Assembly: GCA_023265175.1 (NCBI GenBank)
Contig: JAHFUI010000021.1
Coordinates: forward strand, 1 to 42,997
Reading direction: 5' to 3'
DNA: 42,997 nucleotides
Origin: Acidobacteriota bacterium
GTDB lineage: Bacteria > Acidobacteriota > Vicinamibacteria > Vicinamibacterales > CAVVIG01
Below the pieces are notes generated by a model. The model was not told the DNA's origin and made no database searches. It was given only the letters and a program-made list of their open reading frames with translations. The translations under genes and the position numbers were made by a program. Shown here piece after piece: positions 1-42,997 of this stretch (its first letter is position 1; every line of letters begins with the position of its first letter).

Positions 1-48
1 ATCGTCGGGCCACGATTCGTGCGGCTGAACGTGACAGTGAATTTCTGA
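1..48 (+). CDS. C-terminal end of a TonB-dependent receptor (partial, start outside window)
   Basis: Frame 1 reads from the window edge to a TGA at 46-48. The last residues are IVGPRFVRLNVTVNF. A final beta-strand with a terminal phenylalanine is the usual outer-membrane insertion signal of TonB-dependent receptor barrels. The next two genes on the same strand end in a comparable way (TVQWDF), so this was probably the first of a row of receptor paralogues. Only 15 residues are visible, so the family call rests on the terminal strand and on the neighbours. Confidence 0.6.
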   Translation: MVGPRFVRLNVTVNF

Positions 49-101
49 TTTACATTAGTGCAACTCGACCCGCGGAAACCTTTGGAGAGGAAGGTGACGC
101 T

Positions 102-3100
102 ATGCGCGGATTTGTAAAGGCGGCGCTGCTTGCGTCGCTCGTGCTGCTGCCAGCGGCGGCGTTCGCACAATCGTCGTCAATTACCGGCGTCGTCAAAGAC
201 TCGTCCGGCGCGGTGTTGCCGGGCGTCACGGTCGAAGCATCCAGTGAGGCGTTGATCGAAAAGGTCCGCTCCACGGTGACCGACAATGCGGGCCAGTACC
301 GCATCGTCGACCTGCGGGTGGGCAAGTACACAGTTACGTTCTCGCTGACCGGGTTCAGCACGGTGAAACACGAAGACGTCGAGCTGGGATCCGACTTCAT
401 CGCCACCGTGAGCGTGGAGATGAAGGTCGGCGCCATCGCGGAAACGATCACGGTGACCGGCGAAACGCCGATCGTGGACGTGCAGAGCGCGAAGCGCCAG
501 CGGACGATCGACAACGATCTGGTGCAGGCGCTTCCGACCGCGAAAGGGTACGCCAGCATCATGCTGTTGATTCCCTCGATGGTGCAGAGCGGCGGCGGCA
601 TCCCCAACGTCCAGCTCCAGCCCGGTATGATCGTGTTCGGCGGCCAGGGCGGCCGCGGGAACGAAGGCCGCGTGCAGGTGGACGGGCTCAATACGGGGGC
701 GTCGCTCAACGGCGGCGGCGTGTCGGGCTACCGTCAGGACATCGAGAACGCGACGGAAATCGCCATGAGCACGTCCGGCGGCCTTGGGGAGAACGAAGTC
801 GGCGGGCCCGCCATGAACATCGTGCCGCAGACCGGCGGCAACACATTCAAGCAGCATTTCTTCTTCACTGGCCTCAACGGCAGCATGCAGAGCGACAACT
901 TCACGCAGCGGCTGATTGACGCCGGGCTGCGCCGCCCCAACCACACCAACTACATCTACGACACGAGCGTGTCGAGCGGCGGCCCGATCATCAAAGACAA
1001 GTTGTGGTTCTTCGGACTGCTGTATTACCGCGGCACCGGCAGCGACATCTCCATGTTCCACAACCTCAACGCCGGAGACGTCACCAAGTGGACCTACGTC
1101 GCCAACGTGAATGACCCGGCCAAGAGCGACAGCAACGGCCCGCTGCAGCCGAACCTGCGGCTCACCTTCCAGGTCTCGCAGCGCAACCGGCTGAGCCTGT
1201 TCTGGGACGAGCAGATCAGCAGCGACAGCATCGCCCAGGGCAACTCGACCACCGCGCCCGAAGTAGGCGGCTGGAATCACGGCTTCCAACGCGTGCAGCA
1301 GGCCAAGTGGACGTCGGCGACGACGAGCAAGCTGCTGCTCGAAGCCGGCGTGGGCACCTACCTGTCCAACTGGAACACCCGCGAGACTCCCGGAAACAAT
1401 CGTGCCCTGCTTCAGGTCACCGAACAGTGCCCAGCCTCCACCGGCTGTGCCAACAACGGTGGCATCGCCAATCTGGTGTACCGCGGGCAGAACAGTTGGA
1501 ACGCGGACTGGATCGGCGCGCACACCTGGAACGCCGCGGCGTCGTACGTCACCGGCGCCAACAACATGAAGTTCGGCTACAACGGCGCGTATCACGTGGA
1601 CAATCGCGCGCCCGGAGGCCAGGATCTTTCCTACCGGTTCCAGAACGGCGTGCCCAACCAGTTGACAGAGAACATCCGGTACTACCGGACGCTCTCACGC
1701 GTGAAGTACCACGCGTTCTACGCGCAGGATTCGTGGACCCACAACCGGCTGACCATTCAGGGTGCGGTCCGCTACGACCATCCGTGGAGCGAGTACCCGG
1801 AACAGTCGATCGGCGGCGTCACGTTCCTGCCGGCCGTCACCACGTTCCCCGAGTCGCGGGGCGTCGTGGGATACAACGACATCACGCCGCGCGTGGGCGC
1901 CGTCTTCGACATCTCCGGCAACGGGAAAACGGCCCTGAAGTTCAACATGGGCCGGTATCTGGAGGCGGCGGTCAACGGCAACGGCAACTACTCGGCGCTG
2001 CTGCCTGCGTCTCGCGTTCCCGTCAGCGTGACCCGAACCTGGACCGACCGGAACGGCAATTTCACTCCGGACTGCGATCTCCAGAATCCGCTGGCACAGT
2101 CGACCACCGTGGACTTCTGCGGCCAGATCAACCAGTTGGCCTTCGGACGCAGCAACCCCACGCTGGCCTACGACCCCAACATCATGCAGGGCTGGGGCGT
2201 CCGTCCCGGCGACTGGCAAGTCGGCGTCACGCTGCAGCGGGAAGTGCTCCCCCGTGTCTCGCTGGAGGTCGGCTACACCCGCCGATGGCTGCAGAACTTC
2301 ACGGTCACTGAAAACCGCGCGACGAGCGTCGCCGATTACACGCCGTTCAGCATCACGGCGCCGCTGGATTCGCGGCTGCCCAACGGCGGCGGCTACGTGA
2401 TCAGCGGGCTCTACGACGTCGTGCAGGCCAAGGCCGGGGTCACCGACAACTACCGGACGTATGCCCCGAACTACGGGAGCATGTACCAGATCTACAACGG
2501 CATTGACGTGAACGTGAACGCCCGGTTGCGGAACGGGCTTACGGTTCAGGGGGGCACCAACACCGGCCAGCGGGTCACCGACTACTGCGAGATCCGGGCG
2601 AAGCTGCCGGGACAGACCGGCCCATTTTCCACCGGCAGCGAGATTCCGGCTTTCGCTCTGTTGAACCCCAACTGCCACTTCGCGCCTGGGATCCTGACGC
2701 GCGGCACGGCCGCCGGCTCGTACACGGTGCCGAGGATCGATGTGCTGCTGAGCGCCGCCTTCCAGAGCAGCCCCGGTGGCCCGCTCTCGGCGAACTACGT
2801 GATGACGGCGGCGCAGGTGGCTCAAACGCTCGGACGAGTGCCTTCGGGCAACGTCACCAACCTGACGATCAACCTGCTCGACTCCAGCCAGGCCAGGGGC
2901 GAGCGGGTCAACCAGCTCGACTTCCGCATCGGGAAGATCCTTCGCTTTGGAGGTCAACGGGCGGTCATCTCGGCCGACCTGTTCAACGCGCTGAACTCCG
3001 ACGCGATTCTGACGTACAACCAGTCCTTCACCCCGAGTGGGGCCTGGCTGGTGCCAACATCGGTGCTGACGGCGCGCACGACGAAGATTACCGTGCAGTG

Positions 3101-3110
3101 GGACTTTTAG
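102..3110 (+). CDS. TonB-dependent receptor with N-terminal carboxypeptidase-regulatory-like domain (Oar-like)
   Basis: An outer-membrane protein of 1002 residues. It starts with a signal peptide (MRGFVKAALLASLVLLPAAA, cleavage near AFA/Q), preceded by the ribosome site GAGAGGAAGGTG. Residues ~27-110 form a carboxypeptidase-regulatory-like beta-sandwich (ITGVVKDSSGAVLPGVTV). A plug domain with the typical ITVTGETPIVDVQS stretch and a conserved VDGLNTG/GGPAMNIVPQTGGN segment follows to ~residue 250. The rest is a beta-barrel ending in a terminal Phe. In Acidobacteriota and Bacteroidota such proteins import or bind bulky substrates with energy from TonB. The substrate cannot be read from the sequence. 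The gene is followed after 48 bp by a close paralogue, so the two are probably co-transcribed. Confidence 0.9.
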   Translation: MRGFVKAALLASLVLLPAAAFAQSSSITGVVKDSSGAVLPGVTVEASSEALIEKVRSTVTDNAGQYRIVDLRVGKYTVTFSLTGFSTVKHEDVELGSDFIATVSVEMKVGAIAETITVTGETPIVDVQSAKRQRTIDNDLVQALPTAKGYASIMLLIPSMVQSGGGIPNVQLQPGMIVFGGQGGRGNEGRVQVDGLNTGASLNGGGVSGYRQDIENATEIAMSTSGGLGENEVGGPAMNIVPQTGGNTFKQHFFFTGLNGSMQSDNFTQRLIDAGLRRPNHTNYIYDTSVSSGGPIIKDKLWFFGLLYYRGTGSDISMFHNLNAGDVTKWTYVANVNDPAKSDSNGPLQPNLRLTFQVSQRNRLSLFWDEQISSDSIAQGNSTTAPEVGGWNHGFQRVQQAKWTSATTSKLLLEAGVGTYLSNWNTRETPGNNRALLQVTEQCPASTGCANNGGIANLVYRGQNSWNADWIGAHTWNAAASYVTGANNMKFGYNGAYHVDNRAPGGQDLSYRFQNGVPNQLTENIRYYRTLSRVKYHAFYAQDSWTHNRLTIQGAVRYDHPWSEYPEQSIGGVTFLPAVTTFPESRGVVGYNDITPRVGAVFDISGNGKTALKFNMGRYLEAAVNGNGNYSALLPASRVPVSVTRTWTDRNGNFTPDCDLQNPLAQSTTVDFCGQINQLAFGRSNPTLAYDPNIMQGWGVRPGDWQVGVTLQREVLPRVSLEVGYTRRWLQNFTVTENRATSVADYTPFSITAPLDSRLPNGGGYVISGLYDVVQAKAGVTDNYRTYAPNYGSMYQIYNGIDVNVNARLRNGLTVQGGTNTGQRVTDYCEIRAKLPGQTGPFSTGSEIPAFALLNPNCHFAPGILTRGTAAGSYTVPRIDVLLSAAFQSSPGGPLSANYVMTAAQVAQTLGRVPSGNVTNLTINLLDSSQARGERVNQLDFRIGKILRFGGQRAVISADLFNALNSDAILTYNQSFTPSGAWLVPTSVLTARTTKITVQWDF

Positions 3111-3158
3111 AAAGTCAAGGTCCGCGCCACGTTTACCAAGGACTAGGGAGACAACGAT

Positions 3159-6100
3159 ATGCGTCGGTTTTTGAAGGCGGTGACAGCGCTGGCAGCGCTG
3201 GCCTTGTTCCCAGCGGTTGCAGGCGCCCAGGAGGGGCAAGCCACGATCGCGGGCGTCGTGAAGGACGCCTCCGGCGGGATCCTGCCGGGCGTGACGGTGG
3301 AAGCGTCCAGCCCGGAGCTGATTGAAAAAGTTCGCAGCGCGGTGACCGACGGCTCCGGCCAGTACCGGATCATCAGCCTGCGCCCCGGCACCTACACGGT
3401 CACGTTCACGCTGACCGGGTTCGGCACGGTCAAGCAGGAAGGGCTGCAGGTCCCCAGCGGCCTGGTCACCACGGTCAACGCGGAGCTGAAGGTCGGCTCG
3501 CTGGAGGAGACGATTACCGTCATCGGCGAAACGCCGGTCGTCGACGTCCAGAGCGCGAAGCGCCAGCAGACGCTCTCGAGCGAGCTGCTCACGTCGATTC
3601 CGACCGCGCGCGCCAGCAACGCCATCCTGACGCTGATTCCCTCGATGGTGCAGAGCGGCGGCGGCAATGCGAACGTCCAACTGCAGCCGGGCATGATCGT
3701 GTTCGGCGGCCGCGGAGGCCGCAGCAACGAAGGCCGGCTGCAGCTCGACGGCTTGAACACCGGCGCGTCGGTCAACGGCGGCGGCGTCTCCGGCTACACC
3801 GCCGACGTGCAGAACGCGGCGGAGATCACGATGGCGCCTTCGGGCGGCCTCGGCGAGAACGAAGTCGGCGGGCCGGCCATGAACATCGTGCCCCGCACCG
3901 GCGGCAACAGCTACAAGTTCTACACCTACGCCTCGTTCACGGGCGACACGCTGCAGGGCAGCAACTACACCCCCGAGCTGCAGGCCGCCGGCCTGCGCGC
4001 GCCTGGCGCCATCAACCGGCTCTGGGACGTGAGCGGGTCGAGCGGCGGTCCGCTCCTGAAGGATCGGATCTGGTACTTCACCACCTTGCGCCACCGCGGC
4101 AACTACACCGACGTCGTCGGGATGTACTACAACAAGAACGCGGGTGACCCGACCAAGTGGACCTACGAAGCGGATACGAGCCGGCCGGCGGTGAGCCGAT
4201 CGCACACGCCGGTGCAGCCGCTGGCGCGGGTGACGGTTCAGGCGAACCAGCGCAACAAGTTCAATTTGTTCTGGGACGAGCAGAAGAGCGGCAACAACTG
4301 CGGCGCCGGATCCTCCACGGCTTCACCCGAAACCTCGACCTGCAGCGCCGGCGAATTCCAGCGCGTGCAGCAGGCCACCTGGACGATGACCGCGACGAAC
4401 CGGCTGCTGTTCGAGGGCGGCATCGGCACGTACCTGTCGGACTGGGGCGGCAAAGAGCGCGACGGCAACAACCGCGACATGATCAATATCACCGAGCAGT
4501 GCACGGCCGGCTGCCCGACCAACGGCAACATCCCGAACCTGTCGTACCACGGGCAGGCGAGCTGGCTCACGGCCTGGATCGGCGCGCACACGTGGCGCGC
4601 GTCGGCGTCGTACGTCACCGGCGCCAACAGTATGAAGGTCGGGTACCAGGGCGCGTACCACGTCGACGATCGATTCACGATGTGGCCGGCGAGTGTGACC
4701 TACCGGTTCAACAACGGCGTCCCGAATCAGCTCACGGAATTCCTGTCGCCGAACCAGTACAAGTCGCGGGTCCAGTACAACGCGGTCTATGCGCAGGACA
4801 GCTTCACGCTCGATCGGCTGACACTGCAGGGCGCCCTCCGCTTCGACCACTCGTTGAGCTTCTACCCCGATCAGCAGATCGGTCCGACGCGCTTCCTGTC
4901 GCAAGCGGTCGTGTTCCCCGAGAGCCAGGGCGTCACGGGATACAACGACATCACGCCGCGGATCGGGATCGCGTACGACGTCTTCGGCACGGGCAAGACC
5001 GCCGTCAAGTTCAACATGGGCCGGTATCTCGAAGCCGCTGTGAACAACAACGGCGCGTACTCGCTGCTGGTGCCGAGCGTTCGTCTGGCGAACAACGCCA
5101 ATCGCACGTGGACCGACGCGAACGGCAACTTCTCGCCCGACTGCAACCTGTCGAACGTGGCGGCGCAGGACAACCGCGCCTCGGGCGGCGATTTCTGCGG
5201 CGCGCTGAGCGCAACGACGTTCGGCACTCCCACCGCCATCGCGAGCGTCGATCCCCGCGTCCTCGGGGGATGGGGCGTCCGGCCAGGCGACTGGCAGATC
5301 GGCGCCACGCTGCAGCAGCAGGTGCTGCCGCGCGTTTCCGTCGAGGTGGGCTACGTCCGCCGCTGGCTCACCAACTTCTACGTCACGGACAACCTGATTG
5401 TGGGCCCCTCCGACTTCACGCAGTTCAGCGTCGTCGCGCCGTCCGGCGCGGCGTGTCCCGCATGCGTCAACCTGCCGGGCGGCGGCGGCTACACGGTGTC
5501 CGGGCTCTACGACGTGAACCCGACGTTCTTCGGCCGGACGAACAACCTGACGAATCTCGCATCGGATTACGGCAAGGTCTCGTCGGTGTACAACGGCGTG
5601 GAGCTGAGCGTCAGCGCGCGAATTCGCGGCGGCTTGCAGTTGCAGGCCGGCAGCAGCATCGGCTCGCAGGCGATCAACTCCTGCGACATCAGATCCAAGC
5701 TCCCGGAGCTCAACGCGACGAACTCGCCGATCACCGGCGGTGTCGCCTACAACCCGCTGAATCCGTACTGCGAAAACGCGCCAGGAATCACGAACCGGAT
5801 GACGGCGCTTGGCACATATACCGTCCCGAAGGTGGACGTGCAGGTCAGCGGCACGCTGGCGAGCAGCCCCGGAATTCCGCTTGCGGCGAACTACGCCTAC
5901 ACGGGCGCGCAGATCGCGCAGTTCATCGGACGGTCCGCGGCCGGGAATCCGACGAACGTTACGATCAACCTCGTGAAGCCGGGAGAGGTGTGGGGCGATC
6001 GGTTAAACGAGCTCAACTTCCGCGTCGGCAAGAATCTCCGGCTCGGCAGGAACCGCGGCTTGATCGCGCTGGATCTCTACAACGCGTTGAACCGTAACTC

Positions 6101-6221
6101 GGCGATCACCAACAACCAGACGTTCAACCCGAACGCGACGAGCGGTTCCACCGCGTGGCTCGCGCCGACGTCCGTGATGACGGCGCGCATCGCGAAAATC
6201 ACGGTCCAATGGGACTTCTAG
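3159..6221 (+). CDS. TonB-dependent receptor, tandem paralogue of the preceding gene
   Basis: A protein of 1020 residues with the same architecture as its upstream neighbour: signal peptide ending near AGA/Q, carboxypeptidase-regulatory-like domain (IAGVVKDASGGILPGVTV), plug (ITVIGETPVVDVQS, LDGLNTGASVNGGGVSGY) and barrel ending in TVQWDF. The plug regions of the two paralogues are nearly superimposable, while the barrels differ more, for example in the Cys-containing stretch around residues 765-775 (CPACVNLPGG). The ribosome site AGGGAGA lies 9 bases before the ATG. A tandem duplication followed by divergence of extracellular loops is the simplest reading and would give different ligand ranges. 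A hairpin at 6234-6275 lies between this gene and the convergent SCO-like gene. Confidence 0.9.
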   Translation: MRRFLKAVTALAALALFPAVAGAQEGQATIAGVVKDASGGILPGVTVEASSPELIEKVRSAVTDGSGQYRIISLRPGTYTVTFTLTGFGTVKQEGLQVPSGLVTTVNAELKVGSLEETITVIGETPVVDVQSAKRQQTLSSELLTSIPTARASNAILTLIPSMVQSGGGNANVQLQPGMIVFGGRGGRSNEGRLQLDGLNTGASVNGGGVSGYTADVQNAAEITMAPSGGLGENEVGGPAMNIVPRTGGNSYKFYTYASFTGDTLQGSNYTPELQAAGLRAPGAINRLWDVSGSSGGPLLKDRIWYFTTLRHRGNYTDVVGMYYNKNAGDPTKWTYEADTSRPAVSRSHTPVQPLARVTVQANQRNKFNLFWDEQKSGNNCGAGSSTASPETSTCSAGEFQRVQQATWTMTATNRLLFEGGIGTYLSDWGGKERDGNNRDMINITEQCTAGCPTNGNIPNLSYHGQASWLTAWIGAHTWRASASYVTGANSMKVGYQGAYHVDDRFTMWPASVTYRFNNGVPNQLTEFLSPNQYKSRVQYNAVYAQDSFTLDRLTLQGALRFDHSLSFYPDQQIGPTRFLSQAVVFPESQGVTGYNDITPRIGIAYDVFGTGKTAVKFNMGRYLEAAVNNNGAYSLLVPSVRLANNANRTWTDANGNFSPDCNLSNVAAQDNRASGGDFCGALSATTFGTPTAIASVDPRVLGGWGVRPGDWQIGATLQQQVLPRVSVEVGYVRRWLTNFYVTDNLIVGPSDFTQFSVVAPSGAACPACVNLPGGGGYTVSGLYDVNPTFFGRTNNLTNLASDYGKVSSVYNGVELSVSARIRGGLQLQAGSSIGSQAINSCDIRSKLPELNATNSPITGGVAYNPLNPYCENAPGITNRMTALGTYTVPKVDVQVSGTLASSPGIPLAANYAYTGAQIAQFIGRSAAGNPTNVTINLVKPGEVWGDRLNELNFRVGKNLRLGRNRGLIALDLYNALNRNSAITNNQTFNPNATSGSTAWLAPTSVMTARIAKITVQWDF

Positions 6222-6233
6222 GCTGAACATGCA

Positions 6234-6275
6234 GAGGCTTGAGGCCGGGGTCTGGGTTTTCCAGCCTCTAGCCTC
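6234..6275. terminator. Hairpin between convergent genes, possible bidirectional terminator
   Basis: The arms GAGGCTTGAGGC (6234-6245) and GCCTCTAGCCTC (6264-6275) pair over 12 positions with one T-T mismatch and an 18-nt loop. The hairpin sits between the receptor stop (6221) and the stop of the opposing SCO-like gene (6289). There is no clear U-tract, so termination is inferred from position and fold only. Confidence 0.4.
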
Positions 6276-6288
6276 CAGCTCCCAGGCC

Positions 6289-7161
6289 CTACCGTCGGTC
6301 CAGTACCGTCTTCACCAAATCCCCGAGCTGCTCCGGCGTGAATTGATTGCCTTCCAGGTTGGCAGCGAGCTTTCCCCGGCGATCGATGACCGCGGTGTTG
6401 AAAGAGTGGAGCAGCGCTCCTTCATCGGCCCAGAAGTCGACACCGAACAGGTGCGTCACGCGCTTGACCTCGGGCAGCGGGCCGGTCAGGAAGTGCCAGG
6501 CGCGCGAGTCCGACGTCCACGTTCGCGCATACTCGGACAGCGCGCCTTTCTGGTCGTGTTCGGGATCGAGGACGATCGTCAACAGCACTACATCGCGGCC
6601 GACCTGATCCTTGAAGCGCTTCTGGAGCCGGGAAAAATTGCTGGCCAGCCGGAAGCAATATGACGGGTTCGCACAGCGGATATAGGTGAACGTGACGACC
6701 ACCACCTTGCCGGCCAGTTTCGAAAACGCGAGGCGCTGCCGGTCCTGATCGATCAGGACGAATTCCGGCACCTGCTGCCCGTCTGTCAGTACACTCGCGC
6801 GCGACGCAGGCGCCACGAGGCCGTTCAGCAGCTGCAGGCGGCGGAGCTCCAGCGGCTTCTGCTCCAGGTTCTCGTACCCGCGCACGCGAATGTTCTCGGC
6901 TCGGGACGAGTCCTTGTCGACCACCAACGTGAACGCGATCGTGGTCCCCGGCTTCAGGCCGTCGAGCATCGCCGCCCGCAGGACGGAAAACGGCATGGCC
7001 ATCGCCTCCATGAAGCCCGGCACCTTGTCGGTCGACACCACCATCGTGCGGGCCGCCGGATCCACTTTCAGCACCAGGCCGGTCATCGCGTGCCGCTCGT
7101 CCGCCCGAGCGTGGCCGCAGACGAGAGACATGAACGTCACCAGCAGTGCCGCGCGTTTCAT
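6289..7161 (-). CDS. CusF-like copper-binding domain fused to SCO1/SenC thioredoxin-fold protein
   Basis: A secreted copper-handling protein of 290 residues when started at the ATG at 7161, which gives a signal peptide (MKRAALLVTFMSLVCGHARA). The frame stays open upstream to 7233, but that stretch does not look like a leader. Residues ~24-98 resemble the CusF family (MTGLVLKVDP, METs and an IRVRGYENL end), which binds periplasmic copper. Residues ~125-290 are SCO1/SenC-like: a redox/copper pair in RCANPSYC (CX5C rather than the classical CX3C) and the partner His in LLHSFNTAVID. SCO proteins deliver copper to cytochrome oxidase CuA or act as thiol reductants. No oxidase gene is nearby. The gene follows the FG-GAP gene on the same strand by about 105 bp, so co-transcription is possible. 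Confidence 0.85.
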   Translation of the reverse strand: MKRAALLVTFMSLVCGHARADERHAMTGLVLKVDPAARTMVVSTDKVPGFMEAMAMPFSVLRAAMLDGLKPGTTIAFTLVVDKDSSRAENIRVRGYENLEQKPLELRRLQLLNGLVAPASRASVLTDGQQVPEFVLIDQDRQRLAFSKLAGKVVVVTFTYIRCANPSYCFRLASNFSRLQKRFKDQVGRDVVLLTIVLDPEHDQKGALSEYARTWTSDSRAWHFLTGPLPEVKRVTHLFGVDFWADEGALLHSFNTAVIDRRGKLAANLEGNQFTPEQLGDLVKTVLDRR

Positions 7162-7265
7162 AAACCACAGGGCCACAGGCGTTCTTTTCTTGCACTGGCG
7201 CCGGGGCCCCACCCCCGGCGCGATCTTCGGCATGGCCGCAGGCGCTCCCGACCTGACCTACCCGA

Positions 7266-9842
7266 CTATCTTGCCCGATTTGGTCCACCTAATCGATACG
7301 GCTTCCGATCGAGCTTTGTAAAGTCCGTCGCCAGCTCCTTGATTTCGATGAACTGGTTCGGGCTCAGACTGGAGAAGTTCTGCCTGGTGTTGCTGGCCGG
7401 CCACCAGATCTCGATGTCTTGAATGCGGGCCGACAGGCCGAGCCCGATGTGCTGCTCCATCGGATTGGCTCCGAACGATCCGCCGCTGCCGACGGTGCGA
7501 TAGATCGAGCGCGTCACACGAGCGCCATCGCCGCCCGCATTCTCCACGGTCACCTTGATCCGCGCGCCGATCGCCCCCCGATTGGTCTTGACCCCCACCA
7601 GGCGCACGCTGATCCAGTCGTTGCGGTTGCCGGGGTTTTCGAACAGCCGCAGGGCGTGACGGTCCGCCGGCACGGCGCCCCCGACCTCGGCGACGATGTC
7701 CTCGTCGCCGTCGCGGTCGAGATCGGCGAAGGCGATGCCGTGCCCTTTGTGCAGCTCGCCGGTGCCGGACGAGGCGGTGATGCTGACGAACGACTTCCCC
7801 TCTTTGTTCAGGAACAGTTCATGGGGCGCCATGGACGCGAACGACGGGCTGCCCATGCCCAGGTACATGTCGAGAAACCCGTCGTTGTTCACGTCGCCGA
7901 AGTTCGCCGCCATCGGCATGAAGACTTTGTCGAGTCCGACCTCGGCGCTCACATCGCGAAACGTGCCGTTCCTCAGGTTTCGATAGAGCTTGAGCGTCTC
8001 GGCGTTTCTCGGCAGCCCCAGATAGGATCGGGCGACTTCATCGATGCTGAGGTAATAACTGTTGACGAAGAGATCCGGCCAGCCGTCGTTGTCGTAATCG
8101 AAGAACCACGCGGCGAAGCTTCGCCACGGCGCCTGGACACCGGCCTGCTTGCCGACCTCCGTGAACGTGCGGTTGTGATTGTTGTGATACAGCAGGTTGT
8201 GGCCGTTGTAGTCCGACAGGTAGAAGTCCACGTAGCCGTCGTTGTCGTAATCGGCCGCCACCACCGCCTTGATGAATCCGCTCTGGTCCACGGCCGCCGC
8301 TTTCGAGATGTCGTCGAACGTGCCATCGCCTCTGTTGCGAAAGAGCTGGCTGGGCCCCGTCTCGTTGCCGACGAACAGATCGAGGTTGCCGTCGTTGTCG
8401 ACGTCGGCCCACACGGCGGTCTGTGTGCGACTCACCGTTCTCCCGATGCCGCTGTCTCGGGTCACGTCGGTGAACGTCCCGTTGCAGTTGTTCCGCAGCA
8501 GCGATTTGCGCATCGGAAACTCCCAGCCGCCGCGCAAGACCAGCACGTCCATGCAGCCGTCGTTGTTGTAGTCGGCCTGGATGAGATTGAGGCCGCCCAA
8601 CTGATCCGACAGGCCCGCCTGCGCGGTGCGCTCGTTGAACGTGCCGTCTCCGTTGTTGTGAAAGTAGTGCACCGGCTCGCAGACATCCATGCTCGACGTC
8701 ACCACATCGAGCAGGTCGTGGCCCTCGAAACGATCCACCACCGCACCGCCGGCCATGGAAAACACCTTCAGTCCGGCGTCGCCCGCCACGTCCACGAAAC
8801 GCCCGATGCTCTCCTTCGACTCGAACGCGGAAGGCGGAATCAGATATTTCGCCGGGACGCCGCCCGGGTACTGTCCCAACGTCATGAAGGCCAGATTGAG
8901 CTGCCATCTCACTTCGAGATCGTCGGGCTTGGCGTCGAGATATTTCAGGAAATGATCGACGGCCTTCCGGGAGCTGGCCGTGTCTCGATACGGCGCGTTG
9001 ATGCGCGGAAAGAGGCACAGCTCTCCGGGGTTGCGATACACCCCGTTGTCCATTTCCGATTTGTGCAGGAAGGCCAGACCGAGTGTTTCTTCCAGCATCG
9101 CCAGCGCGCCGGGAACCCCCTCCGTAGCGATCTCGTGCGCCACCTGCCACCGCGCAATCGCTTTGTCCATGTCTCCGACGTAGGCGTGAATCTGCGCCCA
9201 CGCGTACTGGCCCTCCATGACGTCCAGGCGAGATTCACCGGCGCCGGGCGGACTGACGGGCACCGGATTCTGTTCCAGCCGTTGAAGAATGGCCGGGATC
9301 GATTGCGTGCGGACCCGGCACATTTCCCGCAGATCCTCGTTCCACCCGGCCGACTTCGGAAACGCGAGGAATATCGCGTCCGCTTCACTGAGGCCGCTCA
9401 CGTTCATGCTGTCGCGCACCGCCCCGACGGCCGTCGCAGCCAGAATGCGCGTGGGATTCGTGTCCTGCGCTTCTGTCGCCTGCAAGTCGGGCAGGACTTC
9501 CACGATGGCGTACCCGGTTGGAATGCGAACGACGCCGGTCAACTGTCCGCGAGTCACGCGCGACACGGCGTCTCTCAACTCCTGACGAAGGATCGCCGGG
9601 TCCAGCTTCCCCAGGTAGCCGCCGTCGCGGGCGGTCGGATCGATCGACTTGTCGATGGCGAGCGCCGCGAAATCCGCGCCGCCTTTTAGCTCGTCCAGAA
9701 TCCGCTGCGCCTCGTCCTCAGATCCAACGACGATCATGCGCAGCCCCACCACGTCCGCCTCGGGGCTCTGGCCAGCTACGCCGTGGAGCGCCAACAATAG
9801 CCCACCAAGGGCGAGCCAGACCTTGAGCGGCACACGCGTCAC
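7266..9842 (-). CDS. Secreted parvulin - TPR-like - FG-GAP/VCBS - ASPIC/UnbV fusion protein
   Basis: 858 residues from a GTG start with a signal peptide (VWLALGGLLLALHGVAGQ). Residues ~27-120 look like a parvulin (PpiC-type) prolyl isomerase: GLRMIVVGSEDEAQ, GGADFAALA, DGGYLGKLDP and GYAIVEVL. Residues ~190-335 are helical and TPR-like (ARWQVAHEIA, a DNGVYRNPGELCLF segment, DLEVRWQLNLAFM). Residues ~345-730 hold at least six calcium-type FG-GAP loops, for example DYNNDGCMD, DVDNDGNLD, DYDNDGYVD, DYDNDGWPD, DVNNDGFLD and DLDRDGDED. The C-terminus (~755-835) matches the ASPIC/UnbV domain (NDWISVRLVG, GIGARIKVTV-like, DIEIWWP). FG-GAP-ASPIC proteins are common secreted proteins of Acidobacteriota and Planctomycetota and lack a proven function. 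The parvulin domain at the front is the unusual part. Confidence 0.85.
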   Translation of the reverse strand: MTRVPLKVWLALGGLLLALHGVAGQSPEADVVGLRMIVVGSEDEAQRILDELKGGADFAALAIDKSIDPTARDGGYLGKLDPAILRQELRDAVSRVTRGQLTGVVRIPTGYAIVEVLPDLQATEAQDTNPTRILAATAVGAVRDSMNVSGLSEADAIFLAFPKSAGWNEDLREMCRVRTQSIPAILQRLEQNPVPVSPPGAGESRLDVMEGQYAWAQIHAYVGDMDKAIARWQVAHEIATEGVPGALAMLEETLGLAFLHKSEMDNGVYRNPGELCLFPRINAPYRDTASSRKAVDHFLKYLDAKPDDLEVRWQLNLAFMTLGQYPGGVPAKYLIPPSAFESKESIGRFVDVAGDAGLKVFSMAGGAVVDRFEGHDLLDVVTSSMDVCEPVHYFHNNGDGTFNERTAQAGLSDQLGGLNLIQADYNNDGCMDVLVLRGGWEFPMRKSLLRNNCNGTFTDVTRDSGIGRTVSRTQTAVWADVDNDGNLDLFVGNETGPSQLFRNRGDGTFDDISKAAAVDQSGFIKAVVAADYDNDGYVDFYLSDYNGHNLLYHNNHNRTFTEVGKQAGVQAPWRSFAAWFFDYDNDGWPDLFVNSYYLSIDEVARSYLGLPRNAETLKLYRNLRNGTFRDVSAEVGLDKVFMPMAANFGDVNNDGFLDMYLGMGSPSFASMAPHELFLNKEGKSFVSITASSGTGELHKGHGIAFADLDRDGDEDIVAEVGGAVPADRHALRLFENPGNRNDWISVRLVGVKTNRGAIGARIKVTVENAGGDGARVTRSIYRTVGSGGSFGANPMEQHIGLGLSARIQDIEIWWPASNTRQNFSSLSPNQFIEIKELATDFTKLDRKPYRLGGPNRAR

Positions 9843-9868
9843 AGGGCGATCTTAAACCCACGCCGACT

Positions 9869-9888
9869 ACAAAGGAGACAAAGGACAA
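9869..9888. repeat. AAAGGACAC-type intergenic repeat, short copy
   Basis: ACAAAGGAGACAAAGGACAA lies between the divergent genes at 9842 and 9954. It belongs with the related copies at 30259-30305, 40350-40429 and 42633-42660, all of them intergenic. Confidence 0.4.
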
Positions 9889-9893
9889 ACGAA

Positions 9894-9924
9894 TCGACGC
9901 AGGCTCATGAGCCGGACCTATAAT
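9894..9924 (+). promoter_or_regulatory. Putative sigma70-type promoter for the gene at 9954
   Basis: A perfect TATAAT lies at 9919-9924, with a weak -35-like TCGACG at 9894-9899 (19-bp spacing). The start codon at 9954 is about 30 bp downstream and the ribosome site AGGAGA (9941-9946) falls between. The -10 match is strong and the -35 match weak. Confidence 0.45.
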
Positions 9925-9953
9925 GCTGCGGAGACCTGAGAGGAGACTTGAAC

Positions 9954-11042
9954 ATGAGCACACGATGGCGAGCTGCGGGAGCTGTGGTGGCGGTCGTGTT
10001 GCTGGCCGTGCCTTCGGTCATGGCACAGTCCGCGACGAAGCCGCCGGCTAAGAAGACGTGGACGGCCCCGAAGACCCCCTGGGGGGATCCGGACATCGAA
10101 GGCGTGTGGACGAGCGACAGCGTCCGCGGCATCCCGACGGAGCGGCCGGCCACTCTCGCCGGCAAGGCGGAGTTGTCCGACGAGGAGTTCGCCGCCAAGG
10201 TCAAGCGCGACGAACAGACGCGAACGGCGGCGGAGAACGCCGAGGGCGCGTTCCGCAATGACGGCGCGTGGCTCAAGAAATCGTTCCGCCAGACGTCGCT
10301 CATCGTCGACCCGGCGGACGGACGCTACCCGCCGCTGACGGCGGAGGCGCAGAAGCGCGCCGCCCCACGAGACCGCGGCAGCTTCGGCGAAGGGCCCTTC
10401 TACGGTCCCGAGGACTTTACGTTGTACGACCGCTGCATCACGCGCGGCATCGTCGGATCGGTGCTGCCGGTGGTCTACGGCAACGGCAATCGGATTCTGC
10501 AGACGCCCACACAGGTCGTGATCAGCTACGAGATGGTGCACGACACGCGCATCATCCCGCTGGACGGACGCCCGCACATCGGGCAGAAGCTCCGCCAGTA
10601 TCTCGGTGACTCGCGCGGCCACTTTGAGGGCAACACGCTCGTCGTCGAGACGACCAATCTCACCGACCAGACCAGCATGGGCGCCAACGGGAACGGGCTC
10701 CGGCACAGCGCCGACATGAAGATCGTCGAGCGCTTCACGCGTACCGACGCCGACGTGCTGCAGTATGAGATCGGCGTCGACGATCCGAAGACGTACACCA
10801 GACCGTTCAAGATCTCGATCCCGCTCATCTCGCCGCCCGGGTTCCAGTTGTTGCCCTACGAGTGTCACGAGGGCAACTACATGTTGAAGAACGTCCTCAG
10901 CGGCGAGCGCGCCGAAGACAGAGCGCTCGAGGAGGACGCGAAGAAAGGAATCTTCAGGCCGCGCAAGGGCGTCCAGCAGGGTCTCGACGCCGGCGCGCGT
11001 CCTCTTCCCGGCACCCAGGGCGCCGAAGGCGGGCCTCGGTAA
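9954..11042 (+). CDS. Secreted protein of unknown function, acidobacterial 'GDPDIEGVWT' family
   Basis: 362 residues. The ATG at 9954 is chosen over an in-frame TTG two codons upstream because AGGAGA sits 7 bases before it. A signal peptide (VVAVVLLAVPSVMAQS) is followed by a basic linker and the motif PWGDPDIEGVWTSDSVRGIP. Proteins opening with a 'PDL/IxGxW' box after the leader are frequent in Acidobacteriota, but I know no established function. The body is rich in short motifs such as DPADGRYPPLTAEAQ and LRQYLGDSRGHFEGNTLVVET, and the C-terminus is charged (EDRALEEDAKKGIF). A frameshifted relative of the same general type lies at 11740-11991 on the other strand. It is probably periplasmic and is transcribed alone, from a promoter with a perfect -10 box. 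Confidence 0.75.
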   Translation: MSTRWRAAGAVVAVVLLAVPSVMAQSATKPPAKKTWTAPKTPWGDPDIEGVWTSDSVRGIPTERPATLAGKAELSDEEFAAKVKRDEQTRTAAENAEGAFRNDGAWLKKSFRQTSLIVDPADGRYPPLTAEAQKRAAPRDRGSFGEGPFYGPEDFTLYDRCITRGIVGSVLPVVYGNGNRILQTPTQVVISYEMVHDTRIIPLDGRPHIGQKLRQYLGDSRGHFEGNTLVVETTNLTDQTSMGANGNGLRHSADMKIVERFTRTDADVLQYEIGVDDPKTYTRPFKISIPLISPPGFQLLPYECHEGNYMLKNVLSGERAEDRALEEDAKKGIFRPRKGVQQGLDAGARPLPGTQGAEGGPR

Positions 11043-11739
11043 AGACCCCGCATCGGGTAATTGCGTAATCAGGTAATTGGGTAAGGTGATTAGCGCGTTC
11101 ACAAACCCAAAGCGTTCCGCAGTAAAATGACAGTCGTGCTCGAATTGCTCGCGTTTCTCGTGGAGCCGATCTTCTGGGTGTTCATCGGGCCTCGGCATAC
11201 GCCCCCTTGAGGCCGATATGAACATCCTTTAGCTTCTATTTGGCACTTGATCAATGACACCGCTTCTTCTGAGCCGGTCGAAGACATCCTTCATCGAATT
11301 CTCTGACCGAATGCCAGCAAGCTCGCGGGCGACTCGATTGGAGGCTGGCCGTCGCGACCACACGACACCGTGGCCGCAGCGTCTCACGCGACGGTCACGG
11401 CGACGCGTGCGGTGACCGTGTGCGTAACCCCGCCGCGAACCCGCGCAGGTACCCGTCCTTCGCACAACCCCTTGACCGCCGCGAGCGCGGAATGGTACGA
11501 CGCGTAGGACACGGTGTCCGGCCTGCCGACCAGGTTGGCAGCGACGAGGGATCCCGGCGGCTGTCGCGCGGCGGCCTATCGGTACGGCTCCAAAGTGATG
11601 ATCCACTGCCGGTAATTGGGTAACGTTGTAATCGGATTGCGATCAGGGCCTGCTCGGTCAGCAGGCCATTTTTCTTGCCCTGTTTGGCCGCATGGGCAAG
11701 TCGTTCGCGAGCGTGCCGGCGCACGCGTTGCTCGATGCG
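11043..11739. other. Gene-poor stretch with AT-rich GGTAATTGGGTAA repeats
   Basis: No convincing gene is seen. The stretch opens with an AT-rich run containing GGTAATTGGGTAA (about 11072-11084), and the same string recurs near 11612-11624. On the minus strand, the frame ending at a TGA at 11384-11386 reads for about 60 codons with high GC in third positions (segment DTVSYASYHSALAAVKG, then VTHTVTARVAVTVA). It begins at an in-frame stop near 11578 with no start codon, so it could be the tail of a decayed gene. I do not recognise it. The last part merges with the pseudogene at 11740-11991. Confidence 0.4.
11127..11210 (+). CDS. Possible 27-residue hydrophobic small protein
   Basis: ATG at 11127 to TGA at 11208-11210 encodes a short, strongly hydrophobic peptide (MTVVLELLAFLVEPIFWVFI, then GPRHTPP). 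It could be a one-helix membrane peptide or the truncated start of a membrane protein. There is no good ribosome site in front of it (AGTAAA), and one short ORF can occur by chance, so the call is weak. Confidence 0.2.
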   Translation: MTVVLELLAFLVEPIFWVFIGPRHTPP

Positions 11740-11991
11740 CGTCGAGCGGGCGTCGGACCGTCGTGGTCGGCCCAGTGCGCGGGCGGATTGACGCCCGGAT
11801 TCACGGCGGGCAGTTGAACGCCCGGTGTTTCGAACGGCGTGCTGTCAAAATTCACCCAGGTCCCCTGCAAATCCGGCTGGCCATCTGCCATCCGCGACGG
11901 AGTCCACGTCTCCGACGCGCCCGCCTGGTTCTGGGCAGACGGCCGTTGCTGCGAGCAACGCGCCCGCGATGACGAACGCTGCACGCCTCAT
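11740..11991 (-). pseudogene. Frameshifted, 3'-truncated secreted protein of the 'PDLQGTW' type
   Basis: From an ATG at 11991 the minus strand reads a normal leader (MRRAAFVIAGALLAATAVC). Near 11935-11940 the coding frame switches: the mature part continues one frame away as QNQAGASETWTP, then DGQPDLQGTWVNFDSTPFE and NPGVNPPAHWADHDGP. A single-base indel restores a continuous leader/mature junction (ATAVC-AQNQ). Similarity to a typical member of this secreted acidobacterial family is lost after HWADHDGP, so the rest of the gene is missing. It is related in style to the intact gene at 9954-11042. Function unknown. It is probably not expressed as a full protein. Confidence 0.6.
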
Positions 11992-12086
11992 GAGGCCCTC
12001 GTTTTGTCGGCTATCGCCGGGAAAAGCCGATCCTGTGGCAAATTCTCGCCGCCGATATCTGAAACAGCGACCCGAAAATGTTGACT

Positions 12087-12100
12087 ATAGTCCGTGGACC
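12087..12100. promoter_or_regulatory. ATAGTCCGTGGACC motif upstream of the protease gene
   Basis: This 14-mer with the partial palindrome GTCC-GT-GGAC lies about 35 bp before the protease start codon. It recurs exactly at 14878-14891, upstream of the pilin operon. The role as an operator or promoter element is inferred from recurrence in two short intergenic regions. Confidence 0.3.
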
Positions 12101-12134
12101 CGCAGGCACGAAGACGCTCTAAGATCCCGGCAAC

Positions 12135-13787
12135 ATGCGACTTCACACTTGGTTCACGATCCTGGCTGCGTCCGCGCTCGGAATGGCGACTGCGGCCGGT
12201 GCTCCGCACGCACATTCCAAGCGCGACGCGGTTCTGCAGAGTGGTATCAGCGGTCCAGTGCGCATCATTGCGCGGACGCAGCCAGGCCTCGCGTCGGGAC
12301 TCGTCGATCGTCTCCGGCAGCGCCAGCGCATCGTGATCAAACAGCACACGCTCATCGACGCGGTCACCGCGCTCGTGCCGGTCGAGGAGCTGGAGACCCT
12401 CGATGCCGATCCGGCGATCCTGAGTGTGTCGCTCGACGCGGCCGTGGTTACCGACAAAACGATGGCCGCTACGGCCAGCGGTTCGGGCGGCAACGCGGAA
12501 TCGAACGCGCTCCTTGCCACGCTCGGGCTGCCGGCGCGCGGGCTCACCGGAAAAGGCGTCGGCGTCGCGGTCATCGATTCGGGAATCGCGACGAACGGAG
12601 ACTTCACCGGCGTCACGTTCTACGATTTCACCGGTGGACTCGGCGGGAATCCGTACGACGATTTCGGCCATGGCACGCATGTGAGCGGGCTCATCGCGAG
12701 TAAAGGCGCGTTGTCGCAGGGCAACGGAGGCGCACTCTACTCCGGTGTGGCGCCGAAGGCACGCATCATCAGCCTGAAAGTGCTCGACGCGCACGGGTTC
12801 GGTCAAACCAGCACGGTCATCGACGCGCTGGAGTTCGCCGTCGCGAACCGGCAGTCGCTCGGCATCGACGTCATCAATCTGTCGCTCGGGCACCCGATTC
12901 TCGAGCCTGCCAGCACCGATCCGCTGGTCCAGGCGGTCGAGGCCGCCACACGCGCGGGCATTGTCGTGGTCGTGGCGGCAGGGAATGTCGGGCAAAGTCT
13001 TGGCGCGGCGACTCCCGGCTACGCGGGCATTCTGAGCCCGGGGAACGCGCCATCGGCGATCACCGTCGGCGCTGTGGATACCCGAAACACGGCGACGCGG
13101 CTCGACGATGCGGTGGCGATCTACAGCTCCCGCGGTCCCACGTGGTACGACGCGCTCGTGAAGCCCGATCTGGTCGCGCCGGGCCATAATCTGGTGTCGG
13201 ACGCGGCGCTCGCGAGCACGTTGTACACGGAGCACCCCGATCGCCAGGTGACCGCCAAGGGTGGATCGTCACGATTGTTCCGCATGAGCGGCACGAGCAT
13301 GGCCGCCGCCGTGACAAGCGCGGTGGTTGCGCTCGTCATCGAAGCGAGTCGCGGGTCGTTCGGGAGCACGCCGCCGCCCGATACGATACGAGCCATCCTC
13401 GAGTACAGCGCGCTCCCGTTAACGAGCGGCGACCTACTGACGCAGGGCCATGGCGAGCTGAACGCGGCGGGTGCGGTGGCGCTCGCGGCCTCCGTGAGTC
13501 CGTCGACCGCGCCGTCGAGTTGGCCGGGCGCCAATTTGCCGGCGCCGGTTACGACGATTGACGGTCAGACCTGGGAATGGGGTCAGACCATCGTCTGGGG
13601 CAACACGATCGTGTGGGGGAACACCGCGGACGGTGCGTTGCCGGCCTGGGCGCAGACGATCGTGTGGGGCAACACGATTGTCTGGGGCAACGAGATCGGC
13701 GACACGATCGTCTGGGGCAATACCATCGTGTGGGGGAACAACTTCGATACGATCGTGTGGGGCAATTCGGTCTGGGACAATCCATAG
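12135..13787 (+). CDS. Subtilisin-like (S8) secreted serine protease with C-terminal TIVWGN repeats
   Basis: 550 residues. A signal peptide (TWFTILAASALGMATAAGA) is followed by an I9-like propeptide region to ~residue 110. The S8 catalytic triad is complete: Asp148 in VAVIDSGIA, His179 in GHGTHVSG and Ser388 in MSGTSMAAA. The oxyanion Asn lies in VVVVAAGNVG. After the catalytic domain and a Ser/Pro linker, residues ~477-550 consist of tryptophan-rich repeats: seven TIVWGN units plus EWGQ and SVWDN variants, separated by short spacers. Such repeats are seen at the C-termini of secreted acidobacterial proteases. Their role (cell-surface retention, aggregation or substrate binding) is not established. 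The GNAT gene starts within about 40 bp after the stop. Confidence 0.9.
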   Translation: MRLHTWFTILAASALGMATAAGAPHAHSKRDAVLQSGISGPVRIIARTQPGLASGLVDRLRQRQRIVIKQHTLIDAVTALVPVEELETLDADPAILSVSLDAAVVTDKTMAATASGSGGNAESNALLATLGLPARGLTGKGVGVAVIDSGIATNGDFTGVTFYDFTGGLGGNPYDDFGHGTHVSGLIASKGALSQGNGGALYSGVAPKARIISLKVLDAHGFGQTSTVIDALEFAVANRQSLGIDVINLSLGHPILEPASTDPLVQAVEAATRAGIVVVVAAGNVGQSLGAATPGYAGILSPGNAPSAITVGAVDTRNTATRLDDAVAIYSSRGPTWYDALVKPDLVAPGHNLVSDAALASTLYTEHPDRQVTAKGGSSRLFRMSGTSMAAAVTSAVVALVIEASRGSFGSTPPPDTIRAILEYSALPLTSGDLLTQGHGELNAAGAVALAASVSPSTAPSSWPGANLPAPVTTIDGQTWEWGQTIVWGNTIVWGNTADGALPAWAQTIVWGNTIVWGNEIGDTIVWGNTIVWGNNFDTIVWGNSVWDNP

Positions 13788-13828
13788 AGGCGGCGATCTC
13801 GGCCCACAAGGAAACGACGACGAAATCG

Positions 13829-14401
13829 TTGGAGTGGCAAAGCGGCCTGCCGGATCTGGCAGGCGAACGGCTGACGCTGCGCGAGCTGTGTACATCCGAC
13901 GCCGACACATTGTATCGAGAGCTGACGACGCCCGAGGTGAAGCGCTTCATGTGGGCGCCGCCTCCGAGCGTGGCCGCGTTCGAACGCTTCATCGAGTGGT
14001 CGCATGCCGAGCGCGCCACCGGCAAGTACATCTGCTACGGCGTGGTCCTCCGCGGTGAGGATCATGCGCGGGGCGTCTTCGAGCTCCGACAGCTCCAGCC
14101 AGGGTTCCTGCGGGGCGAGCTCGGCTTCACGATCACACCAGCGCTCTGGGGAACCGGCATCTTCACCGAGGCGGCGGGTCTCCTGCTGGACTTCGCGTTT
14201 CGCGTCGTCAAGATCCACCGTGTCGAGGCGCGGGCCGCGATTGACAACGACCGCGGCAACGCCGCCCTTCGCAAGCTGGGCGCTCACCGCGAGGGAACGT
14301 TGAAGGAAGCATTCTGGCGGGACGACCGATGGGTGGATCAGTATCTCTGGGCGCTTCTCGACACGCGGTGGCGACTTGCGCCAGGCGGCACGGCGCCCTG
14401 A
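13829..14401 (+). CDS. GNAT-family N-acetyltransferase (RimJ/RimL-like)
   Basis: About 190 residues. The fold signature is clear: LAGERLTLRELCTSDADTLY at the start, GELGFTITPALWGTG for the beta4/acetyl-CoA loop, GIFTEAAGLLLDFAF for the following helix and NDRGNAALRKLGAHREG near the end. This is the pattern of RimJ/RimL-type enzymes, which acetylate N-termini of ribosomal or other proteins, or amino-group metabolites. The open frame extends upstream into the protease repeat region, where it is only a shadow. There is no ATG or GTG between the protease stop and the domain start, so I place the start at TTG 13829. The AAGGAA at 13807-13812 is rather far. Translation coupled to the protease is possible. 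Confidence 0.75.
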   Translation: MEWQSGLPDLAGERLTLRELCTSDADTLYRELTTPEVKRFMWAPPPSVAAFERFIEWSHAERATGKYICYGVVLRGEDHARGVFELRQLQPGFLRGELGFTITPALWGTGIFTEAAGLLLDFAFRVVKIHRVEARAAIDNDRGNAALRKLGAHREGTLKEAFWRDDRWVDQYLWALLDTRWRLAPGGTAP

Positions 14402-14408
14402 GCGCGCG

Positions 14409-14804
14409 TCATCCCAGCGACAGCGAACACCCCACTTCCCACTCCCTGACGGCCTTTTCGCGGAGCGTATGCCGGCCGAGTCCTTCCAACGCGGAGGGCT
14501 GACGCGCGCCGAGGGCCACGGCGTACTCGTCGAGCGCGAGGCTCACGCGCGTGTCGTTGTCTGTCGCCGAGACGCCGCGGCCCTTCAGGACGTGGCAGAG
14601 CGGAACCTGCAGCGCCCACGCGATCCGGGCCACGTTGAGGACCGAAATGTTTCGCAGGCCTCGCTCGATGCTCGACATATAGGAGCGGTCGATATGCGCA
14701 AGGTCGGCCAGTACCTCCTGCGTCAAACCCCGCTGCCGGCGGAGCGCACGGATGGTCTGCCCGATCGATCTCAATAGCGGGTGCGGGATTTTGGACACGA
14801 GCAA
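14409..14804 (-). CDS. XRE-family helix-turn-helix transcriptional regulator
   Basis: 131 residues. Residues ~10-68 form an XRE/Cro-type DNA-binding domain: IGQTIRALRRQRGLTQEVLA, then DRSYMSSIERGLRNISVLNV and ARIAWALQVPL. The remaining C-terminal part (ALDEYAVALGARQPSALEGL) carries no recognisable ligand domain. Its stop lies 7 bp from the stop of the convergent GNAT gene. Two small palindromes (14819-14848) lie just upstream of the start and would suit self-regulation. A 14-bp motif shared by the intergenic regions before the protease and the pilin operon is a candidate for other targets of this regulator. This is inference. Confidence 0.85.
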   Translation of the reverse strand: MLVSKIPHPLLRSIGQTIRALRRQRGLTQEVLADLAHIDRSYMSSIERGLRNISVLNVARIAWALQVPLCHVLKGRGVSATDNDTRVSLALDEYAVALGARQPSALEGLGRHTLREKAVREWEVGCSLSLG

Positions 14805-14818
14805 ATCATAGAGCTGAA

Positions 14819-14848
14819 ACGACGAGAGTCGTCAACGGACGATCGTCC
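14819..14848. promoter_or_regulatory. Palindromes upstream of the XRE regulator, possible autoregulatory operator
   Basis: ACGAC-GAGA-GTCGT (14819-14832) and the perfect palindrome GGACGATCGTCC (14837-14848) lie 15-45 bp in front of the XRE start codon. XRE regulators usually bind such short dyads near their own promoter. The rest of the 14805-15106 interval holds the 14-mer at 14878-14891 and nothing else I can identify. Confidence 0.3.
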
Positions 14849-14877
14849 ACAACCCCAACGGTCGATCCGCGGTGAGG

Positions 14878-14891
14878 ATAGTCCGTGGACC
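14878..14891. promoter_or_regulatory. Second copy of the ATAGTCCGTGGACC motif, upstream of the pilin operon
   Basis: Exact 14-nt match to 12087-12100. The site lies about 215 bp before the first pseudopilin start and 75 bp before the XRE start on the other strand. A role as shared operator is a guess from recurrence. Confidence 0.3.
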
Positions 14892-15106
14892 GGCGGTGCG
14901 CGCTTCCCGATACTCACGTCGCGCCCAAGAGTGACGGATGACGCTTTCGTGATCGGACGACGCCTTCTGCAACAACCTCGCGCGGCGCCGCTATCGCGTC
15001 GCGCAGGCATGCCGAAGCGCTGTGAGCAACCTAGCCGGCCCGGCCGTTGGCTCGGACCTTGCTGCGCCAGCGCTCAAACGCGCGGGGTCAAGCCTCGCGT
15101 TTCTCC

Positions 15107-15700
15107 ATGGTCGTTCGACGCGCTCGCCCCCTGACGGCGCCGCTCTGGCGCCAACAAAACGACAAAGGGTTCACGCTGATTGATGTGATGTTGACGATCG
15201 GCATCATCGGGATCGTCAGCACGATTGCCGTCGTACAGATCGGCGAGGCGCAGCTGTCGCTCAAGGGCGACGGCGGCATGCGTGTGGTCGCCGCGCAACT
15301 CAATATCGCGCGCGAGCTGGCGATCTCTCAGCGGCGCAATATGCGGGTGCAGTTTGTCGGCACCAACGAGCTCGACGTCATACGGCAGGAGGTGGCGGCC
15401 GGCACGACGCTGCTCTCCAGAATCTTCCTCGAGGGCGGCGTCCGCTACGCGCTCGTGCCGGGCGTGCCGGACACACCCGATGCCTTCGGCAACCTGCAGG
15501 CGGTCGACTTCGGCGCGGCGGCGACCCTGATGTTCAGCAGCGAAGGCACGCTCATCGACGGCAACGGCAATCCGGTCAACGGGACGATCTTTCTCGCGCT
15601 GCCAAGCGTGTCGCGCTCCGCGCGGAGCATCACGATCCTCGGCGCGACCGGCCGCGTGTCCGCGTATCGCTGGGACGGCTCCAGGTGGGTCCGGGTATGA
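15107..15700 (+). CDS. GspH/FimT-type minor pseudopilin
   Basis: 197 residues from the ATG at 15107. The frame is open upstream to a TTG at 15047, but that only lengthens the leader. The type III leader ends in NDKG, with the prepilin peptidase site before FTLIDVMLTIGIIGIVSTIA. The +5 position is Asp instead of the usual Glu (FTLID). The globular part has features of GspH/FimT minor pilins: MRVVAAQLNIARELAISQRR and a C-terminal strand SITILGATGRVSAYRWDG. These subunits prime or cap type IV pili or type II secretion pseudopili. This is the first gene of a four-gene operon. Its TGA overlaps the start of the next gene (ATGA). Confidence 0.85.
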   Translation: MVVRRARPLTAPLWRQQNDKGFTLIDVMLTIGIIGIVSTIAVVQIGEAQLSLKGDGGMRVVAAQLNIARELAISQRRNMRVQFVGTNELDVIRQEVAAGTTLLSRIFLEGGVRYALVPGVPDTPDAFGNLQAVDFGAAATLMFSSEGTLIDGNGNPVNGTIFLALPSVSRSARSITILGATGRVSAYRWDGSRWVRV

Positions 15701-16245
15701 CCCTCGAATGCCGCGACGTGTCGAGTCAGCGCGGCTTCTCTCTGATCGAAACCGTGATCGCCTTGGGCATTCTCGCGGTGGCGCTCCTCGGCGCGGCCGG
15801 CCTGCTCGCGGCGGGCATGCAGAAGATCGTCAGCTCGCCCGGCGACCTGACGGCGACCAAGAAAGCGACTGAGGCCGTCGAGAGCGTCTTCAGTGCGCGC
15901 GACGCGCACACGTTGACGTGGGCGCAGATCCGGAATGTCCAGGGCGGATCCGGCAACGACGGCGGCATCTTCCTCGACGGCCCGCAGAGTCTACGCGTGC
16001 CCGGGCCGGACGGCGTCGTCGACACGGCCGACGACGGCGCTGTCGAGACGGTCGCGTATCCCGGGCCCGACCAGCAGTTGGGTACCGCGGATGACATGAC
16101 GGCCGAGCTGATTGGATTCACGCGCGAGATCCAGATCCGCGACATCGAAGCCAACCTTCGCTCGATCACGGTCATCGTCACGTATCAGGTCGGCCCGGCC
16201 AAGCGGACGTACACCTTAACCGCGTACATCTCGAGCTTCGCCTGA
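15697..16245 (+). CDS. PilV-like minor prepilin
   Basis: 182 residues. The ATG at 15697 overlaps the previous stop (ATGA), so translation is probably coupled. The prepilin signature is complete: SSQRG before the cleavage site, then FSLIETVIALGILAVALLGA with Glu at +5. The hydrophobic helix is followed by a globular domain with a GPDGVVDTADDG stretch and a second GPDQQLGTADDM, both Asp-rich and possibly calcium-binding. The C-terminal strands (SITVIVTYQVGPAKRTYTLT) match the PilV type. It is an inner-membrane/pilus-tip minor pilin acting with its operon partners. Confidence 0.8.
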   Translation: MTLECRDVSSQRGFSLIETVIALGILAVALLGAAGLLAAGMQKIVSSPGDLTATKKATEAVESVFSARDAHTLTWAQIRNVQGGSGNDGGIFLDGPQSLRVPGPDGVVDTADDGAVETVAYPGPDQQLGTADDMTAELIGFTREIQIRDIEANLRSITVIVTYQVGPAKRTYTLTAYISSFA

Positions 16246-17291
16246 TGCGCCAAGAAGGTTTCACGCTCACAGAGCTGCTCGTGAGCACCACGATCATGCT
16301 CATCGTGCTCGCGGGCGCGATGACGACATTCAAGAACGCGCTCGACATCAACGAAGCGGCGTCCCTGGTGGCCGACTCCAACCAGAATCTGCGCGCCGCG
16401 ATCAACCTGATGGTCCGTGACCTCATGCAGGCCGGGCGCGGCATCCCGATCGGCGGCGTGCCGATCCCGTCCGGTGCGGGAACAACCGCCATCAACCGGC
16501 CAGGTCCCTCCGGCACGGCGTACACGTTCGACAACCTCAACTTCACCACGCTGCCGGCCATCGTTGCCGGACCGGGCATGGGACCGACGATCGGCAGCCA
16601 GACGACCGACATCATCACGGTGTTGATGACCGATCCGACGCTGCCTGCGCTGACGCTGAACCCGAGTCCTGCGGTGGCGGGGCAGGCGACGCTGGCCGGC
16701 GGCGGCTCGAGCGTGGACGTCGGCGCAGCGACGACGTGGATCTCCGATCCAGCGACAGGGGTCAGGGCTGGCGACCTCATCATGTTCAGCAACGCGCTGG
16801 GCAACGCGATGCAGACGGTCACCAGCGCCGAGTCGCCAGTGGTGTCCTTCGCGGCCAACGACTGGTTCAACCTGAACCAACCGGCCGCGACGCAAGGTTC
16901 GATCTCGCAAATTGTCACGGCGCCGATCCCGCAGACGACGGTGCAGCGTGTGCTGATGGTCACCTACTACGTCGACAACGTGACGATGCCTGGACGGCCG
17001 CGGCTCGCGCGCCGCATCAATTACGCGGCGGGCCAGGCGCTTGCGGGGGTCGTCGAGGATCTCGACCTGACCTTCGATCTGGTCGACGGGGTCATCAACC
17101 CGGTCGCGCAGCATGTCGTGCCGTTCGCCCTGAACGGCGTCGTCTACACGCCCAACCAGATCCGGAAGGTCAATCTCCACCTCGGCGTCAGATCCGAAAC
17201 GGTGTCGTCGCAACGGCGCGATTACTTGCGAACGCATCTCAACACGGTTGTGAGCGTGCGAAGCCTGGCGTACATCAGTCGCTATCAATGA
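16245..17291 (+). CDS. PilW-like minor prepilin
   Basis: 348 residues. The ATG shares one base with the preceding TGA. It has a very short leader (MRQEG) with cleavage before FTLTELLVSTTIMLIVLAGA, Glu at +5. The next helix (NLRAAINLMVRDLMQAGRGI) is typical of PilW proteins. The globular part is large and Thr/Pro-rich, with a late VVEDLDLTFDLVDG strand and a closing TVVSVRSLAYISRYQ. Together with the PilV- and PilX-like genes it would form the minor-pilin tip complex of a type IV pilus. No major pilin, assembly ATPase or secretin lies in the window. Confidence 0.85.
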   Translation: MRQEGFTLTELLVSTTIMLIVLAGAMTTFKNALDINEAASLVADSNQNLRAAINLMVRDLMQAGRGIPIGGVPIPSGAGTTAINRPGPSGTAYTFDNLNFTTLPAIVAGPGMGPTIGSQTTDIITVLMTDPTLPALTLNPSPAVAGQATLAGGGSSVDVGAATTWISDPATGVRAGDLIMFSNALGNAMQTVTSAESPVVSFAANDWFNLNQPAATQGSISQIVTAPIPQTTVQRVLMVTYYVDNVTMPGRPRLARRINYAAGQALAGVVEDLDLTFDLVDGVINPVAQHVVPFALNGVVYTPNQIRKVNLHLGVRSETVSSQRRDYLRTHLNTVVSVRSLAYISRYQ

Positions 17292-17302
17292 GGGGGACGG
17301 CC

Positions 17303-19951
17303 ATGCGGTCACGATCGGAACGAGGGATCGCGCTGATTACGACGCTGCTGATGGTGATGTTGGTAAGCGCGCTCCTGGTCGGTTTCACCGCGGTGATCGT
17401 GAGCGACCAGCGCTTCCGGGGCATCGATCGAGATCGCACCCAGGCGTTCTACGGCGCGCACGCCGGCTTGGAGAAGCTGACGGCTGACCTCGGCAACCTG
17501 TTCGCGACCAACTACGCGCCGAAAGGGGCCCAGATCAACGCGCTCGCAGCCGTGGCGCCGAGCCTGCCGGGCATCGTCTTCACGGCGGCCGACGGTGGGT
17601 CTGGATACAAGATCAACTTCACCGCGGACGCCAGCGGCAATCCGCAGGCGACCAGCCACAACATCGCGTCCGGCCCGTACCAGGGGCTGGTCGGCCTGCT
17701 GACGCCGTACACCATCGACGTCACGGCGCGAACGATTGTGGGCGGCGAGGTGCACCTGCAGCGGACGCTCGAGACCGTGGCGATTCCGGTCTTCCAGTTC
17801 GGCATGTTCTCCGACGTCGATCTCAGCTTTTTTGCGGGCCCGAACTTCAACTTCGGCGGACGCGTGCACACCAACGGCAATCTCTTTCTCGCGACCGGCT
17901 CGACGCTGACGCTGTCGGACAAGGTGACCGCGGTCGGCGAGGTGGTGCGCCAGGCGCTCTCGAACGGGGTCTCGATCGACACGCCCTCGGCGCACGCGGG
18001 CACGGTGAACGTACTGACCGCGCCAGGCGCGTACCGCGCGCTCCTTCGGACCGAAGGCAGCGTCGTGAACATGCCGGGCAGCGGTCTGAACGATCCGACG
18101 TGGACGAACGTCTCGCTGAGCACCTACAACGGCTACATCCGAAACGGACGCACCGGCGCACGATCGCTGAGCCTGCCGCTGCTAACCGCCGGTGGCTCGA
18201 ACCCGGACATCGTCCGGCGTCCCGCCAGCCCCACGGAGAACGTCACGAACACCGTGCTCTTCGGCGAGCGGTATTTCAGCAAGGCGAGCCTTCGCATTCT
18301 GCTGTCCGACACGGCGGCGGATATCCTGAACCTTCCGACCGTGACCGCGACGGCGCCGGTGCTGCTCGACGGCAACTGGAACGCCGCGCCGCCGGCGGGC
18401 TACGAGCCGGTGAACGCGAATCGGCCGCCGATCGCGACCTCTGCCGGCATTGGATCGACGACCCTGAACGGCGCCACCGGTGCCGGGGACAATAACATCA
18501 ACGTGAACTCGACCGCGAACTTCGTGACGCCGGGATCGATCTGGGTGAACGGGACGCTGGTCGCCTGTAATGGCAACACGGCGACGAAGTTCACCGGGTG
18601 CTCCGGGACGCCGGCGGCGCTGAATGGGTCGACCGTGACGAGCGGGTACCGGACGCCCGCCGGCACGGGGACCATCGGTGGGTACCTAAAAATAGAGCTC
18701 CAGGATTCCAGCGGCGCCTGGCACGACGTCACGATTGAGATCCTCCGGCTCGGGATCGCTTCGTCGAATCTCAAGGGGACGATCTGCGGCAATCCGACGC
18801 CGGACACGATCATCAAGATCCAGCGCCTGCGCGACAACGGCGGCGGTCCCTGCAACTACGCCAACAGCCTGAACGCGAGCGATTACTGGCCGCAGATGCT
18901 CTTCGACCCGCGCGAGGCCCTGGTGCGCGATGCCGCGCCCGGCGCGAACCTCCTGCTCGGCGGCGTGATGCAGTACGTCATGATCGACGTCCGTAACTTG
19001 TCGCGCTGGTTCCAGGGCGCGATCGGCGCGACGGGGAACACCGCGGTGAGCAACAACGGGTATACGGTCTACTTCTCGGATCGCCGGTCGAATCGCGATC
19101 TCGCCGGAGCGGAAACGGGCGAATACGGGTGGGAGGACGTCGTCAATCCCGAGTCGGTGGCGGGAACGCCCAACGGGGTACTCGACGTCGGGGAGGACGT
19201 GAACGGGAACGCCGCCCTCGACACCTACGGGCAGTTTCCGAGCTTCAACGGCGTGGCGCAGAGCGTGGCGGCCGGGTCGGTCGCACCGCTGGACGCGAAC
19301 GCCCGGCCGTGGACGGGGGTGTCCGTGGCGCAGGCCGCGACGAACCGCGCGCTGCTGTTTCGCCGCGCGCTCAAGCTGGTGAACGGAGGCCTGGGCAACA
19401 TCGTCGCCCCCGGCCTGACGGTCGTCTCCGAGAATCAGGTGTATATCCACGGCGACTGGAACGCGTCGGTCGCGGCGGGATTCGGCAACCCTCACGTCGC
19501 GACGTCGGTGATCTCCGACGCGGTGACACTCCTGTCGAACAACTGGAACGACGTGAATTCCCTGACGTCTCCGTACGCCCTCGGCGGGCGGAATCGATCC
19601 GCGAATACGTTCTACCGCCTCGCAATCATCGCCGGAAAGGGCCCATCGTTTCCCCAACCGGCCGGGGGATGGGCGGCAACCGACTTCGGCACCGACGGCG
19701 GCGCGCACAACTTTCTCCGTATGCTCGAGCAGGGCGGTGCGGTCAACTACACGGGGGCGATCGCGACCTTCTACTTCAACCGTCAGGCGAACGGCACCTA
19801 CAAATGCTGCGCCACCGTGTACGGGGCGCCCACGCGGAATTTTCAGTTCGACGCGGACTTTCTCGATCCGACCAAGCTCCCGCCGCTCACGCCGGTGTTT
19901 CGGGACTTGAACACGCTCGGCTTCTCGCAAGTGATCCGGCCCGGCCAATAG
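17303..19951 (+). CDS. Very large PilX-like pilus assembly protein
   Basis: 882 residues when started at ATG 17303, which has AGGGGGA 5 bases upstream. An ATG at 17288 that overlaps the previous stop (ATGA) is the alternative. The N-terminus is PilX-type (SERGIALITTLLMVMLVSAL followed by LVGFTAVIVSDQ) and the helix continues into TQAFYGAHAGLEKLTADLGN. Usual PilX proteins have about 150-250 residues, so some 600 residues are extra. They include a repetitive part (FNFGGRVHTNGNLFLATGST), a module at ~385-450 that resembles phage-tail-type segments (INVNSTANF, IWVNGTLVACNG, KFTGCSGTP), and an Asp/Asn-rich stretch (GVLDVGEDVNGNAALD) that could bind calcium. As no pilY1 gene follows, it may itself provide the large tip domain. 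That is inference. Confidence 0.75.
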   Translation: MRSRSERGIALITTLLMVMLVSALLVGFTAVIVSDQRFRGIDRDRTQAFYGAHAGLEKLTADLGNLFATNYAPKGAQINALAAVAPSLPGIVFTAADGGSGYKINFTADASGNPQATSHNIASGPYQGLVGLLTPYTIDVTARTIVGGEVHLQRTLETVAIPVFQFGMFSDVDLSFFAGPNFNFGGRVHTNGNLFLATGSTLTLSDKVTAVGEVVRQALSNGVSIDTPSAHAGTVNVLTAPGAYRALLRTEGSVVNMPGSGLNDPTWTNVSLSTYNGYIRNGRTGARSLSLPLLTAGGSNPDIVRRPASPTENVTNTVLFGERYFSKASLRILLSDTAADILNLPTVTATAPVLLDGNWNAAPPAGYEPVNANRPPIATSAGIGSTTLNGATGAGDNNINVNSTANFVTPGSIWVNGTLVACNGNTATKFTGCSGTPAALNGSTVTSGYRTPAGTGTIGGYLKIELQDSSGAWHDVTIEILRLGIASSNLKGTICGNPTPDTIIKIQRLRDNGGGPCNYANSLNASDYWPQMLFDPREALVRDAAPGANLLLGGVMQYVMIDVRNLSRWFQGAIGATGNTAVSNNGYTVYFSDRRSNRDLAGAETGEYGWEDVVNPESVAGTPNGVLDVGEDVNGNAALDTYGQFPSFNGVAQSVAAGSVAPLDANARPWTGVSVAQAATNRALLFRRALKLVNGGLGNIVAPGLTVVSENQVYIHGDWNASVAAGFGNPHVATSVISDAVTLLSNNWNDVNSLTSPYALGGRNRSANTFYRLAIIAGKGPSFPQPAGGWAATDFGTDGGAHNFLRMLEQGGAVNYTGAIATFYFNRQANGTYKCCATVYGAPTRNFQFDADFLDPTKLPPLTPVFRDLNTLGFSQVIRPGQ

Positions 19952-19979
19952 GCACCGCCGGCCAGGCGGAGGGTCGGGC

Positions 19980-20210
19980 TCGAGACAGGCGCTCCTCGAT
20001 CCCGTCCCATTCCGCCTCGCTGACCGGCATCACGGCGAGCCGCGAGATCCGCACGAGCGGAAAATCCTTGAACGACGGGTCGGCCTTGATCTCCTCGAGC
20101 GTCACCGGGCGCGCGAGGTTCTTCACCGGACCGATGTCGACGACCGCCGCTTTTCCGATCTTGTCATTGGGATCCGCATACGCATCGGCCAGCGCCTTCA
20201 CGATCCCGAT
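19980..20210 (-). pseudogene. C-terminal fragment of an EVE-domain protein
   Basis: The minus strand reads IGIVKALADAYADPNDKIGK, AAVVDIGPVKNLARPVTLEE and LVRISRLAVMPVSEAEWDGI. This is the C-terminal half of the EVE (PUA-like) domain, which binds modified bases in DNA or RNA. The N-terminal half (the usual YWLxKxEP start) is absent: upstream of IGI the DNA switches to other fragments. The frame runs on past the normal end, through the 3' end of the pilX-like gene, to 19887, so the original stop is lost as well. A second, oppositely oriented EVE piece starts at 20202. Confidence 0.65.
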
Positions 20211-20255
20211 CCGAAGGACAAGACCGGCAAACAGGCGGTCGTCGACGTCGCACCT
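20202..20255 (+). pseudogene. Second EVE-domain fragment in opposite orientation
   Basis: The plus strand reads DPDPKDKTGKQAVVDVAPI. This is the same EVE segment as in the neighbouring minus-strand fragment (DPNDKIGKAAVVDIGP), at least 11 identical residues, and the DNA is clearly related too. Only about 18 codons remain, without start or stop of their own. The two pieces are head to head and overlap by roughly nine bases. This is a scar of an inversion or a fusion of two paralogues. Confidence 0.5.
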
Positions 20256-20770
20256 ATCTGTTCTCCTTGAACCCCGCCGGAATCGCGACGTCGGCGGCGC
20301 TGACGGCCGTCGTTACCTTCAGCACTTCGTTCGTCGTGGTCATGAACATGGTCCGTGTCTTGTTCTCGTTCTGGTCTTTCTTCGGCGCGGCCTTCTTCGC
20401 CAATCCGCCGAGCAGGCCGCCAATGCCGCCGCCGGCGCTCGCCTTGTCGTCGTCGGCGCGTTTGGCCTCCTGCGCCGCCTCTTCCGCCGATTTCACCGCT
20501 TCCATCGTCACCGTCGAGCTGATTGGCGTGCCGTCCATCTTCACGTTCTCGGTGTTCATTCTGGCAAGCGCCTGCTTCATCATCGGGTAGAGCGCCATCG
20601 CGGCCGCCATGTCCTGCGCGGAGGCGCCCGCGACCATCGGTCCTTCGAGCTTGCGCGCGTAGCGTTGATAGAAGTCGGCAATCTCACTGGTGCCGGCCAC
20701 CTTCGGCGCCAGCCACATGTCGGCCGTGAGCACCATGCCGCCGCCCTGCTCGAGCGTTTTCCCCTTCTCG
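20254..20770 (-). pseudogene. C-terminal part of a secreted acidobacterial protein of unknown function, 5' end lost
   Basis: From KGKTLEQGGGMVLTADMWLA onward the reading frame looks native: APKVAGTSEIADFYQRYARK, EAVKSAEEAAQEAKRADDDK, a GGGIGGLLGGLAKKAAP linker and the end EVLKVTTAVSAADVAIPAGF. I associate this C-terminal pattern with a family of secreted acidobacterial proteins that normally have a leader and a longer N-terminal domain, from memory and without a search. Upstream of about 20770 the same frame is a shadow of the toxin remnant, so the first part of the gene is gone. The frame stays open to an ATG at 20862, which would produce a chimeric product. It is probably non-functional. 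Confidence 0.55.
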
Positions 20771-20878
20771 CGGATTCGTCGCGAGTGCTTGAATCGCTGC
20801 GATGATGCGGTCGTGAATCTCGGATGAGAGCCGGGTGAGGTCCTTTTCCGCGTCGCGTTCAAGCAGGACGCGTTACAT
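20768..20878 (-). pseudogene. RelE/ParE-family toxin remnant with stop at codon 2 and missing 3' part
   Basis: Right behind the antitoxin (2 bp after its stop) the minus strand reads ATG TAA and then, in the same frame, RVLLERDAEKDLTRLSSEIH, DRIIAAIQALATNPR. This is the N-terminal third of a RelE/ParE mRNA-interferase/gyrase-poison type toxin, whose usual start is M-Y-R-V-L-L-E-R-D-A. The Tyr codon has become TAA. After NPR (20768) the DNA continues as another gene's C-terminal part, so the catalytic beta-sheet is missing too. The toxin is dead twice over. Confidence 0.7.
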
Positions 20879-20880
20879 GG

Positions 20881-21111
20881 TTACTTGCGCTTGCGCTCGG
20901 CGAGGTATTCCTCCAGCGGACGGTAGTGGAGCGGCTTGCGGCGGGCGCGCTTGAGCCAAGCCACATCATCCGAGTCCTCCACACGCTCCAGAAGTTCTTC
21001 GTAGTCCTTGATGGGAATGATGACGGAGACGGGCTTGCCTTTACGCGTCACGATTTCGGGTTCGGACAGCGTTGCTTTCACGGCTCGTCGTTTATCACCG
21101 CTCACGCTCAA
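20881..21111 (-). CDS. Phd/YefM-type antitoxin, partner toxin destroyed
   Basis: 76 residues. The conserved core is LSEPEIVTRKGKPVSVIIPI followed by KDYEELLERVEDSDDVAWLK, typical of Phd/YefM antitoxins, and a basic C-terminus (PLEEYLAERKRK) that would wrap the toxin. There is no ATG in frame: the start is TTG 21111 or GTG 21105, while an ATG with a good AAGGGAA site at 21118 is out of frame. The N-terminal DNA-binding part therefore may be damaged by a small frameshift. The toxin gene behind it is a remnant (20768-20878). If expressed, the protein could still repress its own promoter or neutralise related toxins. Confidence 0.7.
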   Translation of the reverse strand: MSVSGDKRRAVKATLSEPEIVTRKGKPVSVIIPIKDYEELLERVEDSDDVAWLKRARRKPLHYRPLEEYLAERKRK

Positions 21112-21180
21112 GTCTCATTTCCCTTTCGTTCTACATCATGGACCGCGGCTATCTCGATTTCGAGCGGTGTTTCGTTTGGT

Positions 21181-23370
21181 TTACTGTCGCTTCAGCAGCA
21201 GACAGCCGAGCGGCGGGACCGTCAGCCGCAGCGACTGGTCGAAGCCGTTCGCGGCGATCGGTTCGCTCTGGACGCCGCCGGCGTTGCCGACGTTGCTGCC
21301 GCCGTAGAGCGCGCTGTCGCTGTTGAGGAGCTCGGCATACGAGCCGGCCGCCGGCACGCCTATGCGGTAGCCGTCGCGCGCCACGGGCGTAAAGTTGAAC
21401 ACCATCACGACGAAATCGTCGCGATCGCGCGCGTGGCGCACGATGGACACAACGCTGTTCTCGTTGTCGTTGCAGTCGATCCAGCGAAAGCCGCCGGGCT
21501 GGAAGTCGGCCTGGTGGAGCGCGGGCTGCGCCCGATAGTGCCAGTTGAGATCCTGCACGAAGCGCCGCAGCGCCCCGTGCGCGGGATCGGCGAGCAGATG
21601 CCAGTCGAGGCTCCGATCGTGATTCCACTCACGCCACTGCCCGAACTCGCCGCCCATGAACAAGAGCTTCTTGCCCGGATGGCCGTACATGTAGCCGTAG
21701 AGCGTGCGCAGCGTCGCGAGCTTCTGCCACACGTCGCCCGGCATCTTGTCGAGCATCGCGCCCTTGCCGTGCACGACTTCGTCATGCGAGAACGGCAGGA
21801 TGAAATTCTCGGTGTGCATGTAGAGCGCCGAGAACGTTACCAGGTTGTGCTCCCACCGGCGATGGATCGGATCTGTGTGCACGTACTCGAGGACGTCGTG
21901 CATCCATCCCATGTTCCACTTGTAGGTGAACCCGAGGCCGCCCAGGTGCACCGGCCGGCTGACGCCGGGCCACGCCGTCGATTCCTCGGCGGCCGTGATC
22001 GTGCCCTCGAACTGGCCGTGCGTGAGCCGGTTCAGCTCCTGCAGAAAACCGATCGCTTCGAGGTTTTCACGCCCGCCGAACCGATTCGGGATCCATTCGC
22101 CGGCGTTGCGCGAGTAATCCAGATACAGCATCGACGCGACCGCGTCCACCCGCAGGCCGTCGATGTGATATTCCTCGAGCCAGAAGAGCGCATTCGACAG
22201 GAGAAAATTCCGGACTTCGTTGCGCCCGTAGTTGAAGATGAGCGTGCCCCAGTCGCGATGCTCGCCCTGCCGCGGATCGGCGTGCTCGTACAGCGCCGTG
22301 CCGTCGAAGCGCGCCAGGCCGTGGTCGTCTTTCGGAAAGTGTCCCGGAACCCAGTCGAGGAGGACACCCAGGCCGGCCTCATGACAGGCGTCGACGAAGA
22401 GCTTGAAATCCTCCGGCGGACCGAACCGGCTGGTCGGCGCGAAAAACCCCAACACCTGATAACCCCACGAACCCGAGAATGGATGCTCCATCACCGGCAG
22501 CAGCTCGATGTGCGTGAAGCCGAGATCCTTCACGTAGGGCACGAGCCGGTGCGCCATCTCGCCATACGTCAGGAAGCGGTTGCCTTCTTCCGGCACGCGC
22601 GCCCACGATCCGAGGTGCACTTCGTAGATCGTCAGCGGCTCGTCGAGCCACCCATGATGGCTCTTGCGCGCCGCCATCCAGCGCTCGTCGCGCCACCGGT
22701 AGCCCGAGATGTCGCGAACGATCGCGGAGAAATGCGGCGGCGCCTCGAACGCGAAGCCGTACGGATCGCTTTTCTCGAGCAGCGCGCCCTGGCCGGTGCG
22801 GATCTCGAACTTGTACTTCTCGCCGTCGGGCAAGTCGGGAATGAAGGTCTCCCACACGCCGCTGGGCGACAGCAGGCGCATCGCGTTCACACGGCCGTCC
22901 CATCCGTTGAAGTCGCCGATCACGCTGACGCGATCGGCATTCGGCGCCCACACCGCGAAGTGCACACCGGTCGTCGATCCGACCCGAATCCGGTGCGCGC
23001 CGAGCTTCTCGAACGCGCGGTAGTGCGTGCCTTCACCGAGCAGGTGCAGATCGAAATCGGTCAGCACCCGGCCGTAGCGGTACGGATCGTCGAATTCCAG
23101 AACGTGATCGCCGGGGTAGGTGACGCGCAGGCGATAGTGCGACACGTCGGCCGCCACGACCGTCTCGTGAAGTCCCGCTGGACTCCGACGCGCCATCCTG
23201 CGCAGCTCACCGTCGGCCAGCCGCACGTCTATCGATCGGGCGGCCGGCTGGAACGCGCGGATGACAGTGCCCTCGCCTGATGGCGCTGGATGGGGGCCCA
23301 GCACCGCAAACGGATCGCGGTTCCGCCCCTTGACCAAGGCCATCAGGGCCTCGTCGACGGCTCTCATCAT
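21181..23370 (-). CDS. glgB: 1,4-alpha-glucan branching enzyme
   Basis: 729 residues, about the length of the E. coli enzyme. It makes alpha-1,6 branches in glycogen in the cytoplasm. Two N-terminal modules ([10 protein letters not shown]; then the CBM48-like [20 protein letters not shown]) precede the GH13 barrel. The catalytic residues are present: Asp409 in [11 protein letters not shown], Glu462 in [12 protein letters not shown] and Asp530 in [13 protein letters not shown], each offset by +4 from the E. coli numbering. The C-terminal domain ends in [17 protein letters not shown]. The start codon lies at the edge of the octamer repeat, and the DNA in front of it lacks a ribosome site, so the start could be the second Met. 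No other glycogen gene is adjacent. The gene is divergent from the amidase gene. Confidence 0.95.
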
Positions 23371-23509
23371 CTGGTTATCTGGTCATCTGGTTATCTGGTT
23401 ATTTGCTTATCTGGTTATCTTGTCATTTGTTGTTCAATTGAACCAATGAGCACATCAAATGACCAGATAACCAGATAACCAGATAACCAGATGATCAGAT
23501 GACCAGATG
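23368..23509. repeat. TGGTTATC octamer hairpin element, copy 1
   Basis: The left half (23368-23428) is a run of 8-bp units of the type TGGTTATC with a few variants. The right half (23457-23509) is its reverse complement (CCAGATAA units). The spacer holds AATGAGCACATC (23445-23456). The whole forms a long imperfect hairpin that fills nearly all of the space between the divergent glgB and amidase genes. A second copy is at 27009-27119. Confidence 0.85.
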
Positions 23510-23521
23510 CAAGGAGCCGTC

Positions 23522-25276
23522 ATGTCAGCCGCACGCACCAGCCGCCGCCGGTTCATTCAGTGCGTTCCCGCCGTTTCGTACGTGGCCGGTTCGTACGCGG
23601 CATCCGGCTTCAGCCGGACCATAGCCGTCACCGCGGCCGCCGCCGCGCCGCAAGCGAACGCTTCATCAGCGAAGCTGGATAGGAACACCGTGAAATGCGC
23701 GGAACAGCTCGCGGGACTGCAGTTCACCGACGCCGAAGAAGAGATGGCATTGCCCGGCGCCATTCGGAATCTCGAGAGCTACCAGGCGCTGCGCCAGCTC
23801 GACATCCCGCTCGACACCGAGCCGGCCATCACCTTTCGGCCGTACCTGCCGGGCAAGCGGCCGTCAGGACGGGCGACGCGCAACGCGAAGCTGCCGATCG
23901 CGCGCACCGCCAATGTTCGAGTGACGTCACGCCTCGATAAGCTCGCCTTCGAGCCGGTCAGCGTGCTGTCGTCGCTCATCGAGAGCCGTCGAATCACGTC
24001 GACCAACCTCACGAACATGTATCTGGCGCGGCTCACCCGCTACGGCGATCAATTGCACTGCGTGGTGACGTTGACCGGCGATCTCGCGCTCGCGCAGGCC
24101 GCAAAGGCGGATCGTGAGCTGAAAGCCGGCCGCTATCGCGGACCGCTGCACGGCATCCCATGGGGCGCGAAAGATCTCTTCGCCTCCAAGGGGATCAGAA
24201 CGACGTGGGGCGCGAAGCCGTACGAAAACCAGGTGCCGGAGGTTGACGCAACCGTGGTGGAGCGCCTGCGCGACGCCGGCGCCGTGCTGGTGGCGAAGTT
24301 GTCGATGGGATCGCTGGCGCAGGGTGGGGTGTGGTTCGGTGGAACCACGCGCAATCCGTGGGCACCCGACTCAGGGTCGAGCGGCTCGTCGGCGGGCCCA
24401 GCCTGCGCAACTGCGGCCGGCCTGGTCGCCTTCGCGCTCGGCACCGAAACGCGTGGCTCCATCATCACTCCCGCGAGCATCTGCGGCGTCGTCGGTCTCC
24501 GGCCGACCTACGGGCGTGTCAGCCGCTACGGCGCGATGGCGCTCAGTTGGACGATGGACAAGATCGGGCCGATGTGCCGGAGCGTCGAGGATTGCGCGCT
24601 CGTGTTCAATGCCATTTATGGCGCTGACGGCCGCGACGACACGGTCGTCGATGCGCCGTTCGTGTGGAATCCGGACGTCCCGCTCTCCTCGCTTCGCATC
24701 GGCTACGTGGCGAAGGAGTTCGAAACCAGCCTCACGAGGCCCACGGCGACGTCGACGCTGCTGAAGGAGGCGCTCGAGGTCCTGCGCGCGCGCGGAGCGA
24801 AGCCGGAGCCGATGGAACTGCCCGACTTCCCCACTGACGCAATCAATTTCATTCTCAGCGCCGAAGCGGCGGCGGCGTTCGACGATCTGACGCGGAGCAA
24901 GGGGATCGATCGGCTGACGGAGCAGGATCCCGGCGCGTGGCCGAACACGTTCCGCACGTCCCGGTTCATTCCCGCGGTCGAGTACATCCGCGCGCAGCGG
25001 GCCCGGACGCTACTCAATCGAAAGATGGACGCACTGATGTCCAATTACGATGTGTTTCTCTCGCCGGCGCGAGGGAGCGCCAGCCTGCCGATCGCGAATC
25101 TGACCGGTCATCCGGCGCTCTGCCTGAAGGCGGGATTCGTCAACGGCCTGCCGCAGGCGCTGATGATCACCGGCCGTTTGTACGACGAGGCGACGGTTCT
25201 CCGGGTCGCCCTCGCCTACGAGCGCGCGACGATGTGGGGCACGATGCACCCGGATCTAGGGAAACTTGGAACTTAG
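23522..25276 (+). CDS. Amidase-signature family hydrolase, Tat-exported
   Basis: 584 residues from the ATG at 23522. AAGGAG is 5 bases upstream, which decides against the in-frame ATG at 23507. A twin-arginine leader (RTSRRRFIQCVPAVSYVAG) suggests export in folded form. The amidase signature is present: Lys217 in GIPWGAKDLF, a cis-Ser in DSGSSGSSAGPA and the nucleophile Ser313 in ETRGSIITPAS (TRGS instead of the common TGGS). VVGLRPTYGRVSRYGAMALS follows. The family cleaves amide bonds of diverse substrates, including glutaminyl-tRNA transamidation, fatty amides and aryl amides. A Tat leader excludes the GatA role, so an extracytoplasmic amide hydrolase is more likely. Residues 45-125 precede the amidase core and are not recognised. 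Confidence 0.85.
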   Translation: MSAARTSRRRFIQCVPAVSYVAGSYAASGFSRTIAVTAAAAAPQANASSAKLDRNTVKCAEQLAGLQFTDAEEEMALPGAIRNLESYQALRQLDIPLDTEPAITFRPYLPGKRPSGRATRNAKLPIARTANVRVTSRLDKLAFEPVSVLSSLIESRRITSTNLTNMYLARLTRYGDQLHCVVTLTGDLALAQAAKADRELKAGRYRGPLHGIPWGAKDLFASKGIRTTWGAKPYENQVPEVDATVVERLRDAGAVLVAKLSMGSLAQGGVWFGGTTRNPWAPDSGSSGSSAGPACATAAGLVAFALGTETRGSIITPASICGVVGLRPTYGRVSRYGAMALSWTMDKIGPMCRSVEDCALVFNAIYGADGRDDTVVDAPFVWNPDVPLSSLRIGYVAKEFETSLTRPTATSTLLKEALEVLRARGAKPEPMELPDFPTDAINFILSAEAAAAFDDLTRSKGIDRLTEQDPGAWPNTFRTSRFIPAVEYIRAQRARTLLNRKMDALMSNYDVFLSPARGSASLPIANLTGHPALCLKAGFVNGLPQALMITGRLYDEATVLRVALAYERATMWGTMHPDLGKLGT

Positions 25277-25285
25277 AGGGCGTTG

Positions 25286-25360
25286 CGAGTGTTTGGCGCC
25301 TTCCCTCAATAGCTCGCAACCCTGGCTGCGCAGATGCTAGAGGAGTTCGTTCCTCTTCAT
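25286..25360 (-). pseudogene. HicA toxin remnant with stop at codon 8, truncated after ~25 codons
   Basis: From ATG 25360 the minus strand reads MKRNELL, TAG, HLRSQGCELLREGAKHS. This is the N-terminal half of a HicA toxin (usual form M-K-R-x-E-L-L-R-H-L...G-C-x-L-L-R-E-G...H-S), with a stop in place of codon 8. Similarity ends at 25286, nine bases from the stop of the convergent amidase gene. The rest of the dsRBD-like fold, including the region after the conserved His, is missing. Confidence 0.7.
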
Positions 25361-25576
25361 ACTGCGATTTTTTCTTCCCTGTATTCGCTCACCAGCCGCC
25401 GCCCGCGCGTCCTGGCGATTAAACTCCAGCGCCTCCTTTAGCGTGACCTCCAAAGTCCTTTTCAGTTCTTCGTAGGTTCTTTCCTGGCAATTGACCCCGG
25501 GAAGTTCTTCAATCCACCCCACCCACCAATCGCCTTCCTGTTTTACAACAGCCGTATATTCATTGGTCATTTTCAT
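25337..25576 (-). CDS. hicB: HicB-type antitoxin with frameshifted C-terminus
   Basis: 79 residues as read. The body is a clear HicB/UPF0150-like fold: EYTAVVKQEGDWWVGWIEEL, PGVNCQERTYEELKRTLEV and TLKEALEFNRQDARAAAGE. The last part (RIQGRKNRSMKRNELL) runs in frame into the toxin start. One base away the DNA encodes EYREEKIAV followed by a TGA that overlaps the toxin ATG (GTATGA). That is how I would expect an intact HicB-HicA junction to look, so a single-base indel has probably altered the antitoxin tail. The antitoxin may still fold. Its toxin is a remnant. Confidence 0.75.
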   Translation of the reverse strand: MKMTNEYTAVVKQEGDWWVGWIEELPGVNCQERTYEELKRTLEVTLKEALEFNRQDARAAAGERIQGRKNRSMKRNELL

Positions 25577-25652
25577 TACCTCGTTGGTGTTCAGTTGTCG
25601 CCGCTAACCTCTGTCTAGCTCGACCAACACCCACCGCCCGGAACGGTCCTTC

Positions 25653-25670
25653 GCTGCGAACGCTCGCAGC
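25653..25670 (-). terminator. Short hairpin after the secreted cyclophilin gene
   Basis: GCTGCGA (25653-25659) and TCGCAGC (25664-25670) form a perfect 7-bp stem with an ACGC loop, 3 bp after the stop of the minus-strand cyclophilin. There is no U-tract, so the terminator role is an inference from position. Confidence 0.4.
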
Positions 25671-25672
25671 TC

Positions 25673-26374
25673 TCACTTCTCGATAGTGACCCGCTTGATG
25701 TAATCGAGCTTCGGGAATTTGCTGATCAGGAACTTGTTGCCCTCTGTCTTGATGGTGCCTTGCGCCTCCTGCGGCTTGCTCCCGTACTCGCTGTTCAGCT
25801 TCACGACCACGTCCATGCCGGAGAGGACCTGGCCGAACGGCGAGAACCGTTGAGTGTCGAGAAACGAGTTGTCCTTGTAGTTGATGAACACCTGCGTCCC
25901 GCGTGAGTTGGGCCTCCCCGTGTTCCCATACGAGATGTACCCGAGCTTGTTGCTCTGCTTCACCGGATCGTCTTTGATGTCGGCCCGCTCCCAGGCGGCG
26001 TCTACGGCGGGATCGCCGTTGATGCCGAACTGCACCATGAAATCCGGGATGACGCGAAAGAACCGGCACCCGTCGAAGAAGCCGTTCTTGACGAGGTTAT
26101 AAAAGCGATCCGCGCCGATGGGCGCCCAGTCGCGGTGCACCTCGATGACGAAGACGCCTTTACTGCTGTCGAACTTGGCCTGGAATACATCCGGCCCTTT
26201 CTCGTTGAGCTGCGACGGGGTCAGCAGCTTGGCCTTGTTGGGGTTCACGCTTGCGCGCGTCGCTTGACTCCCGCCTGCGGGCTGGCTCTTACGCGCAGTC
26301 TGCCCAGAGGCCGCACTCGTACCCGTCATCGCCGCCGCCAGCACCATCATCGTCACGACGAAACGACATCTCAT
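25673..26374 (-). CDS. Secreted cyclophilin-type peptidyl-prolyl isomerase
   Basis: 233 residues: a signal peptide ([20 protein letters not shown]), a Gln/Ser/Ala-rich linker of about 35 residues, then a single cyclophilin domain. Typical parts are [58 protein letters not shown] and [14 protein letters not shown]. The active-site Arg and Phe of the [11 protein letters not shown] segment are present. The Trp of human CypA is not seen, as in many bacterial forms. It would assist protein folding in the periplasm. It is divergent from a cytoplasmic cyclophilin gene 121 bp away; the intervening sequence contains a hairpin repeat (26417-26461). Confidence 0.9.
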
Positions 26375-26416
26375 CTCGCGCTCCTTTTGTCAGATTGCTG
26401 ATACCAGTATGATCTC

Positions 26417-26461
26417 AGTAACGAAGCTCCGCCGCAAACCGACGAGTGTCGCTTCGTTACT
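26417..26461. repeat. CGAAGC stem-loop repeat, copy 1
   Basis: AGTAACGAAGC (26417-26427) and GCTTCGTTACT (26451-26461) form a perfect 11-bp stem around a 23-nt loop that contains CCGCAAACCGACGAG. A second copy is at 33917-33981. It differs by paired, compensatory stem changes and has a similar loop start. Confidence 0.75.
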
Positions 26462-26495
26462 TCAGGCCGTGCAACCACGGCTAGAGAGCATACCA

Positions 26496-27008
26496 ATGTT
26501 GTACGCGCATTTCACGACGAGCGAAGGCAACTTCACCGCGCGCCTGTTCCAGGACGAGGCGCCACACACGGTGGCCAACTTCACTGGCCTGGCCGACGGA
26601 TCGAAAGAGTGGACCGATCCCCGCACCGGCAAGAAGACGAACGCACGGTACTTCGACGGGACGGTATTTCACCGCGTCATCGAAGGATTCATGATCCAGG
26701 GCGGCGATCCGCTCGGCCAGGGAACGGGCGGACCGGGCTACACCTTCGCTGATGAGTTTTCACCGAAGCTTCGTCACGACAAGGAGGGACTGCTGTCGAT
26801 GGCGAACCGCGGGCCCAACACCAACGGCGGCCAGTTCTTCGTCACGCTGGCGCCGACGCAGTGGCTCGACAACAAGCACACGATCTTCGGAGAGGTCGTC
26901 GAAGGCATGGACGTTGTCACGAAGATCGGCAGGACGACGACGAGCAAGCCCGGCGATCGCCCGCTCAAGCCCATCACCATTCAGATGGTGACTGTCGAAA
27001 AACGGTGA
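26496..27008 (+). CDS. Cytoplasmic cyclophilin-type peptidyl-prolyl isomerase
   Basis: 170 residues from ATG 26496 (GAGAG 8 bases upstream), the usual length of a one-domain bacterial cyclophilin without leader. The frame is open further upstream to 26409, but that part is the hairpin repeat. Family motifs are complete: [40 protein letters not shown] with the active-site Arg, [40 protein letters not shown]. It accelerates cis-trans isomerisation of Xaa-Pro bonds. The stop codon is followed at once by the second octamer hairpin. Confidence 0.93.
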
Positions 27009-27119
27009 ATTTGGTTATCTGGTTATCTGGTTATCTGGTTATCTGGTTATCTGGTTATTGAATGAACACATCGCCAAATAACCAGATAACCAGATAACCA
27101 GATAACCAGATGACCAGAT
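27009..27119. repeat. TGGTTATC octamer hairpin element, copy 2
   Basis: About six TGGTTATC units (27012-27059) are followed by the loop containing AATGAACACATC (27061-27072) and by the complementary CCAGATAA units (27074-27119). The element fills the complete gap between the convergent cyclophilin and ankyrin genes and would fold into a long stem, so it may serve as a bidirectional terminator there. Confidence 0.85.
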
Positions 27120-27788
27120 TCAGACTCCGCCGTGCCGTTGCAGGAGCGCAACAGCCTCGCGGTGATGGCGTTGCTCGGCGAGCGCGAGCGGCGTCAGGCC
27201 TTCGCCGTTGGTCGCGGTGACCTCGGCGCCCTGGGCGATCAGCGTCTTCATCGCCTCGATGTTGTTGTTGGCGGCCACGAGATGCAGGGGCCGCCATCCG
27301 GCGGCGTCCGCCGCGTTGACGTCCGCGCCGCGGCCAATCAACAGACCGGCCGCCATCTTCTGGTTCGCGGCCAGCGCCGCGTGCAGCGGCGTGTTGCCGT
27401 TCGCATTGCGCGATCGGGCGGCCACGTCGGCCGCGCGCGCGAGCAGCAGCTCGACGATGTTCGAATGGCCGAAAAAGGCGGCGAGATGAAGCGGCGTCCA
27501 GCCATCGTCGCTGTAGGCGTTGGGCGCCGCGCCGCCGGCGATCAGCCGCTCCACTCGATCGAATTCACCGGCCGCGCACGCCTCGAACAGCGTGAGCGCC
27601 GCGCCGCGCGCGACGAGCAGGTTCACAATTTCCTTTCGGCCGTTGTAGACAGCGGTTAGGATCGCGCCTTCACCCGTGCGGCTCCGCGCGTTGACGAGCG
27701 CCGGGTCGGCCGACACCAGCGCTTTGACGCGTTCGAACTCGCCAGCCTTGATCGCGGCGAACAGGTCGGACTCAGTGGACTCCGTCAT
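27120..27788 (-). CDS. Ankyrin-repeat protein
   Basis: 222 residues without leader or membrane segment. About six ankyrin repeats are visible, for example DDGWTPLHLAAFFGHSNIVE, NANGNTPLHAALAANQKMAA, AAGWRPLHLVAANNNIEAMK and GEGLTPLALAEQRHHREAVA. Ankyrin stacks bind other proteins; no catalytic domain is attached and the partner is unknown. The start codon overlaps the start codon of the divergent receptor gene (ATG at 27787 on the plus strand, CAT at 27786-27788), so promoter and ribosome site must lie inside the neighbouring coding sequence. The stop codon touches the octamer repeat. Confidence 0.9.
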   Translation of the reverse strand: MTESTESDLFAAIKAGEFERVKALVSADPALVNARSRTGEGAILTAVYNGRKEIVNLLVARGAALTLFEACAAGEFDRVERLIAGGAAPNAYSDDGWTPLHLAAFFGHSNIVELLLARAADVAARSRNANGNTPLHAALAANQKMAAGLLIGRGADVNAADAAGWRPLHLVAANNNIEAMKTLIAQGAEVTATNGEGLTPLALAEQRHHREAVALLQRHGGV

Positions 27789-30198
27789 GCTCAGATATTA
27801 TCTTTGGATCGCGGCCGCTCTGATGCTGTCGGCGTCGCCGGCATCAGCGCAGACGGCCAGTGAACGGCCGGCGCTCGGGTCCACGTTCACCCTGTCGGTT
27901 CTGGCCGATCTGCCCACCGGCGGCAGCCTGTATTCGGTCTTCGACACCATTCCCGCCGAGGTCATTTCCGATCGGATCGACACCGGCGGCCTCTTCACCG
28001 GCGAAGCGGCGCGCGTCGGCAGCCACGGCAGCTCGTGGACCCAGACGCTCTTCCGCGTGGGCGACGCCGACGTGACGAGTCCAGACGGCAGTGGAACGCC
28101 CCTGCTGCTCCCGAGCGTGTACGCATGGGAGCGCGTAAATATCACGACCGGGTTGATGCCGATTGAAGTGAGCGCGCCGGGCCTCTCGGTGTCGTTGGTG
28201 CCTCGAGCGCCGTCGGCCACGTGGACTCGTACGTTCGAGATTTTCGGATCCGGACCATCGCTCCTCGCGCGACAGGCGACGACGAATCCGCCGGCCATTG
28301 CACGCCAGCACTCCTGGAACGACGGTCACGTATTGCTGAGCGGACCGCTCGTACCCAATCAGCTCGGTCTCGTGCTCACGGGCGGGTGGACCAGTTCGAC
28401 GCGATTCGAGCGTGAGGACCTCACACGTCTCGACTCGAATATCGCGTCCGCGTTCGCGCACCTGGTGTTCACGCCGAACGGCCGTGACGAGCTGCACACG
28501 ATCGGCTGGATCGAGCACGCCAGCTTCCCGTACGTGAACCGGGTGGCGTTCGCGCAGCCGCTCGCGAGCGAGACGACGAACAGCGTGCACGTGCAGTCGA
28601 CCTGGGAACGCCGGCTGGCATCTGAAGCATCGTGGGCGATCTTCGGCAGTGTTGCCAGGCGCAGTCAGAGCAACGATCTCCAGCCCACGCCGGCGCTTGT
28701 CGTTGAACGGCTGCGCGACGGTCCGGTCCCGGAGCTGTTCAATCCGGCCAACGGCGCGAATAGGACGTGGTCGGTTGGCGCGCGGATGCAAGCGGCGCCG
28801 TTCACGTTGTTCGCCCGCCGCCACACGGCGCGCGGCGGCATCGTCGTCACGGGTGCCAGCGCGTCCGCGCGATCCACGTTTAGCGGTCGAATCGGTGAGC
28901 TGATCGACGGCGTCCCGGCCCGTGTCTGGGACTACGCGAGCCCGGCGGCCGAATCACGATGGCACGACACATCGCTCGCGATCTACGCCGCGGATACGTT
29001 TCCGATCCATCCGCGCCTGACGCTCGAAGCCGGGATTCGATTCGAAGCGATCGGCGGATCCGCGGATCGGAGCGTGAGCAGCGTCGGATGGCGGAACTGG
29101 TTTCCACGCGGGAACATTCGTTGGGAGCTGACCCCGTTTGCGAACATCGCGGTCATCGCCGGCTTCGGGCGATTTGGCGATCGGCTGGCGCTCAACGACC
29201 TCGCCTACGGCGATCCGGCCGCCCCGTTCGCCAAGGTGTATCAATCGGACGCGATCGGCATGGAGCCACAATCCAGGCGCGACGGCCCGCTCGTCGCGCG
29301 CGTGGGGCCGGGGACCGGCGGCGACGATCGGTTCACCGCGATCGACTCCAAGCTGCGGCGGCCGTACATGGACGAATTCATCGCGGGCTTCGAATCGCGG
29401 CCGCGTGCCGGCACCGTCATCAGGCTTGCGGCGCTCGCGCGGCGCGAAAAACAGTTACTTGGTGTCCTCGACATGACCGTGCCCGAATCCGCATATGCGG
29501 TGACGTTCATTCGCGATCCGGGCACCGACGCGGTGAGTAATCAGCTGCTGCCGGTCTACAACCGTCCGATCGCGACGTTCGGTCAGGATCGGTACCTCCT
29601 GACGAACCCGCCGGACGATGAGGCGACGTTTGTGGGGGTGGAGTTCACGATGCAGGCCACCTTCGAGCGCTTTTTCATGATCGCGGGCGCGACCGCGGGA
29701 CGATCCGAGGCGCTGTCGGCGAACGTCGGGTTCAGGCCGCTCGAAAATGACCACGACGTCCTCGGAGAGGTGTTCATCGACCCCAACGCGCGGACGTTCG
29801 CGCAGGGCCGCGTGTTCACCGAACGCGGCTACACGATCAAGACGGCAGGCGTGCTGAAGCTGCCGTGGGACGTGCGGCTCGGATACGCCGCGCGGTATCA
29901 GGACGGCCAGCACTTCGCCCGGGTCGTGATTGTCAGCGGTCTCAATCAGGGCACCGAGGGGATCCGCGCGTCCAGAAACGGAACGACGCGGTTCACGTTC
30001 ACCGGAACGCTCGACGGCCGCCTGCAGAAGGGCTTCGCGTATGCCGGACATCAGTTCGCGGTGTTGTTCGACGCCTACAACATCCTGAACTGGGCGCAGG
30101 AAGTGGAAGAATTCTCGGTCACCGGTCCGGCGTCCCGCCTGACCTCGGCGGTGCAGCCGCCGCGCGCCGTGCATCTGGGGCTGCGGTTGTCTTTCTAG
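27787..30198 (+). CDS. TonB-dependent receptor-like outer-membrane protein without the carboxypeptidase-regulatory domain
   Basis: 803 residues from ATG 27787, which gives a clean leader (YYLWIAAALMLSASPASAQ). The first ~160 residues resemble a plug (GGSLYSVFDTIPAEVISDRI, then TLFRVGDADVTSPDGSGTP and YAWERVNITTGLMPIEVSAP). The rest shows alternating beta-strands as in a barrel, for example NQLGLVLTGGWTSST, PRLTLEAGIRFEAIGGSADR and RLGYAARYQDGQHFARVVIV. The end (RAVHLGLRLSF) carries the terminal Phe. It is shorter than the paralogues at 102-6221 and lacks their N-terminal domain. The ligand is unknown. Its start codon overlaps that of the ankyrin gene. Confidence 0.8.
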   Translation: MLRYYLWIAAALMLSASPASAQTASERPALGSTFTLSVLADLPTGGSLYSVFDTIPAEVISDRIDTGGLFTGEAARVGSHGSSWTQTLFRVGDADVTSPDGSGTPLLLPSVYAWERVNITTGLMPIEVSAPGLSVSLVPRAPSATWTRTFEIFGSGPSLLARQATTNPPAIARQHSWNDGHVLLSGPLVPNQLGLVLTGGWTSSTRFEREDLTRLDSNIASAFAHLVFTPNGRDELHTIGWIEHASFPYVNRVAFAQPLASETTNSVHVQSTWERRLASEASWAIFGSVARRSQSNDLQPTPALVVERLRDGPVPELFNPANGANRTWSVGARMQAAPFTLFARRHTARGGIVVTGASASARSTFSGRIGELIDGVPARVWDYASPAAESRWHDTSLAIYAADTFPIHPRLTLEAGIRFEAIGGSADRSVSSVGWRNWFPRGNIRWELTPFANIAVIAGFGRFGDRLALNDLAYGDPAAPFAKVYQSDAIGMEPQSRRDGPLVARVGPGTGGDDRFTAIDSKLRRPYMDEFIAGFESRPRAGTVIRLAALARREKQLLGVLDMTVPESAYAVTFIRDPGTDAVSNQLLPVYNRPIATFGQDRYLLTNPPDDEATFVGVEFTMQATFERFFMIAGATAGRSEALSANVGFRPLENDHDVLGEVFIDPNARTFAQGRVFTERGYTIKTAGVLKLPWDVRLGYAARYQDGQHFARVVIVSGLNQGTEGIRASRNGTTRFTFTGTLDGRLQKGFAYAGHQFAVLFDAYNILNWAQEVEEFSVTGPASRLTSAVQPPRAVHLGLRLSF

Positions 30199-30258
30199 GA
30201 TCGCTCTCCTGTCGAGGCTTCCGGATCTCTTTCCAGCGACTGCCGATCACGGAGACAC

Positions 30259-30305
30259 GAAGATCACGAAACGCGCGACGAAATGTGCCACCCTTCGTGA
30301 CCTTC
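30259..30305. repeat. AAAGGACAC-type repeat as a short hairpin
   Basis: GAAGATCACGAA (30259-30270) and TTCGTGACCTTC (30294-30305) pair over 12 positions with one mismatch. The hairpin lies between the convergent receptor and FkbM genes and may act as a terminator. Confidence 0.45.
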
Positions 30306-30316
30306 CCCGCCGCGCA

Positions 30317-31141
30317 TCATTTGATCAGATCCTCTGGAACCGCGAACACATCGAAGTGCTTCCACCGTGAGAAGTCGCCCGGTCCGAGCTCCCGACCACG
30401 GTACATCTGCTCGCCTTCGCACTTGAACAGCCGGTAAGCGAGGCGACGAAGGTCGTCGTAGTAGGCGGTGCGCTCGTCGTGCGGAAGATGTTTGTAGATT
30501 TCGGTCTTGATGAACGGCCGGACGGCAGCGATCAGGTCGGCGAGCGAGCGCACGACCGCCCGGTCGAATCCTTCCGTATCGATCTTAATATACCGGATGC
30601 GCGGCACGTCGCCGGCGGCGTGCGCGCGCAAGTAGTCGGCCAGGTTTCGTCCGGCGACGCGCAGCTTTGAAAAGTGCCCATGCCTCCATCGATGGATCCC
30701 GTCGTGGAATCCGCCGTTGCAGTAGCCGGAATCCGAATACTCGAACTCGAACTCGCCGTCCCGGGGCATCGCCGCGAACATCAGCGGCACGATGCGGGTC
30801 TTCGACGGATTCAGCACGGCGTTGACCGCCAGCACCTTGAACACGTACGGGTTCGGCTCGAGCGCGAAGACGCAGCCACGCGGTCCGACCGCGAGCGCCA
30901 TCGGCACGGTCGAGTCTCCAGTGTGGGCGCCGATGTCGATGGCGACGTCGCCTTCACGCAGGAACGACCGCAAGGCGTCGACGCTCTCTTGCGTGATGAC
31001 CTTCGGCGTCTCGGCCGGGTGCAGCCAGCGCGCGAACCGCACCTCGCCGTCAATCGGCAGCGCGAAGGTCCGTACGTCGTGCGGGTACTCGCGCGGCGCC
31101 CGGTTGAGTCCGAGCGCGCGCGGAAGGTCTCGCAGTTTCAC
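30317..31141 (-). CDS. FkbM-family SAM-dependent methyltransferase
   Basis: About 274 residues from GTG 31141 (VKLRDLPRALGLNRAPREYP). The frame continues upstream to an ATG at 31228, but that part looks non-native, and neither start has a good ribosome site. SAM-binding motifs are clear: VAIDIGAHTGDSTVPMALAV, GCVFALEPNPYVFKVLAVNA, and RIRYIKIDTEGFDRAVVRSL, which is diagnostic for FkbM proteins. These methylate hydroxyl groups of sugars or of polyketide and glycan backbones. No glycan cluster lies around it, so the substrate is open. Confidence 0.85.
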   Translation of the reverse strand: MKLRDLPRALGLNRAPREYPHDVRTFALPIDGEVRFARWLHPAETPKVITQESVDALRSFLREGDVAIDIGAHTGDSTVPMALAVGPRGCVFALEPNPYVFKVLAVNAVLNPSKTRIVPLMFAAMPRDGEFEFEYSDSGYCNGGFHDGIHRWRHGHFSKLRVAGRNLADYLRAHAAGDVPRIRYIKIDTEGFDRAVVRSLADLIAAVRPFIKTEIYKHLPHDERTAYYDDLRRLAYRLFKCEGEQMYRGRELGPGDFSRWKHFDVFAVPEDLIK

Positions 31142-31231
31142 GGTCGTATGGTAGCTGACGACGCAAATGCAACCACGAAAACACCGCGCTAGCTTACGAC
31201 AGCCCAAGTGCGGTAAATTCTCAACCACGGG

Positions 31232-31249
31232 GCAGGCCTAAAGGCCTGC
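31232..31249. repeat. GCAGGCC-TAAA-GGCCTGC hairpin
   Basis: A perfect 7-bp stem with a TAAA loop about 40 bp before the IorA-type gene, followed by ACTACG. Short hairpins of this kind recur between genes in many Acidobacteriota and other phyla as I remember them. It could also act on transcription of the following operon. Confidence 0.55.
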
Positions 31250-31289
31250 ACTACGTCGGATTTGACAGGGATCAACAGAGGAGATCGAC

Positions 31290-31739
31290 ATGGTTTCCCT
31301 GACAGTGAACGGAAAGCAATACGACGTCGACGTCGCCTTGGACATGCCGCTGCTGTGGGCCATCCGCGACACCATCGGGTTGACGGGCACGAAATTCGGC
31401 TGCGGCCTGGCGCAATGCGGCGCCTGCACCGTCCATCTCGACGGCCAGCCGATACGCTCCTGCATGACACCGGTATCGAGCGTCGGCGCCAAGAAGGTAA
31501 CCACGATTGAAGGCATTTCGCCGACGACGAGCCACGCGCTGCAAGTCGCGTGGATTGCCGAGCAGGTCCCGCAGTGCGGCTACTGCCAGTCGGGCCAGCT
31601 GATGTCCGCCGCCGCGCTGCTGGCGAAAAATCCGAAACCGACCGACGCCGACATCGACGCCGCGATGTCGGGCAACATCTGCCGCTGCGGGACGTATCAA
31701 CGCATCCGCCGCGCGATTCACCGCGCGGCGCAGGCATGA
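31290..31739 (+). CDS. [2Fe-2S] subunit of a xanthine-dehydrogenase-family oxidoreductase (IorA-like)
   Basis: 149 residues, preceded by GAGGAG. Two iron-sulfur sites are complete: the plant-type cluster with Cys38, Cys43, Cys46 ([15 protein letters not shown]) and Cys58, and the helical cluster with Cys96, Cys99 (CGYCQSG), Cys131 and Cys133 ([10 protein letters not shown]). The protein passes electrons from the molybdenum centre of its partner to an external acceptor. It resembles the alpha subunit of isoquinoline 1-oxidoreductase and aldehyde dehydrogenases of that type. No leader is present, as expected for a subunit carried through the Tat system by its partner. The next gene overlaps its stop or starts 14 bp after it. 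Confidence 0.92.
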
Positions 31740-31753
31740 AGGCGAGGCGTCAC

Positions 31754-33907
31754 ATGGCAACCCCGTCAACCCTCGACAGACGAACGTTCCTCAAGGTCAC
31801 CGCCGCCGCCGGTGGCGGACTGATCGTCGGCGGATATCTCCCGGACCTGGACGGCGCGCGCACGACGGCGGAAGCCGCCGGTCTTTTCGAGCCGAACGTC
31901 TGGGTCAAGATCGGCGCAGACGACAGCGTGACGATCGTGCTCTCGCAGCTCGAAATGGGTCAGGGCGTGATGACGTCGATGCCGATGCTCCTGGCCGAGG
32001 AGCTCGACGCGGATTGGGCCCGGATCAAGACCGAGTGGGCGCCGGCCGATCCGCGGTTCGGCAACCCGAACTTCGGCGGCGTACAGCTCACCGCCGGCAG
32101 CAACAGCGTCCGCGGCATGTGGAAGATCCTGCGCGAATCGGGCGCGACCGCGCGGGCGATGCTCGTCGCCGCCGCCGCGCAGACGTGGAGCGTTCCCGCA
32201 AACAGCCTCACGACCGAAAAGGGCGAGGTCGTCCATAAGGCGACGAACCGGCGCGTGAAGTACGGCGCGCTCGCCGACAAGGCCGCCGCACTCCCCGTAC
32301 CGAAAGGCGTGACGCTCAAGGCTCCAAAGGACTTCAAGATCATCGGCCAGTCGCTCCCGCGGCTCGACATTCCAGAGAAGGTCAACGGGAAAGCGGAATT
32401 CGGCCTCGACGTGCAGCGTCCCGGGATGCTCATCGCGCGCATCGTGAAGTGCCCGGTGTTCGGCGGCAAGGTCGCGAGCTTCAATGCCGACAAGGCGAAG
32501 GCCGTGCCCGGCGTCCGCAACGTCGTCGCGATCGGCAGCGGCGTTGCCGTCGTCGCCGACAACTACTGGGCGGCGTCCAAAGGCGCGCAGGTGCTCGAGG
32601 TCACATGGGATGAAGGCAAGCTTGCGACGCTGAACAGCGCGGACATCACGAAGCAGTACGCCCAACTCGCGGCGCAGCCTGGCAAGATCGCGCGCAATGA
32701 GGGCGACACCGACGCCGCGATCAAAGGCGCGGCGAAGTCGTTCGAACGCGTCTACGAAGCACCGTTCCTCGCCCACGCGACGATGGAGCCGATGAACTGC
32801 ACCGCCGACGTGCGGCCGGACCGGTGCGAGGTGTGGGTGCCGACGCAGGGACAGACCGCGTCGCATCAGGCGGCGATTGCCGCGAGCGGGCTGCCTGCGG
32901 ACAAGGTGAAAATTTACACGACATATCTCGGCGGAGGGTTCGGCCGCCGGGGCGAAGCCGACTTCGTCACCGACGCGGTGGAATCGGCTAAGGCCGCCGG
33001 CAAGCCGGTCAAAGTCGTCTGGACGCGCGAAGACGACATGCGGCACGACTACTACCGGCCGGTTACGTACGCCCGCATGTGGGCGGCGACCGACGCCGCC
33101 GGCAAGCCGGTCGCCTTCAAGATGCGCATGGTGCAGCAGTCGCTGATGAAGCGGCTCGGGTCGCTGCCGCCCAACGGCGTCGACTTCATTTCCCTCGAAG
33201 GTGCGGCGACGCTGCCGTACGACATCCCGAACATCCGGGTCGAATACACGGAAACCGATCCCGGCATTCCGTATGGATTCTGGCGTTCGGTCGGCGCCTC
33301 GGTGACCGGCTTCGTCGTCGAAGGGTTCATCGACGAGCTGGCCGCGGCGGCTGGAGAAGATGCCTTCGAGTTCCGGCGCGCGCGTCTCAGCCGGCATCCA
33401 CGGCACAAGGCGGTGCTCGAGCTCGTCGCGGAGAAATCCGGCTGGGGCAAGCCGCTGGCGCAGGGACACGCGCGCGGCATCGCCCTGCTGGAATGCTTCG
33501 GCACCATCGTCGGCCAGGTGGCGGAAGTGTCGGTGACCAACGGCGCCGTCAAGGTCCACAAAGTGTGGTGCGCCGTCGATACCGGATGGGTGATCAGCCC
33601 CGACACAATCAAGGCGCAGATGGAGGGCGGGACGATCTACGGATTGACCGCCGCGCTCAAGGGCGAGATCACGATCCAGAGCGGCCGCGTCGTGCAGCGC
33701 CACTTCAACGACTACCAGATGATCCGGCACAACGAAGCGCCCGAGATCGAGACGCACATCGTGGCGAGCGCCGAGGCGCCCGGCGGCATCGGCGAACCGA
33801 GCACGGCGGTCGCCGCCGGCGCGCTGGTCAACGCGATTGCGGCGGCGACCGGCAAGCGGATCTACAAGCTGCCCATCCGCGCCGAACAGCTGCGCGGAAC
33901 CGCGTAG
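31754..33907 (+). CDS. Molybdopterin-binding subunit of a xanthine-dehydrogenase-family oxidoreductase (IorB-like), Tat-exported
   Basis: 717 residues from ATG 31754 (GAGG 6 bases upstream). An ATG at 31736 that overlaps the previous stop is the alternative. A twin-arginine leader (LDRRTFLKVTAAAGGGLIVG) points to the periplasm. Motifs of the molybdenum subunit are present: EMGQGVMTSMPMLLAEELDA, VFGGKVASFN, the loop TTYLGGGFGRRGEADFVTDA and, near the end, APGGIGEPSTAV with the catalytic Glu. Such IorB-like proteins hydroxylate N-heterocycles or oxidise aldehydes. The substrate cannot be told from the sequence. A cytochrome c electron acceptor gene is not adjacent. A short related 3' fragment lies at 35337-35380. 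Confidence 0.92.
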   Translation: MATPSTLDRRTFLKVTAAAGGGLIVGGYLPDLDGARTTAEAAGLFEPNVWVKIGADDSVTIVLSQLEMGQGVMTSMPMLLAEELDADWARIKTEWAPADPRFGNPNFGGVQLTAGSNSVRGMWKILRESGATARAMLVAAAAQTWSVPANSLTTEKGEVVHKATNRRVKYGALADKAAALPVPKGVTLKAPKDFKIIGQSLPRLDIPEKVNGKAEFGLDVQRPGMLIARIVKCPVFGGKVASFNADKAKAVPGVRNVVAIGSGVAVVADNYWAASKGAQVLEVTWDEGKLATLNSADITKQYAQLAAQPGKIARNEGDTDAAIKGAAKSFERVYEAPFLAHATMEPMNCTADVRPDRCEVWVPTQGQTASHQAAIAASGLPADKVKIYTTYLGGGFGRRGEADFVTDAVESAKAAGKPVKVVWTREDDMRHDYYRPVTYARMWAATDAAGKPVAFKMRMVQQSLMKRLGSLPPNGVDFISLEGAATLPYDIPNIRVEYTETDPGIPYGFWRSVGASVTGFVVEGFIDELAAAAGEDAFEFRRARLSRHPRHKAVLELVAEKSGWGKPLAQGHARGIALLECFGTIVGQVAEVSVTNGAVKVHKVWCAVDTGWVISPDTIKAQMEGGTIYGLTAALKGEITIQSGRVVQRHFNDYQMIRHNEAPEIETHIVASAEAPGGIGEPSTAVAAGALVNAIAAATGKRIYKLPIRAEQLRGTA

Positions 33908-33916
33908 TCGCAGGTC

Positions 33917-33981
33917 AGCAGCGAAGCTTCGCCTCAAACCGCCGAGCACACCACACCGGTCAGCAGCTTCGCTTCGCTGCT
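33917..33981. repeat. CGAAGC stem-loop repeat, copy 2
   Basis: AGCAGCGAAGC (33917-33927) and GCTTCGCTGCT (33971-33981) pair perfectly over 11 bp, with a 43-nt loop that begins TTCGCCTCAAACCGCCGAG. Compared with copy 1 at 26417-26461, two stem positions have changed together with their partners. It lies right after the IorB-like gene. Confidence 0.7.
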
Positions 33982-34041
33982 TGTGGGGCGTTGGGGGTCC
34001 GCAGCCCAGTCGATCGGCTGTGATAGACGGCCCGTCTCGTT

Positions 34042-34245
34042 TTAGCCCGCGTAGCTCGCGCGATACCGACACCACTCGACGCGGGCGATGTCGGCCGCAA
34101 CCTCGTGACATCCAAGAGTTAACCTTGCGCGTTTGGTCGCATGGATTACGCGCGTGGCCGGCGCGTGTCCCTCCTGCCCGCAGGTAAACACAGTGACGGC
34201 AAAAGGCCATTTGTGGCGTGCTATCATCCTGCATTCGTTGCACAT
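34042..34245 (-). CDS. Possible small Cys/His-containing protein, unrecognised
   Basis: 67 residues from ATG 34245 (MCNECRMIARHKWPF, later TVFTCGQEG, RLTLGCHEVAADIARVEW). The CNEC pair and two further Cys could hold a metal, but I recognise no family. Third codon positions are less GC-rich than in neighbouring genes and there is no ribosome site, so it may be foreign, decayed or not a gene. The remaining interval up to 34490 shows nothing else I can name. Confidence 0.25.
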   Translation of the reverse strand: MCNECRMIARHKWPFAVTVFTCGQEGHAPATRVIHATKRARLTLGCHEVAADIARVEWCRYRASYAG

Positions 34246-34489
34246 GGCAGTAATCAGAAAGGTGAGCTCGGGGTTCTGTACCCCGCCAGCGATCCGTTCC
34301 GGTCTACTCCATAGCCTGTTGGGCTGACACAAAATACGAAAGCACAACGATCACGACCGGACGGAGGCGTCGATCGAAGGCGGGGTCGAGGGGCCGGTGA
34401 CCTGCCACCCAAGTACCGGACGAAACGTGTCACGGATGCCACGATTCACGGGTCTGACGGGCACTTCCCAGGTGCCGCCGAGAGGGTTC

Positions 34490-34518
34490 TTGCTGCAGAT
34501 GCATTACCGTGGTAATAT
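34490..34518 (+). promoter_or_regulatory. Promoter with dyad operator for the AbrB-VapC module, probably leaderless
   Basis: TTGCTG (34490-34495), a 17-bp spacer and TAATAT (34513-34518) form a near-consensus sigma70 promoter. The expected start of transcription, about 7 bp after the -10 box, falls on the GTG start codon at 34525, so the mRNA is probably leaderless. ATTACC-GT-GGTAAT (34503-34516) overlaps the -10 box and would suit autorepression by the AbrB-like antitoxin. Confidence 0.5.
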
Positions 34519-34524
34519 AGCGGC

Positions 34525-34785
34525 GTGGCACTTGCGCATTCCAAGCTCACCGCACAAGGTCAGATCTCTGTGCCGGCCAAAGTTCGTCAGAAGCTTGGCC
34601 TCGGTCCGGGTTCGGTCCTGGAGTGGGACGATGACGGTGAGAAGGTCGTGCTTCGCCGCATAGGCCGCTACACGTCGGAGGATGTGCACCGGCGCGTGTT
34701 TCCGACGCCACCCAAGCCGAGGACACTGGCAGAGCTGAAGGAGGGAGTGCGGCGGTACATCAAGAGGCGGCGTGCGAGCCATTGA
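34525..34785 (+). CDS. AbrB/MazE/SpoVT-type antitoxin of a VapBC module
   Basis: 86 residues from a GTG start. The N-terminal swapped-hairpin DNA-binding fold reads SKLTAQGQISVPAKVRQKLG followed by LGPGSVLEWDDDGEKVVLRR. The C-terminal part (PPKPRTLAELKEGVRRYIKR) is the toxin-binding tail. The gene overlaps the PIN toxin gene by 14 bp, the common order antitoxin-toxin. Its promoter carries a palindrome over the -10 box, which fits autoregulation. Unlike the two other toxin-antitoxin loci in this window, both partners are intact here. Confidence 0.9.
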   Translation: MALAHSKLTAQGQISVPAKVRQKLGLGPGSVLEWDDDGEKVVLRRIGRYTSEDVHRRVFPTPPKPRTLAELKEGVRRYIKRRRASH

Positions 34786-35152
34786 TACGAACGTCCTGGT
34801 CCGGCTGGTCACGCGGGATGACGCCAAGCAGGTTGCAGCGGCTGAGGCGTTCGTGGCGCGTGGCGCCTGGGCATCGCATCTCGTACTCGCCGAAGCCACT
34901 TGGGTCCTGACCTCGGTCTACGATCGCGATCCGGAGCAAATCGCAACGGCCGTCGAGATGCTCCTCAATCACCAGCATGTGACGCTTCAGGATTCCGACG
35001 CAGTGGCGGCCGCTGTCGAACGCTTCCGAAGACGGCCGGCGTTGGGTTTTTCGGACTGCTTGGTCCTGGAGGTCGCACGGAAAGCCGGTCACCTGCCACT
35101 TGGCACCTTCGATCGCGATCTCGCCAAGCTTGATGGTGTCGAGAGGCTGTGA
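34772..35152 (+). CDS. vapC: PIN-domain VapC-type toxin RNase
   Basis: 126 residues from GTG 34772, inside the end of the antitoxin gene. The acidic residues that bind the metal are all present: Asp5 in MRAIDTNVLV, Glu41 in LVLAEATWVL, Asp95 in GFSDCLVLEVA and Asp114/Asp116 in GTFDRDLAKL. VapC toxins are Mg/Mn-dependent RNases that cut initiator tRNA or rRNA and are held inactive by the antitoxin. The complete active site and the coupled start indicate a working module. The DNA just downstream (35153-35510) is a patch of gene fragments. Confidence 0.92.
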   Translation: MRAIDTNVLVRLVTRDDAKQVAAAEAFVARGAWASHLVLAEATWVLTSVYDRDPEQIATAVEMLLNHQHVTLQDSDAVAAAVERFRRRPALGFSDCLVLEVARKAGHLPLGTFDRDLAKLDGVERL

Positions 35153-35232
35153 CTCAACATCGCCTCGAGGGCACCAAGGCGCTGCACCCGTCGGCCGCGT
35201 GGAGACTGAGCGGCCGCGGGTGAGCGGCGATC

Positions 35233-35336
35233 GTTCGTGAAACACCCAGCCTCGCTCGTCGGGGATCGGATCGACGACCGACATCGACACGACCGGCTCC
35301 AACCCGAGCGGTCCGCAGACGATGATCCGCGCGGTG
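35233..35336 (-). pseudogene. Fragment of a second glutathionyl-hydroquinone-reductase-like gene
   Basis: About 104 bp match the complete gene's segment at 36198-36297 at roughly 90% identity. The translated piece LEPVVSMSVVDPIPDERGWV corresponds to the same stretch behind the CPWAHR active site. An extra C in the GATGATCCGCG part breaks the frame. Upstream and downstream parts are missing; the IorB-like fragment follows without a gap. Confidence 0.7.
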
Positions 35337-35380
35337 AGATCTACAAGCGGCCCATTCGCGCCGAGCAGCTGCCCGGAACC
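35337..35380 (+). pseudogene. Fragment of the 3' end of an IorB-like gene
   Basis: The plus strand reads EIYKRPIRAEQLPGT, matching RIYKLPIRAEQLRGT at the very end of the complete IorB-like gene (33857-33902). The DNA matches at about 40 of 46 positions. It joins the GST-like fragment directly. A 48-codon minus-strand frame (35487 to 35341; IRKKLFVIHALPVSGAAGKF) crosses it. I do not recognise it, and its second half is only the antisense of this fragment. Confidence 0.6.
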
Positions 35381-35512
35381 CGATGTCCGGCCGCGTTGAG
35401 CCCGTAGGTCGCCCTGCCCAGGAACTTCCCGGCGGCGCCGCTGACCGGCAGCGCGTGGATGACGAAGAGTTTTTTCCGTATGCTCACGGCACCCCCCAAA
35501 ATAGGCACGCGA

Positions 35513-36460
35513 CTATGGAAGTCGCGCGCGATCGTGCGGCGCCAGCCAGTCGACGATCGGTCCCATCGGCACGATGCGAGTCGGGTTGATGTGGTCGTGG
35601 GTCATGTAGTAGTGGCGCTTGATGTGGTCGAAGTCGACGGTCTCGCCGAAGCCGGGACGCTGGAAGAGATCGCGTGCGTAGCCCCACAGGTTCGGATAAT
35701 CCACGATTCGACGCAGGTTGCACTTGAAGTGGCCGAAGTACACGGCGTCGAACCGCACCAGCGTCGTGAACAGCCGGATGTCCGCTTCCGTCAGTTGGCC
35801 GCCGACCAGGTACCGCTGACTCGAGAGCCGCGCCTCCACCCAATCCAGCCGCCTGAACAGCGCGTCCACGGCCGACTCGTAGGCTGTCTGGGACGCAGCG
35901 AAGCCGGCCTTGTACACGCCGTTGTTGACGTCCTCGTAGATCACCGCGTTGACCGCGTCGATGTCGGGCTGGAGACGTTCGGGATATAAATCGGGCGCAC
36001 CCGGCTTGTGAAACGCGGTGAGCTGGGTCTCGAAGTCGATGGTGATGTCGGGATAATTGTTGGTGACCAGCCGTCCGGTGACCCGATCCCAGATGCACGG
36101 CACAGTGTAGCGGCCGGCAAAGGACGAGTCCGTCCGCAAATACGCTTCCGATAAGAACTGAAACCCGCAGATCGGATCGGGGCCGTGACCGCGCCCTTCG
36201 CGAAACGCCCAGCCCCGCTCGTCGCGGATCGGATCGACGACCGACATCGACACGACCGGCTCCAACCCGAGCAGTCCGCGGACGATGATCGCGCGGTGCG
36301 CCCAGGGACAGGCGAGCGACACGTACAGATGATAGCGGCCCGGCACCGCGGGAAAACCGGAGGATCCGTCGGCGGTAATGCGGTCGCGAATCGAATAGTT
36401 CTGCCGGACGAACGCGCCGTCAGCGCTGGTTTCCGCCGGGAACTGTGCGTTCAAGCTCAT
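35513..36460 (-). CDS. Glutathione S-transferase, Xi class (glutathionyl-hydroquinone reductase, ECM4/YqjG-like)
   Basis: 315 residues. The active-site Cys51 lies in LYVSLACPWAHRAIIVRGLL, the CPWAHR signature of Xi-class enzymes, which reduce glutathionyl-hydroquinones and release glutathione. Further family marks are TVPCIWDRVTGRLVTNNYPD, VYKAGFAASQTAYESAVDAL and the end part FDHIKRHYYMTHDHINPTRI. It is a soluble cytoplasmic protein. It is the last gene of the minus-strand series and starts 31 bp after the TPR membrane protein gene. A fragment of a related gene lies just downstream (35233-35336). Confidence 0.93.
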   Translation of the reverse strand: MSLNAQFPAETSADGAFVRQNYSIRDRITADGSSGFPAVPGRYHLYVSLACPWAHRAIIVRGLLGLEPVVSMSVVDPIRDERGWAFREGRGHGPDPICGFQFLSEAYLRTDSSFAGRYTVPCIWDRVTGRLVTNNYPDITIDFETQLTAFHKPGAPDLYPERLQPDIDAVNAVIYEDVNNGVYKAGFAASQTAYESAVDALFRRLDWVEARLSSQRYLVGGQLTEADIRLFTTLVRFDAVYFGHFKCNLRRIVDYPNLWGYARDLFQRPGFGETVDFDHIKRHYYMTHDHINPTRIVPMGPIVDWLAPHDRARLP

Positions 36461-36490
36461 TGCTCGACAGCGTATCGCAAAACAGCGCCG

Positions 36491-38485
36491 CTAGCGGCCT
36501 TTGGCCGCCGCCGACGCGCGAGCGAGCAAATCGCGCAGCTCTCCATCGTTCGGGCTCACCGCCAGCCCTTCGCGTGCTTGAGCCGCGGCGCCTTCGTAGT
36601 CGCCGCGCTCCACCAACGCCATGGCGAGAACCTGCCGCGCTTTCGGATTTCGAGGATCGACCTCCACCGCATGCCGAAACGCGACGATCGCATCGTCCAG
36701 GCGGCCGCCCGCGATCATCGTGATTCCAATGTTCGTCAAGGCTTTTAGGTCGGCCGGACGCGCCTTGAGGTACTCACGGTACTGCACGGCCGCTTCCTCG
36801 AAGCGCTGTTGCCCGAACAACGCGTCCGCGAGCAGACCGCGTGCTTCCGCGTTCGACGGCGCCGACGCCAGCACTGCCTGCGCCTGCTCGGCCGCTTGCG
36901 GCCACCGGCGCTCGATCGCAAACGCCTGCGCCATCGCGTTTCGCGCAACCATCACTTCGGCAGCCGGGGGCTCCAGCCATCGAGGAACCAGGTGATACGG
37001 AAGCAGGGAGGTACGCACGAAGGCCTCGAACTGTTCGACTGCTTCCTGCAGCTTGCCCTGGTTGAACAGCTCGATGCCGAGGGAATACGCCGCCCTCGAA
37101 TCGCCGCCGCGGACGGCTTCGCGCAGGTGCATCACGGCCTCATCATGATGACCAGCCGCGGTCAATTGTTCGGCCAACATGTGGTGCGCGATGGCGGTCG
37201 GGCGCCTCTCGACCACGGTCCGTGTCATCGTCAGCGCCGACCCGTACTCGCGATTTCTCGATATGGTGCCGGCCGCGAGCGCTCCAGCCACGGCAATCAC
37301 CACGACCGCGGCCATGAAATCTCCACCACGAAGGCGGCCGACATTCGAACCATCAACGCTGTCAGACGGTCGACGGATCAGCGCGTGCGCCGCCGCATAG
37401 GCTCCGATGACCGCGAGGGTGGTGAGCGCCAGCAGCGGCAGATACATCCGTCGTTCGGCGCCCACTTCGGTCGCGATCGGAATGATGCTCGACGTCGGAG
37501 CGAGCGTGACGAAGAACCAGACGCCGAGGAAGCCCAGAATCGGGACGCGCCGCAGCGCGACGATCGTCGCCGCCAGCAAGACGATGATGAACGCGGCGTA
37601 CGGCAGCACGTCGCGAGGCGCCAGCGGAAGCGGCCATCCATAGAACACCACGAGCGATCGCGGCCAGATGGCGAGACGCAGGTACCTCGCGATCATCACC
37701 GTCTGATTCAGCAGATACGTCCACGGCGCCACACCGGTCGACAATCCGCCGACGGCGGCGCGAGGTCCGGACCAATTGAGTGCCGCCAGCACGAGCCACG
37801 AGGCCGCGAGGCCCAGATACAGGCGCCTCCTCGCGCGGAATGCTTGCTTCACCGAGTCAAACAGATAGATCCGATCGTACAGCGCGACGAGCAGCGGCGC
37901 CGTGACCATCGACTCCTTGCACGCCATGCCCATGCCGCACGAGAGCACGGCCAGCGCATCCCAGCGGCCTGGATGTCGCGACCCTACCGCGCGGATCGCC
38001 GTATACAGCGTCAACAGGTAGAACATCGCCATCATCGACTCGGTGCGCTGCGTGAGGTAGTCGACGACTTCGCTGTTCAGGGGATGGGCCGTCCACAAAA
38101 GCGCGACGGCGAACGCGATGTTGATCGAATCTCCGGGAAGGTGCGACCGCACACGTGGCAGCTCGAGCGTGCGCCAGACGATCCCGAACGCCAGGAGCCC
38201 GCACAGCAGGTGAATCGCGATGTTCACGAGGTGGTACCCGCGAACGTTCAGACCTCCCACGGCGTAGTTGATGGCGAAGGAGAGGTTGACAGCCGGTCGT
38301 CCTGCGACGGCCGTGTCGGATTCAGGAACGAGAACGCTCGCAAGCCGCCACCATTCGCGGATCTGATGGTTGTCGACGATGGTCGCCTGGTCGTCGAGGA
38401 TGAACGCGCCGGAGAGGTTGTTCGCGTAGGTCAGAACGCCGGCAATCACGATGACTGCGGCTCGCCATCGAAGGCCAGCCGGCAC
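36491..38485 (-). CDS. Multi-pass membrane protein with C-terminal TPRs, TMTC-like putative glycosyltransferase
   Basis: 664 residues from GTG 38485. The N-terminal ~400 residues contain about ten hydrophobic segments with an acidic pair in the first external loop (NLSGAFILDDQATIVDNHQI), the mark of GT-C fold enzymes such as the eukaryotic TMTC O-mannosyltransferases. Residues ~430-660 are TPRs, for example AIAHHMLAEQLTAAGHHDEA, AEARGLLADALFGQQRFEEA and NPKARQVLAMALVERGDYEG. Bacterial proteins of this build are usually annotated only as TPR proteins. A glycosyltransferase role is inferred from the architecture. The frame is open upstream to an ATC at 38551 that has AGGAG 4 bases before it, but no ATG, so the start is uncertain. 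Confidence 0.75.
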   Translation of the reverse strand: MPAGLRWRAAVIVIAGVLTYANNLSGAFILDDQATIVDNHQIREWWRLASVLVPESDTAVAGRPAVNLSFAINYAVGGLNVRGYHLVNIAIHLLCGLLAFGIVWRTLELPRVRSHLPGDSINIAFAVALLWTAHPLNSEVVDYLTQRTESMMAMFYLLTLYTAIRAVGSRHPGRWDALAVLSCGMGMACKESMVTAPLLVALYDRIYLFDSVKQAFRARRRLYLGLAASWLVLAALNWSGPRAAVGGLSTGVAPWTYLLNQTVMIARYLRLAIWPRSLVVFYGWPLPLAPRDVLPYAAFIIVLLAATIVALRRVPILGFLGVWFFVTLAPTSSIIPIATEVGAERRMYLPLLALTTLAVIGAYAAAHALIRRPSDSVDGSNVGRLRGGDFMAAVVVIAVAGALAAGTISRNREYGSALTMTRTVVERRPTAIAHHMLAEQLTAAGHHDEAVMHLREAVRGGDSRAAYSLGIELFNQGKLQEAVEQFEAFVRTSLLPYHLVPRWLEPPAAEVMVARNAMAQAFAIERRWPQAAEQAQAVLASAPSNAEARGLLADALFGQQRFEEAAVQYREYLKARPADLKALTNIGITMIAGGRLDDAIVAFRHAVEVDPRNPKARQVLAMALVERGDYEGAAAQAREGLAVSPNDGELRDLLARASAAAKGR

Positions 38486-38584
38486 GGCAGCGGAAACGAA
38501 CGCCTGAGACTTGGATTGACTCTTTCCGGCGGGTCGGCTTCGCTTCGTGATGGAGCTCCTGTGGGGTCCGGCTAAACCCGGACA

Positions 38585-40249
38585 CTACCTGAGGTTGTCG
38601 TACACGACCTTGCCGTCGACGATCGTGAGGACCGACTTCAGGCGCTTGATGGCTTCATCGGGCACTTTGGACTGATCGAAGTAATCGTCGCTGAGCACGA
38701 CGAGGTCGCCAAGTTTTCCCGGCGCGATCGTACCGAGCTTGTCTTCTTCACGAAAGAACCAGCCATTCTCAGAAGTGTAGAGGCGCAGTGCCTCCATCCG
38801 CGTGAGCTGCTGTCCGGCGTTGATGACCGCACCAGACGAATTCTTGCCGGTCACCATGTAGTAGATCATCAGCCACGGATCCAGCGTTGAGATCTGCGCG
38901 GAATCCGATCCGGCTCCGACGTGAATCCCGCTGTCCACAATCGTGCGAAGCGGCGGACCGGCGCCCGGCGCGCCCGCAAGATAGCCGAATGGATGGACCG
39001 CAATGCCGGCGCCGAGCGCCTTGAACCGGTTAATCGTCGGCAGGTCGATGCGGGGCGCGTGGGCGATCGACCAGCGGAGCCCTGCTATCGGCGTTGTGGC
39101 GTTGACCGTTTCGAAGGCGCCGACGGTCAACTGATCCTCGGCCGGCGACAGGCTGTGCTGCTGGAATGGCCATCCCTGCTTCGCAATCAGTTGCAGCGCG
39201 GTGACGTAATTGGTCGGCGCCGGCTGGCCGAACAGCGGCCAACTCGTCGCGAACTCGCCGATGCCGGACACGCGCAGCATGTCGTCGCCGAAGCCGTTGA
39301 AGGTGTTGAGCAGCCGCTGCTTCAACATCGGGACGTCGGGCTTCGTGTCCATGCTGAGGAAGAACACGCGCAGACGCACGCCCAGCCCGTGTTCCCGGTG
39401 AAGCGCGGTGACCGCGTCGTACATCCGGAAGGGATCGGCGCTCGCGAGATTGTCGGCGGCAAACGAATCCTGGATGTCAGGCAGGCCGGGAATGACGAAC
39501 GCGCCCATGTCGACGTTCGTCGTGACGCCGACGCTCGCCGAGTACGCCATCGCGTCCAACGTTCCGCGCTTGCGATCGTCGAAGGTCTGCGCCGCGCGCA
39601 GCCCGTCCAGCGCCGCAATCGACGGCGCATTGGCCGCGATGGCGCCGGCGTCGCTGACGGCAATCCCCTTCCCGGCAAAGAACGCCTTGCCGCGAGTGTT
39701 CGTCGCCGCCGGGCCGTTGAACGCCTGGTACACGATGACGGGATGATTCGGCGCGGCCGCGTCCAGCTCCGCGAGCGTCGGCAGGCGCTTCTCGGCGAAC
39801 TGCGCCTGGTTCCACCCGCCCATCGCCGTAATGAATTCGCCGGGCGGGACGCCCTTCGCCCGCGCCGCGATCGCGGCCTGCACATCTGCGATCGATGCCG
39901 CTGTTTCAAGCCGCGTGTCGTGGCCCGGACGGATGCCGAGCAGCACGATGTGGTTGTGGTTGTCGATGAGACCGGGAACAGCGGTACGGCCGCGCAGGTC
40001 GATCACCTTCGTGCAGGGGCTGAGCCTCGCGTTGCCTACGCGGCCAACCGTCTCGATCCGGCCGTCCTGGATGGTGATTTCCGGCACGATGGAGTTGCGC
40101 GCGTCCATCGTGACGATCCGGCCGTTCACCAACCGCAGGTCGCGCGCGCCCGCGCAGCGATCCTGGGCGAGCGCGGATGCAGGCGCCGCCGCGACAATCG
40201 CCAGAGCGGCGCATATGGCCACGAAGTCCCGATGTCGTCGTGCGTTCAT
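38585..40249 (-). CDS. Secreted amidohydrolase, YtcJ-like (amidohydrolase 3 family)
   Basis: 554 residues from ATG 40249, giving a leader (FVAICAALAIVAAAPASALA). The frame is open to 40330, but that part is not leader-like. The composite sandwich domain (RLVNGRIVTMDARNSIVPEI) and the metal motif after it (VPGLIDNHNHIVLLG, with His-x-His) are typical. Later parts are NHPVIVYQAFNGPAATNTRG, GSDSAQISTLDPWLMIYYMV and the closing LGTIAPGKLGDLVVLSDDYF. Members of this family hydrolyse N-substituted formamides or similar amides; the natural substrate is rarely known. It is followed on the same strand by the TMTC-like gene. Confidence 0.88.
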   Translation of the reverse strand: MNARRHRDFVAICAALAIVAAAPASALAQDRCAGARDLRLVNGRIVTMDARNSIVPEITIQDGRIETVGRVGNARLSPCTKVIDLRGRTAVPGLIDNHNHIVLLGIRPGHDTRLETAASIADVQAAIAARAKGVPPGEFITAMGGWNQAQFAEKRLPTLAELDAAAPNHPVIVYQAFNGPAATNTRGKAFFAGKGIAVSDAGAIAANAPSIAALDGLRAAQTFDDRKRGTLDAMAYSASVGVTTNVDMGAFVIPGLPDIQDSFAADNLASADPFRMYDAVTALHREHGLGVRLRVFFLSMDTKPDVPMLKQRLLNTFNGFGDDMLRVSGIGEFATSWPLFGQPAPTNYVTALQLIAKQGWPFQQHSLSPAEDQLTVGAFETVNATTPIAGLRWSIAHAPRIDLPTINRFKALGAGIAVHPFGYLAGAPGAGPPLRTIVDSGIHVGAGSDSAQISTLDPWLMIYYMVTGKNSSGAVINAGQQLTRMEALRLYTSENGWFFREEDKLGTIAPGKLGDLVVLSDDYFDQSKVPDEAIKRLKSVLTIVDGKVVYDNLR

Positions 40250-40349
40250 ACCGTATGAAACGTGCGTAGCAGTCAGAATCGCCTCCTGATCGTGCGGACT
40301 TTCGGGTCCGCGCAACTCGGCAGGCCTCAAGAGCGTGAGAAGAAATCGG

Positions 40350-40429
40350 GAACCACAAAGAGCACGAAGATCACAAAGGCTCTTTCTTTACGAGAACTTG
40401 CTTTGTGACCTTTGTGTCCTTCGTGGTTC
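40350..40429. repeat. AAAGGACAC-type repeat, long hairpin copy
   Basis: The arms 40350-40378 and 40401-40429 (29 nt each) pair with about five mismatches around a 22-nt loop; the units read CACAAAG, CACGAAG and TCACAAAG. It lies in the 247-bp gap between the carboxymuconolactone-decarboxylase-like and the amidohydrolase genes and is the best-formed member of the family. Confidence 0.7.
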
Positions 40430-40495
40430 ACTGTTTGCCAGCGGATTAATTCACACACTCTCAAGACCTGCACGACGACTCGCGCAACGGGGCAA

Positions 40496-41143
40496 CTAAC
40501 GAAGCGCCGCCAGCTCGGGCTTCACGCCAGCGGGCAGCGGATAGCGGTCGACGTTCAACAGCGCCGACACGAGCTGGTAGTACCCCATCACGCCAACCAG
40601 ATCGACCACGCCGCGCTCGCCGAAGGCTGTCACCGCCGCCTGGAACGTGGCGTCACTCACATGTTTGGTGTTGAGCAGCTCGTCGCAGAACGTGTAGAGC
40701 GTCGCCTCGTCCGGCTGCATCGACGCCGGCCGTTTTCCAGCGGCAACGGCGTCGACGATCGCCGGGCTCAGCCCCGCCTGCAGCGCGGCCTGCTTGTGCA
40801 CGTACCATTCGTATTGCGCGGTCCAATGGCGCGCCGTGAGGATGATCGCGAGCTCGTTCAGCTTCGGCGGCAGCGACGAGTGGAACCGCACGTGCGCACC
40901 GAGCTGCTGCGCCAGGTCGCCCATCTCCGGGCTTCGCAGCAGCACGTTGAACGGGCCGCCCATCGAGCGCCGCTCGCTCGCGAGGATGTGATCGGTCAGC
41001 GCTTTCTGGGCTGGCGTCATCTGATCATAGGCCAGCGGCTTGAAGCGATCGCCGACCAGCGTGACCGTGGGTGAGCTCGGATTTTGTGCCATCACCGTGA
41101 CCATCAAGCCAATGACGCCGGCGCACATGAGTAAAACACGCAT
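40496..41143 (-). CDS. Secreted carboxymuconolactone decarboxylase-like (AhpD-fold) protein
   Basis: 215 residues with a leader (VLLMCAGVIGLMVTVMAQNP). The core fits the CMD family: LNELAIILTARHWTAQYEWY followed by VHKQAALQAGLSPAIVDAVA. The CxxC of AhpD peroxidases is absent. Instead the Glu/His pattern (YEWYVHK) of the gamma-carboxymuconolactone decarboxylase-like group is seen. Leader-bearing members are frequent in Acidobacteriota, without a proven substrate. GAGGT lies 5 bases before the ATG. The SGNH gene ends 16 bp upstream, so both are probably in one operon. Confidence 0.88.
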   Translation of the reverse strand: MRVLLMCAGVIGLMVTVMAQNPSSPTVTLVGDRFKPLAYDQMTPAQKALTDHILASERRSMGGPFNVLLRSPEMGDLAQQLGAHVRFHSSLPPKLNELAIILTARHWTAQYEWYVHKQAALQAGLSPAIVDAVAAGKRPASMQPDEATLYTFCDELLNTKHVSDATFQAAVTAFGERGVVDLVGVMGYYQLVSALLNVDRYPLPAGVKPELAALR

Positions 41144-41159
41144 CGTTACCTCTTTTCGG

Positions 41160-42593
41160 CTATCTGGACCCGCGGTTGCGCGTCCCGGCCTTGAAGAGGG
41201 CGAGGTCGATGGCGTTCGCCATCGCCTGATAACCCGCGTCGTTCATGTGCAGGTTGTCGCCGGGATTGAACTGTTGCTGGATCTTCGTCGGCGCGGCCGG
41301 GTCGCGCACCGCCGCGTCGAAGTCGACCACGCCGTCGTACGCCTTCGAGGTCCGAATCCATTCGTTGAGCGCTGTTCGTTTGGCCTCGCCCTGGGTCGTC
41401 CAGTACGCGGCCCCCTCGAACGGCGTCAGCGTCGCGCCGTAGATCTTGAGGCCGCGTGCGTGGGCGCGCTCGATGAGCTGTCGGTGGGCCGCGATGAGAT
41501 CCGCGGCGCTCGGCAACGCGGTGTCACGCGCGAGCCCGATGTCATTGATGCTTTCGAGCACGATCACATGCGTCACGCCGGTCTGGACCAGCACGTCGCG
41601 ATCGAAACGCGCCAGCGCGCTCACGCCCGCGCCATCGCCCAGCACGCGGTTGCCGGCGATGCCCTCATTGAGGACGCCTATCTTGATGTTCTGCGCCGCC
41701 AGCCGCTTGGCCAGGAGGTCGGGCCAGCGGTTGTTCGTGTTGGCGGTCGAACGGGTGCCGTCCGTGATCGAATCGCCAAAGGCGACGATGGCGCCGACCT
41801 GCTCGGCGGCAGCGACCTCCACGCGCGCCAGGAAGAACCACGCCTGCGTCATGGTCATGACTGGAAAATCGGCGGCGCCGGTGTGATCGCCGGTCGTCGA
41901 CACGTAGCTGGTCTGCAGCGCGCCGGCGTGCGTCGTCACTGGAGATACCGGAGACGCCGCCGCCGCATTGGCGGCCGGAGCGGGTGGTGCCGCTGTATCG
42001 CCTGGCAAATAGAGGTCGATCGCGAGATCCCCAAAGGAGGGGACCGTCAGGCTCACTGGATCGCTGACGATCACCGCGCCGGCGGGAATCGTCGTCGATG
42101 GACGGCCGCCGAAAGTCAGCGCCCGGTCGGATTTCGGCGCGATGGCCGCGTCCATCTGTCGGAGCGCGACGTGCGCGGCGCCGACGGCAAGCGGCGCCGT
42201 GCCGAATGCGTTGCTCAATACGACGCGCACGCGCTCGCCGCCAATGCTCGTGTGGACGATCTGGCGGAGCGTCTGATTATTGAAGTTCAGCGGAGGAGCC
42301 CCACCACGGCCGCCCTGTCCGCGCCCGCCGCCTTGCGCCGGCTGCCCGGTAGGCGTCGTCGTCGCTTCTGGCGGCGCGGCTGCCGCCGGTGGTGGCGCCT
42401 GGGCCTGCGATGGCGGCCCGAAGCCCTGCGGCGGCGCACCCTGCGGGCCTTGCGCGCGCGCGACGACAGCCGTGGCCCACGTCCCGACCCAGTGGTCTCC
42501 GCCGTTCTGGGCCAGCGCAGGCGACCCGATCAGGAACAAGGAAGCGGCAAGCGCGGCGCCAGCCGCGACCGTCGAGAAAAAGCGAGCCTTCAT
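41160..42593 (-). CDS. Secreted SGNH/GDSL hydrolase with Pro/Gln/Gly-rich linker
   Basis: 477 residues from ATG 42593 (AAGGAG 9 bases upstream). The frame is open to 42842, but there it covers a repeat and part of the palindrome. A leader (VAAGAALAASLFLIGSPALA) is followed by HWVGTWATAVV and a linker of about 55 residues rich in Pro, Gln and Gly (PPQGFGPPSQAQAPPP, GGGRGQGGRGG). The hydrolase signature is complete: Ser275 in AFGDSITDG, Gly/Asn in NEGIAGNRVL, Asn in VIVLESINDIG, Asp446 and His449 in DNLHMNDAGY. The family deacylates carbohydrates or lipids; an extracellular esterase role is likely. Confidence 0.9.
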   Translation of the reverse strand: MKARFFSTVAAGAALAASLFLIGSPALAQNGGDHWVGTWATAVVARAQGPQGAPPQGFGPPSQAQAPPPAAAAPPEATTTPTGQPAQGGGRGQGGRGGAPPLNFNNQTLRQIVHTSIGGERVRVVLSNAFGTAPLAVGAAHVALRQMDAAIAPKSDRALTFGGRPSTTIPAGAVIVSDPVSLTVPSFGDLAIDLYLPGDTAAPPAPAANAAAASPVSPVTTHAGALQTSYVSTTGDHTGAADFPVMTMTQAWFFLARVEVAAAEQVGAIVAFGDSITDGTRSTANTNNRWPDLLAKRLAAQNIKIGVLNEGIAGNRVLGDGAGVSALARFDRDVLVQTGVTHVIVLESINDIGLARDTALPSAADLIAAHRQLIERAHARGLKIYGATLTPFEGAAYWTTQGEAKRTALNEWIRTSKAYDGVVDFDAAVRDPAAPTKIQQQFNPGDNLHMNDAGYQAMANAIDLALFKAGTRNRGSR

Positions 42594-42632
42594 AGTCGTC
42601 TGCTCCTTTGCGGAACGCGATTCTATCAAAAC

Positions 42633-42660
42633 GCAAAGGACACAAAGGGTACAAAGGACG
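42633..42660. repeat. AAAGGACAC-type repeat, tandem copy
   Basis: CAAAGGACACAAAGGGTACAAAGGACG contains three AAAGG units 25-60 bp upstream of the SGNH start. It has no complementary arm here, unlike the copy at 40350-40429. Confidence 0.5.
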
Positions 42661-42768
42661 CAACGGATGGGAACGATCGGAAGGACGCCGGGGTGGCGGT
42701 CGACGCTGGTTGCAAGACCCAGCCGCTCGCGGCATGATTGCCGGCGTGCGCGTGCCGTTTGCGTCGCT

Positions 42769-42930
42769 AGCAGCCCGTGGTGAAAGTCTGGCTGCATTCG
42801 ACGGGCGATGCATCCCCGCTGGCTGCGTTGCTCCTCCGTCAAATACGCCCGGTATTCTCGGTCGTCGCGCCTTGCCAGCGGGGCGCCTCGCCCGTCTCGG
42901 TGCGACGCCAGACTTTCACCACGGGCTGCT
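42769..42930. repeat. ~160-nt nested palindromic intergenic element
   Basis: The outer arms 42769-42792 (AGCAGCCCGTGG...) and 42907-42930 are perfect 24-bp inverted copies. The inner arms 42800-42823 and 42874-42896 (GACGGGCGA...CCCCGCTGGC) are inverted copies with few differences. The centre contains AATAC-GCCCG-GTATT. It would fold into a very stable cruciform or RNA hairpin. No transposase is present. The flanks 42661-42768 and 42931-42997 show no recognisable gene. The size and the nested build suggest a dispersed palindromic element similar in concept to REP/BIME or ERIC sequences. Confidence 0.85.
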
Positions 42931-42997
42931 GGGCGCGTGGCGTCGCCCCTGCGGCGCTCTCGCGATCGTGTGCCTCGTGGTCATGCTCATGGGCGGC

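Follow-up and report, generated by a model that had tools for sequence, protein, structure and literature searches.

Octamer hairpins at gene junctions of an acidobacterial genome, probably short versions, without the gene, of a mobile element with an S23p/IVP gene

A hairpin made of tandem octamers lies between two convergent genes in a contig of an Acidobacteriota bacterium (JAHFUI010000021.1; the whole stretch of 42,997 nucleotides that was analysed is referred to here as the window), and it raises the question of whether it is a terminator, a chance microsatellite, or an element with an origin and a distribution of its own. The hairpin occupies positions 27009-27119 and is free of open reading frames; it was described from the sequence, TRF, folding, gene prediction and Pfam. 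The left arm, recognized from the sequence and with TRF (27009-27059, forward strand), consists of ATT, five copies of TGGTTATC and one of TGGTTATT, with the octamers covering 27012-27059. It is followed by a 17-nt spacer or loop, GAATGAACACATCGCCA (27060-27076), which is not conserved across the octamer elements, and by the right arm (27077-27119, reverse strand), which is the reverse complement of the left one and contains five units of the form (A/G)AT(A/G)ACCA, i.e. four of AATAACCA/GATAACCA and one of GATGACCA at 27077-27116, plus a final GAT. The six and five octamers of these 111 bases form a 42-bp stem, and folding gives a minimum free energy of -75.2 kcal/mol compared with -21.2 for shuffled sequences (z = -18); the stability of the stem is far above chance level.

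The first-pass annotation had described the hairpin as an exact fit to its gap, and this is true to the base. The element starts right after the TGA stop codon of a gene encoding a cyclophilin-type peptidyl-prolyl isomerase (PF00160; 26496-27008, forward strand, with a listed ORF start at 26409), and it ends right before the TCA that represents, on the reverse strand, the TGA stop codon of the gene for an ankyrin-repeat protein (27120-27788). A second copy of the element (23369-23508) is found between the divergent genes glgB (reverse strand, start at 23370) and that of an amidase (forward strand), which agrees with the claim that one copy is placed in a convergent and the other in a divergent gap. 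An Rfam scan of the element gave no match at the gathering score; the matches below the cut-off, to miRNA-type hairpins of animals and plants and to RNA-OUT, were discarded as a chance likeness to any long stem. The window also includes short arrays of other kinds: an octamer array of GGTAATTG/GGGTAATT without a second arm (11052-11084), a related unit of which forms hairpins at the rpsC-rplP junction of the relatives G035, G033, G013 and G017, and the 9-mer arrays CTTTGTGAC and CAAAGGACA (40401-40425 and 42634-42667), which resemble CTTTGTGTC arrays present in other stretches of the host genome (L079 and L084).

The octamer is dispersed in the genome of the host. A 24-mer composed of three octamer units showed 338 matches with up to three mismatches in the 4.92-Mb assembly, and its reversed control showed none. 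At least 75 clusters of the TGGTTATC unit were counted in 574 kb of stretches around octamer matches; a pattern found once per arm has 161 matches in the whole genome, of which these clusters cover 143, and the true number must be somewhat higher than 75. Octamer elements are present near several contig ends (C20, C44, C65, C71, C134, C153, C181 and C185), and two of them are broken by N gaps (L085 11757 and L089 7756); the assembly therefore probably breaks at these elements, and the count of copies should be read as a minimum.

Both ends are defined in 66 clusters. The commonest form has AT(C/T), about four units, a TTGATTG-type spacer, about four units and (A/G)AT, with a total length of 80-130 bp, and the arrays range from 3 to more than 10 units. 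The TGGTTATC arm comes first in the 66 elements, i.e. their polarity is fixed, and none of them is located inside a predicted gene even though 90% of the examined stretches is coding (gene calls were made with a simple codon-usage script, not with a standard gene finder). The elements occur in tandem, convergent and divergent gaps, most of them between co-directional genes, and the orientations of the flanking genes are similar to the background; all the elements that were followed up are placed between protein genes. Most of them are flanked by a stop codon and a Shine-Dalgarno sequence. On the stop side, the stop codon is mostly 0-4 nt away, the commonest case being a TGA that touches the element; towards the start codon, a sequence resembling a Shine-Dalgarno in many cases starts about 2 nt beyond the element. 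A search for target-site duplications showed that the flanks are no more alike than permuted flanks, with no exact duplication of 3 nt or longer. Beyond the host, an exact 31-mer search of contigs retrieved octamer runs from Flavobacteriales, cyanobacteria and other groups, all of them without the hairpin form; octamer-like TCTGGTTATC runs in a cyanobacterial and a gammaproteobacterial MAG (L039 and L041) lie in apparently related sequences and are possibly coding.

From these data the element is defined by its paired inverted octamer arms, their fixed polarity and its placement, and with at least 75 clusters the earlier opinion that it is a defined element and not a chance microsatellite is well founded. 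The reason originally given for that opinion, a conserved spacer core, did not stand. Among the 2145 spacer pairs of the 66 elements, 442 score as high as or higher than the pair on which the claim was based, and other octamer arrays of the genome do have unrelated spacers, the outcome that the first-pass annotation had named as refuting its claim. In addition, the genome contains exactly four copies of the 12-mer AATGARCACATC, two in octamer elements (both window copies) and two outside of them. On the basis of the pair comparison and of this count, the spacer was rejected as a conserved element. The spacers do have a loose common core, TTGATTG...CAATCAA (the 99th percentile of pair scores is 33 versus 17 for shuffled sequences), which differs from the motif named earlier. 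In contig C202, two neighbouring octamer elements (L062 3714-3822 and 5121-5237) carry the nearly identical spacer TTGGCGTCACGACAATCGA, which suggests local copying or conversion.

Orthologous junctions of the ribosomal-protein operon reveal presence and absence of the hairpins, even within one genus. The host genome has three octamer elements in this operon (rpsC-rplP, rplE-rpsN and rpsE-rpmD), and the operon gaps of its relatives often hold inserts, which differ in their units and in many cases form hairpins. For instance, in genus g16 the genes rplD and rplW overlap in an ATGA in G035, and are separated by a 115-nt gap with a heptamer hairpin in G033; at rpsE-rpmD, G035 shows a 91-nt gap with a TGGTTATC hairpin, G034 a 35-nt one-arm remnant, and G033 only 16 nt. 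Similarly, rplV and rpsC are 2 nt apart in most genomes; in G029 their gap is 109 nt long and contains a hairpin. An insert at rpsC-rplP is present in most genomes of the family, with various units and many hairpins; the hairpins found at this one place in several genomes have different units, which is beyond any simple one-insertion history and also fits a repeated independent origin or a concerted change of an old hairpin. Another kind of repeated insert, with ..GCGAGCGGGGGTGGGGCCCCGCGAGAAAGT at its end just before the start codon, was observed in L204, L205, L207, L211, L219 and others, and recurs across many genomes and junctions of the operon in the relatives.

In one cluster, on contig C130, the arms are about 380-400 bp apart and enclose an open frame. 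The gene placed between these TGGTTATC arms (C130:10903-11199) matches PF05635 (E 1e-11), the 23S rRNA-intervening sequence protein (S23p or IVP), and TIGR02436 (2e-17), the four helix bundle protein. The short elements, among them the window copies (27009-27119 and 23369-23508), which are without an IVP ORF, and this longer element have common arms, and the gene of the longer element is that of IVP. The first-pass annotation had asked whether a protein with a site for the octamer exists; the IVP/S23p gene between the same arms in this copy indicates that an octamer-associated protein probably does. Among the octamer elements, a single one has such a gene, which may be a passenger there. The host genome has just one further PF05635 gene, with arrays of the heptamer CGACTGA on both sides, in direct orientation, and this heptamer is also dispersed in the genome. 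A structural model of the C130 protein (pLDDT 97) matches the S23p structures 2rld and 2gsc (Z 16), and also Avd from the retroelement of a Bordetella phage (Z 12.5-12.9, 12% identity, 98 residues); the matches to Avd, alone and in complex with the reverse transcriptase, rank above those to unrelated helical bundles. The model thus points to a fold shared by IVP and Avd, which does not show a shared job.

IVP genes are associated with arrays of short units in three bacterial groups: the order of the host, Gammaproteobacteria and Flavobacteriales. In the order of the host, PF05635 is present in 105 of 162 genomes, often in several copies, and 59 of 71 PF05635 loci have tandem arrays of 7-9-nt units within 250 bp of the domain, on both sides in 40 cases (the arrays were called by TRF as 6-9-nt units, and the order has units of 7, 8 and 9 nt). 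Array coverage at the 71 loci is 14.9% near the gene versus 1.3% beyond 600 bp. The unit varies from locus to locus and the arms are usually inverted, the right one repeating the left in reverse complement; once similar loci were removed, the inverted match between the arms of the same locus, compared with permuted partners, gave a z of 26. Arrays on both sides were found in 5 of 127 control genes of comparable size from octamer-rich stretches of the host, and an inverted match in none of them; consequently, the enrichment cannot be put down to small gene size in a repeat-rich setting. In a draw of Gammaproteobacteria, arrays were detected at 26 of 30 IVP loci (coverage 12.4% versus 0.66%, z = 12.8). 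The association is weaker in Flavobacteriales, with arrays at 10 of 30 IVP loci (3.8% versus 0.5%, z = 7.5) and none detectable at the other 20.

The arms of the IVP genes also have a polarity: the 5' arm has more G than C at 65 of 79 loci, the 3' arm at 10 of 72, and this G-rich 5' arm agrees with the short elements, whose polarity is fixed. CGGGAGT, an arm unit from one IVP gene of the complete genome G158, matches that genome 606 times, versus 6 for the control. Moreover, IVP arms score higher against the ribosomal-protein-operon inserts of the genome that they come from than against those of other genomes (41.4 versus 30.4, p = 0.0002), an effect carried by part of the set, since the match to the own genome ranks first in 4 of 11 genomes. 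In a genome of 1.5 Mb from the gammaproteobacterial draw (G611), 11 PF05635-like matches were obtained, ten of which are copies of approximately 300 bp with near-identical scores.

We propose that the hairpin is probably a short, ORF-less and non-autonomous form of an IVP-bearing mobile element restricted to gene junctions, a reading that brings together the arms, their polarity, the dispersal, the junction placement, the presence and absence among relatives and the association of IVP genes with arms. The short form would be a non-autonomous insertion made of two inverted arrays of 8-nt units around a small spacer, and the long form, as in the C130 copy, would have the same arms enclosing the gene of S23p/IVP, a four-helix bundle of the Avd fold. 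IVP would read the arm units and mobilise both forms, possibly through an RNA step, considering that Avd, which has the same fold, works with a reverse transcriptase. Selection would remove insertions elsewhere, so that the surviving copies would be those placed between a stop codon and a Shine-Dalgarno sequence or another stop codon; these copies would then be inherited vertically, be lost or decay at the junction. When transcribed, a copy would form a double-stranded stem of about 40 bp, probably cut by RNase III as occurs in the intervening sequences (IVS) of rRNA, and this cut would leave the flanking reading frames intact. In a wider proposal, which we doubt slightly more than we believe, IVP/S23p genes and inverted 7-9-nt arrays may constitute a widespread class of mobile elements without transposase, perhaps moving by an RNA intermediate with an Avd-like protein that reads the units, and the dispersed heptamers and octamers of bacteria may originate from this class.

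The exact placement between stop codon and Shine-Dalgarno sequence could also be explained if these were RNA elements selected by the host, i.e. stems that process or stabilise the transcript between cistrons (RNase III sites, barriers to mRNA decay), with IVP as a frequent passenger, and the three copies in the ribosomal-protein operon of the host together with the rpsC-rplP inserts in most genomes of the family are in line with this idea. However, selection against gene breakage already yields this placement, the presence of the hairpin varies within one genus, and there are copies between divergent genes. Furthermore, folding of the sense and antisense strands was equal in 50 tandem elements, and for this reason selection at the RNA level is not supported; we regard this explanation as unlikely. 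It could also be argued that no mobile element exists, and that slippage generated the arrays and template switching the palindrome, independently in each gap. The variable length of the arrays, the different unit families of different genomes and the poor conservation of the spacers would be accounted for in this way; nonetheless, one unit is found at dozens of sites of the host with the same polarity in 66 of 66 elements and a common spacer core, it matches the arms that flank IVP genes in that genome, and arrays are concentrated at IVP genes, all of which makes such an origin quite improbable.

A bidirectional intrinsic terminator for the convergent cyclophilin and ankyrin genes is suggested by a strong stem located exactly between the two stop codons. 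Against it, no terminator-like site was called at either window element, a T-run near an end is present in 2 of 66 elements, and most copies lie between co-directional genes; the elements do not show the GC-rich stem with a following T-run that is typical of such terminators, and this candidate, which we consider very improbable, was rejected. The earlier assertion that the common function is not simply termination is consistent with the use of tandem, convergent and divergent gaps. Given that the elements are extragenic, palindromic, dispersed and non-autonomous, they could be thought of as palindromes of the REP/REPIN type, moved by a RAYT transposase (Y1, IS200/IS605-like), yet the domain Y1_Tnp (PF01797) has no match in the host genome (G000, 97% completeness), with positive control genomes, and the arms are octamer arrays unlike the 20-40 bp REPs. 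This option was also discarded and seems to us hardly credible.

To our knowledge, the dispersed heptamer and octamer repeats described from several bacterial groups have had no source assigned to them, and structures of S23p/IVP have been solved since 2006 without a known role. If both belong to one system, the dispersed repeats would be the ends of S23p elements and copies of these elements without the gene, the protein acting on the repeats would be S23p, and both questions would become testable. If true, it would also show insertions that collect in essential operons, such as that of the ribosomal proteins, by sitting exactly between a stop codon and a Shine-Dalgarno sequence.

Among known systems, the octamer elements resemble REPINs (PMC3116915) and MITEs in being non-autonomous, palindromic, dispersed and extragenic; in contrast, they have no RAYT/Y1 transposase in the host genome and no target-site duplication, their arms are tandem octamers, and IVP is the candidate for their partner. 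In diversity-generating retroelements, Avd (PDB 4dwl and 8ub7) has the same four-helix-bundle fold as the IVP model, but it works with a dedicated reverse transcriptase and a template repeat, and here the likeness is that of the fold of a model. The IVS of 23S rRNA with S23p, for example that of Coxiella burnetii, form stems that are cut by RNase III (PMC4990558). Like them, the octamer elements have complementary ends that form a stable stem (42 bp, z = -18) and, in the C130 long form of about 400 nt, an S23p/IVP gene within the stem; the rRNA IVS are located inside 23S or 16S rRNA genes, whereas the octamer elements are placed between protein genes, with arms built of tandem repeats, and are mostly without a gene.

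The closest comparison at the level of the repeats is with the heptameric families GGGAATC of Xanthomonas and GGGGA(T/C)T of Nostoc (PMC4692102) and with the TAACTGA repeats of marine Beggiatoaceae (PMC4679880). In these papers the arrays are regarded as repeats or as regulatory sequences, and searching the text of both turned up neither S23/IVP nor four-helix-bundle proteins. We found no paper that joins IVP/S23p to short-repeat families in a search that was thin on subscription journals and preprints, and the link seems not to have been described in the literature searched. The Xanthomonas heptamers typically form arrays of 4 units, with 70-75 inverted pairs per genome (PMC4692102). As in these families, the tandem units of the host are short, dispersed, mostly intergenic and close to stop codons, and many intergenic arrays of a single unit occur, often as inverted pairs; unlike the 7-nt units of Xanthomonas and Nostoc, the unit of the host has 8 nt and is tied to a long form that carries IVP.
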